From: Oenococcus kitaharae
GTDB taxonomy: Bacteria > Bacillota > Bacilli > Lactobacillales > Lactobacillaceae
Direction of reading: 5' to 3'
Length of the DNA: 64,000 nt
Assembly: GCF_025758695.1 (NCBI RefSeq)
Contig: NZ_JANJQP010000001.1
Coordinates: 372,001-436,000, forward strand
Made by a program: the position numbers and the translations under genes. Numbering within the stretch: position 1 is the stretch's first letter; the number at the start of each line of letters is the position of its first letter. This document shows positions 1 to 64,000 of the stretch, piece after piece. The notes under the pieces are model-generated. The model saw only the letters and a program-made list of their open reading frames with translations, had not been told where the DNA came from and did no database searches.

Positions 1-198
1 CAATTAGGTGTTTCTACACCCTACCTGGAACGACTAATTAAAATCGCCATTAAAAATGGTGCACTTGGAGCTAAATTAACCGGCGGCGGCCTAGGCGGCA
101 GCATCGTGGCTTTAGCAAGTGATAAAGGGACTGCTAATCAGATTAAGAGCGCCTTGTCACAATCCGGTGCGACCGGCAGCTGGATTTCAAAAATATAA
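1..198 (+). CDS. mvk: mevalonate kinase, C-terminal end (partial)
   Basis: Only the last 65 codons are present; the 5' part lies upstream of the window. Frame 1 reads to TAA at 196-198 and contains the glycine-rich GHMP-kinase motif KLTGGGLGGS, which helps close the active site over ATP. Mevalonate kinase phosphorylates mevalonate in the first dedicated step toward isopentenyl diphosphate. The assignment rests on the motif and on the three following mevalonate-pathway genes in the same operon. The stop overlaps the next start by one base (TAATG), indicating translational coupling. Confidence 0.85.
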   Translation, partial: QLGVSTPYLERLIKIAIKNGALGAKLTGGGLGGSIVALASDKGTANQIKSALSQSGATGSWISKI

Positions 199-1142
199 TG
201 ACTCAAGCACGCGCCTATACAAATATCGCTTTAATTAAATATTGGGGAAAATCGGACATCACTTGGAATCTGCCAACCAGCAGTTCAATCGGCCTGACTT
301 TAGACCAGCTGTATACCGATACGCGTGTTGACTTAACCGATGATCTCAAACAGGATCTGTTCATCTTAGACGGTCAGCTCGCCAGCAATCCTCGAATTAG
401 CAAAGTACTGGATTTTGTGCGTCAGCAGACTGGCAGCCACAAGTATGCCAAGATCACTAGTGAAAATCACGTGCCGAATTCAGCTGGATTAGCTTCTTCT
501 GCCTCAGCTTTTGCAGCTTTTGCATTAGCAGCCAGCGATAGTTACGGCTTGCCGACTGACCGCCCGTCCCTTTCTCGTCTGGCACGCCTTGGATCTGGTT
601 CAGCCAGCCGCTCTGTCTATGGCGGCTTTTCGATTTGGTATCAAGGGTATGATCATCAGAGCTCTTTTGCACAAAGTATTTTAGACCCGGTCGACTTTGG
701 CATTCGTGTCATCGATGTTTTGACAGACAAAAAGACAAAAAAAATCCCTTCCAGCCAAGGCATGCAGCGTGCCCAAAGCTCGCTTGACTACTCAAATTGG
801 CTTTCACAGAGTAAAATGCAAATCAGGGAAATGATAGCTGCAATCAAAAACAAGGATATTGAAAAAATCGGCCTGATTGCTGAACGAAACGCCATGGGGA
901 TGCACGCACTCAATCGCAGCGCTGATAAGCCTTTTGACTATTTTGCCGGCGAGACTTGGGCCGTGATCAATGACATACATCGCCTTTACCATGCCGGTAT
1001 TCCAGCATTTGCAACGATTGATGCCGGGCCAAACGTTAAAGTGATTACTGATAGCCGGTCTTGTCAAAAAGTCGCTGACCAGTTGAAAAACTTTGGCGAA
1101 ATTTTAATTCAAAAGCCCGGTCCAGGAGTCGTTCATGTCTGA
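198..1142 (+). CDS. mvaD: diphosphomevalonate decarboxylase
   Basis: A 314-residue cytosolic enzyme that performs the ATP-dependent decarboxylation of 5-diphosphomevalonate to isopentenyl diphosphate. The N-terminus carries the family signature NIALIKYWGK around residues 10-19. The GHMP-kinase phosphate-binding stretch NSAGLASSASAFAAF lies near residues 93-107, and the motif SGSASRSVYGG near 132-142. A C-terminal TIDAGPNV segment matches the substrate-binding end of the family. Length is about usual. It starts on the TAATG junction with the kinase upstream and overlaps the next gene by 8 bases, so the operon is tightly coupled. Confidence 0.95.
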   Translation: MTQARAYTNIALIKYWGKSDITWNLPTSSSIGLTLDQLYTDTRVDLTDDLKQDLFILDGQLASNPRISKVLDFVRQQTGSHKYAKITSENHVPNSAGLASSASAFAAFALAASDSYGLPTDRPSLSRLARLGSGSASRSVYGGFSIWYQGYDHQSSFAQSILDPVDFGIRVIDVLTDKKTKKIPSSQGMQRAQSSLDYSNWLSQSKMQIREMIAAIKNKDIEKIGLIAERNAMGMHALNRSADKPFDYFAGETWAVINDIHRLYHAGIPAFATIDAGPNVKVITDSRSCQKVADQLKNFGEILIQKPGPGVVHV

Positions 1143-1887
1143 AATGAGAGTGCCTGGCAAATTAATGCTGGCCGGCGAATATGCTGTCACAGTTCCAAAA
1201 CATTTGGCGCTGGTGTTTTCGATCAATCGTTTTATCTCGCAGACTAAATCCGAACTCGTCAACCGCCAAGGTGTTAAATACGGCCTTGGTTCTTCGGGTG
1301 CCTATGCCGTGCTGAAAACCAAAAGCGACAATCTGCTGCCCCTGTCTGATGACGAATTATTTTATAAAGCACTGGCTTTTTCACGCCAGCAACAGCCTCA
1401 AAATTCCGGCGCCGATATTGCTGCCTCGACTTATGGCGGCCTGCTGCTCTATGAAAACGGCCAGCTACCGATCCAGGCGCGTTTTCCAGAATCCTGGCAC
1501 TTGCTGGTTGGCTGGACCGGGCATCCTGCTGTAACCAGCGAACTTGTCAAAAACAACCAATTGTCACAGAGCTTTATTCAAACTTCCGACCAAATCGTGC
1601 GAAACATGTTTACAGCCATCAAAGATCGGAACTTTGCTGCTTTTAGCCAACAGATGCATTTAGCAGAAGACAATCTTGAAAAGCTGACTGGTGTCATGAC
1701 ACAAAAGATCGTCCAAGGTATTCGTGCCGCCAATCGGTGCGGGTACCAGGCTAAAATCTCCGGAGCTGGTGGTGGTGATAATATTATTGCCTTTACAGAA
1801 AAAATTGATGATATTCCTAAGATTCAGCAAGAATGGCGGCGGATTGGCATTGTCCCGCTGGATTTACACGTATACTATAAAAAATGA
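1135..1887 (+). CDS. mvaK2: phosphomevalonate kinase, unusually compact
   Basis: Phosphorylates 5-phosphomevalonate to the diphosphate. The N-terminal PGKLMLAGEYAV motif, the ATP-loop GLGSSGA (about residues 51-57), QNSGADIAAS and the C-terminal SGAGGGD are all recognisable, so the catalytic elements look complete. At 250 residues it is some 80-100 residues shorter than the enzymes I know from streptococci (about 335). Most of the missing length lies between the N-terminal strand and GLGSSGA, where about 18 residues replace about 70. There is no internal stop or frame change. The ATG overlaps mvaD by 8 bases, and its TGA overlaps fni as ATGA. Confidence 0.85.
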   Translation: MSEMRVPGKLMLAGEYAVTVPKHLALVFSINRFISQTKSELVNRQGVKYGLGSSGAYAVLKTKSDNLLPLSDDELFYKALAFSRQQQPQNSGADIAASTYGGLLLYENGQLPIQARFPESWHLLVGWTGHPAVTSELVKNNQLSQSFIQTSDQIVRNMFTAIKDRNFAAFSQQMHLAEDNLEKLTGVMTQKIVQGIRAANRCGYQAKISGAGGGDNIIAFTEKIDDIPKIQQEWRRIGIVPLDLHVYYKK

Positions 1888-2978
1888 CCGACAAAACTCA
1901 AAAAATTGAATCCGCGCACGCTCACCGAAAAGACGAACATCTTAGTTTGGCCATTTGGCAGTGGCGAAACAACCGACCCTTTAACGATTTGCGTTATCTG
2001 CAATTGGATCGGCCGATTCTGCCTAACGTCGCTGTTAAAGACGTTGACACCTCCGTTACACTTTTCGGCCACCGATTCCAATGGCCTTTTTATATTGAAG
2101 CTATGACCGGCGGCAGTCTGAGAACAGGCGCGATCAACCAAAAGTTATCCCAAATAGCTAAAAAATACGATTTAGCCATGGCTGTTGGATCTGAATCGAT
2201 CGCTATTAAAGAAAAAGAGACACGCAAAAGTTTTTCGATTGTGCGAGAAGAAAATCCTGAAGGTTTTATTTTCGCCAATATCGGCGCTGGCCATTCCGCT
2301 CAAGATGCCAAAGAGGCCATTAAGATTGTTGATGCGGATGCTTTGGAAATCCACGTCAACGCGGTTCAAGAGTTGTCAATGAATGATGGCGACCGGGATT
2401 TTACGAAATGGCAGTCCAATATCACACAAATCATTGACCAGGTATCAGTACCCGTGATTATTAAAGAAGTTGGTTTTGGCATGTCGCAAACCGCTATTGA
2501 AACCTTATCAGCACTGCAGCCGGCAGCTATCAATGTTGCAGGATCCGGCGGGACTGATTTTGGCCGGATTGAAGAGAGACGCAACCGTACTCCTTTATGG
2601 CAATTATTTGCTGACGGCCTGGATCCTGAAGATGATGATAGTGAAAACGACAGTGACGACCCAGAAATGGCGGATGTCCTGACAAGCAATGATTACTTGG
2701 GAATCAGTACGTCTGATTCATTGCGTTTCGCTAGACAAGCCGACACGCAAACACCGATTATTGCTAACGGTGGCATCACAAACACACCAGAACTGTTCAA
2801 CGCCTTGGCACTCGGTGCCAAAATGGCCGGTGTGGCTGGCTATTTTCTTTTTCAACTGAGCAAACATCAATTAGGCGAAACGATTGAAAGCTGGCAAAAA
2901 CAACTGCCGCTGCTTTATGCCATGTATGGTGTCAAAAAAAGCAGCCAAATCGCTGCCTTAAAAGAATTGAACAGATAA
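1884..2978 (+). CDS. fni: isopentenyl-diphosphate delta-isomerase, type 2 (FMN)
   Basis: Interconverts IPP and DMAPP using FMN and NADPH; last gene of the mevalonate operon. Family marks include the early RKDEHL stretch, FYIEAMTGG near residue 70, the substrate/FMN region EIHVNAVQEL, VIIKEVGFG, the GSGGTDFG loop and IIANGGI near the C-terminus. The protein is 364 residues, slightly long because of a strongly acidic insert after residue 240 (LDPEDDDSENDSDDPE), just past the GSGGTDF loop where many homologues are also variable. It overlaps mvaK2 by 4 bases (ATGA). Its stop lies only 5 bases from the convergent methyltransferase stop, with no obvious terminator between. Confidence 0.93.
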   Translation: MTDKTQKIESAHAHRKDEHLSLAIWQWRNNRPFNDLRYLQLDRPILPNVAVKDVDTSVTLFGHRFQWPFYIEAMTGGSLRTGAINQKLSQIAKKYDLAMAVGSESIAIKEKETRKSFSIVREENPEGFIFANIGAGHSAQDAKEAIKIVDADALEIHVNAVQELSMNDGDRDFTKWQSNITQIIDQVSVPVIIKEVGFGMSQTAIETLSALQPAAINVAGSGGTDFGRIEERRNRTPLWQLFADGLDPEDDDSENDSDDPEMADVLTSNDYLGISTSDSLRFARQADTQTPIIANGGITNTPELFNALALGAKMAGVAGYFLFQLSKHQLGETIESWQKQLPLLYAMYGVKKSSQIAALKELNR

Positions 2979-2983
2979 TTGAT

Positions 2984-4354
2984 TTAATCGTGCAGGGTTG
3001 TTCGCAGCCCTTTGGGATAAAAGTTTTTAATCATATGATCTGAATAACGACCGAATGCAAGGCCGTTATTTTTTTTCGTGACAAGAACCCAGCCCTTTTG
3101 TAAAGGCACTGTCAGATTCGCAATCACATCGCCATGGACATAAGCTTTTAGCTGATCATCAGATAACTCAAATCGGTTAATTTCAGCACTATCAGCGGGA
3201 ATTAAGCTCATTGCCAAGGATTGCGAAGGTACAAAACGATTTTTTTTCAGTTGGCCCAATTGCAAACCCAAACGCAAAACACGTAAACCCTTAATCGATG
3301 GACAGTCTTCAGGAAACAAATATACGTAATCTGCAAATTCAAATAAACGATCTAAGGGAAAGCTCAGATGGCTTTCTTTGAAAAAAGTTCGGATGACGGG
3401 CAGATCTTTTTTATTCAGATTGCTCTTGAGAAGTTTCGTTTGACTGTCAGTTGGCTCGTCAGCCGCTTTGACCAGTTTGGCGACAAAATGACCCTCGCCT
3501 TGAAGCTTATCCGGCCACAGGCGCGCTGTTTTTTTCAACTCAGGATTATTGTCAGCCCAATTCGGGCGTCCGTCCTCGATCCCTTCCGGCTTATTTATCG
3601 GTAGAAGCTGCAAATCCGGATATTCTGAGAGCAGCCAGGCAATCACCTGCTCGTCTTCTTCCGGAGCAAAAGTACAAGTGGAGTAAATTAATTGGCCGCC
3701 AGGTTTGAGCATCAATAAAGCTGATTTTAAAATCTCTTTTTGCCGATGAGCGCATTCGTCATTATAATCCGGATGCCAATAATCGATGGCATTCGGGTCT
3801 TTTCGGAACATTCCCTCTCCAGTGCAGGGCGCATCCAATAAAATCTTGTCAAAATAATTGGGAAACAAATCGGCTAACGCGTTAGGTTTTTCACAGGTAA
3901 CCAGACAATTATTAATCCCCATGCGCTCGATATTCTGGCTCAAGATTTTGGCACGTCCAAAATTAATCTCATTAGCGACCAAAAGTCCCTGATTCTGCAT
4001 ATCAGCTGCCATTTGTGTCGTCTTGCCACCAGGAGCGGCTGCTAAATCTAAGACGCATTCATTGGCCGCAGCATCGACCACACGAGCAACAAATTGGGCA
4101 CTGGCTTCTTGCGAATAGACCACACCGGTTAAAAAAGCGTCGGATTGACCGGAAATCTTGCCATAACGGCCGTTTTCCGGATTCCAAGATACTGGGTGCT
4201 TCTTAGATAAATCGCCGTAATCTTGCAGGTTTTTTAAAGGATTCAGGCGAAAAGCAGCAACCGGTTCAGATTGAAAAGAGGCCAAAAAAGACTCGGCCCG
4301 ATCGCCTAGCAAATGCTGATATTTAGTAATAAAAGCGGCAGGCAATTTAAGCAT
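2984..4354 (-). CDS. RsmF/RsmB-type rRNA m5C methyltransferase
   Basis: A SAM-dependent RNA cytosine-5 methyltransferase of the NOL1/NOP2/Sun group, 456 residues. The SAM-binding loop LDLAAAPGGKTTQ is followed by the two catalytic cysteine motifs DAPCTGEGMF and STCTFAPEEDE. The C-terminal third resembles the extra RNA-binding part of RsmF-like proteins, so 16S rRNA is the likely substrate. The exact target base cannot be read from sequence. It overlaps the upstream SGNH gene by 8 bases and is the last gene of a recD2-SGNH-methyltransferase unit. Confidence 0.88.
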   Translation of the reverse strand: MLKLPAAFITKYQHLLGDRAESFLASFQSEPVAAFRLNPLKNLQDYGDLSKKHPVSWNPENGRYGKISGQSDAFLTGVVYSQEASAQFVARVVDAAANECVLDLAAAPGGKTTQMAADMQNQGLLVANEINFGRAKILSQNIERMGINNCLVTCEKPNALADLFPNYFDKILLDAPCTGEGMFRKDPNAIDYWHPDYNDECAHRQKEILKSALLMLKPGGQLIYSTCTFAPEEDEQVIAWLLSEYPDLQLLPINKPEGIEDGRPNWADNNPELKKTARLWPDKLQGEGHFVAKLVKAADEPTDSQTKLLKSNLNKKDLPVIRTFFKESHLSFPLDRLFEFADYVYLFPEDCPSIKGLRVLRLGLQLGQLKKNRFVPSQSLAMSLIPADSAEINRFELSDDQLKAYVHGDVIANLTVPLQKGWVLVTKKNNGLAFGRYSDHMIKNFYPKGLRTTLHD

Positions 4355-5312
4355 TAATGGCCTCTTTAATCTTCGGAAGTAAAATGTCTGCGGCTTGCTG
4401 ATGGCCGAGTTGGTTTAGATGGACACCGCCGTCGCTGGTCGGAAACTGCCAAGATGTATTTTTGATTAATGTGTAATTCGGATCATAGGATGTGACAACC
4501 GATTCAAAGACTTGTTTGAAATTACCATTAAAGGGTTCGACGATGATGATTTTGGCGTCGTGAAAACGTTTTTTTAATTCCCGGAGAAACATTTTCAGCG
4601 CAAAGGTAAATTCCTGCTGGTCGGCATCGCCGTCATTGGTTCCCAAATTCACGACCACGCCAGCAATATCATCCCTTTGATCGATCGGGCGTGGCAAAGT
4701 CTCAGATAACAGCCAAAGAAAATCCATGGCAGTCGGCGGATAGATTTTGGCATGTTGTGTGATACCGCAGCCACCATAAGCGATCCGGACATTATTCAAA
4801 TTCAAGGCTTCAGAGACTAAGAAATCCCAGCTTAAATCGGGGCGGTGTGCCGCTGTCGTCTTGTCCGCCAGAATTTTCTGCCCGTTAATAATCGAATCCC
4901 CAACAAAAATTAGTTTTTTACGATTTGGCACAGCACCTGTCAGCTGACCATTATGCGTAACCCCTTGCAAACAAAAATAGTCAGTCAGCGTCCATGTCCG
5001 TGCTTTTTCATAGCTGATTGCTTGTGTCATGATACGGATTAAATGGTCTTCTTTTGGATCCAGTGACAAAATAATCGGATCGGCTGTCAGTTTTTCGGAT
5101 TTAAAAACACCGCCATCAAGTGAAATCAGAATACGCGAACACTGGCCATCACGCGTCTTAGCAGCCCAGTCTAGGACAATTTGAGAACATTCATGGCTTT
5201 TTAAATAAATCTCAGCACCCAGATTTGTGGTTAGAATGTGTTGATGGTCAGGATCTTCAATCCAACTACCCAAAAAAGCATGTGATTCAATTGTGAGAGG
5301 AAAATTAATCAT
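4347..5312 (-). CDS. SGNH/GDSL-family esterase or lipase
   Basis: A 321-residue hydrolase with the GDSL nucleophile block IFVGDSIING near residue 135, an oxyanion-hole NLGTND block near residue 225 and a late DGGVHLNQLGH block supplying Asp and His. The first 120 residues look like a beta-rich domain, as in CE2-type carbohydrate esterases, so it may deacetylate a sugar or glycopeptide. No signal peptide is evident, suggesting a cytoplasmic location. It overlaps recD2 by 8 bases and the rRNA methyltransferase by 8 bases. Substrate unknown. Confidence 0.8.
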   Translation of the reverse strand: MINFPLTIESHAFLGSWIEDPDHQHILTTNLGAEIYLKSHECSQIVLDWAAKTRDGQCSRILISLDGGVFKSEKLTADPIILSLDPKEDHLIRIMTQAISYEKARTWTLTDYFCLQGVTHNGQLTGAVPNRKKLIFVGDSIINGQKILADKTTAAHRPDLSWDFLVSEALNLNNVRIAYGGCGITQHAKIYPPTAMDFLWLLSETLPRPIDQRDDIAGVVVNLGTNDGDADQQEFTFALKMFLRELKKRFHDAKIIIVEPFNGNFKQVFESVVTSYDPNYTLIKNTSWQFPTSDGGVHLNQLGHQQAADILLPKIKEAINA

Positions 5313-7626
5313 TTTTTAAAAAATCCCTTGGTGTGATGTCTGCCATGCCGATCATCGGATCAATCCGGCCGCTATCTATCAGCTGCTTACTTAATGTGAA
5401 AAGCCTCGGTGCAGCAGTCGGAGCTGCAGGTTCTGCCTCTATATTTGTTTCTTTTTGAGCGACTAACGCTTTTTTACCACCCAGAAGGCTAACCAAATTT
5501 GTCTGCCGCATCGGTGTCGGATTGTTAATTGCATCCGTGAAAGCCGCTTGACTGCCGATCATAATTAAAGACTTTTCGGCTCGCGTAACGCCTGTATAGA
5601 CTAAATTACGTGTCACAAAATTATTAAAGGTGCTGGTCAAGACAAAAATCACATTTTTAAATTCACTACCCTGTGATTTGTGGACCGTAGATGCATAACT
5701 GAGCCGGAGCTGCTTGATTTCGTTTTCTTTATAAGTGACGAGACTGCCGAGAAAATCGACCGATAGAAAACGTGAGCGGACCGGGCCTTGTAAATGGGCA
5801 GCTGTCACATAACCAATATCGCCATTATTGACACCTTTTTCCGGATCGTTTTCCTGCTGCATGACACGATCGCCCGGCAGAAAATCCGCCGACAAATCAA
5901 CTTGACCGTCACTATCGATCAGAAAAGGCCGCGCCAATTGGTTCAATAAATCCACGAGACGGTTGGTCGGTGTGATAATCTGCAAATCTTCTTTTTTAAT
6001 TCCCAAGCGCATGGCTGCTGACAAAATCCGATTGATGCCGCGATCCAACTGGTACTCTTCCAAAGCAAAAAAAGACACATCTTTGCTATTTTGAAACATA
6101 GCTGGATTAACGATACCTTGTTTCATATCCTGCGACAATAAATCGATGCCGGATCCCTTAGTCTGCCGGTGATTAGTCTGCAGCTGAATTGTGGCAAATT
6201 TCTCACTTAAAATTAGATCATTTAAAATCTGACCGGCACCGACTGACGCCAATTGGTCCTTATCGCCGACTAATAATAGCGTACAGTGATTGGGCACGGC
6301 ACAGAGAAAATGCTGAAACAGTGCCAAATCGACCATCGACATTTCATCAACTACGATCAAGCCCGCCTGAAGCTGATTGCTCTCGTCAAAATCAAAGTAG
6401 CCATCAGCCGTTGCACCCAGCAAACGATGAATCGTGACAGCTTCTTTACCGGTCACTTCTGTGATTCTTGCAGCGGCGCGACCAGTCGGTGCTGCCAAAA
6501 GAACTGTTTTCTTATGATCCTCTTCATCATTCTCTTGGGATTTAGATGCCGCAGCATGCCATTGATGAATCACTTCTTTGATGACGGTCGTCTTGCCAGT
6601 CCCAGGACCACCTGTCAAAATGGTAATCCGATTTTGGAAAACGGATTTAACCGCTGCTAATTGGTCTTTGTCTAAAGCAGCATCGGTCTTGGCAGCTAAG
6701 GGCTGCTTGTCTTTGGCTTCAGGAAAGGAAATCAAGCGTTTTAAATCTTTGACAACTGCCTTTTCCAAATTGTAGCTTTCGACAAGGCTGATGCGGTCAT
6801 CAATCAAAACGATGCGTTTTTTTGTCTTCAAAAGCTGCAGATTCTCTGAAATCTCTTTATCAAAAAATCCAGGATCACTATGTAATAGAGCTGCCACGGC
6901 TGCAAACAGCTGTGTTTCAGTCAAATAAGTGCCGCCGTTTTCCTGCTGATCACTCAATAAGGCATAAACGATCGCACCTTGGATCTGAGCTTTTTCGTCT
7001 TGAAAATTGTCGACACGTGCCACCTGCTCGGCGCTATCAAAAGTAAAACCTTCAACCTGGCCGATAAATTGATAGGGATTTTCGGCCAGCATGGTCGTAA
7101 ACATCAGGCCATATTCGTCAAAAAGCCGCTCGATCAAGGACTGGCTAAGGCCATATTTGCCCGTCTGACTAAAGGCTGAAGTTTTTTCCTGATTTTCCAG
7201 CAGTCCCTTTTTCAGGGTTGCCAGCTGCTTTTTTGTCAAAGAGAGTGTCTGTAGCTGACTATCATCGCTGGTCAACAACTCGATTGTCTTGCTGCCCAAA
7301 CTATCAACAACTTTTTCAGCTGTCGTCCGACCGATTCCGGGAAATAAATCCGAACTCAAAAAATCGACCAAACCATCATTATCATTGGGCAGCACCGATT
7401 GATAATCCACGACTTTGAATTGCTTGCCATATCGCGGGTGTTCAGTCAGCTGGCCGGAAAACTCGTAGGATTCGCCAACCTTTAAATCAGCGATCTCACC
7501 AGTCAGCGTGATCATGGATTCTTCCCAATCGAAATCACTGTCAGAAACCTTCGCCGAAAAAACAGCATAGCCACTATCGCTGCTGACAAAAAAAGACCGT
7601 TTTACACTTGCTGTTAATTCAGGCAC
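5305..7626 (-). CDS. recD2: RecD2-type ATP-dependent 5'-3' DNA helicase
   Basis: A superfamily 1B helicase of the RecBC-independent RecD2 family, acting in DNA repair and replication-fork maintenance. Visible parts are an N-terminal OB-like region, helix-hairpin-helix repeats (FPGIGRTTAEKVV), Walker A ILTGGPGTGKTT, motif II VVDEMSMVD, LLVGDKDQLASVG and the C-terminal UvrD-like STVHKSQGSEF. I chose GTG at 7626, giving 773 residues, because homologues begin a few residues before the aligned TASVKRSFF segment. An alternative in-frame TTG at 7653 lies inside the upstream terminator hairpin and is unlikely. No good ribosome-binding site is visible for either start. Confidence 0.9.
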   Translation of the reverse strand: MPELTASVKRSFFVSSDSGYAVFSAKVSDSDFDWEESMITLTGEIADLKVGESYEFSGQLTEHPRYGKQFKVVDYQSVLPNDNDGLVDFLSSDLFPGIGRTTAEKVVDSLGSKTIELLTSDDSQLQTLSLTKKQLATLKKGLLENQEKTSAFSQTGKYGLSQSLIERLFDEYGLMFTTMLAENPYQFIGQVEGFTFDSAEQVARVDNFQDEKAQIQGAIVYALLSDQQENGGTYLTETQLFAAVAALLHSDPGFFDKEISENLQLLKTKKRIVLIDDRISLVESYNLEKAVVKDLKRLISFPEAKDKQPLAAKTDAALDKDQLAAVKSVFQNRITILTGGPGTGKTTVIKEVIHQWHAAASKSQENDEEDHKKTVLLAAPTGRAAARITEVTGKEAVTIHRLLGATADGYFDFDESNQLQAGLIVVDEMSMVDLALFQHFLCAVPNHCTLLLVGDKDQLASVGAGQILNDLILSEKFATIQLQTNHRQTKGSGIDLLSQDMKQGIVNPAMFQNSKDVSFFALEEYQLDRGINRILSAAMRLGIKKEDLQIITPTNRLVDLLNQLARPFLIDSDGQVDLSADFLPGDRVMQQENDPEKGVNNGDIGYVTAAHLQGPVRSRFLSVDFLGSLVTYKENEIKQLRLSYASTVHKSQGSEFKNVIFVLTSTFNNFVTRNLVYTGVTRAEKSLIMIGSQAAFTDAINNPTPMRQTNLVSLLGGKKALVAQKETNIEAEPAAPTAAPRLFTLSKQLIDSGRIDPMIGMADITPRDFLKND

Positions 7627-7643
7627 GTAAACAAGTTTAACGC

Positions 7644-7670
7644 AAAAAAACAAGTGCTGTTGCGCACTTG
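7644..7670 (-). terminator. rho-independent terminator after DUF1831 gene
   Basis: A perfect 7-bp stem (CAAGTGC / GCACTTG, 7651-7657 and 7664-7670) with a 6-base loop is followed on the minus strand by seven T residues (7644-7650). It ends the mtnN-DUF1831 transcripts just before recD2. Confidence 0.85.
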
Positions 7671-7691
7671 TTCCAGAAATAAAATAGATTT

Positions 7692-8030
7692 TTAAACGGT
7701 TTCCAACACATTTCTGTCAATCAGCTGCTGAATTTGATAACGGTACTGTTCCACTAAAGGCTGATCCTGATCGTTTGAGAAAATATCAACATTTAAAGCC
7801 TCATTAGCTGTCAGGATCGAAACTTTAAAGCCGGAAACATCTTTAGCAAAGACAAGCTTCAATTTTCGCGAACCCGCAGTGCCCTTTTCAGGCTCCAAGA
7901 GTGTCGTCTTGGTCAAAGCGCCTGCATTATTCGGGAAAAATCCCAAATCGCGCAATGTAAATGCCTTAATGGACGGACTGATGCGATATGTCTGATCACC
8001 TTTTACTGAAACTGTCTCTGAAAATGCCAT
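7692..8030 (-). CDS. DUF1831 family protein
   Basis: A 112-residue soluble protein. Its layout (FSETVSVKGD, ISPSIKAFTLRDLGFF, FAKDVSGFKVSILTAN, then a C-terminal EQYRYQI helix) matches what I recall of the DUF1831 family of lactobacilli, often found near a cysteine desulfurase. Its function is not known. A TATAAT hexamer (8037-8042 on the complement) ends only 6 bases before the ATG and no Shine-Dalgarno is visible, so a leaderless transcript is possible, but no convincing -35 accompanies it. The strong terminator at 7644-7670 follows. Confidence 0.75.
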   Translation of the reverse strand: MAFSETVSVKGDQTYRISPSIKAFTLRDLGFFPNNAGALTKTTLLEPEKGTAGSRKLKLVFAKDVSGFKVSILTANEALNVDIFSNDQDQPLVEQYRYQIQQLIDRNVLETV

Positions 8031-8065
8031 AACCCAATTATATCAGCTGACAGGCAGCAAGCATC

Positions 8066-8740
8066 TTATAAACCTTGAATAAAGTTCAACAATAACTTGG
8101 CTGACTTGCGGCCGGCTTCGAGCAAAAACTGATCGAAACTTTCTTGTGCCCCATCATCGGCTGAATCGGAAATGGCACGCAGGACGATGAAAGGTACACC
8201 GAAGTCATAAGCAATCTGAGCCACTGAAGCGCCTTCCATCTCGACAGCCATGGCATCAGGAAAATTGGTCACAATCTGTGTCTTCATATTTCCCATGACA
8301 AAGGAATCACCAGAAACAACCAAGCCAGTCTTGGCTTCAGGATTAGCTTCTTGAAAATCAGCTACCAGCTTGGCATCTGATTCGTAATAAAGAGGCTTAC
8401 CCGGCACAAATCCGACTGATCCGGCAAATTTCGTGTTGTAGACATCATGGTAAGCCAGGCGCTGAGCAATCACTTGGTCCCCAATATGCAGACCGCTCGC
8501 CAAGCCGCCGGCAGAACCGGTATTAACGACAATATCCGGCTGGTATCGATCCAAAAGAACACCGGTCGCCATGGCAGCTTGCGCCTTGCCGATACCGGAT
8601 TCAGTCAGAATCACATCTTTTCCGAACATCGTGCCCTGAGAAAAATCTTGACCGCCGATTTGATCGCTCGAAATGCTGTCAAGCGCTGCCAGCAGGTCGC
8701 GTTTTTCCTCTTCCATGGGTGTAATAATGCCAATTTTCAT
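8066..8740 (-). CDS. mtnN: 5'-methylthioadenosine/S-adenosylhomocysteine nucleosidase
   Basis: Hydrolyses MTA and SAH to adenine and the thioribose or ribosylhomocysteine, feeding methyl-group recycling and giving the LuxS substrate. The N-terminus IGIITPMEEE, the central VVNTGSAGGL near residue 78, VSGDSFV, the ribose-contacting MEMEGASVAQ-like block (AVEMEGASVA) and the late RAISDSADD catalytic Asp are all present. Length is 224 residues, near the family norm. AAGGAG lies upstream of the ATG and overlaps the stop of the preceding small membrane protein, so the two are coupled. Confidence 0.95.
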   Translation of the reverse strand: MKIGIITPMEEEKRDLLAALDSISSDQIGGQDFSQGTMFGKDVILTESGIGKAQAAMATGVLLDRYQPDIVVNTGSAGGLASGLHIGDQVIAQRLAYHDVYNTKFAGSVGFVPGKPLYYESDAKLVADFQEANPEAKTGLVVSGDSFVMGNMKTQIVTNFPDAMAVEMEGASVAQIAYDFGVPFIVLRAISDSADDGAQESFDQFLLEAGRKSAKLLLNFIQGL

Positions 8741-8754
8741 GTGATGCGTTCTCC

Positions 8755-9066
8755 TTAAAGAAAAATAAAGTACAGATACAAAATGATGATCAATATAACC
8801 AGCACAGCAATCGCAATGTTCAGACGATATTTGAGCCGATGGATTAAACCTTCGCGAGTCAGCTTGCCGTTTGAACCTAATTGAAATTTGCCGTTATGCG
8901 TTAATTTAAATTCCTGCTCATATTCAGGCTGGACTGGAACGATTTTTTCCGGATGAGCTTTCGCATATTGCCGTTCGACTTCTTTTCGCCGGCGCAAACG
9001 CTCTTCGACATCCGTCTTCGCGTTCCTTTTGCTGACCCAATTGTTCAGTCTGCTTTTTAGCGACAT
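8755..9066 (-). CDS. small C-terminally membrane-anchored protein of unknown function
   Basis: 103 residues with a strongly basic, charged N-terminal half (many K/R/E, likely helical) and a single hydrophobic segment at the very end (about residues 82-103), as in a tail-anchored protein. I do not recognise the family. Its TAA lies inside the ribosome-binding site of mtnN, so the two genes are co-translated. No clear Shine-Dalgarno precedes its ATG. Confidence 0.65.
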   Translation of the reverse strand: MSLKSRLNNWVSKRNAKTDVEERLRRRKEVERQYAKAHPEKIVPVQPEYEQEFKLTHNGKFQLGSNGKLTREGLIHRLKYRLNIAIAVLVILIIILYLYFIFL

Positions 9067-9104
9067 AAATTAATCATACAGGCAAGCCATGGCAAAATGA
9101 AGCT

Positions 9105-10526
9105 TTAGCTAGCAAAACGGAAGGCAATCAGGATGAAGTTGACTAAAAACATGAGGCTGATGATCAAAACAACCGGATTGATTTGTTTGAACTTGCCGAC
9201 TGTAATCTTGACCAGAATATAGAAGATAAAACCAGCCGCGATTCCATAAGAAATCGAGTAGGACAAAGCCATGAAAATCGAGGTAAAGAAGGATGGCACA
9301 GCAACTTCGAAATCATCCCACTGGATTTTCCTCAGCTGACCCATCATGGAAATACCAACAACAATCAAAATTGGCGCAGTGGCTGAAGTCGGAATGACTG
9401 AGACAAAAGGTGCCAAGAAGATTGTCAGCAGGAAACCAATGGCTGTCACAATGTTAGACAAACCAGTACGTCCACCGGCAGCAATACCAGAAGCAGACTC
9501 AATGAAAGTCGTCGTATTGGAAGTGCCGAGAACACCTGCAGCTGTCGTTGTCACAGTATCAGCCAGCAAGGCGCGGTCCATACGTGTCTTGAATCCGCTT
9601 TTATTTTCAGCGAATTCTTTTTGATCAGCGGCAGTAAAAATCTGAGTCTGTTCGCCGATACCCAGCAAGGTACCAATGGCATCAAACAAACCAGTCAAGC
9701 CCATGGCAAAGACTGTTGCTAACGTCAAAAGAAAATCATGCCAATTATTGAAAAGTGTTGGCATACCCTGGCCACCAAAACCAGAAAAAATCAATTTCGA
9801 AAACTGAGAAAAAGTCTGTGAAAGTGATTGTGTCCATTCAATATGGGTGCTGGTAACGCCCATAGGAATACCGATAATCGTGGTCACAATCATGGAAATC
9901 AAAAATGCACCTGGTACTTTGCGCAGCAAAAGCACAATTAAAATCAAAACACCTAGAAGAGACAGAATGACGGCCGGCTGGTTAAAGTTGGCCATCTCGG
10001 GCGTCACACCGCCGTTTCCAACCATGGAAGGTGTTCCCCAACCTGTAATAATATTGGCTTTATCAATAATAAAATTGATGAAACCGGCGTTTTTCAAACC
10101 GATGTAAGCCACAAAGAGACCAATACCACCAGCGATGGCAGCTTTTAACTCTTCAGGAATCGCCTTAACGATTGCCCGACGGCCGTGACTTAAAGTAATC
10201 ACCAAATCAAAGACACCGACCAAAAAGACAACTGCCAGAGCCTGCTGCCACTTAAAGTGGAAACCGAAGACAATGGTATAGGTAAAGTAGGCTTGCATCC
10301 CAATTCCTGGAGCAAGTGCGAAAGGCAGATTGGCAAATAGGCCCATGAAAAGCGTTCCGATCGTTGAAACAATGATCGAAGCTAGGAAAATGCCTTGTTT
10401 GGGCATGCCAGTCTGACCTAAAATCTGTGGATTTAGAAAGAAAATATAGACCATTGAGAGAAAAGTCGTAATCCCTGCGATTATCTCTGTCCGGACATTC
10501 GTGTGATATTTTTCAAGCTGAAACAT
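9105..10526 (-). CDS. NCS2/AzgA-type guanine-hypoxanthine permease
   Basis: A 473-residue polytopic membrane protein. The start FQLEKYHTNVRTEIIAGITTFLSMVYI and the motif ALAPGIGMQAYFTYT around residues 72-86 are typical of AzgA/PbuG/PbuO uptake systems for guanine and hypoxanthine; the DAIGTLLGIGEQT and TTTFIESASGIAAGGRTG blocks also fit. It would feed the hpt salvage enzyme encoded further along the window. A good AAGGAG precedes the ATG, and the gene sits 9 bases after the phosphatase gene, probably in one transcript. No purine riboswitch is visible before it. Confidence 0.88.
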   Translation of the reverse strand: MFQLEKYHTNVRTEIIAGITTFLSMVYIFFLNPQILGQTGMPKQGIFLASIIVSTIGTLFMGLFANLPFALAPGIGMQAYFTYTIVFGFHFKWQQALAVVFLVGVFDLVITLSHGRRAIVKAIPEELKAAIAGGIGLFVAYIGLKNAGFINFIIDKANIITGWGTPSMVGNGGVTPEMANFNQPAVILSLLGVLILIVLLLRKVPGAFLISMIVTTIIGIPMGVTSTHIEWTQSLSQTFSQFSKLIFSGFGGQGMPTLFNNWHDFLLTLATVFAMGLTGLFDAIGTLLGIGEQTQIFTAADQKEFAENKSGFKTRMDRALLADTVTTTAAGVLGTSNTTTFIESASGIAAGGRTGLSNIVTAIGFLLTIFLAPFVSVIPTSATAPILIVVGISMMGQLRKIQWDDFEVAVPSFFTSIFMALSYSISYGIAAGFIFYILVKITVGKFKQINPVVLIISLMFLVNFILIAFRFAS

Positions 10527-10535
10527 GATTCTCCT

Positions 10536-11189
10536 TTAAATTAATGTTGTGCTTCCCTTGCTGTCGACATTTTCCAAATATGCTGCTTCATTATAGGCGG
10601 CAATATCAAAATGCTGGTCGTCACTGGTCTGGATAATTGAAGTCGATGTATTTTTCAAGCTCGTGAGGTGTTCGTTGCCGGTCAAAGCCTTAATACCAAG
10701 CTGACTGATCGAGCCATGCGAAAAAATCAAGATATTCTGACCGTCCGAAACCGTCTGAAGGCGGCGAATAATGCCCGCTTTAAAACGCTTGCGGGCTGCC
10801 GTGAATTTTTCAATCCCGAAAGCCAGCAATCGCGGATCGTCGCGACGATGAATCAGAGCGTCAAAAAGCTCTGGGTATGCAGTCTTGACCTGTGTTCTGG
10901 TCAAGCCTTCCCAATCCCCAAAACCGACTTCCCGAAAATCTTCGTCATCAACAATCGGCGCCTTGCCATATTTTTTCGTATGCGATAATGTCAGCTCGGC
11001 CGTTACCCTTGCTCGCCTGATCGGACTGGTGTAAATGGCTGCAAAATCGAATTTATCGAGAAACACAGCCAAATCCTCACAATCTTTTTTACTCGACTCC
11101 AAAAGCGGCGAATCACCGTTTGCACCCTGAAAACGCGATTCCAAATTCCATTCCGTCCGCCCATGTCTCACAATAAAAATCCGTTTCAT
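10536..11189 (-). CDS. histidine phosphatase family protein (phosphoglycerate mutase-like)
   Basis: 217 residues. The RHG phosphohistidine motif is at the start (VRHGRTEWN), the second catalytic histidine is in FSHGSISQLG near residue 158, and a VGFGDWEGLT block lies near residue 88. These make it a member of the cofactor-dependent mutase/phosphatase superfamily. Substrate cannot be fixed; broad-specificity phosphatase is as likely as a mutase. It is followed after 9 bases by the purine permease. Confidence 0.82.
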   Translation of the reverse strand: MKRIFIVRHGRTEWNLESRFQGANGDSPLLESSKKDCEDLAVFLDKFDFAAIYTSPIRRARVTAELTLSHTKKYGKAPIVDDEDFREVGFGDWEGLTRTQVKTAYPELFDALIHRRDDPRLLAFGIEKFTAARKRFKAGIIRRLQTVSDGQNILIFSHGSISQLGIKALTGNEHLTSLKNTSTSIIQTSDDQHFDIAAYNEAAYLENVDSKGSTTLI

Positions 11190-11249
11190 AGTATTTAGAA
11201 TACAATTAAACTTACCGAAATAGGAACTGGAATAACGAAAATTTGACGC

Positions 11250-12158
11250 TTAAGCCCTTTCATCAGATTTTTCAGCATTTCGCAAGGCAAACATCGCCAA
11301 AGCAAAATCACCATAAGTCGCCGAACCGTTATTCTCGATTGCTGGGTGAACAATGTAATCATCCAAGGCTGGTACAGTCAGATAATCATTATTCATCAGC
11401 TTAAACTGCTGACGTGTCTTTGCTAAAAGGCCTGGACGGCTGGAGACAGAACCGCCGAAAATAATTTTGTCCGGACGAAAATCCAGTGTGGCAGACCAAG
11501 CTGCCTGTGCCAAATAATAGGCAATAATCTCCCAGACCGGATCATCATCGGCAATATCTTCGCCCTTAATACCGGTTCTGGCAGCTAACGAGGGGCCGGA
11601 AGCTAATCCTTCCAGACAGTCGCCATGAAAACGGCAAACGCCAGGAAAATTAATGTCATCGGGATGTTTCCTCAATAGAATATGGCCCATTTCCGGGTGA
11701 GAACGGCCGCCAACAAATGAACCGCCCTGAATCACGCCTGCACCAACACCGGTGCCAATCGTGAAATAGACTAGTGTCTCCTCTTTGGGTACGCCGCCGA
11801 ATTGATACTCGCCGTATGCAGATGAATTGACATCGGTCGTGAAGAAAACCGGGACATTGATGGTGGCTTTCAGACTGCCGACAAAATCAAAATCAGACCA
11901 GCCGACTTTGGGTGTTTTTGTGATAAAACCATAATCCGGCCTGTTTTCCTTGATACCGATCGGCCCAAAAGAGCCGATTCCGATCGAAGCGACGTTGAAC
12001 TTTTGAAAAAAGGCAATCGTTTTTCCCATTGTCTCGGCAGGATTGGTCGTCTTAAAAGTCTCCTGATCAATAATATTAAAATCATCCCCGGCCACAGCAC
12101 AGACGAATTTCGTGCCGCCAGCCTCGATCGAACCCAGTAATTTATCTTCGGTTAACAT
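11250..12158 (-). CDS. ROK-family fructokinase
   Basis: 302 residues from the ATG at 12158, chosen because GGGGAAG lies just upstream; a TTG ten codons earlier lacks such a site. The N-terminal phosphate loop GSIEAGGTKFVCAV, the IGIGSFGPIG block, the IGTGVGAGVI sugar/ATP region and the zinc-type cluster EMGHILLRKHPDD...CRFHGDCLEG are those of bacterial ROK fructokinases (ScrK/GmuE-like). It would phosphorylate fructose to fructose-6-phosphate. No sugar transporter is adjacent. An imperfect TTAAGCGTTTAA palindrome upstream (about 12218-12231) could be an operator but is weak evidence. Confidence 0.88.
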   Translation of the reverse strand: MLTEDKLLGSIEAGGTKFVCAVAGDDFNIIDQETFKTTNPAETMGKTIAFFQKFNVASIGIGSFGPIGIKENRPDYGFITKTPKVGWSDFDFVGSLKATINVPVFFTTDVNSSAYGEYQFGGVPKEETLVYFTIGTGVGAGVIQGGSFVGGRSHPEMGHILLRKHPDDINFPGVCRFHGDCLEGLASGPSLAARTGIKGEDIADDDPVWEIIAYYLAQAAWSATLDFRPDKIIFGGSVSSRPGLLAKTRQQFKLMNNDYLTVPALDDYIVHPAIENNGSATYGDFALAMFALRNAEKSDERA

Positions 12159-12250
12159 AACTACTTCCCCAATTTTTAGATTTAACAAAACTATTCTACC
12201 CGACTTTTATCTGGATGTTGTTAAACGCTTAATAATTTTTTTGGGCAAAC

Positions 12251-12270
12251 AAAAACCGGTCTCAAACCGG
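12251..12270 (-). terminator. terminator after matrixin gene
   Basis: CCGGT / ACCGG stem (12256-12260 with 12266-12270) and 5-base loop, followed by TTTTT on the minus strand, directly after the protease stop codon. Confidence 0.75.
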
Positions 12271-12272
12271 CT

Positions 12273-13049
12273 TTAACTACGTGTATAAATTGCTCTCAAA
12301 CCTGCCAAATCACCAGGTGACAGCTGGCTTTTCCCTTGGTCGATCGGATACATGACCGAATCGCGACTGCTGCTATGCCCCAATCCTAGTGCATGCCCTA
12401 ATTCGTGAACAGCCACGGATAGCGAGAGCGACTGCTGATAACTCATATTCAGGCTGGCCATGCCATGGTTATAAGCAGTATTTGCGATACCATAACGCTG
12501 AATAATCTGCGGGCCGCCACGGCCGAGCTCGATCGTTCCGAGTTGTGAGACCGGACCGTCATCTTTCCAATAGTCAGCAAATACGACACTATTCTGCGTG
12601 CCGGTCGCGTTGCCCGGAATCAGGCGGACAATCCCAGTCGCATTATAGATATTGACGGCTCTTTGAAAAAGTTGTTGGGCAGCTTGCGGCAAACCAGGCT
12701 GAAAACGATAGTAATAAACATTGCTTAAAGGCACGCCAGCAACAATCGACTCGACAGGTGTGGCATTTGGGTCAGTAGGCACTTCTGTATTTGCTGAATT
12801 CTGGCCGCTTGCTTGGCCAGTGGACCCTGAATCAATCGTCGGCAGGCTAGGCAGATTGAATCCCTGACCCTTCTGCCCCAGTGCCAGCGTCAGCCGTTTC
12901 CAGGAATCATTGAGCTGAGAAGCGATCGAATCTGTCGACTGGCGGACGACTTGATTGCCGTTGCCTGGCAAAGTAATGTAATTCTGATGTACCAAAAAAG
13001 TACCAGCTGCCAGTCCGGCAAACAGAATAATTGTTAATTTATGTCTCAC
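12273..13049 (-). CDS. matrixin-type zinc metalloprotease, membrane-anchored or secreted
   Basis: 258 residues beginning with a signal/anchor segment (about residues 4-20), a linker rich in S, Q and N to about residue 95, then a compact protease domain. The zinc site HELGHALGLGH lies near residue 217, followed by the Met-turn SVMYP and a C-terminal SPGDLAGLRAIY. It therefore acts outside the membrane; its target is unknown. The start is GTG with only a weak GAG upstream. Such proteins occur scattered in lactobacilli. It is monocistronic, with its own terminator. Confidence 0.85.
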   Translation of the reverse strand: MRHKLTIILFAGLAAGTFLVHQNYITLPGNGNQVVRQSTDSIASQLNDSWKRLTLALGQKGQGFNLPSLPTIDSGSTGQASGQNSANTEVPTDPNATPVESIVAGVPLSNVYYYRFQPGLPQAAQQLFQRAVNIYNATGIVRLIPGNATGTQNSVVFADYWKDDGPVSQLGTIELGRGGPQIIQRYGIANTAYNHGMASLNMSYQQSLSLSVAVHELGHALGLGHSSSRDSVMYPIDQGKSQLSPGDLAGLRAIYTRS

Positions 13050-13139
13050 TAATAATCTCGTCTGTGGCTTTAATTACAGCCCTTTATACGCTATGAAAAT
13101 AAAACTGACATAAAAACGGATTCCTATATCTTTTTTAGG

Positions 13140-13679
13140 TTACTCTCTTTTCAAATGTAATTCTGTCAACTGGTCAATTCGTTTAATGCCGATTAGTGAC
13201 AGACGTTTTTCATAATCTGCTTCTTCAAACAATCGCTTACCCCGACCAATCAGGATAGGTGCGATTTGGATCCAAAACTCATCAATCAGGTCTTGTCGAA
13301 CCAGTTGCGTCACGATTGTGCCGCCGCCGACAATCCAGATATTTTTACCCTTAGCTGATTTCAAATCGCTGACAATAGCTGGGGGATCGCCAGAAACATA
13401 TCGCCCGCCATCAGCAACTGAACCAGTCTGACTGCGTGAAAAGACGATTTTCTCTTTTCCGGGAAACATGGGCGTGTCCCCAAGTATTTTGTGCGTCTCT
13501 TTATAAGTTGTATTGCCCATAACGACCGTGTCAATGCCGGCCTCAAAATCCACAATGCTATAATCCGGGTCCAATTCTGTGTCAAACAGCCACTGCAGAC
13601 TATCATCTTCTCGAGCTAGAAAACCATCAAGACTGATCGCACCGTAAAAAAAGACTTTTCTCATCGTTTTGGAGGTCAT
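13140..13679 (-). CDS. dihydrofolate reductase-like oxidoreductase (RibD C-domain/YyaP type)
   Basis: 179 residues. It starts with the KVFFYGAISLDGFLA strand-loop typical of the bifunctional-deaminase-reductase C-terminal/YyaP group and carries an NADPH-binding IWIVGGGTIVTQL near residue 115 and the VVMGNTTY block. It probably uses NAD(P)H, but the substrate is unknown. It is not the housekeeping DHFR. ATG at 13679 and another ATG five codons later are both possible; neither has a good ribosome-binding site, and TAAAAT lies just upstream. Confidence 0.78.
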   Translation of the reverse strand: MTSKTMRKVFFYGAISLDGFLAREDDSLQWLFDTELDPDYSIVDFEAGIDTVVMGNTTYKETHKILGDTPMFPGKEKIVFSRSQTGSVADGGRYVSGDPPAIVSDLKSAKGKNIWIVGGGTIVTQLVRQDLIDEFWIQIAPILIGRGKRLFEEADYEKRLSLIGIKRIDQLTELHLKRE

Positions 13680-13794
13680 GAGTCTATTTTACCAGCAGCG
13701 AAATTAAGCTGTAGCCGTATAAAAAATACTTTCTTCGCCATGGCAAGGTTTCGCACATTTCTTAAAAATTGGTCCTTGCTGGCAAACGAAATTC

Positions 13795-14388
13795 TCACAA
13801 TAAAACCGCCATATAATTTTCGATCTCTTCCTTTACTTTGAATAAGTCTGCATACTCAATTAATCTCAAAAGATTTTTTTTTGGCATTACAGCGTAGTTT
13901 CTCATGGCTTGTCCCAAGGTTTCAGCGTCAGTGTGATCTCTTTTCCTGATAATGTCGCACAAAGTTCGTTCGATGTTATAAGTTTTGACAAGATGGCCTC
14001 CTGGACTCTTCACTTTTTCAATGCCAATGCTATAAAGCCGTTCAATTTGCCGATACATCTTCACTTGGGTATTCTGGCTTGCAGAATGAGGATTCGACAT
14101 CGGAAAATTCATTTCGTAGATTTCAGGAGTTCGATCAATCATACCGTGCAAAAAAAGAGCTGTGTCTTTGAAATAAATTCCCTTAGGGAAACGGTACTGT
14201 AATCCAGCTAAATTATCACCAAATTCTTTTGGATCGATGAAAACCCCAGGATCTAATTTTTCGATCTGATTGGCTTGTGCCATCCGATAAAGAACTTTCT
14301 TAGAAAGACCAATGGATTCAACATCTGCGATCGTTACCTGTCCATGGTGCTCGCGTATAAAACGCCATATGATATCAGCCTGCGTCAT
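13795..14388 (-). CDS. AbiEi-family antitoxin-like protein (orphan)
   Basis: The N-terminal winged-helix-like part (ADIIWRFIREHHGQVTIADV, then KVLYRMAQANQIEKLDPGVFI) and the following TALFLHGMIDRTP region match the AbiEi antitoxin/transcriptional repressor family of type IV toxin-antitoxin systems. I take ATG 14388, 8 bases after GGAG, over ATG 14394, giving 197 residues. AbiEii, the nucleotidyltransferase toxin normally encoded next, is absent: 115 bases downstream hold no gene and the next gene is a DHFR-like protein. A perfect 17-bp inverted repeat sits over its promoter, fitting autoregulation. Confidence 0.8.
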   Translation of the reverse strand: MTQADIIWRFIREHHGQVTIADVESIGLSKKVLYRMAQANQIEKLDPGVFIDPKEFGDNLAGLQYRFPKGIYFKDTALFLHGMIDRTPEIYEMNFPMSNPHSASQNTQVKMYRQIERLYSIGIEKVKSPGGHLVKTYNIERTLCDIIRKRDHTDAETLGQAMRNYAVMPKKNLLRLIEYADLFKVKEEIENYMAVLL

Positions 14389-14410
14389 CAGCATTTCTCC
14401 TTTTGTATTT

Positions 14411-14459
14411 TGTCACTATTATGTACATATTATATCATATAGTGTACATAATAGTGACA
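14411..14459. promoter_or_regulatory. perfect 17-bp inverted repeat over abiEi promoter (operator)
   Basis: TGTCACTATTATGTACA (14411-14427) and its exact reverse complement (14443-14459) flank a 15-base AT-rich spacer. A TATAAT reads on the minus strand at 14434-14429, inside the palindrome, about 40 bases before the abiEi start. AbiEi proteins are known to repress their own promoters through inverted repeats. Confidence 0.85.
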
Positions 14460-14536
14460 TTTATGCTGCGCTTGTGCTTGCGGGCAATCATTCATAACAC
14501 TGAAATGATACCTGTCAGGCAGCATCTCAAAGTTAA

Positions 14537-14866
14537 TTAGAAGCCGAAAATCCGTAACAGCATTAAGGAAAGTACACCGACTAGCACGATTATCAAAAGA
14601 CTTTTACTTAAAATTGCCGATAGAAAAGTCGGCACGGATGCCAAAGCATATGGGAGATTGATTTTAGGCAGATGCCCCATATGTGCAGTGAAGAGGCTGC
14701 TAAACCAAAGCGTTGTCATAATCACGATTGGGACAAAAGACAGAAACTCTACGACTTGTTTTGGCAATTGAAAATGTTTCAGCAAAACAAAAGGAATGAT
14801 ACGGGAAAGCCATGTCGCTAGGCCGCAGCCCAACATTGTCAACAAAATAACGTTAGAAGAAGGCAT
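14537..14866 (-). CDS. azlD: AzlD-family branched-chain amino acid export subunit
   Basis: 109 residues, almost wholly hydrophobic with about four membrane segments; LGCGLATWLSRIIPFVLL near the N-terminus and the LSFVPIVIMTTLWF block are typical of AzlD. It forms an exporter with AzlC, whose gene overlaps it by 14 bases upstream. Confidence 0.88.
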   Translation of the reverse strand: MPSSNVILLTMLGCGLATWLSRIIPFVLLKHFQLPKQVVEFLSFVPIVIMTTLWFSSLFTAHMGHLPKINLPYALASVPTFLSAILSKSLLIIVLVGVLSLMLLRIFGF

Positions 14867-15560
14867 GCTTGACTAAGACCCCCAAAGCACATCCGACTAG
14901 TGCTGTGACGACAATCACGAGACTGGCCGGTAGAATAATCATGGAAACATAGGTCAGCAGCATCGTCATTAAGATGGCTAGCAGCTGCAATTTTTTTGAC
15001 ATCGATTTGTCTGCGAGAACCTGCAAATACAATAAACCAATGAACATCGCCAGCAGCGCAAAGTCCAAGCCAAACCTCCTCGGACTGCTGATAATATTGC
15101 CTAAAAGTGCACCGGCTAAAGTCGACAGCACCCAAGTCAAATAAGCAATCCAATTAGAAGTATTCAGCCATTCAAAAGACAAGCGGTTTTGCGTGTAATT
15201 CAGTTTATTCATACTCAAAGCAAAGCTTTCATCAGTCAGCAAACTACCAATCTGCAAATTTTTGGCCATGGAATCTTTTTTAAAAAAAGCAGACAGGGTC
15301 GTACTCATTAAAATCATTCGGGAATTCACAAGAAAAGTTGTGAGAACAATCGAACTGACCGGGTTGAGTGCTGTCAGCATACTCACGGTCGTAAATTGAG
15401 CTGAACCTGCATAGACAAAAGCTGACATCAGCACAACAATCCAGACTGCCAAGCCTGACGTCCGGCCAATCACACCAAAAGCCAAACCAATCCCGATGTA
15501 GCCAAAAATGGTCGGCAGAGTGTCTTTAACTGCAGCTTGCCAAGTAAGCTGATCATTCAT
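14853..15560 (-). CDS. azlC: AzlC-family branched-chain amino acid exporter
   Basis: 235 residues with TLPTIFGYIGIGLAFGVIGRTSGL near the N-terminus and the FVYAGSAQF block around residue 50, the hallmark of AzlC permeases that export branched-chain amino acids and analogues. GGGAGG precedes the ATG. It is the first gene of a two-gene operon with azlD, and a promoter candidate lies about 105 bases upstream. No Lrp/AsnC regulator is adjacent. Confidence 0.9.
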   Translation of the reverse strand: MNDQLTWQAAVKDTLPTIFGYIGIGLAFGVIGRTSGLAVWIVVLMSAFVYAGSAQFTTVSMLTALNPVSSIVLTTFLVNSRMILMSTTLSAFFKKDSMAKNLQIGSLLTDESFALSMNKLNYTQNRLSFEWLNTSNWIAYLTWVLSTLAGALLGNIISSPRRFGLDFALLAMFIGLLYLQVLADKSMSKKLQLLAILMTMLLTYVSMIILPASLVIVVTALVGCALGVLVKHAFF

Positions 15561-15674
15561 TTCTGCCCTCCCAGTTTAAAATCACTATCAATGCTTGAAA
15601 ATTCATAATGTAAGTCCTCAGGCATTTGCCTGTTTATACATTCAATCCACGCGTGAAAAAATGAACTTGGGTTC

Positions 15675-15703
15675 ATGCTAAACAAGGTCATCCGAAAAGT
15701 CAA
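15675..15703 (-). promoter_or_regulatory. promoter candidate for azlCD
   Basis: Minus-strand TTGACT (15703-15698), a 17-base spacer and TAGCAT (15680-15675) upstream of azlC. The leader between it and azlC contains a CAGGCA / TGCCTG palindrome (15620-15633) of unknown role. Confidence 0.45.
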
Positions 15704-15721
15704 GCGATTGTCAAAATAGAT

Positions 15722-16234
15722 TCAAAGTGCCAGCTGCCTTTTGGCTTGCATGCTTTTAAATATGCCGCCAAAGAAAAGACCGATTGTAAAGCCGCAAATG
15801 CAACCGTAAAAAATGTTAAAGGGCAAATTCGCATACAATCCAGGCTGCGTTGCCAGGATAACGTTTAATAGGTATTTAACCAAGAAATTAGATAGCATAA
15901 TGATTATTGGTAGACGGCTGCCCTCTTGGATCAGCAGTCCATCGTGATCAACGTGAAATCGGCGATTTTTATACAAATAATAACTAAATAAAAATCCCGG
16001 AACTAATGCACCAATATAGAAGCTTAATAACACATTTGGGCTTTGAAAACGGTCGACAATGGTATTGAGGCCCCAGATAATGAAAATTACCGGCATAAGA
16101 CAAGACCGTCCTACAGACACAGGACTCTCGGTCATTAAAGCCCTACCGCGCTTGATTAAAATGAATAACACAATCCACACCCAAAAAGGCGTGTGGCGAA
16201 TGATTTGAAAAATAATTCGCAGAATAGTTGCCAT
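15722..16234 (-). CDS. multi-pass membrane protein, DUF6622-like
   Basis: 170 residues with five or so hydrophobic segments. The opening RHTPFWVWIVLFILIKRGRAL followed by a VGRSCLMPVIFIIWGL segment resembles my memory of DUF6622 proteins; function unknown. AAAGGAG precedes the ATG with good spacing. It stands alone on the minus strand and appears intact. Confidence 0.6.
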   Translation of the reverse strand: MATILRIIFQIIRHTPFWVWIVLFILIKRGRALMTESPVSVGRSCLMPVIFIIWGLNTIVDRFQSPNVLLSFYIGALVPGFLFSYYLYKNRRFHVDHDGLLIQEGSRLPIIIMLSNFLVKYLLNVILATQPGLYANLPFNIFYGCICGFTIGLFFGGIFKSMQAKRQLAL

Positions 16235-16269
16235 GCTTGAGTTCTCCTTTAAAAATCCCTTGACTTGCT

Positions 16270-16440
16270 ATGCTGATTGTCAGTAACACACTTATATTTG
16301 GGCGTGTGCCTGACCATGAGCCTGGAATCATCATAGGAAAAATTTTCAGAAAAAGGACAACCATTTTGTTAAGCGGTGCTTTTAAGCCTTTAAGCGGCAA
16401 CTTTTTTGTTATGAGTGTTGCTTATCACCAGTCTGCATAA
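16270..16440 (+). CDS. possible 56-residue ORF ending at a strong terminator
   Basis: An open frame from ATG 16270 to TAA 16438-16440 ends directly at a strong + strand terminator. The product (starting MLIVSNTLIFGRVP, ending MSVAYHQSA) is basic and not clearly membranous; no ribosome-binding site or homology is apparent. The terminator implies that something is transcribed here, a small protein, a remnant or an untranslated RNA. Between 16483 and the MFS remnant start at 16634 I see only AT-rich sequence with two copies of TATAGAAT. Confidence 0.2.
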   Translation: MLIVSNTLIFGRVPDHEPGIIIGKIFRKRTTILLSGAFKPLSGNFFVMSVAYHQSA

Positions 16441-16482
16441 AACCCGTCATTTATTCAATCGATAAATGGCGGGTTTTCATTT
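16437..16482 (+). terminator. strong hairpin terminator
   Basis: A 16-base arm (AAAACCCGTCATTTAT) pairs with ATAAATGGCGGGTTTT across a 7-base loop with one mismatch (T opposite G), followed by CATTTT. Read on the minus strand it also ends in TTTT, so it may act both ways, although no minus-strand gene precedes it. Confidence 0.75.
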
Positions 16483-16633
16483 TGAAAGCTTTTGATTGTT
16501 TTAAATTAAATTAGTTCTATCCCCTTTGGGCTATAGAATTTTTTGCAAAATCATTCAAGCATGGAAAGCTGAAATACTACTTCTTTAATTATAAATAGTT
16601 ATAGAATGAGAATAACTGTGAAAGAAGGTTCTC

Positions 16634-17900
16634 ATGAACTCTGAAATAATCAGGGCGTCAAAAATTCAGATTAATAAAGCTGTGATTTCTGACTTCCTAA
16701 GGGGCACTAGTATCGAAATGTTTTCATCGTGCTTGGCCTCTTCATTTTAAGAGAAACAAATTCCGCTCTAGGCTTCGCGCTGACTGAATTTTTGGGACCT
16801 GTTTTGGGAATTATTTTTACGCCTGCCATGGGAAGCTTGATTGATTCTCACAAACATAAGCCTCTAATCATTTCATCTCAAATTTTTAGTATCTCTCTCC
16901 TGCTGATCTTTCTTTTTGTATTCCTATTTTTACCGCAAGCCCGCTTCATTGCAATCATTTTGATCAGCGGCATCCTATCAGTTATCAATGATTTTCAAAA
17001 CACCTCTTATGAGAGCTCGACAATCAACATGGTTGGTCCAGCTTTTTTACAAAAACTGACAGCTTTAGAAGATAGTGCCAGCAATATCTCAAGCATTGCA
17101 GGCCCGATCCTGGCAGGTTCAATTTACGCTTTTGTGTCGATTCCATTTTTTGTGGTAACAGAAATTTTAGTCGAAATCATTGTTATTTTTCTCATCTTTT
17201 CGATGGACTTCGAATTAACTAACCAACAGGTGATTGAAAGCAGTGATCAAAATGATGGCGGCCAATCGAACTGGCAGTTGTTTAAATTAGGCATCAGCTA
17301 TATTGTCAACCATAAAAATTTAAGTTTCATCATGATCGTAGTCATGCTGGTCAACTTCTTTATGACTTGTTTAATCATTGGTCAGCCCTTCATTTTGATT
17401 CATTATTTCCACGTCAGCAACTTCAATTATGGCTTGCTGAGCGCAGTGACGAGTATTGGCATGATTGCATCAGGAATTACCTTAAGCTTTTTGCCCGAAG
17501 CCAAAAACCAGTCAAATATACCTTTATCTTCGGCCTACTATTTGGTGTAACGATTTCTTTGATGGCAGTTCCAGTCTTGTTAGGCAACCACTTCTATTTA
17601 TTAGCCCTCATTGCATACGCGCTGATCTCCTTGATACTCGGAACAATGTTGTCAGCAGCTAATATCCCCATTAGTATCTATTTTAAAAAATACATCCCAG
17701 AAAATTATCAAGGACGCGTCATGACAGTTTCAAATGTCCTGGGCCAGTTTCTGAATCCTGTCGGATTAGTAATCTATGGAGTTATTTTCGATCACGCTCA
17801 GGCCGCTGACATTTTCTTTTGGAGCGGATTAATTTCCATGATCATTGTTTTAATGTACTCATCGAGGCTGAGAGGAAAAGCTCAAAAGACCACGAATTAA
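16634..17900 (+). pseudogene. MFS efflux transporter, two frameshifts
   Basis: A drug-efflux type major facilitator with about 12 membrane segments (for example LGPVLGIIFTPAMGSLIDSHKHK and IPENYQGRVMTVSNVLGQFLNPVG). Translation from ATG 16634 (AGAAGG upstream) gives MNSEIIRASK...EMFSS and then leaves frame; the rest resumes at about 16731 as LGLFILRETNSALGF, consistent with loss of one base. A second shift lies in an A run at 17503-17507: six A would restore ...EAKKPVKYTFIFG. Without both repairs no complete transporter can be made. Confidence 0.85.
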
Positions 17901-17996
17901 CATGTCTCAATACATTTTTTAATACGTGGCTTGGGCATTCCGGTACTCATCTATACTATGATTTTATTAGAATTCAGAATCCTGAGGAACATCCTT

Positions 17997-18187
17997 ATGG
18001 CAAACATATCAGTGAGAACTCGAATTGAACACTTCCAAGACTTTGGTAACCATTTACCACACGCGAAAGTCTATTATCGCGAAGATTGGGGGACGCTGTA
18101 TTTTGATTTAGCTGGAAAAATGTTTGGCGTCATGTCCCCTACGCCACTGACAATGCGACGATCACACTAAAGGGCCGGCTGGAATAA
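17997..18187 (+). pseudogene. MmcQ/YjbR-like protein, truncated and frameshifted
   Basis: The start MANISVRTR...EHFQDFGNHLPHAKVYYREDWGTLYFDLAGKMFGVMS, with GAGGAA before the ATG, resembles the YjbR/MmcQ family (DNA-binding-like fold, about 115 residues). A one-base loss in the C run at 18136-18139 puts the following YATDNATITLKG in another frame. The reading then stops at 18185-18187, about 50 residues short, because the sequence changes into the tail of the opposing hydrolase gene. TTGGGC and TACTAT, 17 bases apart at 17931-17959, could be its old promoter. Confidence 0.7.
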
Positions 18188-18626
18188 CAAACGCTGGGTA
18201 AAATAGCACCAAGCCAGCAATTTGTTGAAAAATTTCGTCAGTAGCAATTGCGGACACGGCACCGCCCTGACTTTCGCCAAAAAGAAACAATCGATTATTA
18301 TTAACATAATTCAAGCTTTGTGCAAACCTAATTACTGTTAATAAATCGTTTTTTTCCGAAAAGATAGACATTCTTGTAACAGATACGCTACTTTTGCTTC
18401 TGTTACTTCGACCGCTAAAATCAAAAACGATACTAACAAAACCATTATTGGCCAGTAATCGTGCGTATTCTGCCACATCACGATATGTTTCACCAAGCCC
18501 ATGAGACAAAATTATCGTTGGCTGCGATTTTAAATCATCTTGTCGGTAACTAACGCCATATAGAACATTGCCTCCGCACTCTATTTGCAGCGTTTCCGCT
18601 AATGACTTCTGCAATATTTTCTCCAC
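18162..18626 (-). pseudogene. alpha/beta hydrolase, 3'-truncated
   Basis: 154 residues from a GTG start, containing the oxyanion HGLGE block near residue 43 and the nucleophile elbow GESQGG near residue 117. The frame ends after FYPAFVIP, before the catalytic Asp and His expected in a protein of about 250 residues. The last codons are foreign, and the end overlaps the remnant of an opposing gene, so a deletion removed both tails. It follows the NAD(P)-binding gene by 3 bases and was probably the last gene of that operon. Confidence 0.75.
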
Positions 18627-18629
18627 TTA

Positions 18630-19268
18630 CTAATAAAAACTCGGTTTGGTAAATTCGGTATTAGGTTCACCTAACCCCAAACTTTCTCGATGGTAATCTT
18701 CCTTATTACTCAGTAGATCAACCACAAATTGAGCAACTGCTTGACGAGTAACTTGAGCCTCCTTAAATGGTTCGCCTTTCTTCGTCACATGAACTGCAAT
18801 ATCATTAGTTTTATTGTAAAGCCAAGTAATCCTCAAAATGATATAGTCTAAATTACTTTTTTCTATCAAATCTGCGGAATCTTTATAACTCGTTTTCCAA
18901 ACAAGTCCTGTATTTTGCCGATACCATTTCTGAAATGGACCAGCAACTTCTTGATAAAGATCAGGCACATTCGCGGAAATAAAGCGTTTTACCCCAGTTG
19001 ATTCCAAGGCATTCACCAAACCCAAAATAATATCTGGTCCTGCTACAAAACTTAAATAAACTGCATCAACACCGATTAGTGATGCTCTAATTTTGTCAAA
19101 TTCTCTAAAATCACCGTCAATAAACGTTACTCGCGATGATTTTAAAGTTTCCAACCGTGACGAGACGCTGTGACCATATAAAACTAAATCATAATCCGTT
19201 TGGTCCAGCAAATTCCTCGCGATCATCCTTCCAATTTGACCCGCAGCACCTAAAATCAATACTTTCAT
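18630..19268 (-). CDS. NAD(P)H-binding atypical SDR-family protein
   Basis: 212 residues from ATG 19268, chosen because GAGGAGA lies 3-9 bases upstream; a GTG four codons earlier is inside that site. The Rossmann loop LILGAAGQIGRMIARNLL opens the protein, followed by DGDFREF and VDAVYLSFVAG, as in NmrA/YwnB-type NAD(P)-binding proteins. It is likely an oxidoreductase or redox sensor. It lies 18 bases after an intact aldo/keto reductase, in a unit that may start at the decayed reductase at 21040. Confidence 0.8.
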   Translation of the reverse strand: MKVLILGAAGQIGRMIARNLLDQTDYDLVLYGHSVSSRLETLKSSRVTFIDGDFREFDKIRASLIGVDAVYLSFVAGPDIILGLVNALESTGVKRFISANVPDLYQEVAGPFQKWYRQNTGLVWKTSYKDSADLIEKSNLDYIILRITWLYNKTNDIAVHVTKKGEPFKEAQVTRQAVAQFVVDLLSNKEDYHRESLGLGEPNTEFTKPSFY

Positions 19269-19286
19269 GTCTCTCCTCACCTTGCC

Positions 19287-20150
19287 TTAATCATTTGTGT
19301 GAACATTGATGGCGGTCAAAAGTTGTGCTTCGTTAGCGGCATCATCTGGATCGTAGGTACCTTTTCCCGTGTCCAAAGCCCGTATTTCAGTCATTTCATC
19401 TTCAGTCAATTTAAAATCAAAAATATCAAGATTGCTTTTGATGCGCTCAATATGAGTTGATTTTGGAAGAACAATTGTGCCTGCTTGATTTTCAAAACGC
19501 AAAATAATTTGACCAGCATTCTTCTGATATTTTTTGGCAAGCTTCTGAATAGTCTGTTCCTGCATTAAATTTTGATTTCCCTGACCCAACGGCGCCCAAG
19601 CTTCTAATTTGACATCATCATTGAATAATAATCGCCGTAATTCCTTTTGTTGAAAATATGGATTGAACTGGACCTGGTTAACGGCAGGAACAACTTCAAA
19701 CTGTGGTATTAATTTTTTCCAATATTTCGGAGTCATATTAGATACACCAACGGAACGAATTTTGCCAGCTTTCTGTGCTTCTACTAAAGCTTGCCAAGCA
19801 CCTGCAACATCACCATATGGCTGATGTAACAAATACAAGTCGATGTTATCAAGTCCCAGTTTCCTTAAAGAGCGGTCAATTCCTTTTTTAGCTGCTTCAT
19901 AGCCATAATCCTGTAACCAAAGTTTGCTAGTGACCCAAATTTGATCACGAACAACACTGCTGTCTCGGATGGCCCGCCCCACTTCTGCTTCATTAAAATA
20001 GGCAGCAGCAGTATCTATATGCCGATAACCAGCCGACAGTGCGGCACTAACCGCTTGATAAGTTGCGCCATTATTAGGAATCAAATAAGTACCAAAACCA
20101 ATCGCCGGAATTTCTTGGCCATCATTTAATTTTATTTTTGAGATATCCAT
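19287..20150 (-). CDS. aldo/keto reductase (2,5-diketogluconate reductase type)
   Basis: 287 residues. An NADPH-dependent reductase of AKR family 5 type: GFGTYLIP near residue 19, the catalytic DTAAAYFNEAEVG (Asp and Tyr) near 46, Lys in VTSKLW, His in YLLHQP near 109, IRSVGVSN, and the cofactor block VLPKSTH near 228. All tetrad residues are present, unlike in the neighbouring copy at 20166-21040, with which it shares the fold and many motifs. Substrate unknown, probably small aldehydes or ketones. Confidence 0.9.
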   Translation of the reverse strand: MDISKIKLNDGQEIPAIGFGTYLIPNNGATYQAVSAALSAGYRHIDTAAAYFNEAEVGRAIRDSSVVRDQIWVTSKLWLQDYGYEAAKKGIDRSLRKLGLDNIDLYLLHQPYGDVAGAWQALVEAQKAGKIRSVGVSNMTPKYWKKLIPQFEVVPAVNQVQFNPYFQQKELRRLLFNDDVKLEAWAPLGQGNQNLMQEQTIQKLAKKYQKNAGQIILRFENQAGTIVLPKSTHIERIKSNLDIFDFKLTEDEMTEIRALDTGKGTYDPDDAANEAQLLTAINVHTND

Positions 20151-20165
20151 AAATTTTCGTCTACC

Positions 20166-21040
<875 letters not shown>

Positions 21041-21130
21041 ACTAAAATTCTCCTTTTCTGAATTTCATCTGATGATGATGGTCTAATTATCCAACAAAAG
21101 AAGGTGCTTGAAAATTACTACTTAAGCATG

Positions 21131-21155
21131 CTAGTATACGTTTAATGTATACTAG
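21131..21155. promoter_or_regulatory. 9-bp inverted repeat between lysR and reductase genes
   Basis: CTAGTATAC (21131-21139) and GTATACTAG (21147-21155) form a perfect inverted repeat with a 7-base spacer, 11 bases before the lysR ATG. Likely an operator in the divergent promoter region. Confidence 0.55.
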
Positions 21156-21166
21156 AAGGTTGAAAT

Positions 21167-22039
21167 ATGGTTGATAACTACTTATGGCAAGAACTAGCAG
21201 CTTTTGCAAAATACGGAACATTTGCCAGGACAGCAGAAAAACTGCATATAACACAACCAACAGTCACCCGCGGCATGCAAAAATTGGAAAATGACTTAGG
21301 TGTTCAATTGTTTGCTCGGCAGCCTAATAGGATCAGTCTGACGAAAACGGGTGAGTTAGCAGCCTAAGAGGCCAAAAAAATTCTCAAAATTAATAGTCAA
21401 TCAATAGAAAGAATTCAGAATTTCGATCGGAGCCAGCAAACTATCACAGTCGGTGGCACGATTCCAGGTCCGTTAATTTTATTAAGACATTTGCAGTCAA
21501 GTTTACCTGTCCAAGTCAAAATTATGGATCAGCTGCAACAACAAAACATTCTTAGTTTACTAGGCACCAGAAAATTCACATTAATTTTATCCAATCAAGC
21601 AATTCTAACCGAGGATATCGAATCTCGTTATATTGGTAATGAGAATCTGTCAGTGAATTTAAATCAATTCATGTATCAAGCTAGCCAATCTTCTGTCACC
21701 TTTCAAGAATTAAGAGGGCTTAGTTTTCTGGTTCTCACCAATATTGGCTCGTGGAATAAGATTATTAATCAGAATATCCCCGAAACAAAATTTCTCTACC
21801 AACAGCAACAGGAAACATTCTCCGAAATTACTAAATATTCTGATTTTCCTTTTTTTAGTACGAATCTCTCGGATTTGAATCCAACATTCGAACAACTCCA
21901 GAATGATGAAGACAACCGCGTAAAAATTCCGATTACTGACAATGATGCCCACATGACAATTTATGGAAGCTACTTAAAATCGCAACGGCAGTCATTAAAC
22001 AATGTTCTTGAAAAAATTATCCAAAACTGGCCTAAGTGA
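21167..22039 (+). pseudogene. LysR-family regulator, one in-frame stop
   Basis: The N-terminus shows the LysR winged-helix pattern: FAKYGTFARTAEKLHITQPTVTRGMQKLENDLGVQLFARQPNRISLTKTGELA. A TAA at 21365-21367 follows residue 66, and the same frame then continues without interruption (EAKKILKINSQS, TITVGGTIPGPLIL) to 22039 with an effector-domain-like sequence. One base change explains the stop. AGAAGG precedes the ATG. It probably once controlled the divergent reductase operon. If read through, the product would be about 290 residues, normal for LysR. Confidence 0.82.
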
Positions 22040-22314
22040 GTATTGTGTGACAAAAATTTAGGAAATCAGCGACAAAAATGTTTCTGGCAGCATATAACTT
22101 CTAATATCAGTGTTTCACACAAATTCTCAAAAAATCTCTGTACTAGATTAATTAAGATTAACGTGCCGTTAACGTAGCATCATTCTGATACTCTTCCACT
22201 CGTCATATACATCACAGCTCACAAGTTAAGAAACAGGAATCGCTAGTTTCTTAACCATGGCAAATTTAGCGCGATTTATCCGTCATTTCGTTAATTATCC
22301 AAAATCTTCAACTT
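22040..22314. other. non-coding stretch with phased repeats and a perfect hairpin
   Basis: No ORF is visible. It holds ATTAAT, ATTAAC and GTTAAC starting at 22147, 22157 and 22168, and a perfect 10-bp inverted repeat GTTAAGAAAC / GTTTCTTAAC (22225-22255, 11-base loop) not followed by a T run. Confidence 0.5.
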
Positions 22315-22899
22315 TCATTGCCACATTTCCACCGTTGCATAAAGCAGTAAGACTGCCAGTATAATGTTCAGCACACGTTCATGACGCAGGAACAATCGCT
22401 GAAACAGAGAGCCCGCACCGGCCCAAAGCAAGTTGCAAACAGCTGTGATCAAACACATCACGATGCCGAAAATAATAATCAGAAGGCGGTGGTTCTGAAA
22501 AAGAGGGATTAAAAAGGAAATATAGCCAATTAAAAAATAAAGGATCACTTTGACGTTTGTCAGATTTAAAAGCATGCCTGCCCAAAATTGTCTATTTGAC
22601 GACACTATTTTCTGTTTCCCACGTGCATCGCTCTTTGTTCTGAAAAGGTTCATGATCAAATAAATCAGATACAAGGAACCGAGGATTTTCATCAGCAAGA
22701 CCGCCGTGGCAGAGATCGATTTTAAAAAATCAGTAAAAAAGAAAGCCAGAAAATCCAAGATAAAAAAACTGACAAACAGACCGTTTAAAAATGGCATCGA
22801 GCCGCGAAAACCGTGCTGCCTGCTTTCTTGTAAAGCCATCAAATTATTCGGATCAGGAGTAATCGCCATGATGATACTGTAAGAAAAAAAGCCGAACAT
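22315..22899 (-). CDS. LysE/RhtB-family exporter
   Basis: 194 residues with about six membrane segments. The N-terminal ITPDPNNLMALQESRQHGFRG matches the conserved loop of LysE/RhtB amino-acid exporters, and LLNLTNVKVILYFL is the second family block. GGGAGG precedes the ATG with suitable spacing. It stands alone, and its substrate is not predictable. About 230 non-coding bases separate it from the ABC transporter terminator; I see no other feature there. Confidence 0.82.
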   Translation of the reverse strand: MFGFFSYSIIMAITPDPNNLMALQESRQHGFRGSMPFLNGLFVSFFILDFLAFFFTDFLKSISATAVLLMKILGSLYLIYLIMNLFRTKSDARGKQKIVSSNRQFWAGMLLNLTNVKVILYFLIGYISFLIPLFQNHRLLIIIFGIVMCLITAVCNLLWAGAGSLFQRLFLRHERVLNIILAVLLLYATVEMWQ

Positions 22900-23072
22900 T
22901 TTGATGCCTCCCTATTGATAAATGGCTCCACTATAACACGATGAGTATGTGCGCACTGATTTGTTATCAAATAATCTCCTGAGTGTTTGTCTACATCATT
23001 GGTTACCCGTCACTTTAAAAAAATTCTGCGTGGATAATGATCAAATAACTTAAATTTCGTGCTCCTCTCCAC

Positions 23073-23103
23073 AAAAAAAGAGCAGCCAACAATGCGACTG
23101 CCC
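23073..23103 (-). terminator. terminator after ABC transporter operon
   Basis: Minus-strand GGGCAGTC pairs with GGCTGCTC (two G-U pairs) across an 8-base loop, followed by seven T residues. Confidence 0.8.
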
Positions 23104-23129
23104 CTTTATTTACTTTTATAAAAATGTTT

Positions 23130-23840
23130 TTAGTTTATCAAAACTGCTGGAGGTTTATCATCTGAAACCTTATCGGGTGAATTTTTAACAGTAAATTGTC
23201 GATTTTCTAGCATAATCTTCACATCCGCCATATCAGCTACCTTTTGGTCATGAGTGATCATGATAACAGTTTTCTTTGATTGATGAGCAACGCGCTGGAA
23301 AATCTCAGTAATCTCTTTTGTGTTCTGCTCGTCTAAATTACCGGTTGGTTCATCAGCTACTACGATTGGTGCATCTACAGCCAAGGCGCGTGCAATCGCC
23401 ACACGTTGCTGCTGGCCACCTGATAGTTTTTGCACGTTTTTCGTTGCCAATTCTCCTTCAATACCAACAGAAGCTAATAAATCTATCGCGTACTGCCGAT
23501 TGCCTGCATGTTTTGATTTCGTGATTGATAGAGCCGAAACAACATTTTCTAAAGCGGTCATATAATTCATCAAATTATAGGCCTGAAAAACGACCGTCAC
23601 GTCTTGATTTCGATATTTAGTCAAACCGATTTTACGAATGTCTTTACCGTTATAGCTGATCAGACCAGATACAGGTGAATCTAGTCCAGCTAGAAAACTG
23701 ACAAAGGTTGTTTTTCCGGATCCGGATTCCCCAACAATTGCATATAGTGTGGCAGGATCGAATTTCAGACTGACATTTTTGTATAGGTAATCATCTGGAT
23801 GGTTGAAATAATGTGTTAATTTTTGAACAGTTAATGTCAT
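23130..23840 (-). CDS. ABC transporter ATP-binding protein (MacB/LolD type)
   Basis: 236 residues. Walker [10 protein letters not shown] near residue 37, Q-loop VFQAYNLM, signature [15 protein letters not shown] near residue 140, Walker [13 protein letters not shown] and the switch histidine in MITHD are all present. Together with the adjacent FtsX-type permease it forms a MacB-like exporter, often used for peptides, antimicrobials or envelope stress. It lies 10 bases after the permease gene and ends at a strong terminator. Confidence 0.92.
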
Positions 23841-23850
23841 GGTTTTTCCT

Positions 23851-25332
23851 TCATTCTGAAATTAGAATCCTTTTTGGTTTGAGACTGATAATAGGAATCG
23901 CTCCTAATAATGTGGCTATAGCAACGATAACCAAACCGAAAGCGCCGAGTTCAAGCAAGGTCCCAATATTAACGTGAGTTGAGAGTTTATTTAATTGAGA
24001 GTTTCCAGTGAGAGTCGTACCAAATTGACGCATTTGACCACCGAAAGCTCTTGAATTACTTGGGTTTCCTGAGCCAGTAGCATTGCCATTCGGACCAGCT
24101 TGGTTTGGATTCCCGCCTCCAGGCCCTCCAAATCCGCTTCGTAGACTTTGCTGCGATGTATTTTGCTGAGAAATTAGTTGCTGGCCAACGCTATTACCAA
24201 AGAAACTGCCAAAAACACCAGCGAAACATAATGAAAGTACTAGCACAGAGATCGTTTCAACAAAAATTTGACCAATAATTTTTGCTTTTTCTTCACCTAA
24301 GGACATCAAGATACCAATTTCATGCCTTCTCTCACGGACCATTAAGATAAGAATGAGGGTCAGGATAGCAATCCCTGCAATGCCTACGATCCAGACAATT
24401 TTAGACGCAATCGATTCAATTGATTTCACCGAACTAGTCAGCATTTCGTAAATCTGGTCCGAAGTGGTGAGTTGCAAGTTGCCTGAGATAATTTTTTTGG
24501 CCGATTTCACAAAAGCTTTTTCTTTGCTAGAGTCTGTCAAAGTGTAAACAACGTTGGAAACTTTTCCAGCATCTCCTGCCAAACTAGAGGCAAGCGTATA
24601 ACTCGAAAAAATCGTATTTGAAGGATCTTGCATCTGGCCAAAAGTCTGATCAGTGCTTGTTTTCGCCTGGTAGATGCCCACAACCTTCAAATTTTTCACA
24701 TTACTTGATGAATCCTTCACTTTAATCGTGTCACCCACATTGATGTGGTTATTAGAAGCCAATACTTCTTCAATAATGACGTTATTTGTATTAGCGTCTG
24801 AGCTGGTAATACCTCTGCCCTTTTTCATTACATAATTTTTATTTTTGAAATTGGAATTGGCAGCAGTGGATGAAAGTCCCGAGACACTAATATCACCAGA
24901 GTCCGTGCCTTGCATCCTGCCAAATCCACCATTGCTATTTGAATTACTGCTTAAGACAGCTGTGAAAGATGAAGCATTAACACTAGCGCTAGCCGTAATC
25001 TGGTAAGCTGCGACGTTTTCTAATGAAGCTATTTTTTTGGCAGTGTTAAGTCCAATGATCGCCTCATTAATACGAAAACGGCCTACAGGCGGAGTCTGCG
25101 TTGACGAACTTGCCGAACCTTGATTCTGCTGGAACAATTTTGCCCGATTCGCAGAAAGCGTCACGGTAGTTCCAACTGCATTTTTACTGTTATTAACAGC
25201 CGTTAAAGCAGCATTCTGGATAATTAATCCCGCCAACATAAAAGTTAGTATGGCAGTCATCACCAGTACAAGTAATAATGTTTTTCCAATCCTACGCCTA
25301 AGATAAAGAAAAGCGCGTTTCACATAATCCAT
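23851..25332 (-). CDS. FtsX-domain ABC permease with Gly/Asn-rich loop
   Basis: 493 residues: one N-terminal membrane segment (about 15-40), a long extracytoplasmic MacB-PCD-like domain rich in S and N, and three C-terminal membrane segments. Between the second and third of these lies a low-complexity insert (GFGGPGGGNPNQAGPNG and similar) predicted to be outside the cell. AGGAGAA precedes the ATG. Upstream are four 11-bp-phased repeats that could bind a response regulator, but no two-component genes are in the window. Confidence 0.85.
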   Translation of the reverse strand: MDYVKRAFLYLRRRIGKTLLLVLVMTAILTFMLAGLIIQNAALTAVNNSKNAVGTTVTLSANRAKLFQQNQGSASSSTQTPPVGRFRINEAIIGLNTAKKIASLENVAAYQITASASVNASSFTAVLSSNSNSNGGFGRMQGTDSGDISVSGLSSTAANSNFKNKNYVMKKGRGITSSDANTNNVIIEEVLASNNHINVGDTIKVKDSSSNVKNLKVVGIYQAKTSTDQTFGQMQDPSNTIFSSYTLASSLAGDAGKVSNVVYTLTDSSKEKAFVKSAKKIISGNLQLTTSDQIYEMLTSSVKSIESIASKIVWIVGIAGIAILTLILILMVRERRHEIGILMSLGEEKAKIIGQIFVETISVLVLSLCFAGVFGSFFGNSVGQQLISQQNTSQQSLRSGFGGPGGGNPNQAGPNGNATGSGNPSNSRAFGGQMRQFGTTLTGNSQLNKLSTHVNIGTLLELGAFGLVIVAIATLLGAIPIISLKPKRILISE

Positions 25333-25373
25333 ATATTATATTCTCCTAACACAAAAGAGGTTATGGCTAGGGC

Positions 25374-25412
25374 ATTAAAGAATGATTAAACAAAGACTAA
25401 ATTAAGATTAAT
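25374..25412. promoter_or_regulatory. four 11-bp-phased direct repeats before ABC operon
   Basis: ATTAAA (25374), ATTAAA (25385), ACTAAA (25396) and ATTAAT (25407) recur exactly every 11 bases, the spacing used by OmpR/PhoB-type response regulators. The array is 40-80 bases upstream of the permease ATG. Confidence 0.55.
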
Positions 25413-25525
25413 TGCACCAAACATTTTCAATCGGGTTCTTCTGTCGAGTTCTTTATTTAATCCAGGTCGCTCTAAAGCTCTTTGGCTCCCCTATAATGAA
25501 TGAGTAGTCAAATATTCAATATCAC

Positions 25526-25552
25526 AAAACACCACCTGTCATGGTGTTTTTT
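25526..25552 (+). terminator. + strand terminator without an upstream gene
   Basis: AAACACCA / TGGTGTTT stem (25527-25534 and 25542-25549), 7-base loop, followed by a T run. A TATAAT at 25492-25497 lies 30 bases before it. Within 25413-25525 I see no gene; possibly a remnant of a mobile element or a very short RNA. Confidence 0.65.
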
Positions 25553-25571
25553 ATTCACTAACTAGTACAAC

Positions 25572-25604
25572 AAAAAAACTTCTAACTTATCGTTAGAAGT
25601 TTTT
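25572..25604 (-). terminator. bidirectional terminator at end of guaA operon
   Basis: A perfect 10-bp stem AACTTCTAAC / GTTAGAAGTT (25577-25586 and 25592-25601) with T runs on both strands. It ends the purA-purB-hpt-guaA transcripts. The 108 bases between it and guaA contain no ORF. Confidence 0.85.
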
Positions 25605-25712
25605 ATTTTGACATCTACTTGCAAATTGCCATGCCTCACGGGTGATTGTTAGCTCTAACCGCTACAGAGTGCTTAGAAAGCCCATAAATAAAGGGTTTCT
25701 GCTAATAACTCA

Positions 25713-27266
25713 TTATTCCCACTCTATCGTTGCGGGTGGCTTGCTCGTGATGTCGTAGACAACGCGGTTGATGTGGCCGACTTCGTTGACGATGCGTTCA
25801 GAAATCTTGCCTAATAAGTCCCATGGCAGTTTGGCAAAATCAGCCGTCATACCGTCAATGGAGGTAATGGCGCGGATGGCGATCGTCCAGTCATACGTAC
25901 GGCCGTCGCCCATAACGCCAACAGAGCGCAGGCCGGTCAGGATCGTGAAATACTGCCAGACATTATCTTCCAGGCCGGCTTTAGCGATCTCGTCACGCAA
26001 AATCGCATCGGAATCACGGACAATCGCCAGTTTTTCTTCGGTAATTTCACCCAAAATACGAATAGCCAATCCTGGACCTGGGAATGGCTGACGCCAGACC
26101 AAGGCATGCGGCATATCCAGCTCTTCACCCAATTCACGGGCTTCGTCCTTAAATAACGTGCGTAAAGGCTCGATCAATTTGAAGTGCATGTCTTTAGGCA
26201 GGCCACCGACATTATGATGGGATTTGATCGTCTGAGCCGTATCCGTCCCAGATTCAATCACATCCGTGTACAGAGTGCCCTGAGCTAAAAATTCAATCCC
26301 TTTCAGCTTCTTGGCTTCGTCATTAAAGGTCTCGATAAATTCCTTGCCGATAATCTTGCGTTTTTTCTCAGGCTCGGTCACATGCGCTAATTTAGACAAA
26401 AAACGCTGCTGTGCATCGATTTTGATAATGTTCAAACCAAACTTGCCAACCAGAGAATCCATCACCATGGCAGCCTCATTTTTACGCAGCAGGCCATGAT
26501 CAACGAAAATACAAGTCAGCTGTTTGCCGATGGCTTTATGTAAAAGAACAGCGACGACTGAAGAATCGACACCACCGGAAAGACCTAGTAAGACCTTTTT
26601 GTCGCCAACTTCAGCGCGGATTTTTTCGATCTGGTCTTCGATGAAATCTTTCATCTGCCAATTAGCCTGGCAGCCAGCAATCTTAAAGACAAAATTCTTT
26701 ATAATCTGGTTACCGTATTCAGAAAGCGTCGTCTCAGCATGGAATTGGACACCATACAGTTTCTTGTTGTCATCAGCCATGGCCGCGATTTTTGTCTTAT
26801 CTGTGCTGGCTGCAATAACAAAACCATCCGGCACGGCCTCGACAGAATCACCGTGGCTCATCAGAACTTTTTGATCTTCAGGCGTGTCAGCAAACAAAAG
26901 TGACTTTTCATCAAAATGCAATGCTGCTTGGCCGAATTCGCCGTTTCCCTGATTAGCAGTGACTTTACCGCCTGGCAAGCGATAGGCAATCAACTGCATG
27001 CCGTAGCAGACACCTAGTAGCGGAATGCCCAATTCAAACATCTCTGGATCAATCGTAAAAGCATCCTCGGCGTAGACGGATTTTGGCCCACCGGATAAGA
27101 TAATCGCTTTTGGTGCATAAGCTTTGATTTTGTCAATCGTCATCTTGCGCGATTTCAATTCGGAAAAAACGCCGAATTCACGGATTCTGCGTGTAATCAA
27201 TTGATTATATTGGCTGCCGTAATCCAGCACCAAGACTTTGTCGTATTTTTTATCGATTTCTACCAT
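25713..27266 (-). CDS. guaA: GMP synthase (glutamine-hydrolysing)
   Basis: 517 residues. Converts XMP to GMP. The N-terminal class I amidotransferase has the nucleophile Cys87 in LLGVCYGMQ and the His in GVQFHAE near residue 175. The ATP-pyrophosphatase domain has the PP-loop [11 protein letters not shown] near residue 229, and the C-terminal dimerisation domain ends in the conserved PPATIEWE. It overlaps hpt by one base (TAATG) and is last in the purA-purB-hpt-guaA unit. Confidence 0.97.
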
Positions 27267-27829
27267 TACTTAATCGTATCCAATTTTGTCGTATCAATGA
27301 TCGCAATCACGGGCAGATTGCGAAAATAACTATTGTAATCCATGCCGTAGCCGACCAAGAAAGAATTTGGCACTTGCAGGCCCGCGTAATCAATCGGGAC
27401 TTCGACGATACGAGCAGCTTTTTTATCAGTCAAGACGACCGTTGTGACTGACTTGGCGCCTTTTAACATGAAATAATCGCGCAGCCACTTCATTGTGCGG
27501 CCTGTATCGACAATCTCATCGACGACCACGACATCGCGACCTGTCATATCTGTATCGACATCATGGGTGACGCGGATGTTACCAGTCGATTCAGTGTTGT
27601 TATAAGATTTGACATCAATATAATCCAGGTCGACATCAACAGTCATTTTCCGCAGTAGATCCGTTGTAAAAATGGCTGCCCCTTTTAAGACAGAGATAAA
27701 AAGCGGCCGCGGATCAGATTCAGCAAATTTCTTGTCCAATTGATCAGCCAGATGCTGGACAACTGCCGAGATATCCGTTTCCGTGGCTAAGACTGATTTA
27801 ATCGCCGGGTGGCTCACTAACGCGTTCAT
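27266..27829 (-). CDS. hpt: hypoxanthine(-guanine) phosphoribosyltransferase
   Basis: 187 residues. Salvages hypoxanthine or guanine with PRPP to IMP or GMP. The PRPP-binding block [14 protein letters not shown] near residue 95, the SVLKGAAIF loop and the base-contacting VGYGMDYN near residue 162 are present. Its position between purB and guaA places salvage in the same transcript as the AMP and GMP branches. It overlaps purB by 4 bases (ATGA). Confidence 0.95.
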
Positions 27830-29127
27830 GATTCCTCCAAACCTATCCGTTCAAATATTTTATCGACATTGCGCAGATGATAGTGATAATCAAAAGCGTC
27901 GTCGATTTCTGCTTGAGTCAAAATTTTTGTTACTTTGCTATCCCCTTCGACCAGATCCTTGAACATCTTGTGTTCGTCCCAGGAACGGGCTGTCAAAGGC
28001 TGAATTGTGTCGTAAGCTTCTTCTCGGCTCAGGCCTTTATCGATCAGCTTCAACAGCAGACGCTGCGAATAAATCAGGCCGTAAGTCCGATGCATGTTGG
28101 CCTTCATCGTCTCCGGGAAGACGGCTAATTTACTGAGGATGCTGGTAAAACGCTGAAGCATGTAATCGATCAGGATCGTCGTGTCTGGCAGGATAATCCG
28201 TTCGGCCGATGAATGGGAAATATCGCGTTCATGCCACAAAGTAATATCGTCCATGGCTGTCTGCATGTGACCGCGAATCACGCGGGCCAGGCCTGTCATG
28301 TTTTCCGAGCCGATTGGATTTCTTTTATGCGGCATTGAGGAAGAACCCTTTTGGCCGGCCGCAAAATTCTCTTCGACTTCATGAATTTCTGAACGCTGCA
28401 GGCCGCGAATTTCCGTGGCAAAATTCTCAATTCCGGTCGCAATTAAGGCAATGTCATTAATGTAAGCCGCATGCAGATCACGCGGCAGGACTTGAGAAGC
28501 AATCGGCTGAGGCGTTAAGTCTAATTGGGCCATGGCGTCTTCCTCGACAGACATGGGAATATTAGCAAAAGTCCCGACAGCACCGGATAATTTGCCCGTC
28601 TCTAGTGCTTTAGAGGAGATATTAAAACGCTGGATGTTTCGCAGGGTCTCTTCATAATAACGTGCCACAACCAAGCCAAAAGTCGTCGGCTCAGCTTGAA
28701 CACCGTGTGTCCGGCCCATCATGACAGTCTTTTTGTATTTCAGCGCCATGACCTTGATTTGTGCCAGATAGGCAGCTAAATCTTTTTTGATGATTTGATT
28801 AGCTTGTTTTAAACGCAAACCTTGAGCTGTATCGACGACATCAGTGGAGGTCAAGCCAAAATGGATCCAGCGTTTTTCTGGACCCAAAGATTCTGATAAA
28901 TCACGCGTAAAAGCGACAACATCATGATGCGTCTGTGCTTCGATCTCTGCGATTCGGTCAACATTGAAATGTGCCTTAGCGCGAATGGCATTCACGTCAG
29001 CTTGTGGAATCGCGCCATAATTGGCCCAAGCCTGATCAACGGCAATTTCAACTTCCAGCCAGGTCTGGTACTGATTCTGCAGTTCCCAGACGGCGCCCAT
29101 CTCCGGATTCGTATATCGATCAATCAT
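27826..29127 (-). CDS. purB: adenylosuccinate lyase
   Basis: 433 residues. Cleaves SAICAR to AICAR and adenylosuccinate to AMP, thus serving both IMP synthesis and the AMP branch. The fumarase/aspartase signature [11 protein letters not shown] is near residue 262, [13 protein letters not shown] near 139 supplies the catalytic His, and [12 protein letters not shown] is near 92. It overlaps purA by 4 bases. Confidence 0.97.
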
Positions 29128-30434
29128 GCGGTATGCATCGCCTCTCTACCGTCAGACCACAGGTCTTTTAGCAAGTGCGTCTGTTCGGCATGCGGGCCGA
29201 CAGCAAAGCTCAAAAGCGGCCGGTTCAATAATTCGGAAATCCGTTTTAAATAATTTTGTGCATTGACTGGCAGATCTTCAAAATGCGCGTCATCACTAAT
29301 ATCTTCCGACCAGCCCGGCAGCGTCTCATAGATCGCAGTCGCGCCTTTTAGCAAACGCAGATTGGCTGGGAAATTGTCAATACGCTGGCCGTCTTTTTCG
29401 TAGGCAACCGCGATTTTAACTTCTTTTAAGCCGGAAAGCACATCCAATGAATTAACTGCTAATTCCGTGATGCCGGCAACTAAAACGGCATGACGCAAAG
29501 CAACTGTGTCCAGCCAGCCGATCCGGCGGGGACGCTTAGTAATAACGCCGTATTCGTGACCGATTTCGCGGATATGGCTGCCCATTTCGTTTTTCAATTC
29601 GGTCGGGAAAGGCCCTTCGCCGACACGCGAGGTATAAGCTTTGACAACGCCGGCAACTTCATGGATTTTATCCGGGCCGACACCTGTGCCAACAGCAGCA
29701 CCGGCACCAACGGGATTTGATGAGGTGACAAAAGGATAAGTACCGTGGTCGATATCCAGCATGACGCCCTGAGCGCCTTCAAAGACGATCCGCTTGTTTT
29801 CCCGCGTCAATTCGTCCATGAGAACCGTGACATCCGTCACATATTTGGCTAGTTCTTTTCCGTAGGCGCTGTATTCGTTATAAACAGTCTCATAATCAAA
29901 AGGCTGTCCGCCGTATAATTTCGTAATTTCATTATTCTTTAAAGGCAGCACTTGTTTTAGTGCTTCGGCAAAGGCTTCTGGATCAATTAAATCCACCATG
30001 CGAATGCCCTGCCGATTGATTTTATCAGCGTAAGTCGGGCCGATGCCCTTTTTCGTCGTACCGATACGGCCGCCGCTGGCTTCTTCTGCCAAGCCGTCCA
30101 AGGCAATATGATATGGCATAATCACCTGTGCTCGATCCGAAATGCGCAAGCCGGATAGATCAATACCGCGCTCCGACAAGCCTTTCATTTCTGTCAGTAA
30201 TTCTTTTGGATTGACAACTTCACCGTTGCCGATAATTGCTAAATGTTTGGGATTGATGATACCCACCGGCAGCGCCGACAATTCGAATTTATTGCCGCCA
30301 TGATATACCGTATGACCCGCGTTATCACCACCTTGATAGCGGGCGACTGCGTCAGCCGTTTGGCAAAACAAGTCAACAACCTTGCCTTTGCCTTCGTCTC
30401 CCCATTGCGATCCTACTACGACAATTCCAGCCAT
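29124..30434 (-). CDS. purA: adenylosuccinate synthetase
   Basis: 436 residues. Joins IMP and aspartate with GTP to adenylosuccinate. The N-terminal GTP loop [14 protein letters not shown], the IMP-site HTVYHGG with catalytic His, [32 protein letters not shown] in the middle and [11 protein letters not shown] further on are conserved. AGGAG precedes the ATG. It is first in its unit and follows guaB across a terminator that leaves almost no room for a conventional promoter. Confidence 0.97.
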
Positions 30435-30460
30435 AAAATCTCCTAAAGTTCTAAATAATC

Positions 30461-30488
30461 AAAAAAACACGTCGTTGTTCTCGACGTG
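30461..30488 (-). terminator. terminator or attenuator between guaB and purA
   Basis: A 7-bp perfect stem CACGTCG / CGACGTG (30468-30474 and 30482-30488) is followed by seven T residues on the minus strand, only 26 bases before purA. Confidence 0.85.
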
Positions 30489-30507
30489 AATTACTATATG
30501 CGATTAG

Positions 30508-30519
30508 AACACGAACGTT
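30508..30519. promoter_or_regulatory. PurBox-like site before purA
   Basis: AACACGAACGTT is shared exactly, in the opposite orientation, with the palindrome before purE. The core ACGAAC matches the PurR box of lactococci. It lies between the guaB stop and the terminator, about 75-85 bases from the purA ATG. Confidence 0.45.
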
Positions 30520-30520
30520 A

Positions 30521-31669
30521 TCAAATCCGGACGTAATTTGGGGCAGCTTTTGTAATATGGACATCGTGCGGGTGAGATTCGATCAAACCAGCATTTGTAA
30601 TCTGGACAAATTCAGCTTTTTCGATCAGATCTTTGATGTCGGCAGAACCTGTGTAACCCATGCCGGCACGGATGCCGCCAAGGTCTTCAAAGATCACGTC
30701 GTCGACAGTGCCTTTATATGCAGTCACGGCTTCGATACCTTCAGGAACCAGTTTGTTGACCTCTTTGACTTCGCCTTGGAAGTAACGGTCTTTAGAACCA
30801 TTCTGCATAGCTGCCATGGATCCCATGCCGCGGTAAGTTTTGTATTGTTTGCCATCTTCGCCTGTGATCACTTCACCAGGTGCTTCTTTGGTGCCGGCCA
30901 ACATCGAGCCCAGCATGACAGCATTGCCACCGGCAGCAATCGCTTTGACAATATCGCCGGACCACTTCATACCGCCATCAGCGATGATTGTCTTGCCATA
31001 ATCAGCTGCAGCTTGGGCAGCATCGGTAATGGCTGTAATTTGCGGAACGCCAACACCGGCAACAACACGCGTCGTGCAGATCGAACCAGGACCGATACCG
31101 ACTTTGGCAACATCAGCACCGGCATCGAATAAGGCTTTGGCACCAGATTCAGTGGCGATGTTGCCGCCAATAATATTCAAGGTTGGATAAGCGCTGCGGA
31201 TGTCACGGATTTTTCTTAAAACACCAGCCGAATGACCGTGAGCTGAATCAACGACGATGGCGTTTGCACCAGCTGAGACTAAAGCGGTGACGCGGTCTAA
31301 GGTATCGTTTGTCACACCAACACCAGCCGCAACAATCAGCTGGCCCTTTGAATCAATAGCAGCATTGGGATACTTGTTTAAATCAACTGCCGTGGCCTTG
31401 ACTTTGGCGACTTCAGCAGCTTGATCTGCGATCAGCATGTTCTTGTGAATCACGCCCATGCCGCCATTTAAAGCCAATTGCGCGGCCATGGCGTGTTCTG
31501 TGACTGTATCCATAGCTGCGCTTAGAATCGGGATATTCAAGTGCAGAGTCGGTGTCAGGTCAGTACCCAGTTTGACTTGGTCAGGTGTCACATCTGAAGC
31601 GGCCGGGATCAGCAGAACATCGTCAAAAGTCAATCCGAGTTTCTTATATTTGTTTGAAAAATCTGTCAT
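30521..31669 (-). CDS. guaB: IMP dehydrogenase lacking CBS domains
   Basis: 382 residues. Oxidises IMP to XMP with NAD, the first step of the GMP branch. The barrel is complete: [10 protein letters not shown] at the start, DSAHGH, the catalytic loop GPGSICTTR with Cys198, [20 protein letters not shown] and the EG/YKG flap. The usual tandem CBS (Bateman) module of about 110-120 residues, normally inserted after about residue 90, is replaced by some 20 residues, so allosteric control by purine nucleotides through CBS domains is absent. Expression is instead under a guanine-type riboswitch. GAGGAT precedes the ATG. Confidence 0.95.
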
Positions 31670-31690
31670 ATTATCCTCACGTTTATATAC

Positions 31691-31734
31691 AAAAAGGCAT
31701 TCGCAGAAAGCTTCAAGAAGTCCCTGCGGATGCC
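31691..31734 (-). terminator. riboswitch-controlled terminator before guaB
   Basis: On the minus strand GGCAT-C-CGCAG pairs with CTGCG-A-ATGCC (31734-31724 with 31706-31696), followed by TTTTT. The 5' arm (31732-31724) can alternatively pair with CTGTGGATG (31754-31746), which shares bases with riboswitch stem P1. Confidence 0.85.
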
Positions 31735-31751
31735 AAAAAGAGCTACATCCA

Positions 31752-31811
31752 CAGATAGTCCAGCATAGGTGCTGGGTAGAAACTGTCAGCCATTATCCGA
31801 CGATATACCTG
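31752..31811 (-). promoter_or_regulatory. guanine-type purine riboswitch aptamer
   Basis: Read on the minus strand: P1 CAGGTA / TATCTG, P2 GTCGG / CTGAC closing loop ATAATGG, J2/3 AGTTTCTACC and, after P3, GGACTAT. Consensus elements of the purine riboswitch are the TTTCTACC junction and an L2 ending in TGG. The C in GACTAT occupies the discriminating position (C74), giving guanine or hypoxanthine rather than adenine. P3 (CCAGC / GCTGG) carries a loop of only about 6 bases instead of the usual 7-base kissing loop. With the downstream antiterminator and terminator it should switch guaB off when guanine is abundant. Confidence 0.85.
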
Positions 31812-31825
31812 CTTGATTGTTATTT

Positions 31826-31853
31826 ATCTTACCAAAGATCAGTAAAAAAGCAA
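31826..31853 (-). promoter_or_regulatory. promoter candidate for guaB leader
   Basis: Minus-strand TTGCTT (31853-31848), a 16-base spacer and TAAGAT (31831-31826), placing the start about 10 bases before riboswitch P1. Confidence 0.5.
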
Positions 31854-31881
31854 CAGCTAAATTGGCCGAGAATGCCAAATC

Positions 31882-33162
31882 TTAATGCTGCCGTGAAAAA
31901 TTTTTCTGGAAATCGGCCAATTGATAACCGATATCATGACGATAAGTCAGTTTTAAATGTGCCTGATCTAAATATTTATAAATTTTTTCTTGTGCCGCCA
32001 GCATTGTCGCAGCGTGCACCACGATCGTCGCCACACGTCCGCCAGTCGATAGGAATTGCTGGTCGGATTTGCGAACAGTTGCATAATCAATCTCAAAACC
32101 ATCCGGCAAGTCTGCTAACAATGGCGTTGGAAAGCCCGGCTGAACATCTTCAGGATAACCCGGAGCCGCGATATCAACGCCCAAATACACGTCTTGATCT
32201 TGCCAAGCTGCCTGAGCCGTTTTGCCAGCAAGCAGATCTGAGATCAATTCGTAAAAATCCGAGGTCAGCTGAGGCAGAATCACCTGTGTCTCTGGATCGC
32301 CAAAACGCACATTGAATTCGACGACTTTAACACCAGTCTGCGTCAACATCAAGCCGGAATACAAGACCCCGACAAAAGGCGTCTGATTAGTGGCCATGGC
32401 GCGGATTGTCGGCAGAATAATTTTGTCTGTCGTATCCTGTAAAACGTCTTCCGGCAGCTGCAGCATCGGGCTGTAGGCACCCATTCCGCCAGTATTAGGC
32501 CCTTTGTCCGCGTCAAAACGGCGTTTGTGATCCTGAGCCGCTGGCAAGTTAACGATTTGTCCATGACTGCCGACTAAGGTAAACATGGAAAACTCTATCC
32601 CAGACATGAAGTCTTCGATTAACAGGCTTTCGGCAGGATTTTTGCTGTAGATGTCAGTGAGTTTTGCAGCAGCTTCTTGACGCGTTTTGATAATTGAAAC
32701 ACCCTTGCCGGCCGCTAAACCGTCTAGCTTAAAGACAAGCGGCAGCTGTTTGCCAGCCACGATTTTTTCAGCAGTATCCAAGGAATTGACTGTCTCATAA
32801 GCTGCCGTCGGTGCCTGGGCTAATTGCAGGATTTTTTTTGCGAATGTCTTGGATCCTTCTAATTGAGCAGCCGCTTTATTTGGCCCGAAAATGCGTAGGC
32901 CGGCTTGTTGAAAAGCATCAACGACGCCCAAAACCAGCGGCTCTTCACTGCCCACAAAAGTTAAGTCGATCTGTTCTTTTTTCGCCAGAGCGACCAAACC
33001 AGGCAAATCATCCAGGGCCACGGACGCAGTCTGGATGCCAGGCTGAATCATGCCGTCATTGCCAGGTGCAACAATCACAGTGTCGACATGTTTGCTTGTC
33101 AGAAATATTTTGGCTAGGCTATGCTCGCGAGCACCTGCGCCAATGATTAATACTTTAGCCAT
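31882..33162 (-). CDS. purD: phosphoribosylamine-glycine ligase
   Basis: 426 residues. ATP-grasp enzyme joining phosphoribosylamine and glycine to GAR. The N-terminal VLIIGAGAREHSLA, the ATP-binding FKLDGLAAGKGVSI near residue 143, DHKRRFDADKGPNTGGMGAYSP and EFNVRFGDPETQ near 277 are diagnostic. AGGAGG precedes the ATG. It is last in the IMP-synthesis operon, and the guaB leader begins within about 60 bases of its stop; only a weak TTGGC / GCCAA hairpin lies between. Confidence 0.96.
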   Translation of the reverse strand: MAKVLIIGAGAREHSLAKIFLTSKHVDTVIVAPGNDGMIQPGIQTASVALDDLPGLVALAKKEQIDLTFVGSEEPLVLGVVDAFQQAGLRIFGPNKAAAQLEGSKTFAKKILQLAQAPTAAYETVNSLDTAEKIVAGKQLPLVFKLDGLAAGKGVSIIKTRQEAAAKLTDIYSKNPAESLLIEDFMSGIEFSMFTLVGSHGQIVNLPAAQDHKRRFDADKGPNTGGMGAYSPMLQLPEDVLQDTTDKIILPTIRAMATNQTPFVGVLYSGLMLTQTGVKVVEFNVRFGDPETQVILPQLTSDFYELISDLLAGKTAQAAWQDQDVYLGVDIAAPGYPEDVQPGFPTPLLADLPDGFEIDYATVRKSDQQFLSTGGRVATIVVHAATMLAAQEKIYKYLDQAHLKLTYRHDIGYQLADFQKNFSRQH

Positions 33163-33185
33163 GACTAATGAGCCCTCCTTTTGTG

Positions 33186-34715
33186 TTAGTGGCGGAAATG
33201 CCGGCGGTGTGAAAAGACGAGGACGACGCCCAATTTGTTTGCCATGGCAATTGAATCTTTGTCTTTAATCGAGCCACCGGGTTCGACAATCGCAGCAATG
33301 CCCTTGCCAGCTGCGTAAGAGACAGAATCATCCATCGGGAAAAAGGCATCAGAAGCCAGGACAGCCTTTGAGAAATCTGGTTTCGCCTCAGCATGTGCAA
33401 TCGCAATTTTCACAGAATCAATACGGTTGGGCTGCCCGGCACCGATACCTAAAGTCTGACTGTCGGTTGCGACGAGAATGGCGTTGGATTTAACATGTTT
33501 GACAGCTTTTTGAGCGAAAATCAAAGCTGAAATCTGCTCGGCGGTCGGTTGTTTTTCCGAAACGACCTCTAGGTCAGCATCTTCTTCGACGACATCATCC
33601 ATTTCCTGAGCCACAGCACCGCCCAAGACAGAAGTCACTTCGATTTCTTTAGGCAGCTTATCGGCGATTGGCAGAGACAGCAAACGCAGATTCTTCTTTT
33701 TGGCCAGCATGTCAAAAGCTTCGGGCGTAAAACTCGGCGCAATAATGATTTCCAGGAAAATCGCGTGCATTTTTGTCGCAGTGGCCAGATTAATTTCACG
33801 GTTGGCAACGACGATCCCGCCGAAAATCGAGATATCATCAGCCGCAAAAGCCTTGTCCCAGGCCTTTTCAATCGTGTCGGCCTGACCGATACCAGCCGGA
33901 TTCATATGTTTGAGTGTCACGACAGTCGGCTTCCGATTGAATTCCAGAATCGTTCTCAAGGCAGCGTCGGCATCTTTGATATTGTTATAGCTGAGTTTTT
34001 TACCGTGCAGAATTTTAACCTGCAGAATCGAATATGGCGTCGGAATTGGATTGGCATAAACGGCCGCTTTTTGATGCGGGTTTTCACCGTAACGCAGATC
34101 GAAATCTTTTTCGTAGGTCAAAGTGAGTTTTTCCGGGAAGGCTGTCTTTGACAAATAGGACGCGATCAAAGCATCGTAAGCTGCCGTGTGACGAAAAGCC
34201 TTGGCTTGCAATGTCCGGCGCAGGTCGTCAGTGATTTGGTTTTCTGAAATGGCCGTTAAAACAATGGCATAATCCTCCGGGTCAACGAGTACCAGGACAT
34301 CTTTGGCGTTTTTGGCCGCCGAACGAATCATCGAAGGCCCGCCGATATCAATGTTTTCTATCGCCTGATCGTAAGTCGCGTTGGGATTGCTGACAGTTTC
34401 TTTAAATGGGTATAGATTAACGGCAACAAGGTCAATCGGCGTGATATCCAGCTCTTTTAAAGTCGCCATGTGATCAGCGTCTTCTTGTTTGGCCAACAAA
34501 GCCGCATGGACAGCCGGATGTAAAGTCTTGACACGACCATCAAGAATTTCCGGAAAATGGGTGATCTCTGTAATTGATTTGGCCGCAATACCCGCTTCCT
34601 GCAGTGTTTTTAAAGTGCCGCCCGTGGAAATCAGCTCGTAATCGTTTTCAACCAGTCCCTTGGCAAAATCGACGAGGCCTGTCTTATCTGAAACACTCAA
34701 CAATGCTCTTTTCAT
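33186..34715 (-). CDS. purH: bifunctional AICAR formyltransferase / IMP cyclohydrolase
   Basis: 509 residues. Performs the last two steps to IMP. The N-terminal cyclohydrolase part has [27 protein letters not shown] and GRVKTLHP; the formyltransferase part has [23 protein letters not shown] and, at the end, [19 protein letters not shown] with [10 protein letters not shown] and the final HRRHFRH. It overlaps purN by 4 bases. Confidence 0.97.
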
Positions 34716-35302
34716 GCGGTAAATACTCCCTTTTCAATCAATTTTTTTAAAGTCTGCGGATAAAGCCGGTGCTCGACTTCGTGAATATGTGTTTCTACTT
34801 CGACTAAAGTCTCGCCATCTGCGATCGGAACGGCAGCCTGAGCAATAATTTTTCCTGAATCAACACCGCTATCGACGAAATGAATCGTCACGCCGGTCAC
34901 TTTCACGCCGTAATCAAAGGCGTCGGCGATGCCCTGGCGACCCGGAAAACTCGGCAGCAGTGCTGGATGGATGTTGATAATTTTATTTGGAAAGGCGGCT
35001 AGTAAATCTGGCCCGATGATGCGCATAAAACCGGCCAGCAAAATACCTTGGACCTGATCTTTATTGAGAATCGCCAGAATCGCCTTTTCGGCTGCAGATT
35101 TGTCTGGATAAGCTGAATATTTGATCACGCTGACTGCTACATTGTGTTTGGCGGCGCGGTCAATGACGGGAACGTGCGCGTGGTCAACAATCAGACGGAC
35201 AATTTGAGCTTGCGGCAATTCTTGCTCGATAAATGCTGCGAGTGCTGAAAAATTTGTGCCCTTTCCCGAAGCAAAAACAGCTAAGCGAATCGGCGCCGTC
35301 AT
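34712..35302 (-). CDS. purN: phosphoribosylglycinamide formyltransferase
   Basis: 196 residues from ATG 35302, chosen because it overlaps the purM stop as ATGA; an earlier TTG at 35317 has no ribosome-binding site. Transfers formyl from 10-formyl-THF to GAR. The N-terminal [24 protein letters not shown] near residue 86, [12 protein letters not shown] with the catalytic His near residue 104, and [14 protein letters not shown]-like sequence near 131 are all present. Confidence 0.95.
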
Positions 35303-36351
35303 GACTCCTGGCTCCAATCCGGCTGTCCGACAAATGTCAGGGCTTGATCGGACGCGGCCCTTTTTATTAGATGCCCGATTAGATAGGCCTGCTCGCCGAC
35401 AGCTTGTAGACTTTCTGAAACGACCGCCGCCTGATCAGGCGCCACAGCGACAACCAAGCCAATACCAAGGTTAAAAGTCCGCAACATCTCTGTGTCTGAT
35501 AATTGGCCAGCAGTCTGCAGGCGTTTGAAAATAGCTGGGATCGGCCAAGTCCCCCAGTGAATTTCAGCAGTAACATTGTCATTTAACATGCGCGGCAGGT
35601 TTTCCAGCATGCCGCCGCCCGTAATGTGAGCAGCCGCATGAATTCGATCTGCCTGCATTAACGGCAAGAGCGCTTTGACATAAATGCGCGTCGGCTTTAA
35701 TAATTCTGTCTGCAAATTAGGATCCAGCTGTGCCCAACTTAGGCCAGGATTTTTCATCAGCAGTTGGCGGACCAGCGAAAAACCATTTGAGTGTAATCCG
35801 TTTGATGCTAGACCCAGCAACACATCCCCTTCGGCCGATTGACTGCCGTCCAAAATCGCTGTTTTGTCGACAACGCCGACAGCAAATCCTGCCAGATCGT
35901 ACTCATTTTTGGGATACATATCAGCTAATTCGGCCATCTCGCCACCGATTAAAGCCATCCCAGCTTGGCGGGCACCATCAGCGATTCCGGCCACGATCTT
36001 GGCAACTTTGTCGGATTCAACGTGATCAATGGCTAAATAATCAAGCATAAACAAAGGCTTGGCGCCTTGGACGAGAATGTCGTTTGCCACCATGGCGACT
36101 AAATCCTGGCCGATACTGCCATGCAGATCGGCAGCCTGTGCCAACAATAATTTGGAACCGACACCGTCTGTGCCAGAGACGAGGACGGGATTTTTGTACC
36201 CTGCCGGCAGCTGGAAAAAAGAAGCAAAAGACCCGATGCCATCCAGTACGCCATCTGTATAAGTAGATTTGACTGAATCCATAATTTTTGTGACTGCGTC
36301 TTCGCCGGCTTTGATATCAACACCGGATTTGGCGTAAGCGTCCTCACTCAT
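35299..36351 (-). CDS. purM: phosphoribosylformylglycinamidine cyclo-ligase
   Basis: 350 residues. ATP-dependent closure of FGAM to AIR. The N-terminal AYAKSGVDIKAGEDAV, SGTDGVGSKLLLAQ near residue 60, LIGGEMAELADMYP and AAHITGGGMLENLPRML near 240 are family marks. AAGGAG precedes the ATG, and the gene overlaps purF by 8 bases. Confidence 0.96.
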   Translation of the reverse strand: MSEDAYAKSGVDIKAGEDAVTKIMDSVKSTYTDGVLDGIGSFASFFQLPAGYKNPVLVSGTDGVGSKLLLAQAADLHGSIGQDLVAMVANDILVQGAKPLFMLDYLAIDHVESDKVAKIVAGIADGARQAGMALIGGEMAELADMYPKNEYDLAGFAVGVVDKTAILDGSQSAEGDVLLGLASNGLHSNGFSLVRQLLMKNPGLSWAQLDPNLQTELLKPTRIYVKALLPLMQADRIHAAAHITGGGMLENLPRMLNDNVTAEIHWGTWPIPAIFKRLQTAGQLSDTEMLRTFNLGIGLVVAVAPDQAAVVSESLQAVGEQAYLIGHLIKRAASDQALTFVGQPDWSQES

Positions 36352-37876
36352 AGACAGCTCCTTCTTGTTTGGAAATAATCATGTTGCTGGTTAAGACAGA
36401 TTCAGCAGCCGGCTCTGGATCAAAGACAACCAGGCCAGCATCAGCTTTTGCCTGCAGAGACGGTGCGTAATCATAAATCGGTGACGGATAACGGCCGTCG
36501 AAATAGGCTGTCGTTAAACCGTTTCCCGGATAAGGCGTCTTGAGATTGATCGAATCAACCAAGCCTTCGACGGATAAAAAGGCCAGCGAATCAGCGTGAA
36601 TCATCTCAGTCATTTCTGCCAGCGTGTGGTTGGCAGCAAGCAATTCGTCGGTCGTTTGCATATCAACGCCGTAAAAAGACGGGTATTTAAAAGCTGGTGA
36701 GGCAATCCGGACATGCACTTCGCGCGCGCCGGCGTCTTTGAGCATCTGGATAATGTACATAGAGGTCGTGCCGCGAACGATCGAATCATCAATCAGCACA
36801 ATCGATTTACCTGCCACGACTTCTTTAACTGGCGACAACTTCATGCGGACAGCCCGTTCACGCCGATCCTGGTTAGGCTGAATAAAAGTCCGCGCGATGT
36901 ATTGATTTTTCACGAGGCCCATTTCGTTTGGCAGGCCGGCTTCTTCCGCGTATCCTTGAGCAGCCGACAGTGATGAATTTGGCACGCCGACAACCATATC
37001 AGCATTTGGGACTGGCTGTTCGATCGCCAGTCTGCGTCCCATGTGTTTGCGCGCCATGTGGACATTGACGCCGTAAATCGTCGAATCCGGCCGCGCGAAA
37101 TAGATATATTCCATCACATCGATATTCAGCGAAACATACTGCGTATAATGGTCGATTTGCAGGCCTTGATCGTTGATCGTCAATAATTCGCCGGGCTGAA
37201 TATCGAATAAAAATTCCGCCCCGGTCATCGTCAAAGCGGCTGTTTCAGAAGCCACGACATACTGGCCGCCAGGCAGACGCCCGACACAAAATGGCCGAAA
37301 ACCATGCGGATCCAAAGCGGCGTACATACCATCCGGCGTTAACAGCAGAAAGGCAAAACCGCCGCGCAGCTTTAATAACGATTCGGCAATTTTTTCTTTC
37401 ATCGTGCTTTTGTGCGAACGGCGGATCAGATGCAGCAGAATTTCCGAATCAGAAGAAGACTGGAAAATCGATCCGGAATCCTCCAGTTGTTTGCGAAGAG
37501 TCAGCGCATTTGTGATATTGCCGTTGTGAGCTAAAGCAATCTGATAGTCATTAAAGTGCACCAGATAAGGCTGAATGTTTTCAATCCCATGCGTGCCAGC
37601 CGTGGCATAACGCACGTGGCCAATCGCCGAAGTGCCTTTTAAGCTTTCGATTTTCTCCGGGTCACGGAAAACATCCGACAATAGCCCCAGTCCTCGCCGC
37701 TGCCACAAATGGCCGTGATCATTTGAAACAATCCCAGCACCTTCCTGACCGCGATGCTGCAAGGCGTGCATACCGTAAAAAGTTGTCTGCGCCGCATCCG
37801 GCAATCCCCAGACACCAAAGAGGCCGCATTCTTCATTCAATCCTTGTACATCAGTTGCTGCTTGCAATTTCGTCAT
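36344..37876 (-). CDS. purF: amidophosphoribosyltransferase
   Basis: 510 residues. Commits PRPP to purine synthesis. A 16-residue propeptide precedes the catalytic Cys17 (NEECGLFGVWG), which should be exposed by self-cleavage. The PRPP site VLIDDSIVRGTTS is near residue 367. The four cysteines that bind a 4Fe-4S cluster in Bacillus-type PurF appear missing (for example KYPSFYG and PYPGNGLTTAYF lack Cys). The cluster is therefore probably absent, as in other lactobacilli. It lies 10 bases after purL. Confidence 0.95.
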   Translation of the reverse strand: MTKLQAATDVQGLNEECGLFGVWGLPDAAQTTFYGMHALQHRGQEGAGIVSNDHGHLWQRRGLGLLSDVFRDPEKIESLKGTSAIGHVRYATAGTHGIENIQPYLVHFNDYQIALAHNGNITNALTLRKQLEDSGSIFQSSSDSEILLHLIRRSHKSTMKEKIAESLLKLRGGFAFLLLTPDGMYAALDPHGFRPFCVGRLPGGQYVVASETAALTMTGAEFLFDIQPGELLTINDQGLQIDHYTQYVSLNIDVMEYIYFARPDSTIYGVNVHMARKHMGRRLAIEQPVPNADMVVGVPNSSLSAAQGYAEEAGLPNEMGLVKNQYIARTFIQPNQDRRERAVRMKLSPVKEVVAGKSIVLIDDSIVRGTTSMYIIQMLKDAGAREVHVRIASPAFKYPSFYGVDMQTTDELLAANHTLAEMTEMIHADSLAFLSVEGLVDSINLKTPYPGNGLTTAYFDGRYPSPIYDYAPSLQAKADAGLVVFDPEPAAESVLTSNMIISKQEGAVYE

Positions 37877-37886
37877 GATTTCTCCA

Positions 37887-40109
37887 TTAGCTCATCAACT
37901 CAGCCAGTGCATTCTGCCAGCGATCGGCGGCCTGCTGCTTGCTGATTGAAAAACTGCCTTCAGCATCTTTAATTTCTAGTGTTGTGCCATCGGTGACTTG
38001 ACCGATCAGCTCAGCCTGTTTACCGGCTAATTGTTCAAAGGCCTGCTGCTTGTCAGCTGTCACGGAGACGATAAAACGACCATTGGTCTCTGAGAACAAA
38101 GCTGCATGTGTGCCCTGAAAAGCCACTTGGAAACTGAAATCCGTATTGAAAACAGATTCGGACAAAGCCACAGCCAAACCGCCTTCAGACAAATCATGTG
38201 CCGAAGCCAGCAGGCCAGTTGCAATCGCCTTAGTAACAAACTGTTGGTTAGCTAATTCAGCCGTCTCGTCAAAAGTGAAAAGTTTTCCGGAAATCTTGCC
38301 CGTTAACAGTTTTTGGATTTCCGTACCGTTAAAGTCGTCTTGTGTTTGGCCGATTAAATAAATCAAATCACCGGCCCGCTTGAAAGGTACCGAAGTAATC
38401 TGGCGCTTGTCTTCAATCAAGCCAACCATGCCGACCATCGGCGTCGGGTAAATCGCTTGATGATCTGTCTCGTTATATAGGGAAACATTGCCGGAAATCA
38501 CTGGCGTATTTAGTTTTTTAGCCATCTGATTCAGACCGGCGATTGACTCTTTTAACTCATAAAAAATTTCTGGATCATCGGGATTGCCGAAATTCAAGCA
38601 ATCCGTAATCCCGATCGGAATCGCACCGCTGGCAACGATATTTCTAGCTGCCTCGGCCATGGCCATGCGGCTGCCCTCATATGGGTCCAGATAGACATAA
38701 CGGCTATTGACGTCAGTCGTCATCGCTAGCGCTTTTTTTGTCCCGCGAATACGCAAGACCGCGGCATCTGATCCGGGACGTAAGACTGTGTCGCTTCTAA
38801 CCATGGAATCAAAATGACGATAAAAGGCTTTTTTTGAAGCAATTGTCGGGGATGCCAGCATTTTCAAAAACATTTCAGCAGGATCTTTCACGACAGGCTG
38901 GAATTGTGTTTGCTCAGCCTCGGCGATATGAGCCGGTAATTGACTAGGCAGTTCGCTGGAAGGCGCTTTTGTCAGCAGATTAATGTCGACATCAGCGACC
39001 GTTTCCCCCTGAAAGGTCAAACGATAACGGCCATCATCTGTCACTTTGCCAATCACAACCGCGTCTAATCCGAAATCTTTATAGAGATCGATCACGCGCT
39101 GTTCCTGCCCTTTAGCGGCGACAAGCAGCATGCGTTCCTGCGATTCGGACAGCATCAATTCATAAGGAATCATGCCGGTCTCACGAACTGGTACGCGATC
39201 CAGATTCAGCTCAATCCCTGAGTGGCCTTTTTCGCCCATTTCCGATGAGGAAGACAAAATCCCGGCCGCACCCATATCCTGAATGCCCAAGACAATATCC
39301 GGCAGGTCTTTGACAGCTTTGATTGTGGCATCCATGACCAGCTTTTCCATAAAGGGATCGCCGACTTGGACGGCCGAACGCTGAGCAGCTTTTTCAGACG
39401 AGAATTCAGCTGATGCAAAACTGGCACCGTTTATCCCATCACGTCCTGTCTTGGCGCCAACATAAATCACCGAATTGCCGGCACCGCGAGCCTGACCGAC
39501 TTTGATAATACTGTGATTCATCAAGCCGACAGCCATTACATTGCACAACAAATTGCCGCGATATGAATCGTCAAAATAGACATCGCCACCAACTGTGGGA
39601 ATACCGATTGAATTTCCATAACCAGCAATCCCCGCAATCACGCCGTCAATTAAAGAACGTGTCTTGTCATCGGTGACTTCCGGAAAACGCAAGGAATCCA
39701 AAACTGCGATCGGCTGAGCCCCCATGGCAAAAATGTCTCTTAAAATACCACCGACACCCGTGGCCGCACCCTGATAGGGTTCGACTTGTGACGGATGGTT
39801 ATGGCTTTCGGCTTTGAAAACAACTGCCTGGCCATCACCGATATCCAAAATACCGGCGTTTTCACCAGGCCCTTGCAGGACGCGCTCATTTTTTGACCAA
39901 AAGCTGCGCAGTAATGGCTTAGATTTTTTATAAGAAGCGTGTTCGGACCACATGGCTGAAAATAAGCCCGTTTCCGTGTAATTAGGCAAACGGCCCAGAC
40001 GCGTTTTAATAATGTCGTATTCGCGCTCAGTCAGCCCCCAATCAGCGTAAATTTTTTCGGTTTGAATCTGGACAGCCGTTTTTGGTTCAGGATTTACTTT
40101 AGTCAGCAT
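37887..40109 (-). CDS. purL: FGAM synthase subunit PurL (small type)
   Basis: 740 residues. Synthetase subunit that works with PurQ and PurS to convert FGAR to FGAM. The start [21 protein letters not shown], the block [15 protein letters not shown] near residue 50, [23 protein letters not shown] near 95 and [13 protein letters not shown] near 640 identify it. Its length indicates the Gram-positive three-subunit form. It overlaps purQ by 11 bases. Confidence 0.96.
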
Positions 40110-40773
40110 GGGTTAAAAGATCCTTTCTTTGCAGAATTGATTGGAAGAAAGCGCGCCCGTCCGTGTTGCCCAAAAGCGGATCGACAGCGCGTTCAGGATG
40201 GGGCATCATGCCAAACACATTACCCGCCTGATTGACAATTCCGGCGATATCATCCAAGGAGCCATTAGGATTATCTTCATAAGTGAAAATAATCTGCTGA
40301 TGTGCTTTTAATGATGCCAGTGTCTGTGCGTCAGCGTAATAATTGCCGGCACCGTGAGCAATCGGCAATGTGATTTGCAACTTGTCATAAGCCGATGAGA
40401 AGATACTGTCGGGGTTAGCAACATTTAATGTGATTTCATCGCAGATAAAGCCCGGTTTGGCATTTTCCCTTAAGGCACCGGGCAGCAAGCCAGCTTCCGT
40501 CAGAATTTGAAAACCGTTGCAAATGCCGACAACCAGCCGACCATCTTTCGCCGCTTTGGCAACGCCTTTCATGGCTGGCGCAAAACGCGCGATCGCGCCT
40601 GTGCGCAGATAATCACCATAAGAAAAGCCGCCCGGCAGAAAAATTGCTGAAAAGCCATCTAGATTTTCCTGGTTGGCATCAACAATTTCAGCATCAAGTC
40701 GAAAATCCTTCAGCGCATAATACATATCCAGTACGCAATTGGAACCAGGAAAATTAATCACCGCCGCGCGCAT
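40099..40773 (-). CDS. purQ: FGAM synthase glutaminase subunit PurQ
   Basis: 224 residues. Class I glutamine amidotransferase that supplies ammonia to PurL. It has [10 protein letters not shown] at the start, [11 protein letters not shown] near residue 50, the catalytic Cys in [11 protein letters not shown] near residue 86 and the C-terminal [12 protein letters not shown] with His and Glu. One base separates it from the purS stop. Confidence 0.96.
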
Positions 40774-40774
40774 G

Positions 40775-41038
40775 TTAATCCACCGCCTCAGCCAGTTCGC
40801 TCAAATCGTAAGTAAAGCTCTCCATATTGATATTGATCAGCAGTTCGTCAGAAAATGTCTCGACTTCCTTAGCAGCTGCTGCTTTATCAGCAGTATCCAG
40901 CTTGATTTCAAAATATTTCCCGCAAGTAACAGCCTGTACATTCGTATAATTCAGACGATGCAGGGCTGACTTAACAACCTCACCTTGCGGATCCAGAATC
41001 GATTTTTTATAAGTGACGTAAATTTTAGCTAAGTACAT
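40775..41038 (-). CDS. purS: FGAM synthase subunit PurS
   Basis: 87 residues, the normal size. It mediates contact between PurL and PurQ. Recognised by the AKIYVTYKKSILDPQG start, the VVKSALHRLNY helix and the VQAVTCGKYFEIKLD strand. It lies 2 bases after purC. Confidence 0.93.
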   Translation of the reverse strand: MYLAKIYVTYKKSILDPQGEVVKSALHRLNYTNVQAVTCGKYFEIKLDTADKAAAAKEVETFSDELLININMESFTYDLSELAEAVD

Positions 41039-41040
41039 AG

Positions 41041-41766
41041 TTAGTTTTCCTTTATGCTCAATTTATTGTTCAAACGGGTTAACACAGTTTGATAACCGAC
41101 TCTCAAATCGCCGGTCTTTTTCCGAAAAACATCTTTATCCAAAGACTGCTGGCTCTCCTGATCAAGCAGCCTCATGTTATCCGGTGACAGCTCATCAGCT
41201 AAAATCAACCGCCCATCATCTGTGAAACCAAATTCCAATTTGAAATCGACTAAGGTCACGCCGATTGAAGCAAACAATTCTGTTAACAGCTGATTGACTG
41301 TTTCAGCTTTTTCTTTTAAAGCCGCGATCGTCTTAGCATCGGCAATTTTCAACGCCAAGATCTGCTCATCATTGATAAAGGGATCATCCAATGCATCAGA
41401 TTTGAAATAAAATTCGTGAACAGCGGGTTTTAAAGGCAGATGTTCAGCTTGGCCGAATCGAGAAGCAAAGTGGCCGGCTGTCAGATTCCGTGTGACAACT
41501 TCCAATGGCACAATCGTGACTTTTCTGACCAGCGCATCGCCATTATCCAGTTCTTTGATAAAATGGTTTTCAATGCCCTTTGCTGTCAAATAATCAAAGA
41601 GCAGAGCTGAAATATGCGAAGCCAGCTGCCCTTTGCCGGGAATTTTTTCTTTGACTTTGCCATTTAAGGCCGTCGCCTGATCTTTGTAACGGACGTGGAT
41701 CACCCGCGGATCGTCTGTCTGCAGCATGTCTTTGGCTTTTCCTGAATACAATAATTTTTCTGTCAT
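41041..41766 (-). CDS. purC: SAICAR synthetase
   Basis: 241 residues from ATG 41766, which overlaps the purK stop (ATGA) and matches where homologues begin ([14 protein letters not shown]). ATP-dependent ligation of aspartate to CAIR. LYSGKAKDM near the start, FIKELDNGDALVRKVTIVPLEVVTRN in the middle, LVDFKLEFGFTDDGRLILADELSPDNMR later are conserved. The open frame extends 36 codons upstream into purK but that part is not real. Confidence 0.95.
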   Translation of the reverse strand: MTEKLLYSGKAKDMLQTDDPRVIHVRYKDQATALNGKVKEKIPGKGQLASHISALLFDYLTAKGIENHFIKELDNGDALVRKVTIVPLEVVTRNLTAGHFASRFGQAEHLPLKPAVHEFYFKSDALDDPFINDEQILALKIADAKTIAALKEKAETVNQLLTELFASIGVTLVDFKLEFGFTDDGRLILADELSPDNMRLLDQESQQSLDKDVFRKKTGDLRVGYQTVLTRLNNKLSIKEN

Positions 41767-42887
41767 GGTCTCCACCCTTTTAATTCTTTGATTGCGTCGC
41801 TGCCGACGACTGTAATGTGCCCCATCTTTCTGCCGGGCCGGACTTCTGCCTTGCCATAATCGTGAAAATGCCACTCAGGATGTTCCAGCAAATCCTGGCG
41901 CGCAGCTAGCAGATCGTCACCTAAGAGATTTCTCATCGCGGCTGGTGATTGTAAAATTGGATCAGCAATCGGCAGGCCACAGATTGACCGGATATGTCCT
42001 TCGAATTGGGAAACATTGCAGGCTTCGATCGTCAGATGTCCCGAATTATGCGGACGCGGTGCCAATTCATTGATAATCACGCGATCATCGGCTGTAAGAA
42101 ACATTTCAACACCCAAGACCCCGTATAAGTGCAATTCCTGTGCCAAGTGCGTCACTTTATCGCGAATGGACTGACGGACTTCCGGCTTGATATCGGCTGG
42201 CGCGATCGAGAAATGCAGGATGTGATGCTGATGCCGATTTTCCGTGACCGGCCATAACTTGACTTGATCCTGGCCATCGCGTGTCACCATGATCGAAATC
42301 TCTTTGACAAAGTCAACCCGTTTTTCCAAAATCGCGGTCAGCTTGTCCGGCCAGTTTTCTATCAATTGATCAACATCCTGCTGAGAACTCATATCCCATT
42401 GGCCGTGTCCGTCATAGCCGCCAGAAATCGTTTTTAAAATTCCGGGAAAACCAATTTCTTTGACCGCTTTTCTCAATTCTGCTGGCGAAGCGACTGCTGC
42501 AAATGTCGTTGTCGGCAAACCATGATCGCGCAGGAAATTTTTTTCATTCAAACGGTTGGACGTGATATCCAGCAAAGCGACGCCTTGTGGAACAGCCGTA
42601 CTAGTCGCTTTTGCAACAGCCGCGAGCACTTTTTGATCGACATTTTCAAATTCATAGGTTAGCAGATCAGACTTTTCGGCCAGCTTAGTCAAGGCTTTTC
42701 GATCATCATAGGCAGCCGTGATTTGAAAGTCGGATACTTGAGCTGCCGGTGCATCAGGCGTTGGATCCAACACACCAACCTGATAACCCATGGCTTTAGC
42801 AGACAAAGCCATCATCTGTCCTAATTGTCCGCCGCCGATAATGCCGATCGTAGCTGGCGGAAAAAAAATAGACCTCATCTCAGTCAT
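41763..42887 (-). CDS. purK: 5-(carboxyamino)imidazole ribonucleotide synthase
   Basis: 374 residues from ATG 42887, overlapping purE by 8 bases; an ATG three codons later or a TTG seven codons earlier are less likely. ATP-grasp enzyme carboxylating [24 protein letters not shown] at the start, [22 protein letters not shown] near residue 155 and [18 protein letters not shown] near 265 are diagnostic. It acts with PurE. Confidence 0.95.
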
Positions 42888-43374
42888 TGAGCTGCATCTC
42901 GCTTTCAATGGCTTTTTCAGTCTGTGTTTTCCTAAATAAATTTAATTGATCTAAAACCTCTGAATCAGAAAGACTCAGGATGGATGCAGCTAGATAAGCA
43001 GCATTTTTTGCACCGGCCGTGCCGATTGCCGTGGTCGCCACGGGAACGCCTGCTGGCATCTGCACAATCGATAATAATGAATCCAAACCATTTAATGCAT
43101 GAGACTGCATGGGTACACCGATAACGGGTACAGTCGTGTTAGCCGCAAGCATGCCGGGTAAATGTGCAGCCCCGCCAGCACCAGCGATGATAATCTGAAT
43201 GCCCCGATCTCTCGCGGATTTGGCAAAGGCACTCAGCTGATCCGGCATACGATGAGCGGAAATAACATGCTTCTCAAAGGGCACATGCAAGTTCTTCAAA
43301 ACTGAGACAGCTTGCTTCATTGTGTCCCAATCTGAAACCGATCCCATTACTAGCGCAACCTTCGTATCTGACAT
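42880..43374 (-). CDS. purE: N5-CAIR mutase
   Basis: 164 residues. Converts N5-CAIR to [15 protein letters not shown] at the start, [11 protein letters not shown] near residue 38 with the catalytic His, [16 protein letters not shown] and PVIGVPMQS are present. GGAGG lies 5 bases before the ATG. It is the first gene of the IMP operon, with a PurBox-like palindrome 60-75 bases upstream and TACACT (43402-43397 on the minus strand) as a possible -10. Confidence 0.96.
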
Positions 43375-43433
43375 CTTTCCTCCGAAATACTTGTTTAGTG
43401 TACCCCAAAAAAACTGAAAAATCCAGCCTATCT

Positions 43434-43452
43434 ATTTCCGAACGTTCGTGTT
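43434..43452. promoter_or_regulatory. PurBox-like palindrome before purE
   Basis: ATTTCCGAACGTT (43434-43446) matches the PurBox consensus AWWWCCGAACWWT at all but one base, and CGAACGTTCG reads the same on both strands. The 12-mer AACGTTCGTGTT (43441-43452) recurs before purA. A poorer match, TTTCCCGAATATT, lies at about 43502-43514. Confidence 0.6.
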
Positions 43453-43570
43453 TTGCTATATTTACGTAAATTTTGATTAAGAATTCTTATTATTTTTAAT
43501 GTTTCCCGAATATTAAGCATATCGACAAGAATCCCTAGATAAGGGCATTCTTTCCAAAAAATGGCAAACA

Positions 43571-43590
43571 AAAAAAGAGCCTGAGCTCTT
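43571..43590 (-). terminator. terminator after ileS
   Basis: AAGAGC / GCTCTT stem with a 4-base loop and T runs on both strands, just after the ileS stop. Confidence 0.8.
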
Positions 43591-43609
43591 TTTAAAACAA
43601 ATAATTAAT

Positions 43610-46375
43610 TTAATCCTCCAAGTCTGCTGCAGTCAAAGTCGGGAAATCGTGCTCGACAATTTCAGCGTTTTTCTTAGAAAACATCGGGAACTTCTGGTCT
43701 GCCCCAATATCATCATGGAAAAGCCGGTCTCGAGGATCAACTGCTCCGCTAGCATGCGCCACTTGGACAGATGTCTCGCTGCCTTGGCTTTGTGTCAATT
43801 GGCTGACCATCAGCAATTTACGCAGATCCAAGCCGAGCTTTGCAAAAGTATCAGCCTGTTCTTGAGTCAAAACAACTGTCAAAGCTGCTTCGGCACTTTT
43901 TCCGATCAAGGATTTTTCACGGGCATTTTCCAATTCCTTATTCACCTGGTCGCGAAAATCAAAGAATGTCTGCCAATCAGCCAGCAAACTATCAGCTTCA
44001 GCAATCGGCTGGAATTCCGGCGCCTCAGACAAATAAGCATAGGCTTCCGGTTCTTGGAGATTTTCCCAAATTTCTTCGGCTGTATGCGGCAAAAACGGCG
44101 TCAGAAGTTTCGTCAGCGTCACAGCAGTCTCGTAGAAAACAGTTTGCATAGAACGACGCTCGGCCGAATCTGCTTCATCGATATAGACAATGTCTTTGGC
44201 CACGTCCAGATAGAAGGCCGACAAATCCGTGGAAACAAAATTAATCAACTGTTTGAACAAATCATAGAAGTCATAACGCTGCATCTTTTCGTGCCAGTCT
44301 TTGACAAATTGATTCAATTTGACCGTCATCCACTTGTCAACGGCTGCCCGTTTTTCAAATGGTACGCGGTCTTTTTTAGCATCAAAGTCTTCTGTATTGG
44401 CCAATAGGAAACGCATTGTATTGCGAATCTTACGGTAAGACTCAGAAACCTGTTTCAAAATACCGCGCGAGACATGTACATCTTCACTGGAATCAATGCT
44501 CATGACCCAGAGACGGATGATTTCAATCCCCATTTGATCAGCAATTTCGTTTGGCGAAATGATATTCCCCAAGGACTTGGACATTTTCTGCCCTTTATCA
44601 TCAAAAACGAATCCTTGTGCAATCACAGACTTATAAGGCGCAATGCCATTAACAGCCACAGACGTGATGATGTTGGAATTAAACCAGCCGCGGAATTGGT
44701 CGGCACCTTCCAAATAGACATCAGCTGGGTAATCGAGATTGTCTCTTTGCTGCATGACGCCGGCCCAGCTTGATCCAGAATCGAACCAGACATCCATGAT
44801 ATCTTCTTCTTTTGTGAATTCACCATGAGGGCTGTGCGGATTTGTATAGTCATCCGGCAGCAATTCTTTAGCCGTGTGTTCAAACCAGTAAGTCGATCCG
44901 TGTTTAGCAAACAAATCGGCCACATGATCAATCAATTTTTCATCAACGATTGGTGTCTTGTCTTCAGCATAGAAAATCGGCAATGGCACACCCCAGACAC
45001 GCTGCCGGGAAATAACCCAGTCGCCGCGGTCTTTGATCATATTGTACAGACGGACTTTGCCCCAATCCGGATAGAAAGTCACATTGTCGATCTGATCAAG
45101 AATTTGTTTTCTAAATGGCTCAATGGAAACAAACCACTGCGGCACAGCGCGCCAGATAATCGGCTTTTTTGTCCGCCAGTCAAATGGATATGAGTGAACA
45201 ATTTTTTCCGTTGCCAGCCACAAACCGGCTGCTTTTAATTTATCAATCACAATCGGTGTCACATCATCATAGAATTTGCCTTGAAAATCAGGTCCGGCTG
45301 AAGCCATCAAATACCCTTTTTCATCGACAGTCATGGCTACTTCGATGCCGTATTTCATGCCGACATTGTAGTCGTCTTCACCAAAGCCAGGCGCCGTATG
45401 AACAAGACCAGTTCCAGCATCCAAAGTGACATGATTCGCGTTCATAACAAGTTCGGTCACATCTGGATCCCAAGGATGTTCGACCGTGATTTTATCCAAA
45501 TCGATGCCTTTATAAGTGGCAAGAACTTTGCAATCCTGCCAGCCGAAACGCTTAGCATTTTCTTCTAGCAAGGCTTTGGCAACGACAAACTTGCGATCAT
45601 CATTAGCCGCTTTGACCAGCACATAATCAAAATCAGGTCCTAAGGTAATCCCGCGAGAGGCCGTAATCGTAAAAGGCGTCGTCGTCCAGACAACCAGATA
45701 AGTATCGTGATCTAAAATCCCTTTACCATCTTTGACACGGTTGGCATAAAAAAGCGACGTTGATTCCAAATCATGATATTCGATTTCAGCTTCAGCCAAA
45801 GCAGATTCCGAACTCCAAGACCAATAAACCGGTTTCAAACCACGGTAGATATAGCCTTTGCCAGCCATGGCACCAAAAACACGAATCTGAGCCGCCTCAA
45901 ATTCCGGTTGCAGTGTCAGATACGGATGATCCCAGTCGCCCAAAACACCTAAGCGCTTGAAATCTTTGCGCTGCATGTCGACTTGTTTGAGCGCATAATC
46001 ATGTGCCAAACGGCGCCAATCAGCTTTTGCCATCGCTTTACGGTCATGGCCGGCCTTAGTCAGCTGCTGCTCGATCGGCAAACCATGTGTATCCCAGCCC
46101 GGTACGTAAGGGGCATAATAGCCAGTCATATTTTTATAACGGACAATGATATCCTTGGAGATCTTGTTCATCGCATGGCCGATATGAATGTTTCCGTTGG
46201 CATATGGCGGGCCGTCATGCAGGTTGAAATGCGGCTTGTTTTTATTCAATGCCAAACGCTGTTCGTAAAGTTTGTCATCAGCCCATTGTTTTTCGCGGAC
46301 AGGTTCAGTCTTTGGCAGACTGCCGCGCATCGGAAAATCCGTATGGCCTAAATGTAATGTATCTTTGATCTTCAT
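43610..46375 (-). CDS. ileS: isoleucyl-tRNA synthetase
   Basis: 921 residues, class I synthetase. The HIGH-type motif reads [16 protein letters not shown] near residue 56, the editing-domain block [14 protein letters not shown] near residue 240, and KMSKS ([10 protein letters not shown]) near residue 600. The C-terminal zinc-binding cysteine module seen in Bacillus IleS appears to be missing: the end contains no CxxC. A T-box leader precedes it, and a terminator follows. Confidence 0.97.
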
Positions 46376-46404
46376 AGTCTCTTTTCACCCTTTTCCAGAT
46401 AATA

Positions 46405-46600
46405 AAAAACGTCTCGAAATATCGGGACGTTTTCACGTGGTACCACCCAACTTCACACGCTGACAATCACAGCATGCCTCAGTATCTCAATTACTCCAAC
46501 CGGCTGATCTGAAAAAATTCATTGACGGCCGGCTTCCATCAACCCGGCTTGCTTGGCGTCTAAACTTTAACTTTCTGTTCCAGTGATATAAAGCCATTAT
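46405..46600 (-). promoter_or_regulatory. T-box leader of ileS
   Basis: The minus strand contains the T-box sequence TTGGGTGGTACCACGTG (46450-46434), close to the AGGGTGGNACCGCG consensus. It is followed at once by a terminator, AAAACGTCCCGA pairing with TCGAGACGTTTT, and T residues (46433-46402). The T-box can pair to form the competing antiterminator when uncharged tRNA-Ile binds. The upstream part is only about 150 bases; an AUC followed by A at 46508-46506 is one candidate specifier, not certain. Confidence 0.85.
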
Positions 46601-46620
46601 ACAAAACTGTCAGCAAATTT

Positions 46621-47394
46621 CTAGTTTTTTCCGACAATTCCAATCTTCAATCTGATTTTGTTGCGATTCGTGGTCCCACGAGTCTCGATCAAACGAATAC
46701 GCCCAAATGAATGTGTTGAAATCACATCGCCCAATTTAGCCAAATAACTTGGGTTATCACTCTCAAACCAATTGACCATGACTTGACCGCTCTCGATCAA
46801 ATCTTTGGCATGTGCCCGAGAAAAATTGTAAATCTGGCTAATCAGCAAATCGATTCGCTGAGATGCCACGATCACCTCTTTTTCTTTTTCATCAGATTCA
46901 GGTGTCAGCAAATCAGAAGCTTCAACTACATGAAAAGCAATTTTTTTCGACCCAGCTCTTTTCACATTGTCAGTCACAAATTGTGCCAGCTGGGCATCAA
47001 TTAAAATCTGCCAGCGATCTGCTTCATGAATCACATCACCGATCCGATCATAGGCAATTCCCTGATGAAGCAAGGAACCAAGGATCGTAGAATGATGCAG
47101 GTGAATATACTTGGCTGCATAATCCAATTGAAGTACTGCAATCTGAAAGTCAGGTTCTCCAGTACCAGCTGAGATAAGGGCACGCTTATTCTCAGCCTGC
47201 GGATAACCACCAGAAAAAACAATCGACAAGTCAGCCTGTTTGGCCAAGCCGGCCAGCAGCAGCTGTTCTCGCGGATTCAAAAAGACAGTTAAAAAACTGT
47301 CTTTGAATGCAGCACGCACCCAGCCAAGTGCCTTTTTAATAAATGGCCTTTCTGGCTCAGGATATGCGTCTAAATTAATCTCAAAATTTGTCAT
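46621..47394 (-). CDS. ylmH: YlmH-type S4-domain RNA-binding protein
   Basis: 257 residues. The S4 domain lies in the C-terminal third (QRIDLLISQIYNFSRAHAKDLIESGQVMVNW), preceded by an N-terminal YlmH domain (VFLNPREQLLLAG; VFSGGYPQAENKRALI). YlmH binds stalled ribosomal complexes in Bacillus. It overlaps yggT by one base. It is last in the dcw-linked transcripts before the ileS leader. Confidence 0.9.
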   Translation of the reverse strand: MTNFEINLDAYPEPERPFIKKALGWVRAAFKDSFLTVFLNPREQLLLAGLAKQADLSIVFSGGYPQAENKRALISAGTGEPDFQIAVLQLDYAAKYIHLHHSTILGSLLHQGIAYDRIGDVIHEADRWQILIDAQLAQFVTDNVKRAGSKKIAFHVVEASDLLTPESDEKEKEVIVASQRIDLLISQIYNFSRAHAKDLIESGQVMVNWFESDNPSYLAKLGDVISTHSFGRIRLIETRGTTNRNKIRLKIGIVGKN

Positions 47395-47675
47395 TAAAAC
47401 AATTGTACAAAAATTGCGAGCAAAGCACGATCAGCAAACTGTAAAACCAGTAATGCGATCAAAGGTGAAAAATCGATTCCGACAATTGGCGGAATCAGGC
47501 GTTGAAAAATACCGATAAAAGGTTGTGTCAAACGATTTAGCCAGTAAGCCAGTCTCGAGGCTCGTAAATTCGGCAGCCAAGTGATCACAGCAGACAAGAC
47601 AATCATCCAAGAATAGATGTCGACAGCCCAATGAATAAGGACGTACAAATAATAGATAAAGTTAGAAACGGGCAT
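47394..47675 (-). CDS. YggT-family membrane protein
   Basis: 93 residues from ATG 47675, inside the end of sepF and preceded by GGGGC; homologues start at this point (PVSNFIYYLYVLIHW). Two hydrophobic segments flank the conserved LNRLTQPFIGIFQRLIPPIVGIDFSPLIALL block. Linked in Gram-positives to cell division and shape, mechanism unknown. It overlaps sepF by 14 bases. Confidence 0.88.
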   Translation of the reverse strand: MPVSNFIYYLYVLIHWAVDIYSWMIVLSAVITWLPNLRASRLAYWLNRLTQPFIGIFQRLIPPIVGIDFSPLIALLVLQFADRALLAIFVQLF

Positions 47676-48189
47676 TTTGCCCCATCGCATCTGCTGCCGA
47701 TCCAGAACCAGACACTGCATAATTATTAGGAGCGATCAACCAAATGTCATCAGAAATTTTTTCGATGGAGCCTTCAACTGCATAAATCGCGCCGGCAACA
47801 AAATCCACAATCTTTGAAGACTGGGTGCTGTCAATCGCAGAAAAATTAACAATCACCGCCTCATGAAGCAGTAATTGATTCACGATCGTTTTGGCATCAG
47901 AAAATACTTTTGGAACAAAGAGCGCAATATGACTATCAATTTTAGCTGAATTATTATTATTCTGCGTTGAAGAGCCAACAGCAGACATACGAGGCTGCTG
48001 CCGATATTCGTTACTATATCCGTAGTTACCCCTGCCTTGATAATTAGCTGAGTTTTGTGCGGTTGCAGTTTGTGCTTGAGGATTGGGATTACGCTGCGCC
48101 TGAGCGGGCTGCTGTTCGTAATTCGCGTCTTCGTATTCCTCTTCGTCGTCATCTGCGCCGCCGAAAAAACTTTTAAATGAAAATGCCAT
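47662..48189 (-). CDS. sepF: cell division protein SepF
   Basis: 175 residues. Membrane-binding partner of FtsZ. A short N-terminal amphipathic helix (AFSFKSFFGG) is followed by an acidic then Q/N-rich linker and a C-terminal SepF domain (HIALFVPKVFSDAKTIVNQLLLHEAVIVNFSAID; VDFVAGAIYAVEGSIEKISDDIWLIAPNN). It lies 19 bases after ftsZ and before yggT. Confidence 0.94.
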   Translation of the reverse strand: MAFSFKSFFGGADDDEEEYEDANYEQQPAQAQRNPNPQAQTATAQNSANYQGRGNYGYSNEYRQQPRMSAVGSSTQNNNNSAKIDSHIALFVPKVFSDAKTIVNQLLLHEAVIVNFSAIDSTQSSKIVDFVAGAIYAVEGSIEKISDDIWLIAPNNYAVSGSGSAADAMGQNARF

Positions 48190-48208
48190 ATCTGCTCCTA
48201 ATTAAATA

Positions 48209-49594
48209 TTAATGACGCTTGAAAAATGAGGGCCTCGATGAGGAGTCATCATCATCCGAAGGATCGTTGGATTGATTAAACGCTGAACTCTGATTATTTG
48301 GACGATTAAATTGTGAATTATTGTTCTGCGGGTTCTGATTTTGATCGCGCCGAACTGTATTCAGCTGCCAATCTTCGAATAATTTACCTGAATTATTCTT
48401 TGGCTCTGCGGATTTAGGTGCCGCCGAAGCAGCGCTAGAATTCGGAACAACTTTGTTGTTACCGCTAATCGGATCGACAGTCACATTTGGAATATCATCG
48501 AAAACGGAAGATTTCTTACCCTGATCAGCTTCGGAATCCTGTGCCTCGCTATTCATCGTGAAAACGTCATTGGAAGACGAACCAGCTGGCTGGCTTGGTC
48601 CTTGATTAATGTGTGTGGCCACAACTGTGACACGAACCTCATCTTCAAGCTTGTCATCGACCGAAGTTCCAAAGACAATATTGACATCTTGTCCTGCAGC
48701 TTGTGTCACAACATCAGCCGCTGTCTGAGCTTCGTACAGAGACATATCAGCCGAACCGGTAACACTCAAAATAACGTCTGAAGCGCCCTTTAAGTCAACT
48801 TCGAGCAATGGTGAGGCAATAGCAGCTTTTGTCGCTTCTGCGGCACGATTTTCGCCCGTAGCAGAACCGATACCCATGAGAGCCATACCACCGTTTGTCA
48901 TGATGGTCTTAACATCGGCAAAATCCAAGTTGATGATACCCGGCTTGGTAATCAAGTCGGAAATTCCGCGGACACCCTGCAGCAAAGTATTATCAGCCGC
49001 TCTGAAGGAATCAGCCAACGATGCCTTGCGATCCATGATTTCTAAAAGACGATTGTTGGAGACAACCACCAAGGTATCAACGTTTTCCTTCAATTTTGCA
49101 ATACCTTCAGCAGCAAACCGGGCACGCTTCGGCCCTTCAAAATTAAAGGGACGAGTCACAACACCAACAGTCAGCGCACCAACCTCACGTGCAATGCGCG
49201 CGATCACAGGAGCAGCACCGTTACCGGTACCACCGCCCATGCCGGCAGTAACAAAAACTAAGTCAGCTCCTTGCAGCACTTCTTGAATTGATTGTTGTGA
49301 CTCCTCACCAGCTTTTTCACCGACTTCCGGTGTCGAACCAGCTCCGAGGCCGCGCGTCAATTTTGGTCCTAATTGAAGCTTGTTTGGCGCTTTTGAAGCG
49401 CTCAAAGCCTGCATATCAGTATTTGCGACAATAAACTGAACGCCTTCGATCCCTTCTTCGATCATACGATCGATTGCATTGGAACCGCCGCCGCCAACAC
49501 CGATAACCTTAATGTTTGCACCATAACCGGACTGAGCTGCTGGTGCAACCAAGTCGTTATTATTATTTTCTGTTGCTTTTCTTTTACCTACCAT
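48209..49594 (-). CDS. ftsZ: cell division protein FtsZ
   Basis: 461 residues. The tubulin-like GTPase of the Z ring. The GTP loops [17 protein letters not shown] near residue 28, the signature [15 protein letters not shown] near residue 117 and the T7 loop region [20 protein letters not shown] near 215 are conserved. The long C-terminal linker is N/Q/S-rich and ends in a divergent tail PSFFKRH. It follows ftsA by 9 bases. Confidence 0.98.
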
Positions 49595-49603
49595 CTTTAC
49601 CTC

Positions 49604-50935
49604 TTATTCGAACATCCGCGAATAATATTCTTTTATTTTATCAAGAAAACCCGGTTTTTTTTCATCTGACCCGGTTCTATTACGCTTTCTTGCCTTTTGC
49701 TGCTCACCTTCAGGGCTTGCCTGTGTGAAATCCGAACTCGGAGAGACCAGTGCCAAATTTAGTGTACGCTTTGCCAGCCAGTCTGTCACAGATTGATTTG
49801 CAACATAGTTAGCAACGGACAAAGAATTGACGAATGATGGATGCCTGAGTCCAATTTCCTGTGGAACAAACACATGCACTTGTTTATTGAAACGTTTATT
49901 AAACAGTTCGTCAATGCCAGCCAAAGCTGCGCCGCCGCCAGTCAAAACCATGCTTCTAGGTACCGGTAAGGACTGCAGCTGATTCAGATGGGCATATAGC
50001 TCAGACGAAATTTCTTCTAGGCGTGCACCAATAATTTGCGAGAGATAGGAAACCGCAACTTCCTGCACCTGCCCGCTGCCAGCACGATTGAGCTCGATCT
50101 TACGCCCGCTTTCCAACCTCAGGGGGTCAGCATACCCAAAATCACGTTTAATCTGTTCAGCCTGATCAAAACTAATCGAAATATGATTTTCCTCAGCCAA
50201 GACGGTCCGAATATCAGAAGTGACGTAGGCACCACCCTGCTGAATATTTGCGATGAACTGTAAACGATGATTTTTAACAATGGAAGCCGTTGTCTGAAAG
50301 GCACCTAAATCAATAATGATGCTGCCTTCGCTCTGTTCATTCTCAGAGAGTATCAATTCACTTTCCGAGATTGGCGAAAGAATTAATTCAGAGACAATCA
50401 AACCCGCTTGGCGGACGGCTGTTTTCAAATTTTCAACAATCGTCTTGGGCCCGATAAAAGCCTGAGCATTCACTTCGAGAACCACGCCAACCATATCCAG
50501 CGGATTGGGAACCTGGCCGAAGCCATCAATCACAAACTCCTCTGGTATCAAATCGACAACTTCCTGGTTAGCTGGCAGCTGAGCCGTCGAAACTGCTTGT
50601 CGAAAGGCATTGACAACATCATCCTCAGTAATGCGTTTATCATTTCTGGCAACATTCACCGAGCCGTGCAGATGCCGCATCGAAATTTGAATTGCCGGTA
50701 AGGATAGGCTCACCTCGGTAATCGAGAAATTCGCTTTGCTTTCTGCCTGGGCAATCGCGTCGGCAATCGACCGGCTGGCTGCGGCTATATCTACTACCAT
50801 ACCATGCTTAACACCCTGGCTGGCTGTCTCGCCGACAGCAACAATACCATAGTGCTGATTAGGCGTGCGTTTGATAATCACACATTTAATTTTATCCGAG
50901 CCGACATCTAGGCCGACAATCACATCATTATTCAT
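49604..50935 (-). CDS. ftsA: cell division protein FtsA
   Basis: 443 residues from ATG 50935 (an upstream in-frame TTG is unlikely). Actin-like protein that tethers FtsZ to the membrane. VGLDVGSDKIKCVI at the start, SIIDLGAFQTTASI near residue 208 and VLTGGGAALAGI near 335 are the nucleotide-binding motifs. The C-terminal amphipathic targeting helix is visible (PGFLDKIKEYYSRMFE). About 100 bases before it contain no gene. Confidence 0.95.
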   Translation of the reverse strand: MNNDVIVGLDVGSDKIKCVIIKRTPNQHYGIVAVGETASQGVKHGMVVDIAAASRSIADAIAQAESKANFSITEVSLSLPAIQISMRHLHGSVNVARNDKRITEDDVVNAFRQAVSTAQLPANQEVVDLIPEEFVIDGFGQVPNPLDMVGVVLEVNAQAFIGPKTIVENLKTAVRQAGLIVSELILSPISESELILSENEQSEGSIIIDLGAFQTTASIVKNHRLQFIANIQQGGAYVTSDIRTVLAEENHISISFDQAEQIKRDFGYADPLRLESGRKIELNRAGSGQVQEVAVSYLSQIIGARLEEISSELYAHLNQLQSLPVPRSMVLTGGGAALAGIDELFNKRFNKQVHVFVPQEIGLRHPSFVNSLSVANYVANQSVTDWLAKRTLNLALVSPSSDFTQASPEGEQQKARKRNRTGSDEKKPGFLDKIKEYYSRMFE

Positions 50936-51039
50936 ATCCAACAAACACAAATTTAACAGTGATTACCATGATAATAAAGGTCTTTAAAACCATCTTAATT
51001 TTCAAACATTTGTTCGCTGTTTTCTGACCGGTAATCCAG

Positions 51040-51870
51040 TCACTTGTTATTTTGCATTGAATCAGTCAAATGTTTATCGCTTTCCTGAAATTTTCTTGCA
51101 AAAGAACCATATTGCAAATCGATCACCCCTTTTCCAATGCCTTGTGCTTTCATCGCCGCTGCCATTTGCGGATACAGTGCCATCTTGGCCGCCATCGAAG
51201 CAGGCTGTACATAAACGAGATTCCCATCATTCATAATTAGTGCCAGTCTTGTCTGGGCACTTTTAACCGGCGAAAATACGATTTGCCCAATAGATAGACG
51301 AATCACTTTATCCGTAGACAAGTAGGCTTTGACGGCCTGTCTCAGAATAGGCGACTTCTGTGAAAAGTTTGTATAAACAGGTGTTCTGCCATCGGGCTGA
51401 GCAATTTTGCGACCCAGGTTTCCCCGCTGGTCCAAACGATACCAGCTTTGTCCATTCTGGACAAAACCAGCCGTTAAGATTTCTTGAACATGCAGACTCG
51501 CGACGCCGTTTTTAGACAAAGTCATACTGACAGATTTAATCATCGGATCGTGTTTAACCGGATAGTTGACGGTTTGCCCTTGGCCAGCCCAGCGCCAATA
51601 AGGATCACCAGTGTGAATACCAACGCGGTCCAAAATCTGTTTATAATCCATCTGGTCGGTATAAACTTTCACTTCGGTAATTTTTTGCCAAGGCCGCAAA
51701 AATAGCAGCATTTGAACAAGCAAAACAACAAATATCAAGGCAGAAAAAAATAATCCAATCTTATTCAGTATTGGATTTTTAAAATGCGGCAGATTAGGCG
51801 AGCCCTTTTGGAAATTGATCATTGTCCGTTTATGGACTTGATTGTGTGTTTTAGCGGCTCTGCTTGTCAT
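51040..51870 (-). CDS. divIB: cell division protein DivIB/FtsQ
   Basis: 276 residues. Bitopic divisome protein: a basic cytoplasmic N-terminus, one membrane segment (about residues 38-60), a POTRA-like domain beginning ITEVKVYTDQMDYKQILDRVGI, and a beta domain (QSWYRLDQRGNLG). It overlaps murG by 20 bases and precedes ftsA. Confidence 0.93.
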   Translation of the reverse strand: MTSRAAKTHNQVHKRTMINFQKGSPNLPHFKNPILNKIGLFFSALIFVVLLVQMLLFLRPWQKITEVKVYTDQMDYKQILDRVGIHTGDPYWRWAGQGQTVNYPVKHDPMIKSVSMTLSKNGVASLHVQEILTAGFVQNGQSWYRLDQRGNLGRKIAQPDGRTPVYTNFSQKSPILRQAVKAYLSTDKVIRLSIGQIVFSPVKSAQTRLALIMNDGNLVYVQPASMAAKMALYPQMAAAMKAQGIGKGVIDLQYGSFARKFQESDKHLTDSMQNNK

Positions 51871-52969
51871 TAATCACTTCAAGCAGCAGATCATAAAGCC
51901 GGTCTGCGGCGTCCGGGTGACCAAGGCTTTTGGCTTTAGCCGCCATTTGCTCCAGTTTTTTTGAATCAGACAGCAACTCTGTCATATCGTGATAAAGCTT
52001 TGCGGAAGTTAATTCTGATTCGACAATGACTTGTGCCGCACCAGCCTCTTCTAATTGGCGGGCATTTTTTTCCTGATGATTGGCCGTCACATTCGGTGAC
52101 GGGATCAGAATTGAGGGAATGCCTAGTGCTGTAATTTCAGCTAAGGTTGTTGCACCGGAACGGCTGACCAGCAAATCTATTTTTGGCAGTACTTCATCCA
52201 TATTATCTAGATAAGGCAGTACTGCCAGATTGCTGCTATGAACGTCAAGATTAAGCAATTTTTCGCTAACAGAGGCAAAGTATTTTTTACCGGTAACGAA
52301 GATTGCCTGCATCTGTGTTTGTTTGGCAAAACGCTGTGCAAAATCAACAACAGCCCGATTTAAAGCCAAGGCACCACCGGAACCGCCAAAAATCAAAACT
52401 GTTGGCAGTTTCTCTCTAAATGAGATATCTTTCAGACTGAAAGTGCTCTTTTTTTCAGCCACCTGCTGACCGCGCGGATTGCCAGTCATGACGACCTTAT
52501 CTTTCGGAAACTGACTGGCCGCGTTAGGAAAACTGATCGCAATTTTGTCAGCTCCTCGGCTAAGAAATTTATTTGTCATGCCGGCAATGGAATTCTGTTC
52601 ATTAATCACTGTTGGGATATGCATGCGTTGAGCCGCATATAGGACAGCACCCGAAACATAACCACCAGTACCTAATACGATATCCGGTTTGAAATCAGCA
52701 ATAATCTTTTTAGCCTCTTTAACAGCTTTTAAAAACAAGCTGATTGTCTTGAAGTTCGTCAAAGAAAGTGAACGCGAAAAGCCCTGCACATGAAGCTGCT
52801 TAAATGCCAGGCCCGTTTTCGGGACAATGCCGCCCTCTAAGCCGCGAAATGAGCCGACGTAAAGTACTTTGGCATCAGGATCTTTTTTTCGCAGCGTCTC
52901 TACTAAGGCCAAAGCCGGATAGATGTGTCCCCCGGTGCCGCCGCCTGAAACAATTAATCTCATACTCAT
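51851..52969 (-). CDS. murG: UDP-GlcNAc:undecaprenyl-PP-MurNAc-pentapeptide GlcNAc transferase
   Basis: 372 residues. Forms lipid II on the inner membrane face. The start SGGGTGGHIYPALALVETL, FGGSGGALALNRAV near residue 192, LVSRSGATTLAEITALGIPSILIPSPN and NHQEKNARQLEEAGAA are conserved. It overlaps murD by 4 bases (ATGA). Confidence 0.97.
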   Translation of the reverse strand: MSMRLIVSGGGTGGHIYPALALVETLRKKDPDAKVLYVGSFRGLEGGIVPKTGLAFKQLHVQGFSRSLSLTNFKTISLFLKAVKEAKKIIADFKPDIVLGTGGYVSGAVLYAAQRMHIPTVINEQNSIAGMTNKFLSRGADKIAISFPNAASQFPKDKVVMTGNPRGQQVAEKKSTFSLKDISFREKLPTVLIFGGSGGALALNRAVVDFAQRFAKQTQMQAIFVTGKKYFASVSEKLLNLDVHSSNLAVLPYLDNMDEVLPKIDLLVSRSGATTLAEITALGIPSILIPSPNVTANHQEKNARQLEEAGAAQVIVESELTSAKLYHDMTELLSDSKKLEQMAAKAKSLGHPDAADRLYDLLLEVINDKQSR

Positions 52970-54282
52970 GACCAGCCCTCCTCGGCCTGAATTAGTTTCT
53001 TAAACTCACGCCCTCGTATCTCAAAATTAGCAAATTGGTCCCAACTTGCGGCCGCCGGGCTGAACAAAATGACCTGACCAGGCTGGCTGATTTCTTTAGC
53101 CTTCGCAACAGCATCTGTTAAATTGTCAACGACAACAATCTGAGCAATGCCAGCCAGTTTCCCTGCTTCCTGCAGCTTGCCCTTGGTCTGGCCGTAGACA
53201 ATCAGACTGACAACCTTTTTCAGATTCGGAACTAATCTGGTCAGATCATCGCCACGATCCAAGCCGCCGGCAATTAAGGTAATATCTTGTTTGAAACTGC
53301 CTAAGGCTTTTTGAGTGGCCTCAATATCAGTTGCCTTAGAATCGTTGTAAACAATGCGGTCGTGGATGGTGCCGACATGTTCCAAACGATGTTCCAGGCC
53401 GCTAAAACTTCTGAGAACGGCTTTAATCGCCTGATTGGATACGCCGAAAAGCTTGGCAGCTGTGATTGCAGCGAGAATATTCTCCAAGTTATGTTCGCCT
53501 ACCAAGACGACTTCATCTAGATCAATAATCTTTTCATCCTCAAAATAGATGACATCATTATTGACGTAACTGGTCACATGCGTATTGCTTGGCGAGAAAT
53601 AATAAGCCTGTGCATGGCTGCGTTTGGCGAAATCTTTTTCATCTGCCGAGGCATCATTTAAGACAAGGTAATCGTCAGCAGTCTGATTTTGTGTGATTGC
53701 GAATTTAGCCTTGAGATAATTAGCACGTGTGCCATGAAAATCGATGTGCGAAGCAAACAAATTGGTAATCACAGCAATTCTTGGTTCGATATTTTGCGCC
53801 CCTTCAAGCTGAAAACTGGATAATTCCAGCATTAGCACTTTAGGATAAGGTTTTGTTAACAATAATTCGCTGACAGGCACACCGATGTTCCCGCCAATTT
53901 TGACATCCACTTGATCAGCCTGAAGCATCTTGCCAATCAAAGTCGTGGTCGTCGTTTTACCATTAGAACCCGTCACCGCGATTACTTCACCATGATATTG
54001 GCTCAAAGCAACCTGCACTTCGGTCATGACAGGAATGTTTAAGGCTAATGCTTTTTGGATAATCGGTTTATCGTATCTGATCCCAGGATTTTTTACGAGA
54101 TAGGCAAAACTATCATCGATATCGGTGACAAAATTAATATCATCCGGCAAGTCCTGTGGTTTTTCATCTGTTGTTAAAAATACCTGAGCACCCAACTCTT
54201 TTAAAAATTGATAAGCAGCTCTTCCTGAACGTGCCCAGCCATAGACAAGCACTTTTTTATTTTCAAAACTCATCTGATCCAT
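52966..54282 (-). CDS. murD: UDP-MurNAc-L-alanine:D-glutamate ligase
   Basis: 438 residues from ATG 54282, chosen because GGAG lies 7 bases upstream. Adds D-Glu to UDP-MurNAc-Ala. The ATP loop [15 protein letters not shown] near residue 105, [28 protein letters not shown] near 270 and [16 protein letters not shown] near 310 are diagnostic. It overlaps mraY by 13 bases. Confidence 0.96.
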
Positions 54283-55247
54283 ACATATACTCCAATCACG
54301 GTAATTATAAACTGAATCAGCCAATAGAGACTGTCAATGCGCCACTCCGGCCAGCCAATCTTTTGAAATGCATGCTGCAGCGGCGTTACCGGAAAGACAC
54401 GAACGTGGAAGAAATGATAGACAGGAACCTGAATCATGACGGACAAAGTATGTATCAGCGGAATCAAGCCAAACCACAACAGGCTCCAAGGATTTCCTAA
54501 AATAATCACATTAACAGCCATTGCGGCGCCTAGTGCCATACTGCCGCAATCTCCCATAAAAATTGATGCCTTGGGCTTATTGAAAATCAAATAGGCCAAT
54601 AGAGATCCGATCAAAGAGACATCAAATAAGAACAGTACCGTTGAGCCATTCCGCCAGGAAATCAAAGCAAAGCCTGCAAACATAATGATGGCAACGCCTG
54701 CCAGCAAGCCATCAATGCCATCTACAAAATTTGCAGCATTACTCCAGCCGACAAACCAGACTAAATAAAAAAGAAATTCCAAAAGCAGGTAAATCGGCAG
54801 CTGTTTGAGAAATGCGAAAGTCAGCTGATCAGATAAGCCGGAAAAGAGAAGGACAAGCGTTGTTAACAATCCGGAAAAAATCTGAGATAGCAGTTTCGGA
54901 AGAAAACGGAAACCATCATCACGGTGGTAGAAGGCCTTCAGCCAATCGTCAATAAAACCAATCAGGCCATAGGAAAATACCGAGACTAAAATCAGCAGGT
55001 AAACTGTGGTCACCTCGTGAAAAATCATGAGCAGCAGCAGAGATGATAACAGAGACGATAAGATAAAGGCCAAGCCGCCCATCGATGGTGTCCCGTTTTT
55101 TGCAGAAGTATCTACGCCAAAACCATGTTTGCCACTTCTTTCGACGCCAACCTCGCCTCTTGCTTTCAAGTATTTTGTCAGAATTGGAATTGCCAACAAA
55201 ACAATCAAGAAATTAATAATTAATGCTAGAAACATTTGAAACATCAT
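54270..55247 (-). CDS. mraY: phospho-MurNAc-pentapeptide transferase
   Basis: 325 residues, about ten membrane segments. Makes lipid I. The conserved [10 protein letters not shown] near residue 51, FIDDWLK near residue 100, [13 protein letters not shown] near residue 170 with catalytic Asp residues, and [12 protein letters not shown] near residue 230 are present. It overlaps pbp2x by 4 bases. Confidence 0.97.
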
Positions 55248-57391
55248 TGCAGATTTACCTCTAATTTTTGTCCTTTTTTGAGATTGCTTCCGGGTTTGAT
55301 ATTTTGCGAGACGAGCTGGCCAGTTCCAGAATAGGATAGATTTAATTTTGCCATACTACTGAATGTGGAGATATCAGAGATCGACCAACCCTTCATATCC
55401 GGCATGATTATTTTGCCAGATGTTCTCAAAAAAATCTTTTGTCCAGTAATCACCTGAGCGGATGGGCCAACAGACTGCCAGCTGATTTTTTTGTCAGCAT
55501 CACCGGCAATCACAACAGTCAAACCATTGCTTTGAGCAGTTTGACGAGCTTGGTCAACTGTCTGCCCAACAAAATTCGGCAGAAGTAAATTTGTATTTTT
55601 TCCCGCTACGGAAGTTTTAGCATCATTGAGAGCTGACAAAATCAAAGGATGAAAAACTGTATTGATCGTGGCATCAGCAAAACCGCCAATAAATTCTTTC
55701 GGCTGCCGCAAGTACATGTAAAAAATAAATTGCGGATCATCAGCTGGAACTAAAACCTCTACGGAATGTGTCGAAGCCGAATAATTATTCGTATATTTAC
55801 CATTGATAGCGATTTGAGCCGTTCCGGTTTTTGCTGCAATTTGAATACCTTGTTGAGCTAATGAATAGATCCGAGCAGTCCCATCTGGTAAATTAACAAC
55901 GTCAATCATATCTTTTCTGACCTGCTGTGCTGTTGTCGGACGCATCACGACAGATAAGTGCTGCACTTTATGTTCATAAGCCGTTTTCTTGCTGTCGGGA
56001 TTAACAATTTTTGAAACAATATATGGGCGCACCATTCGGCCGTTATTGGCAACTGCTGTGAGCGCCTGGACGATCTGCATGGGCGTCACTTCAATTCCTT
56101 GACCGAAAGCTGTATTCGCCTGCTCGATTGGCTCATTAAAGACCATTGATCCGGCTGCTTCATTTGGCAGCATCGTCTGTGTGGCTTTCAGAAAATTAAA
56201 ACGAGTCAGATAGTCCCGCCAGATAGACGGCCCCATGGCCATCTCTGTTTTTGCAAAGGCCACATTAGAAGAGCGCGCAAAACCTTCCCGATAACTGATA
56301 TTGCCCATATTCCTGTTAAAATCAAAGACTTTTTGGTTACCGATATTTAAGGTACCGGATTTATAGATAGCATTCGGATTCCAATGGCCGCTGTCAATCG
56401 CTGCAGAAAGCGTAAAAGTTTTCATTGTTGACCCAGGCTCTACCGGATCTTGCACCAAAAGATTGTCCCACATTTTACTTAAGCCGGCCTTTGTCGAGGC
56501 ATTGAAGGTCGGCCGTTGCGTCGCAGCAAGGATTGCACCCGTTTTAGCATTGGCAAGAATAGCTGTCATTGCTTGCGGCTTAGTCTTATCAAAGACATTG
56601 CTCATTAAATGTTCGAGCTGAAACTGCAAATGATAATCCAGAGTCAGATAAACGTCATCACCATTTTTGACCTTTTTATTTGTAAACGATGTCAAATCCA
56701 CACCACCTGCAGTCTGTTGACCGGTTTTGATGCCTGCCTTGCCTGTTAAGTAGCGGTTTAAAGACTGTTCCAGGCCCATAATGCCGGTCATCTTAGAAGG
56801 TTGATTGCCGTCATTGTTGTTCGCAACAAGGCCGATCAATTGTGAAGCAAAAACACCATTCGGATAAAAACGAGCTGCATTACTGACAAAATTCAGGCCT
56901 GGCAGTTTTGCCGCCACAATTTTATCATGCTGAGCAATGGACAGATTGTCTCCTGCTGAACCAAATTCGACCTGAAAAGTACCAGGACTGGCCTGCAAGT
57001 GATTTAAGACGTCCGCCTCTTTCATGCCGAGTATTGGTGCAAGAATACGTGCGGTTTTCTGCTTGTTGACAACATAGAGCGGTTTAGTACCCGAACGAAA
57101 GCCTTTTTTGACAATGGCATAAAGATTGTAGGTTGTCGTATTTTCGGCCAATGCCTGACCGCTGGCATCAAAAATATTGCCACGATGAGGCTGAATCGCC
57201 TGATCGCGCATAAAATGACGCAGTTCGGTTTCGGAGAGTTTGCGTCCTTTAATATTGCGAGTTGCAGCGACATAAACAAAATGCCCGGATAAGAGTAAGA
57301 GAACCAACGAAATGGTAAAAAAAATCACCACACCAGCTCTTTTGCTGCGGTTAATCGGACTTGATACTTTTTTCTTTCTCTTCTTTGCCAC
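55244..57391 (-). CDS. PBP2x-type septal transpeptidase with PASTA domains
   Basis: 715 residues. One N-terminal membrane segment (about 20-42), the pedestal domain ([14 protein letters not shown] near residue 69), then the transpeptidase with the active serine in STMK at 321-324, SSN near 374 and KTGTAQ near 520. The C-terminus carries two PASTA-like repeats ([34 protein letters not shown]). It cross-links septal peptidoglycan. Confidence 0.96.
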
Positions 57392-57765
57392 TATTTATTA
57401 ATATTCTGAACGTTTGCTGAGTTCAACGTCATGCCATTCTGTTTGGCAAAACGCTGCAAAGCTATCACGCTCGTCGCCTTATTAATCTCTTCTTTTGATT
57501 TATCGTTTTCGCTACGCAGTGCTTGAATTCGTCCGTTCGCTGCCTGCAGCTGGTCATCAACGCGTGCAGTCGTATTGGAAAGCAGAATACTGGCAAACAT
57601 CACAGCCGATACGCATGCTGCAACTATAAAGACAAACACAAAATCGCCAAGCGACCAGCGAGCTCTCTTATAGGTACGGGTGGCTGGGCGGCTTTTAACG
57701 AGTTTTAAAGTCGATGCCTGTTTATTGACTTTTCTATATGTATATGAAGGTGCGTTTTCTGCCAT
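57391..57765 (-). CDS. ftsL: cell division protein FtsL
   Basis: 124 residues with a basic cytoplasmic N-terminus, one membrane segment (about residues 47-67, FVFVFIVAACVSAVMFASILL) and a coiled-coil-like tail (QLQAANGRIQALRSENDKSKEEI). Position between rsmH and pbp2x fits FtsL, which recruits the septal synthase. One-base overlaps join it to both neighbours. Confidence 0.9.
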   Translation of the reverse strand: MAENAPSYTYRKVNKQASTLKLVKSRPATRTYKRARWSLGDFVFVFIVAACVSAVMFASILLSNTTARVDDQLQAANGRIQALRSENDKSKEEINKATSVIALQRFAKQNGMTLNSANVQNINK

Positions 57766-58712
57766 TAGTTTTTCTCCAAAACACGCAGCTTTGCGCTGTG
57801 AGATCGATGATTTGCCGAGATTTCTTTTTCACTAGGTATGATCGGGTGCCGCGTGACCAATTGGAAATCTTCTTTAATGTCTTTGTCTAAGACCGGCAGC
57901 TTGTCAGGAAGCTGATTTTTCGTTGACATTTCACGAAAAAATTGTTTAACAATGCGATCCTCTAAGGATTGAAAAGTAATCACTGCAATTCGGCCATGGG
58001 GCGCTAATAGATTAGCCGACTGAGCCAGCGCTTCTTTAAGCACATTCAATTCGTCATTAACTGCGATTCGAATGGCCTGAAAAGTTTTTTTAGCCGGATG
58101 CCCTTTAGCATGCAGAACCCGGTCAGGAAGTGCTTCTTTGATCACCGCGACCAGTTGTTCAGTCGTCTCGATCGGAGCCTGCTCACGCTGCAACAAAATC
58201 CGTCTGGCAATCGAAGAAGCAAACTTTTCTTCGCCATAACGATTCAGAATCTGAGCTAGTTTCTTATAATCCCAATGATTGACAATCTCATATGCATCGA
58301 GGGATTGTTCCTGATCCATTCGCATATCTAAGCGCGCATCACTGCGATAACTAAAGCCGCGGCCTTGTTCGTCAAACTGTGGCGAACTGACGCCCAGATC
58401 AAAGACAATGCCATCAATTTGTGCAACGCCGTATTTTGCAAGTTCACTGGCCAAGTTTTTAAAATTATCGTGAATCAGCGTCATCCTGCCAGCAGCAATT
58501 TCATTAGCAAAACGTTTTTCATTGAAACGAATTGCTTCTTCATCCTGATCAAAGCTGTACAGATGGCCTTGCAGTGCTTTTTTGAGAATCAAGTCGCTGT
58601 GACCGCCGCCGCCAAGCGTTGCATCAACATAAATCCCATCAGGACGGACTTCCAATGCTGCAACCGCTTGCTGTAGGAAAACTGTGATATGTCCATAGTC
58701 GTCTGTTTTCAT
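57765..58712 (-). CDS. rsmH: 16S rRNA (cytosine-1402-N4)-methyltransferase
   Basis: 315 residues. The SAM-binding YVDATLGGGGHSDLIL near residue 29, the FDLGVSSPQFDEQGRGFSYRSDA block near 109 and late ITFQSLEDRIVKQFF are family hallmarks. It methylates the ribosomal P site. It overlaps mraZ by 4 bases and is second in the dcw cluster. Confidence 0.97.
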   Translation of the reverse strand: MKTDDYGHITVFLQQAVAALEVRPDGIYVDATLGGGGHSDLILKKALQGHLYSFDQDEEAIRFNEKRFANEIAAGRMTLIHDNFKNLASELAKYGVAQIDGIVFDLGVSSPQFDEQGRGFSYRSDARLDMRMDQEQSLDAYEIVNHWDYKKLAQILNRYGEEKFASSIARRILLQREQAPIETTEQLVAVIKEALPDRVLHAKGHPAKKTFQAIRIAVNDELNVLKEALAQSANLLAPHGRIAVITFQSLEDRIVKQFFREMSTKNQLPDKLPVLDKDIKEDFQLVTRHPIIPSEKEISANHRSHSAKLRVLEKN

Positions 58713-59140
58713 AGGTCAAAGTCCGTTAATTCTTCGGCAATCTGATCAAAATTCTCAGCTGTACCCGCTGTATATTCGTCCCAGTTATTCTTGCTCCAGA
58801 TTTCAAACCCATTACCAGAACCAGTGATGACAACGCTTTTAGCCAACTGAGCATGTGTTTTTAATACGGCCGGAATAATAATTCTTCCCTGTTTGTCAAA
58901 TTCAGCTTCCACCGCGCCAGCCAGGACAAAACGCCGAAAAGCCCGTGCGTCTTTTGCACCTAAAGGCAGTTTATCCAGCTTGCTTTCGAACTTATCCCAC
59001 TCGTCTTTTGGGAAGGCAAATAAAGAATGTTCCATCCAACGGGTCACAATAAAAGTGTCCCCCAGTTGATTTCTAAACTTGGCCGGAATAATTAAACGGG
59101 ATTTATCATCCAGCGTGTGCTGATACTCGCCCATAAACAT
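58709..59140 (-). CDS. mraZ: MraZ transcriptional regulator
   Basis: 143 residues with two SpoVT/AbrB-like halves: GEYQHTLDDKSRLIIPAKFR at the start and AEFDKQGRIIIPAVLKTHA near residue 80. In other bacteria MraZ binds short direct repeats before its own gene and represses the dcw cluster; four such repeats lie 40-76 bases upstream here. GGAGG precedes the ATG. First gene of the cluster. Confidence 0.96.
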   Translation of the reverse strand: MFMGEYQHTLDDKSRLIIPAKFRNQLGDTFIVTRWMEHSLFAFPKDEWDKFESKLDKLPLGAKDARAFRRFVLAGAVEAEFDKQGRIIIPAVLKTHAQLAKSVVITGSGNGFEIWSKNNWDEYTAGTAENFDQIAEELTDFDL

Positions 59141-59178
59141 GCGTCTAATCCTCCTTTCAAGTTCACTTCATAAATTTA

Positions 59179-59215
59179 CCACTTTGCCCCACTTATTTCC
59201 ACTTAAAACCCACTT
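59179..59215 (-). promoter_or_regulatory. mraZ: four phased AAGTGG repeats, MraZ operator
   Basis: AAGTGG occurs on the minus strand at 59215-59210, 59204-59199, 59194-59189 and 59184-59179, spaced 11, 10 and 10 bases. The last copy abuts TAAATT, a possible -10, with TGGAAA 17 bases upstream as a weak -35, so bound protein would cover the promoter. Confidence 0.75.
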
Positions 59216-59236
59216 TGAAAAACGCCTATTTGGACA

Positions 59237-59257
59237 CAAAAAAAGACCTTTCGGTCT
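59237..59257 (-). terminator. terminator after DUF3397 gene
   Basis: AGACC / GGTCT stem with a 4-base loop, followed by seven T residues on the minus strand, between the DUF3397 gene and the mraZ promoter region. Confidence 0.8.
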
Positions 59258-59262
59258 AGCTT

Positions 59263-59616
59263 TTAATCTTTGTTTAAGAAAATATAGACGGCAATTCCGA
59301 TCACCTCTAACAGTAGTAAAATGCCGCTTAAATTAATAAAAAATGACCAGTAACGCTTGAGGCTCCGACGATCTTCGGACCGCCAGATTAGCAAAATAAT
59401 AATCGAAAGCCATAAAATCAGCCAGGCGGTGATCAGAATGTATTGAAAATTAAAACTTAAATATTTATTAATAATTCCAATCGCCAGGAAGAAGTCCACT
59501 GGCAATAACCAGATCCAAAAGGGCAGGTCGCTAATATGATATTGGCGTGCAAAAAATTGCAGTGCGACCCAGGAGAAAAGTGAGATCAGCCAGAAAGTTA
59601 TTGCAGAATAGAACAT
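59263..59616 (-). CDS. DUF3397-like membrane protein
   Basis: 117 residues with about four membrane segments. A small protein of this kind, assigned to DUF3397, is commonly found just before mraZ in lactobacilli; function unknown. It ends at a terminator, so it is transcribed separately from the dcw cluster. No cysteines or enzymatic motifs are visible. Confidence 0.65.
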   Translation of the reverse strand: MFYSAITFWLISLFSWVALQFFARQYHISDLPFWIWLLPVDFFLAIGIINKYLSFNFQYILITAWLILWLSIIILLIWRSEDRRSLKRYWSFFINLSGILLLLEVIGIAVYIFLNKD

Positions 59617-59671
59617 AGTTTATACAATACGTTAAATATCGGCCGCTGGAAAGTTTTTTTAAAACTCAAGA

Positions 59672-62041
59672 CTAGCGATCTTCTTCCGGATTATCTTGGT
59701 GACTAACCAGCACATCCCTGGGGCGGCTGCCATCTTGCGGCCCAACAATGCCAGCCGCTTGCAAATCATCGATAATTCGGGCTGCTCGATTATAGCCAAT
59801 ACGGAAACGACGTTGAAGCAGACTCGTAGATGCTTTTTTCTGTTGAATGACAAACTCAGAAGCTTCGTTAAACAAATCATCAACTGGCTCGCCATTGGCA
59901 CCTGTTTCATCCGTTTGGTCATCTTCCTGGCTGTCATCGTCTACCAGCATACTGGAAGCGTATTGAGCCGGAGATTCCTTTCGAATAAAGGCCGTTACGG
60001 CCTCAACGTCCTGGTCAGAGATAAACGCGCCTTGAATTCTCGTTGGTTCCTTGCCAACCGGCGCAAATAGCATATCCCCCTTGCCTAGCAATTTTTCAGC
60101 CCCATTTTGGTCCAAGATGGTGCGGCTGTCGATACCAGAGGAAACGGCAAACGCAATCCTGGATGGGACGTTAGCCTTGATCAAACCGGTAATAACATCG
60201 ACAGAAGGCCTTTGCGTTGCCAAAATCAGGTGTACACCAGCAGCTCGGCCCATCTGTGCAATACGCACAATTGTCGTCTCGACATCGCTTTTAGCAGTCA
60301 TCATCAAATCGGCCAGCTCATCAACAATGATCACGATATAAGGCATTTTGGGCATCACATGTCCCTTTGTTTTATTGTAATCAGCGACTTTTTGGTTCCA
60401 GCCATCAATGTTGCGGACGCCATGGTCGGCGAAAAGCTCATAACGCCGTTCCATCTCTTTAACCGCTTTCTGCAGTCCGCGTGCTGCTTTTCTCGGCTCT
60501 GAAATAACAGGCGCAAGCAGATGCGGCAAATCATTATACATAGACAATTCAACCCTTTTAGGATCCACCATCATCAGCTTGACTTCGTTAGGCTTCAGGC
60601 GCATTAACAAAGAACTGATAATGCCGTTAATAGCGACCGATTTTCCAGAACCAGTCGCACCAGCAATCAGCAAATGCGGCATTGCCGCTAAATCAGCTGA
60701 AATGACTTGATTATCAACATCACGGCCCAAAGGAACCGTCAATGGGTGTTTCGGATTAAAGCTTGAATGTTCAATCACATCAGAAAAGCCCACAGTTGCC
60801 TGAACTTCATTGGGAACTTCAACACCAACGAAGGGTTTGCCAGGGATTGGTGCCTCAATACGAATAGATTTTGCCGAAAGAGCTAAAGCCAAATCATCAG
60901 CACGGTTGGCAATCGTCGAGACTTTGACACCGCGTGCCGGCTTGAGTTCATATTGTGTGACAGTTGGGCCCAAGCTGACAGAACTCACTTCTGTCTCGAT
61001 ATTGAAAGACTTGAGCGTATCACGGACAATTTGAGATTTTTTGTTCAACTGGCGAAATTCACCGGTCTGATCAACTGCACGTACGTGAGATAAGATCGTC
61101 GCCGGTGGTACCTGATAATCAGGGTTATCAGCTGTTTCAATCGAATCTACCACCTGATCGTCCGAAATTGCCGTAGCAGCATCTTCGCCAAAATCATCTG
61201 GCGCAGCACTTGTTGGAACAGGACGAAGGCTATTCAGCAAAGCAGCGCTTTCTTTGTCGGCAGAACTACTGTCTGTGGGACTTGTTGTCTGATTCCAATG
61301 GATTTTTGGCTGAACCGGTGATGGCTGGCCACTGGTTGGCTTGCCTGCCTGCGCATCGCTTTTGGGGTCAGCACTATTAGGATCCTCAAAATATTTTTTG
61401 AAAAAGTTCGACTCTTTGCCATTATTTGGTGCGTTGAGCCGCTTTTCTTGAATGTCTGAAATCTTATCACGGCTGAATTCAGCAGCCTTGGAGGCAGAAT
61501 GCAGAACCGATTTATTCAACAGACGGAAAATGCCAAAAATCAGAGATAGAATCGAGATCACCCAGACTCCGGCGTTTGCAATCAGGCGTGCCAACCCAGT
61601 ATAGATGGCTGCACCGATAATCCCGCCGCCGCTGGCTGATTGTGAATGCCCGCGACGCATATCATTTATGATAATTTGGCCCAATTGAGATATCAGGCTG
61701 CTATCGTTTTTCAGAGTTGATGCAAAAAAAAGTGAACTGATTGTCAAAAAAGGCAAAGCGATGAACAAGATACCAACTATAATCCGGCCGGGAATTTTAG
61801 GAAATTTGCGATATAACAGCCAATAAGCGAAGAAAATAGCGATCATCAAAACAAAAATGACAAAATAGTCGCCAAAAACATATTTATAGGCATCTGCAAG
61901 AAAATTCCCGACAAGGCCCAAGCGAAAGATCCCTAAAGCAAAAAAGATCTCAAAAATGAGAACCACCACAATTTTCGGATCAATACCTTGATTTTTTCTG
62001 CTTCTTCTTGTACTTGCTTTTTTTCTAGTTCTAGCTGCCAT
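59672..62041 (-). CDS. ftsK: DNA translocase FtsK/SpoIIIE
   Basis: 789 residues from ATG 62041 (a TTG three codons upstream is unlikely). Four N-terminal membrane segments in the first 170 residues, a linker rich in S, P and D, then the motor: Walker A LIAGATGSGKSVAING near residue 460, Walker B YIVIIVDELADLMM near 570, and a C-terminal gamma winged helix (STSLLQRRFRIGYNRAARIIDDLQAAGIVGPQDG) that reads polar DNA motifs. It moves chromosome ends across the septum. Confidence 0.96.
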   Translation of the reverse strand: MAARTRKKASTRRSRKNQGIDPKIVVVLIFEIFFALGIFRLGLVGNFLADAYKYVFGDYFVIFVLMIAIFFAYWLLYRKFPKIPGRIIVGILFIALPFLTISSLFFASTLKNDSSLISQLGQIIINDMRRGHSQSASGGGIIGAAIYTGLARLIANAGVWVISILSLIFGIFRLLNKSVLHSASKAAEFSRDKISDIQEKRLNAPNNGKESNFFKKYFEDPNSADPKSDAQAGKPTSGQPSPVQPKIHWNQTTSPTDSSSADKESAALLNSLRPVPTSAAPDDFGEDAATAISDDQVVDSIETADNPDYQVPPATILSHVRAVDQTGEFRQLNKKSQIVRDTLKSFNIETEVSSVSLGPTVTQYELKPARGVKVSTIANRADDLALALSAKSIRIEAPIPGKPFVGVEVPNEVQATVGFSDVIEHSSFNPKHPLTVPLGRDVDNQVISADLAAMPHLLIAGATGSGKSVAINGIISSLLMRLKPNEVKLMMVDPKRVELSMYNDLPHLLAPVISEPRKAARGLQKAVKEMERRYELFADHGVRNIDGWNQKVADYNKTKGHVMPKMPYIVIIVDELADLMMTAKSDVETTIVRIAQMGRAAGVHLILATQRPSVDVITGLIKANVPSRIAFAVSSGIDSRTILDQNGAEKLLGKGDMLFAPVGKEPTRIQGAFISDQDVEAVTAFIRKESPAQYASSMLVDDDSQEDDQTDETGANGEPVDDLFNEASEFVIQQKKASTSLLQRRFRIGYNRAARIIDDLQAAGIVGPQDGSRPRDVLVSHQDNPEEDR

Positions 62042-62094
62042 AGTCCACAATTAAGTCTATAAAAAAACAGGTTCAGTTAAAAATGCCTTAAGGT

Positions 62095-62601
62095 TTACTT
62101 TAACTTGTCCTGTTCATAAAAATGTTCACGTTCCAAACCAGAAAAATTCTGTTGACGCAAGACTTCGTATAAGACAATTGCCACAGAGTTGCTTAAATTC
62201 AATGATCGGACATGCTGATCATTTTGTGGAATTCGAACGGCTTTTTCTGGATTCCGGCGCATAAATACTTCCGGCAAACCATAAGCCTCATTGCCAAATA
62301 GAAAATAACGATCTTGGCTGCGATCCGAATAATCTATCTGATCATAGGATTTTTCAGCATACTTGGACACAAGAAAGAGCTGAGCATTATCGATGGTCGA
62401 TAAAAAAGCAGGTAAATTTTCGTGCAGGGTAATATCAACATTTTTCCAGTAATCTAAGCCTGCTCGAATAACCTTTTTATCGTCCAGATCAAAGCCCAAT
62501 GGCTTAATCAAGTGCAGCCGTGCATTAATGGCGGTCGCAGTACGGGCGATGTTCCCTGTATTTGCCGGCATAGACGGCTCAAATAAAACAATATGGTTCA
62601 T
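62095..62601 (-). CDS. trmL: tRNA (cytidine/uridine-34-2'-O)-methyltransferase TrmL-like
   Basis: 168 residues from ATG 62601, which overlaps the upstream stop as ATGA and matches the family start (NHIVLFEPSMPANTGNIART). A SPOUT methyltransferase with YFLFGNEAYGLPE near residue 100 and VRIPQNDQHVRSLNLSNSVAIVLYE near residue 125 forming the SAM knot. It methylates the wobble base of some tRNA-Leu. Confidence 0.92.
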   Translation of the reverse strand: MNHIVLFEPSMPANTGNIARTATAINARLHLIKPLGFDLDDKKVIRAGLDYWKNVDITLHENLPAFLSTIDNAQLFLVSKYAEKSYDQIDYSDRSQDRYFLFGNEAYGLPEVFMRRNPEKAVRIPQNDQHVRSLNLSNSVAIVLYEVLRQQNFSGLEREHFYEQDKLK

Positions 62602-63746
62602 GACTTGAATAACTCCGAATTCTGGCGCCACCAAAGATAAATTCGGCTAATTAAGACCTTCAGAACCGCGTAGGCTGGAATGCCAAAAGCGACGCCAAGC
62701 AAGCCGAACATCTCGCCGGCAGCTAATAAAATAACTAGAATCGTGACCGGATGAATGTGCATTGAGGCACCCATAATTTTTGGATGAATCAGACGAGACT
62801 CTAAGGTCTGTTCAATAGCAAACACGACCAAGACGGCCAATAAGAGATTTGTACTTCCGAGCAGAGCAATGATGACAGCTGGTACCATAGCGAGAAAAGA
62901 GCCTAGATACGGGATCAGGTTCAGCGGCCCAGCTAGCAGGCCGATCCAAATACCGTAAGGCAAGCCAATGACTGAAAAACCGATCATGAACATAATCGAT
63001 ACTGCTAGTGCAGTCAAGATCTGGCCTCTTAAATAATCGGAAATCTGTTTGTTAATTTCATATAAGACTTCCATGAGGCTTGAGCGTGTTTTTTCAGGAA
63101 AAAATTGAGATATATATTTTGGGAACTTATCACTCTCTTTTAGCATGTAATACAGCATAAAGGGAAAAGTGACTAGCGTGATCGCAGTCATTGTCAAAAA
63201 GCGTGTAATCCAGCCAACACCGGCAATGCCATTGGATAAATAACTTCGAGACCAATCGATAATTGTCTTGTTCAGATTATTGTTGGCATCCAATGCCCAG
63301 TTCTTAATCGGGTTGAGTGCTGGATAGTCCAGCCAGACCAATAACTGGCGTGACCAGTGTTTATAGTAGTCCGGCCAGTGTTTGGCAAATTGAACAAAAT
63401 TAGTTCGAATAATGGGCGAGATAAAAATAATACCAAGAATCAAAATTGCAAACACAATCAGAAAGATAATCAAAACGATCGTCTGCTTGGACCAGCGGAA
63501 TTTTCGGTTAGCCCAATTCACAATCGGAATTAGCAGATAGTAAAAAATACCAGCTGTGATCATCGGCGCACCAACTGCTGTAAATAGTGCCGTAATTGGT
63601 TCGAAAATGAAACTGACTCGGCGCATCATATAAACAGCTGCGAGAAGCACAATAACCACTATAAGTGCCGCAACTAAGCGGTTATTGACAACCCAACGAT
63701 AAAACCAGCTTTTTTGTTCAGTGCTATCATTTTTATTCAATCGCAT
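62598..63746 (-). CDS. AI-2E/PerM-family membrane transporter
   Basis: 382 residues with about eight membrane segments. The family block GLLAGPLNLIPYLGSFLAMVPAVIIAL near residue 265 and PKIMGASMHIHPVTILVILLAAGEMFGLLGV near residue 330 are typical. Function varies in this family (ion or solute exchange, quorum-signal export) and cannot be assigned here. ATG with AAAGGG just upstream; overlaps trmL by 4 bases. Confidence 0.88.
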   Translation of the reverse strand: MRLNKNDSTEQKSWFYRWVVNNRLVAALIVVIVLLAAVYMMRRVSFIFEPITALFTAVGAPMITAGIFYYLLIPIVNWANRKFRWSKQTIVLIIFLIVFAILILGIIFISPIIRTNFVQFAKHWPDYYKHWSRQLLVWLDYPALNPIKNWALDANNNLNKTIIDWSRSYLSNGIAGVGWITRFLTMTAITLVTFPFMLYYMLKESDKFPKYISQFFPEKTRSSLMEVLYEINKQISDYLRGQILTALAVSIMFMIGFSVIGLPYGIWIGLLAGPLNLIPYLGSFLAMVPAVIIALLGSTNLLLAVLVVFAIEQTLESRLIHPKIMGASMHIHPVTILVILLAAGEMFGLLGVAFGIPAYAVLKVLISRIYLWWRQNSELFKS

Positions 63747-63801
63747 TTCCCTTTTACTCTATCATGAATGATAATAGTAATGTAACACGAAAGGAAAAAT
63801 A

Positions 63802-64000
63802 ATGAGCTACAAATTGTTATTTGGAACTTATACGAAATCTGATTCCAAGGGTCTATATGAAGCCTTCCTATCAGATGATGGAAAACTTAATAACCTGGAA
63901 AACGTTGCACAGATAGGATCTCCGACCTATTTCGCACTTTCAAACGCAGGTTTGCTTTACGCCGTAGATAAACAAGGCGATCGCGGCGGCGTCTCCGTCT
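63802..64000 (+). CDS. beta-propeller lactonase (6-phosphogluconolactonase type), 5' part
   Basis: The first 66 codons, cut by the window end. MSYKLLFGTYTKSDSKGLYEAFL and SPTYFALSNAGLLYAVDKQGDRGGVSV match the first blade of YkgB/Pgl-type lactonases, which hydrolyse 6-phosphogluconolactone. AAAGGAAAA lies before the ATG. It is divergent from the AI-2E-family gene, with 55 bases between them to hold both promoters. Confidence 0.85.
   Translation, partial: MSYKLLFGTYTKSDSKGLYEAFLSDDGKLNNLENVAQIGSPTYFALSNAGLLYAVDKQGDRGGVSV

Follow-up and report, generated by a model that had tools for sequence, protein, structure and literature searches.

A predicted guanine-I riboswitch with a shortened L3 loop precedes guaB in Oenococcus kitaharae

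Results

A purine riboswitch lies between purD and guaB

We analysed a 64,000-nt window of the Oenococcus kitaharae genome, and all coordinates below are positions in this window. The intergenic region between purD (31882-33162) and guaB (30521-31669) contains a match to the Rfam family RF00167 (Purine) at 31830-31736 on the minus strand, the strand that also carries guaB. The match scored 48.0 bits in cmscan (gathering cut-off 37), with an E-value of 5.5e-5 when the 64-kb window was searched with all of Rfam and 3.5e-7 when RF00167 alone was searched against the whole genome. It is the sole RNA family match above cut-off within the window. The whole genome contains two RF00167 elements, one before guaB and one before xpt, the latter with the higher score of 64.2 bits. 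A sequence-only reading of this stretch had proposed a guanine-type riboswitch before guaB and had asked for a covariance search with the Rfam purine model, which this match now provides. The parts that it had listed, namely P1, P2 with the loop AUAAUGG, J2/3 UUUCUACC, GACUAU, CUGUGGAUG and a T-tailed hairpin, are all present on the minus strand. The features of the locus are as follows.

31848-31853, minus strand: putative -35 element TTGCTT of the guaB promoter (sequence reading, consensus match only)
31826-31831, minus strand: putative -10 element TAAGAT with TGG before it, extended -10 type (inferred)
31736-31830, minus strand: purine riboswitch aptamer and flanks (RF00167 match)
31806-31812, minus strand: P1 5' strand GCAGGUA (fold and pair count)
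31785-31801, minus strand: P2-L2 hairpin, GUCGG/CUGAC (fold and pair count)
31790-31796, minus strand: L2 AUAAUGG, with G37 and G38 at the kissing-pair positions and A, not the usual U, at nucleotide 34
31776-31783, minus strand: J2/3 core GUUUCUAC, U51 at 31778 (sequence and Rfam alignment)
31760-31775, minus strand: P3-L3 hairpin CCAGCA-CCUA-UGCUGG (one compensatory G-C to A-U change in the genus)
31766-31769, minus strand: L3 CCUA of 4 nt (usually 7), with C60 and C61 retained
31758, minus strand: C74 in the GACUAU motif, A73 and C74 coming after P3 (sequence and Rfam alignment)
31751-31757, minus strand: P1 3' strand UAUCUGU (fold and pair count)
31746-31754, minus strand: antiterminator 5' strand CUGUGGAUG, overlapping the P1 3' strand (9 bp with 31724-31732)
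31724-31734, minus strand: terminator 5' arm GGCAUCCGCAG, common to the antiterminator
31696-31706, minus strand: terminator 3' arm CUGCGAAUGCC
31691-31695, minus strand: terminator U-tract UUUUU (sequence)
31675-31678, minus strand: Shine-Dalgarno-like GAGG, then the start codon (sequence)
30521-31669, minus strand: guaB, IMP dehydrogenase, 382 aa (TIGR01302, E-value 2.8e-133, below its cut-off)

The putative -35 and -10 elements are separated by 16 nt. The -35 counterpart in O. oeni is TTGCAT, with similar sequences in the aligned upstream regions of genus members, and each of the five guaB leaders of the genus keeps the putative -10 element, in the form TGGTAAGAT or TGGTAAGGT. A consensus promoter scan did not include the proposed guaB promoter among its listed promoters. 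A hairpin with a T6 run follows purD (31844-31893, minus strand); its T-run overlaps the proposed -35 element, and it folds well in this and the nearest genome only.

The ligand pocket appears complete. The junction nucleotides U22, U47, U51, A52 and C74 are present (GUUUCUACC plus GACUAU, from sequence reading and the Rfam alignment). C74 pairs with the ligand and marks guanine specificity in the purine riboswitch class. Read from its sequence, the guaB switch is guanine-I by every pocket criterion tested. RF00167 membership also agrees with the gene context, as the purine gene guaB lies downstream with an expression platform in which terminator and antiterminator are conserved. This platform would respond to the ligand.

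The expression platform is laid out as an OFF switch and is conserved in the genus

As the sequence-only reading had suggested, CUGUGGAUG can pair with the 5' arm of the T-tailed terminator. Its partner there is CAUCCGCAG, which makes up the inner part of the arm, and all 9 bp of this helix form in each of the four distinct leaders of the genus. When the antiterminator register is shifted by 1 to 3 columns, pairing falls from 100% to 19-56%. The terminator alone folds at -19.2 kcal/mol in the O. kitaharae leader (ViennaRNA) and at -19 to -21 kcal/mol across leaders. Over the whole leader, aptamer plus terminator reaches -37.7 kcal/mol versus -26.7 kcal/mol for P2/P3 plus antiterminator, and the antiterminator is the fold of transcripts ending before the terminator 3' arm. 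The minimum free energy structure of the full leader departs from the textbook OFF state and shows a mixed fold; a cotranscriptional switch could behave in this way, but the fold is no evidence for one.

From its sequence, the leader has the layout of a textbook guanine OFF switch acting via transcription termination. When guanine (or hypoxanthine) is scarce, CUGUGGAUG would pair with the terminator 5' arm and the polymerase would read into guaB. Guanine bound between C74, U51 and U22 would hold P1 closed, which would free the terminator 5' arm for the 3' arm, and transcription would then stop at the U-tract. This OFF logic, also put forward in the sequence-only reading, is supported by sequence and comparison, because P1 and the antiterminator compete for one strand and the terminator 5' arm is shared.

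Five genomes of the genus carry the same leader at the same place before guaB, and the leader of the nearest genome is identical. In an alignment of the four distinct guaB leaders of Oenococcus, the cells of P1, P2 and P3 are 100% paired, as are those of the antiterminator, and the terminator is 97.7% paired. Register sliding lowers pairing of the aptamer and terminator helices to 29-51%. The only two-sided compensatory helix change within the genus is the G-C to A-U change of one P3 pair, while antiterminator pair 66-88 is G-C, G-U or A-U depending on the species. With four sequences, pairing in this alignment did not exceed column shuffles, so that the co-variation seen within Oenococcus is weak support when taken alone; the case for these pairings comes from the register control and the covariance model.

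The riboswitch seems to act on little beyond guaB. A strong hairpin with a T7 run (CACGTCG-AGAACAA-CGACGTG-TTTTTTT, about 30461-30488, minus strand) lies between guaB and purA. This suggests that the riboswitch governs mainly guaB, with guaB transcribed alone or purA separately controlled, and it weakens the case for a guaB-purA-purB-hpt-guaA operon under one riboswitch. The GuaB protein matched only the IMPDH domain (Pfam PF00478), with no hit to CBS domains. CBS domains serve nucleotide control in other IMP dehydrogenases, and since GuaB has no CBS hit, transcript control may carry more of its feedback.

The L3 loop has four nucleotides

Among the five genomes of the genus, O. kitaharae and the genome nearest to it have CCUA as the guaB L3, and three have CCAA; the L3 of the O. 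kitaharae xpt riboswitch has the normal 7 nt, CCGCAAA. The guaB loop is closed by an A59-U67 pair. Oenococcus, Leuconostoc and Weissella have A-U at position 59-67, and the Clostridial leaders L063, L083 and L088 have G-C, a replacement which indicates that these positions form a pair and do not belong to the loop. The sequence-only reading had noticed a shortened L3 of about 6 nt. The shortening stands, and alignment of leaders from related genomes, as proposed there, found it conserved in five of five guaB leaders; the length was overcounted by two, as the flanking A and U are the closing pair. We therefore rejected a 6-nt L3.

The short form also turns up outside Oenococcus. In 395 Lactobacillales genomes, exact-pattern matches were dominated by a spacing of 17 between ACC and GACTAT, and a paired P3 with spacing 14 occurred only in the O. 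kitaharae genome, although the exact pattern misses diverged members. A scan of one genome per species with the pattern GTTTCTACC-N5-CC-N7-GACTAT returned 29 hits. Ten of these outside Oenococcus form a 5-bp P3 with a 4-nt L3 and belong to Leuconostoc lactis, two Weissella species and seven Clostridial records; nine scored above the Rfam cut-off and L063 below it. Downstream of these ten are genes for an AzgA-like permease (labelled from our reading of the protein, with no NCBIfam hit), the xanthine permease PbuX, a xanthine phosphoribosyltransferase and an FAD-dependent protein. The phylum sample held no further paired CC-type 4-nt L3 besides that of O. kitaharae. Viral contigs with short spacing were discarded as chance matches, as none combined a CC-type paired P3-L3 with an upstream purine-type J1/2-P2.

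Other forms were also observed. A metagenome-assembled genome of the same genus has a riboswitch with a 6-nt L3 (CCAAAA) and L2 UUAAUGG before an AzgA-like permease (L036), a third loop form within the genus. Six leaders (L065, L066, L074, L087, L089 and L090) make up a separate Clostridial group with P3-L3 GCACGCCAAGUUGC, L2 of the type AUAAAAUGG and a shortened L3 that keeps CC; both members that were scanned lie above the Rfam cut-off. Five Clostridial guanine-type riboswitches with a 4-nt L3 (L063, L080, L083, L084 and L088) precede the gene for the FAD-dependent protein. Their P3-L3 can base-pair with the sequence that immediately precedes the U-run (AACUGCCCUCAG with UUGAGGGCAGUU in L063), so that the terminator would overlap P3, and these leaders are predicted from sequence to be guanine ON switches.

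The loop-loop contact is probably reduced, and L2 co-varies with L3

The B. subtilis xpt aptamer joins L2 and L3 through two base quadruples, G37-C61 with U34-A65 and G38-C60 with A33-A66 (PMC5480868). In the guaB aptamer, as in other short-L3 sequences, the last two L2 nucleotides are GG and the first two of L3 are CC, and the kissing pairs G37-C61 and G38-C60 appear to be kept. The A33-A66 and U34-A65 halves of the quadruples are absent, as L2 has U33 and A34 and L3 keeps two nucleotides after CC. These halves are a common trait of the standard form and lie outside the ligand pocket that defines the class. The presence of GG and CC is partly by construction, since the loop parser demanded the former and the genome scan the latter; Lactobacillaceae short forms found by the covariance model also keep both.

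We compared distinct L2/P3-L3 combinations from fetched loci, counting a P3-L3 span of 17-19 as standard and one of 14-16 as shortened. Of 49 standard aptamers, 45 have U at nucleotide 34; none of the 25 shortened ones does, and 24 of these have A. The association between U34 and L3 length gives a Fisher p of about 7e-16 with relatedness ignored, and the loci had been chosen partly by length, not by nucleotide 34. Sorted by gene, the sample has ten guaB-linked entries, every one of them shortened, and 22 xpt-linked entries, of which 21 are standard. These sequences are most simply read as retaining both Watson-Crick kissing pairs and losing the upper quadruple as a unit. The suggestion of the sequence-only reading that the L2-L3 contact may be altered thus holds in part: the A-rich half of L3 and U34 are lost together, but both G-C kissing pairs appear to be kept.

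The loop-loop lock of the guaB switch is probably the reduced type known from 2'-dG-I riboswitches. The M. florum I-A loops, which we take to be very similar to AUAAUGG/CCUA, serve as a lead only. The 2'-dG-I riboswitch of Mesoplasma florum (RF01510) likewise has an L3 of 4 nt and retains two G-C pairs between L2 and L3 (PMC8872408), and in 2'-dG-I an L3 adenine stacks into L2 in a key-and-lock motif (PMC11251524). Mutants of the xpt kissing loops lose ligand binding or become Mg2+ dependent (PMC5480868), and for guanine riboswitches whose loops resemble those of 2'-dG-I, guanine binding is reported to be more than 50-fold weaker (PMC8872408). Because of the latter, normal guanine affinity cannot be assumed for the guaB switch, whose affinity or Mg2+ dependence may differ from that of the standard xpt switch of the same genome.

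Both of these loop effects would also fit a degenerate relic, weakly functional or constitutive, in which loss of the A-rich half of L3 impaired folding and made the response useless. We consider this quite improbable, given that the aptamer core, both kissing G-C pairs, the antiterminator and the terminator are conserved across the genus. Moreover, U34 and L3 length change in coordination in several lineages, which is unexpected of a relic.

The loops also raise the question of whether the RNA binds 2'-deoxyguanosine (or guanosine) instead of guanine, since the 4-nt L3 and the two G-C kissing pairs are those of 2'-dG-I (PMC8872408). Here the pocket speaks against it: 2'-dG-I has C at the U51 position and C31 at the U22 position, and a C at position 51 is required to recognise 2'-dG (C58 or C51, depending on the class; PMC8872408), whereas the guaB switch keeps U51 and U22, with A52 and C74 as in guanine aptamers. 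Regulation of guaB also fits guanine. A search of the genome with RF01510 (cut-off 51 bits) did not report the guaB site at E-values up to 10 and reported the xpt riboswitch instead, below cut-off; in 399 genomes of the class there was no RF01510 member above cut-off. We therefore rejected membership in 2'-dG-I and regard binding of 2'-deoxyguanosine as very improbable. A variant with changed selectivity, like guanine-II or xanthine-II, is an extremely improbable reading: these are variants of the guanine aptamer scaffold, and the guaB switch is itself a variant guanine riboswitch in Firmicutes, but those classes differ in the joining regions and pocket through J2/3 and J3/1 insertions and, in xanthine-II, also U51G (PMC9295807), whereas the guaB switch differs only in its distal loops, with no insertions in the joining regions and U51 unchanged.

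The guanine-I riboswitches of the B. subtilis xpt type (RF00167) are the closest match. They share with the guaB switch the three-way junction, the J1/2, J2/3 and J3/1 core, C74, the two G-C kissing pairs and the P1/antiterminator/terminator OFF logic. They differ in L3 (CCGUAAA, 7 nt, versus CCUA, 4 nt) and in L2, where nucleotides 34 and 33 are U and A in the xpt type and A and U in the guaB switch. P2 of the guaB switch is one pair shorter, with U24, as in many standard-L3 relatives. The guaB riboswitches of other Lactobacillaceae genera (for example L042, L044, L058 and L060) share the gene, the CC/GG kissing pairs and an A34-type L2 (theirs AAAAUGG), but have an L3 of about 6 nt (CCAAAA), an internal mismatch in P3 and, mostly, a retained A33.

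Discussion

The guaB leader RNA of O. kitaharae is very probably of the common guanine-I kind, an OFF switch that would act by premature transcription termination before guaB. As judged from sequence and comparison, it is a real and mostly ordinary guanine OFF switch that carries a conserved, co-evolved loop variant. A limited literature search found no paper describing short-L3 guanine riboswitches or L2/L3 co-variation, and short-L3 members could already be included in the published consensus models of purine riboswitches.

We tentatively propose, as a possibility that we hold with rather low confidence, that guanine riboswitches use two co-evolved locks, one with a 7-nt L3 and U34 and one, like that of 2'-dG-I, with a 4 to 6-nt L3 and A34. 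In Lactobacillaceae the reduced lock would then mark the guaB lineage and tune the guanine threshold or Mg2+ dependence of that lineage separately from those of the xpt switch in the same cell. A guanine pocket with such a lock may resemble the ancestor of 2'-dG-I.

The purine riboswitch is a standard model for how distant loop-loop contacts aid ligand binding, and it is mostly the form with a 7-nt L3 that has been studied. Since L2 and L3 co-vary, the loop replacement seems to come as a matched set, and in the guaB switch the reduced lock known from 2'-dG-I is seated on an unaltered guanine pocket. Given the much weaker guanine binding reported for guanine riboswitches with 2'-dG-I-like loops (PMC8872408), a natural guanine switch with short loops is worth measuring. 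The presence of a natural reduced-lock guanine aptamer and a standard one in one genome offers a ready comparison of affinity, kinetics and Mg2+ need. The guaB/xpt pair could thus show whether cells set different guanine thresholds for biosynthesis and salvage.
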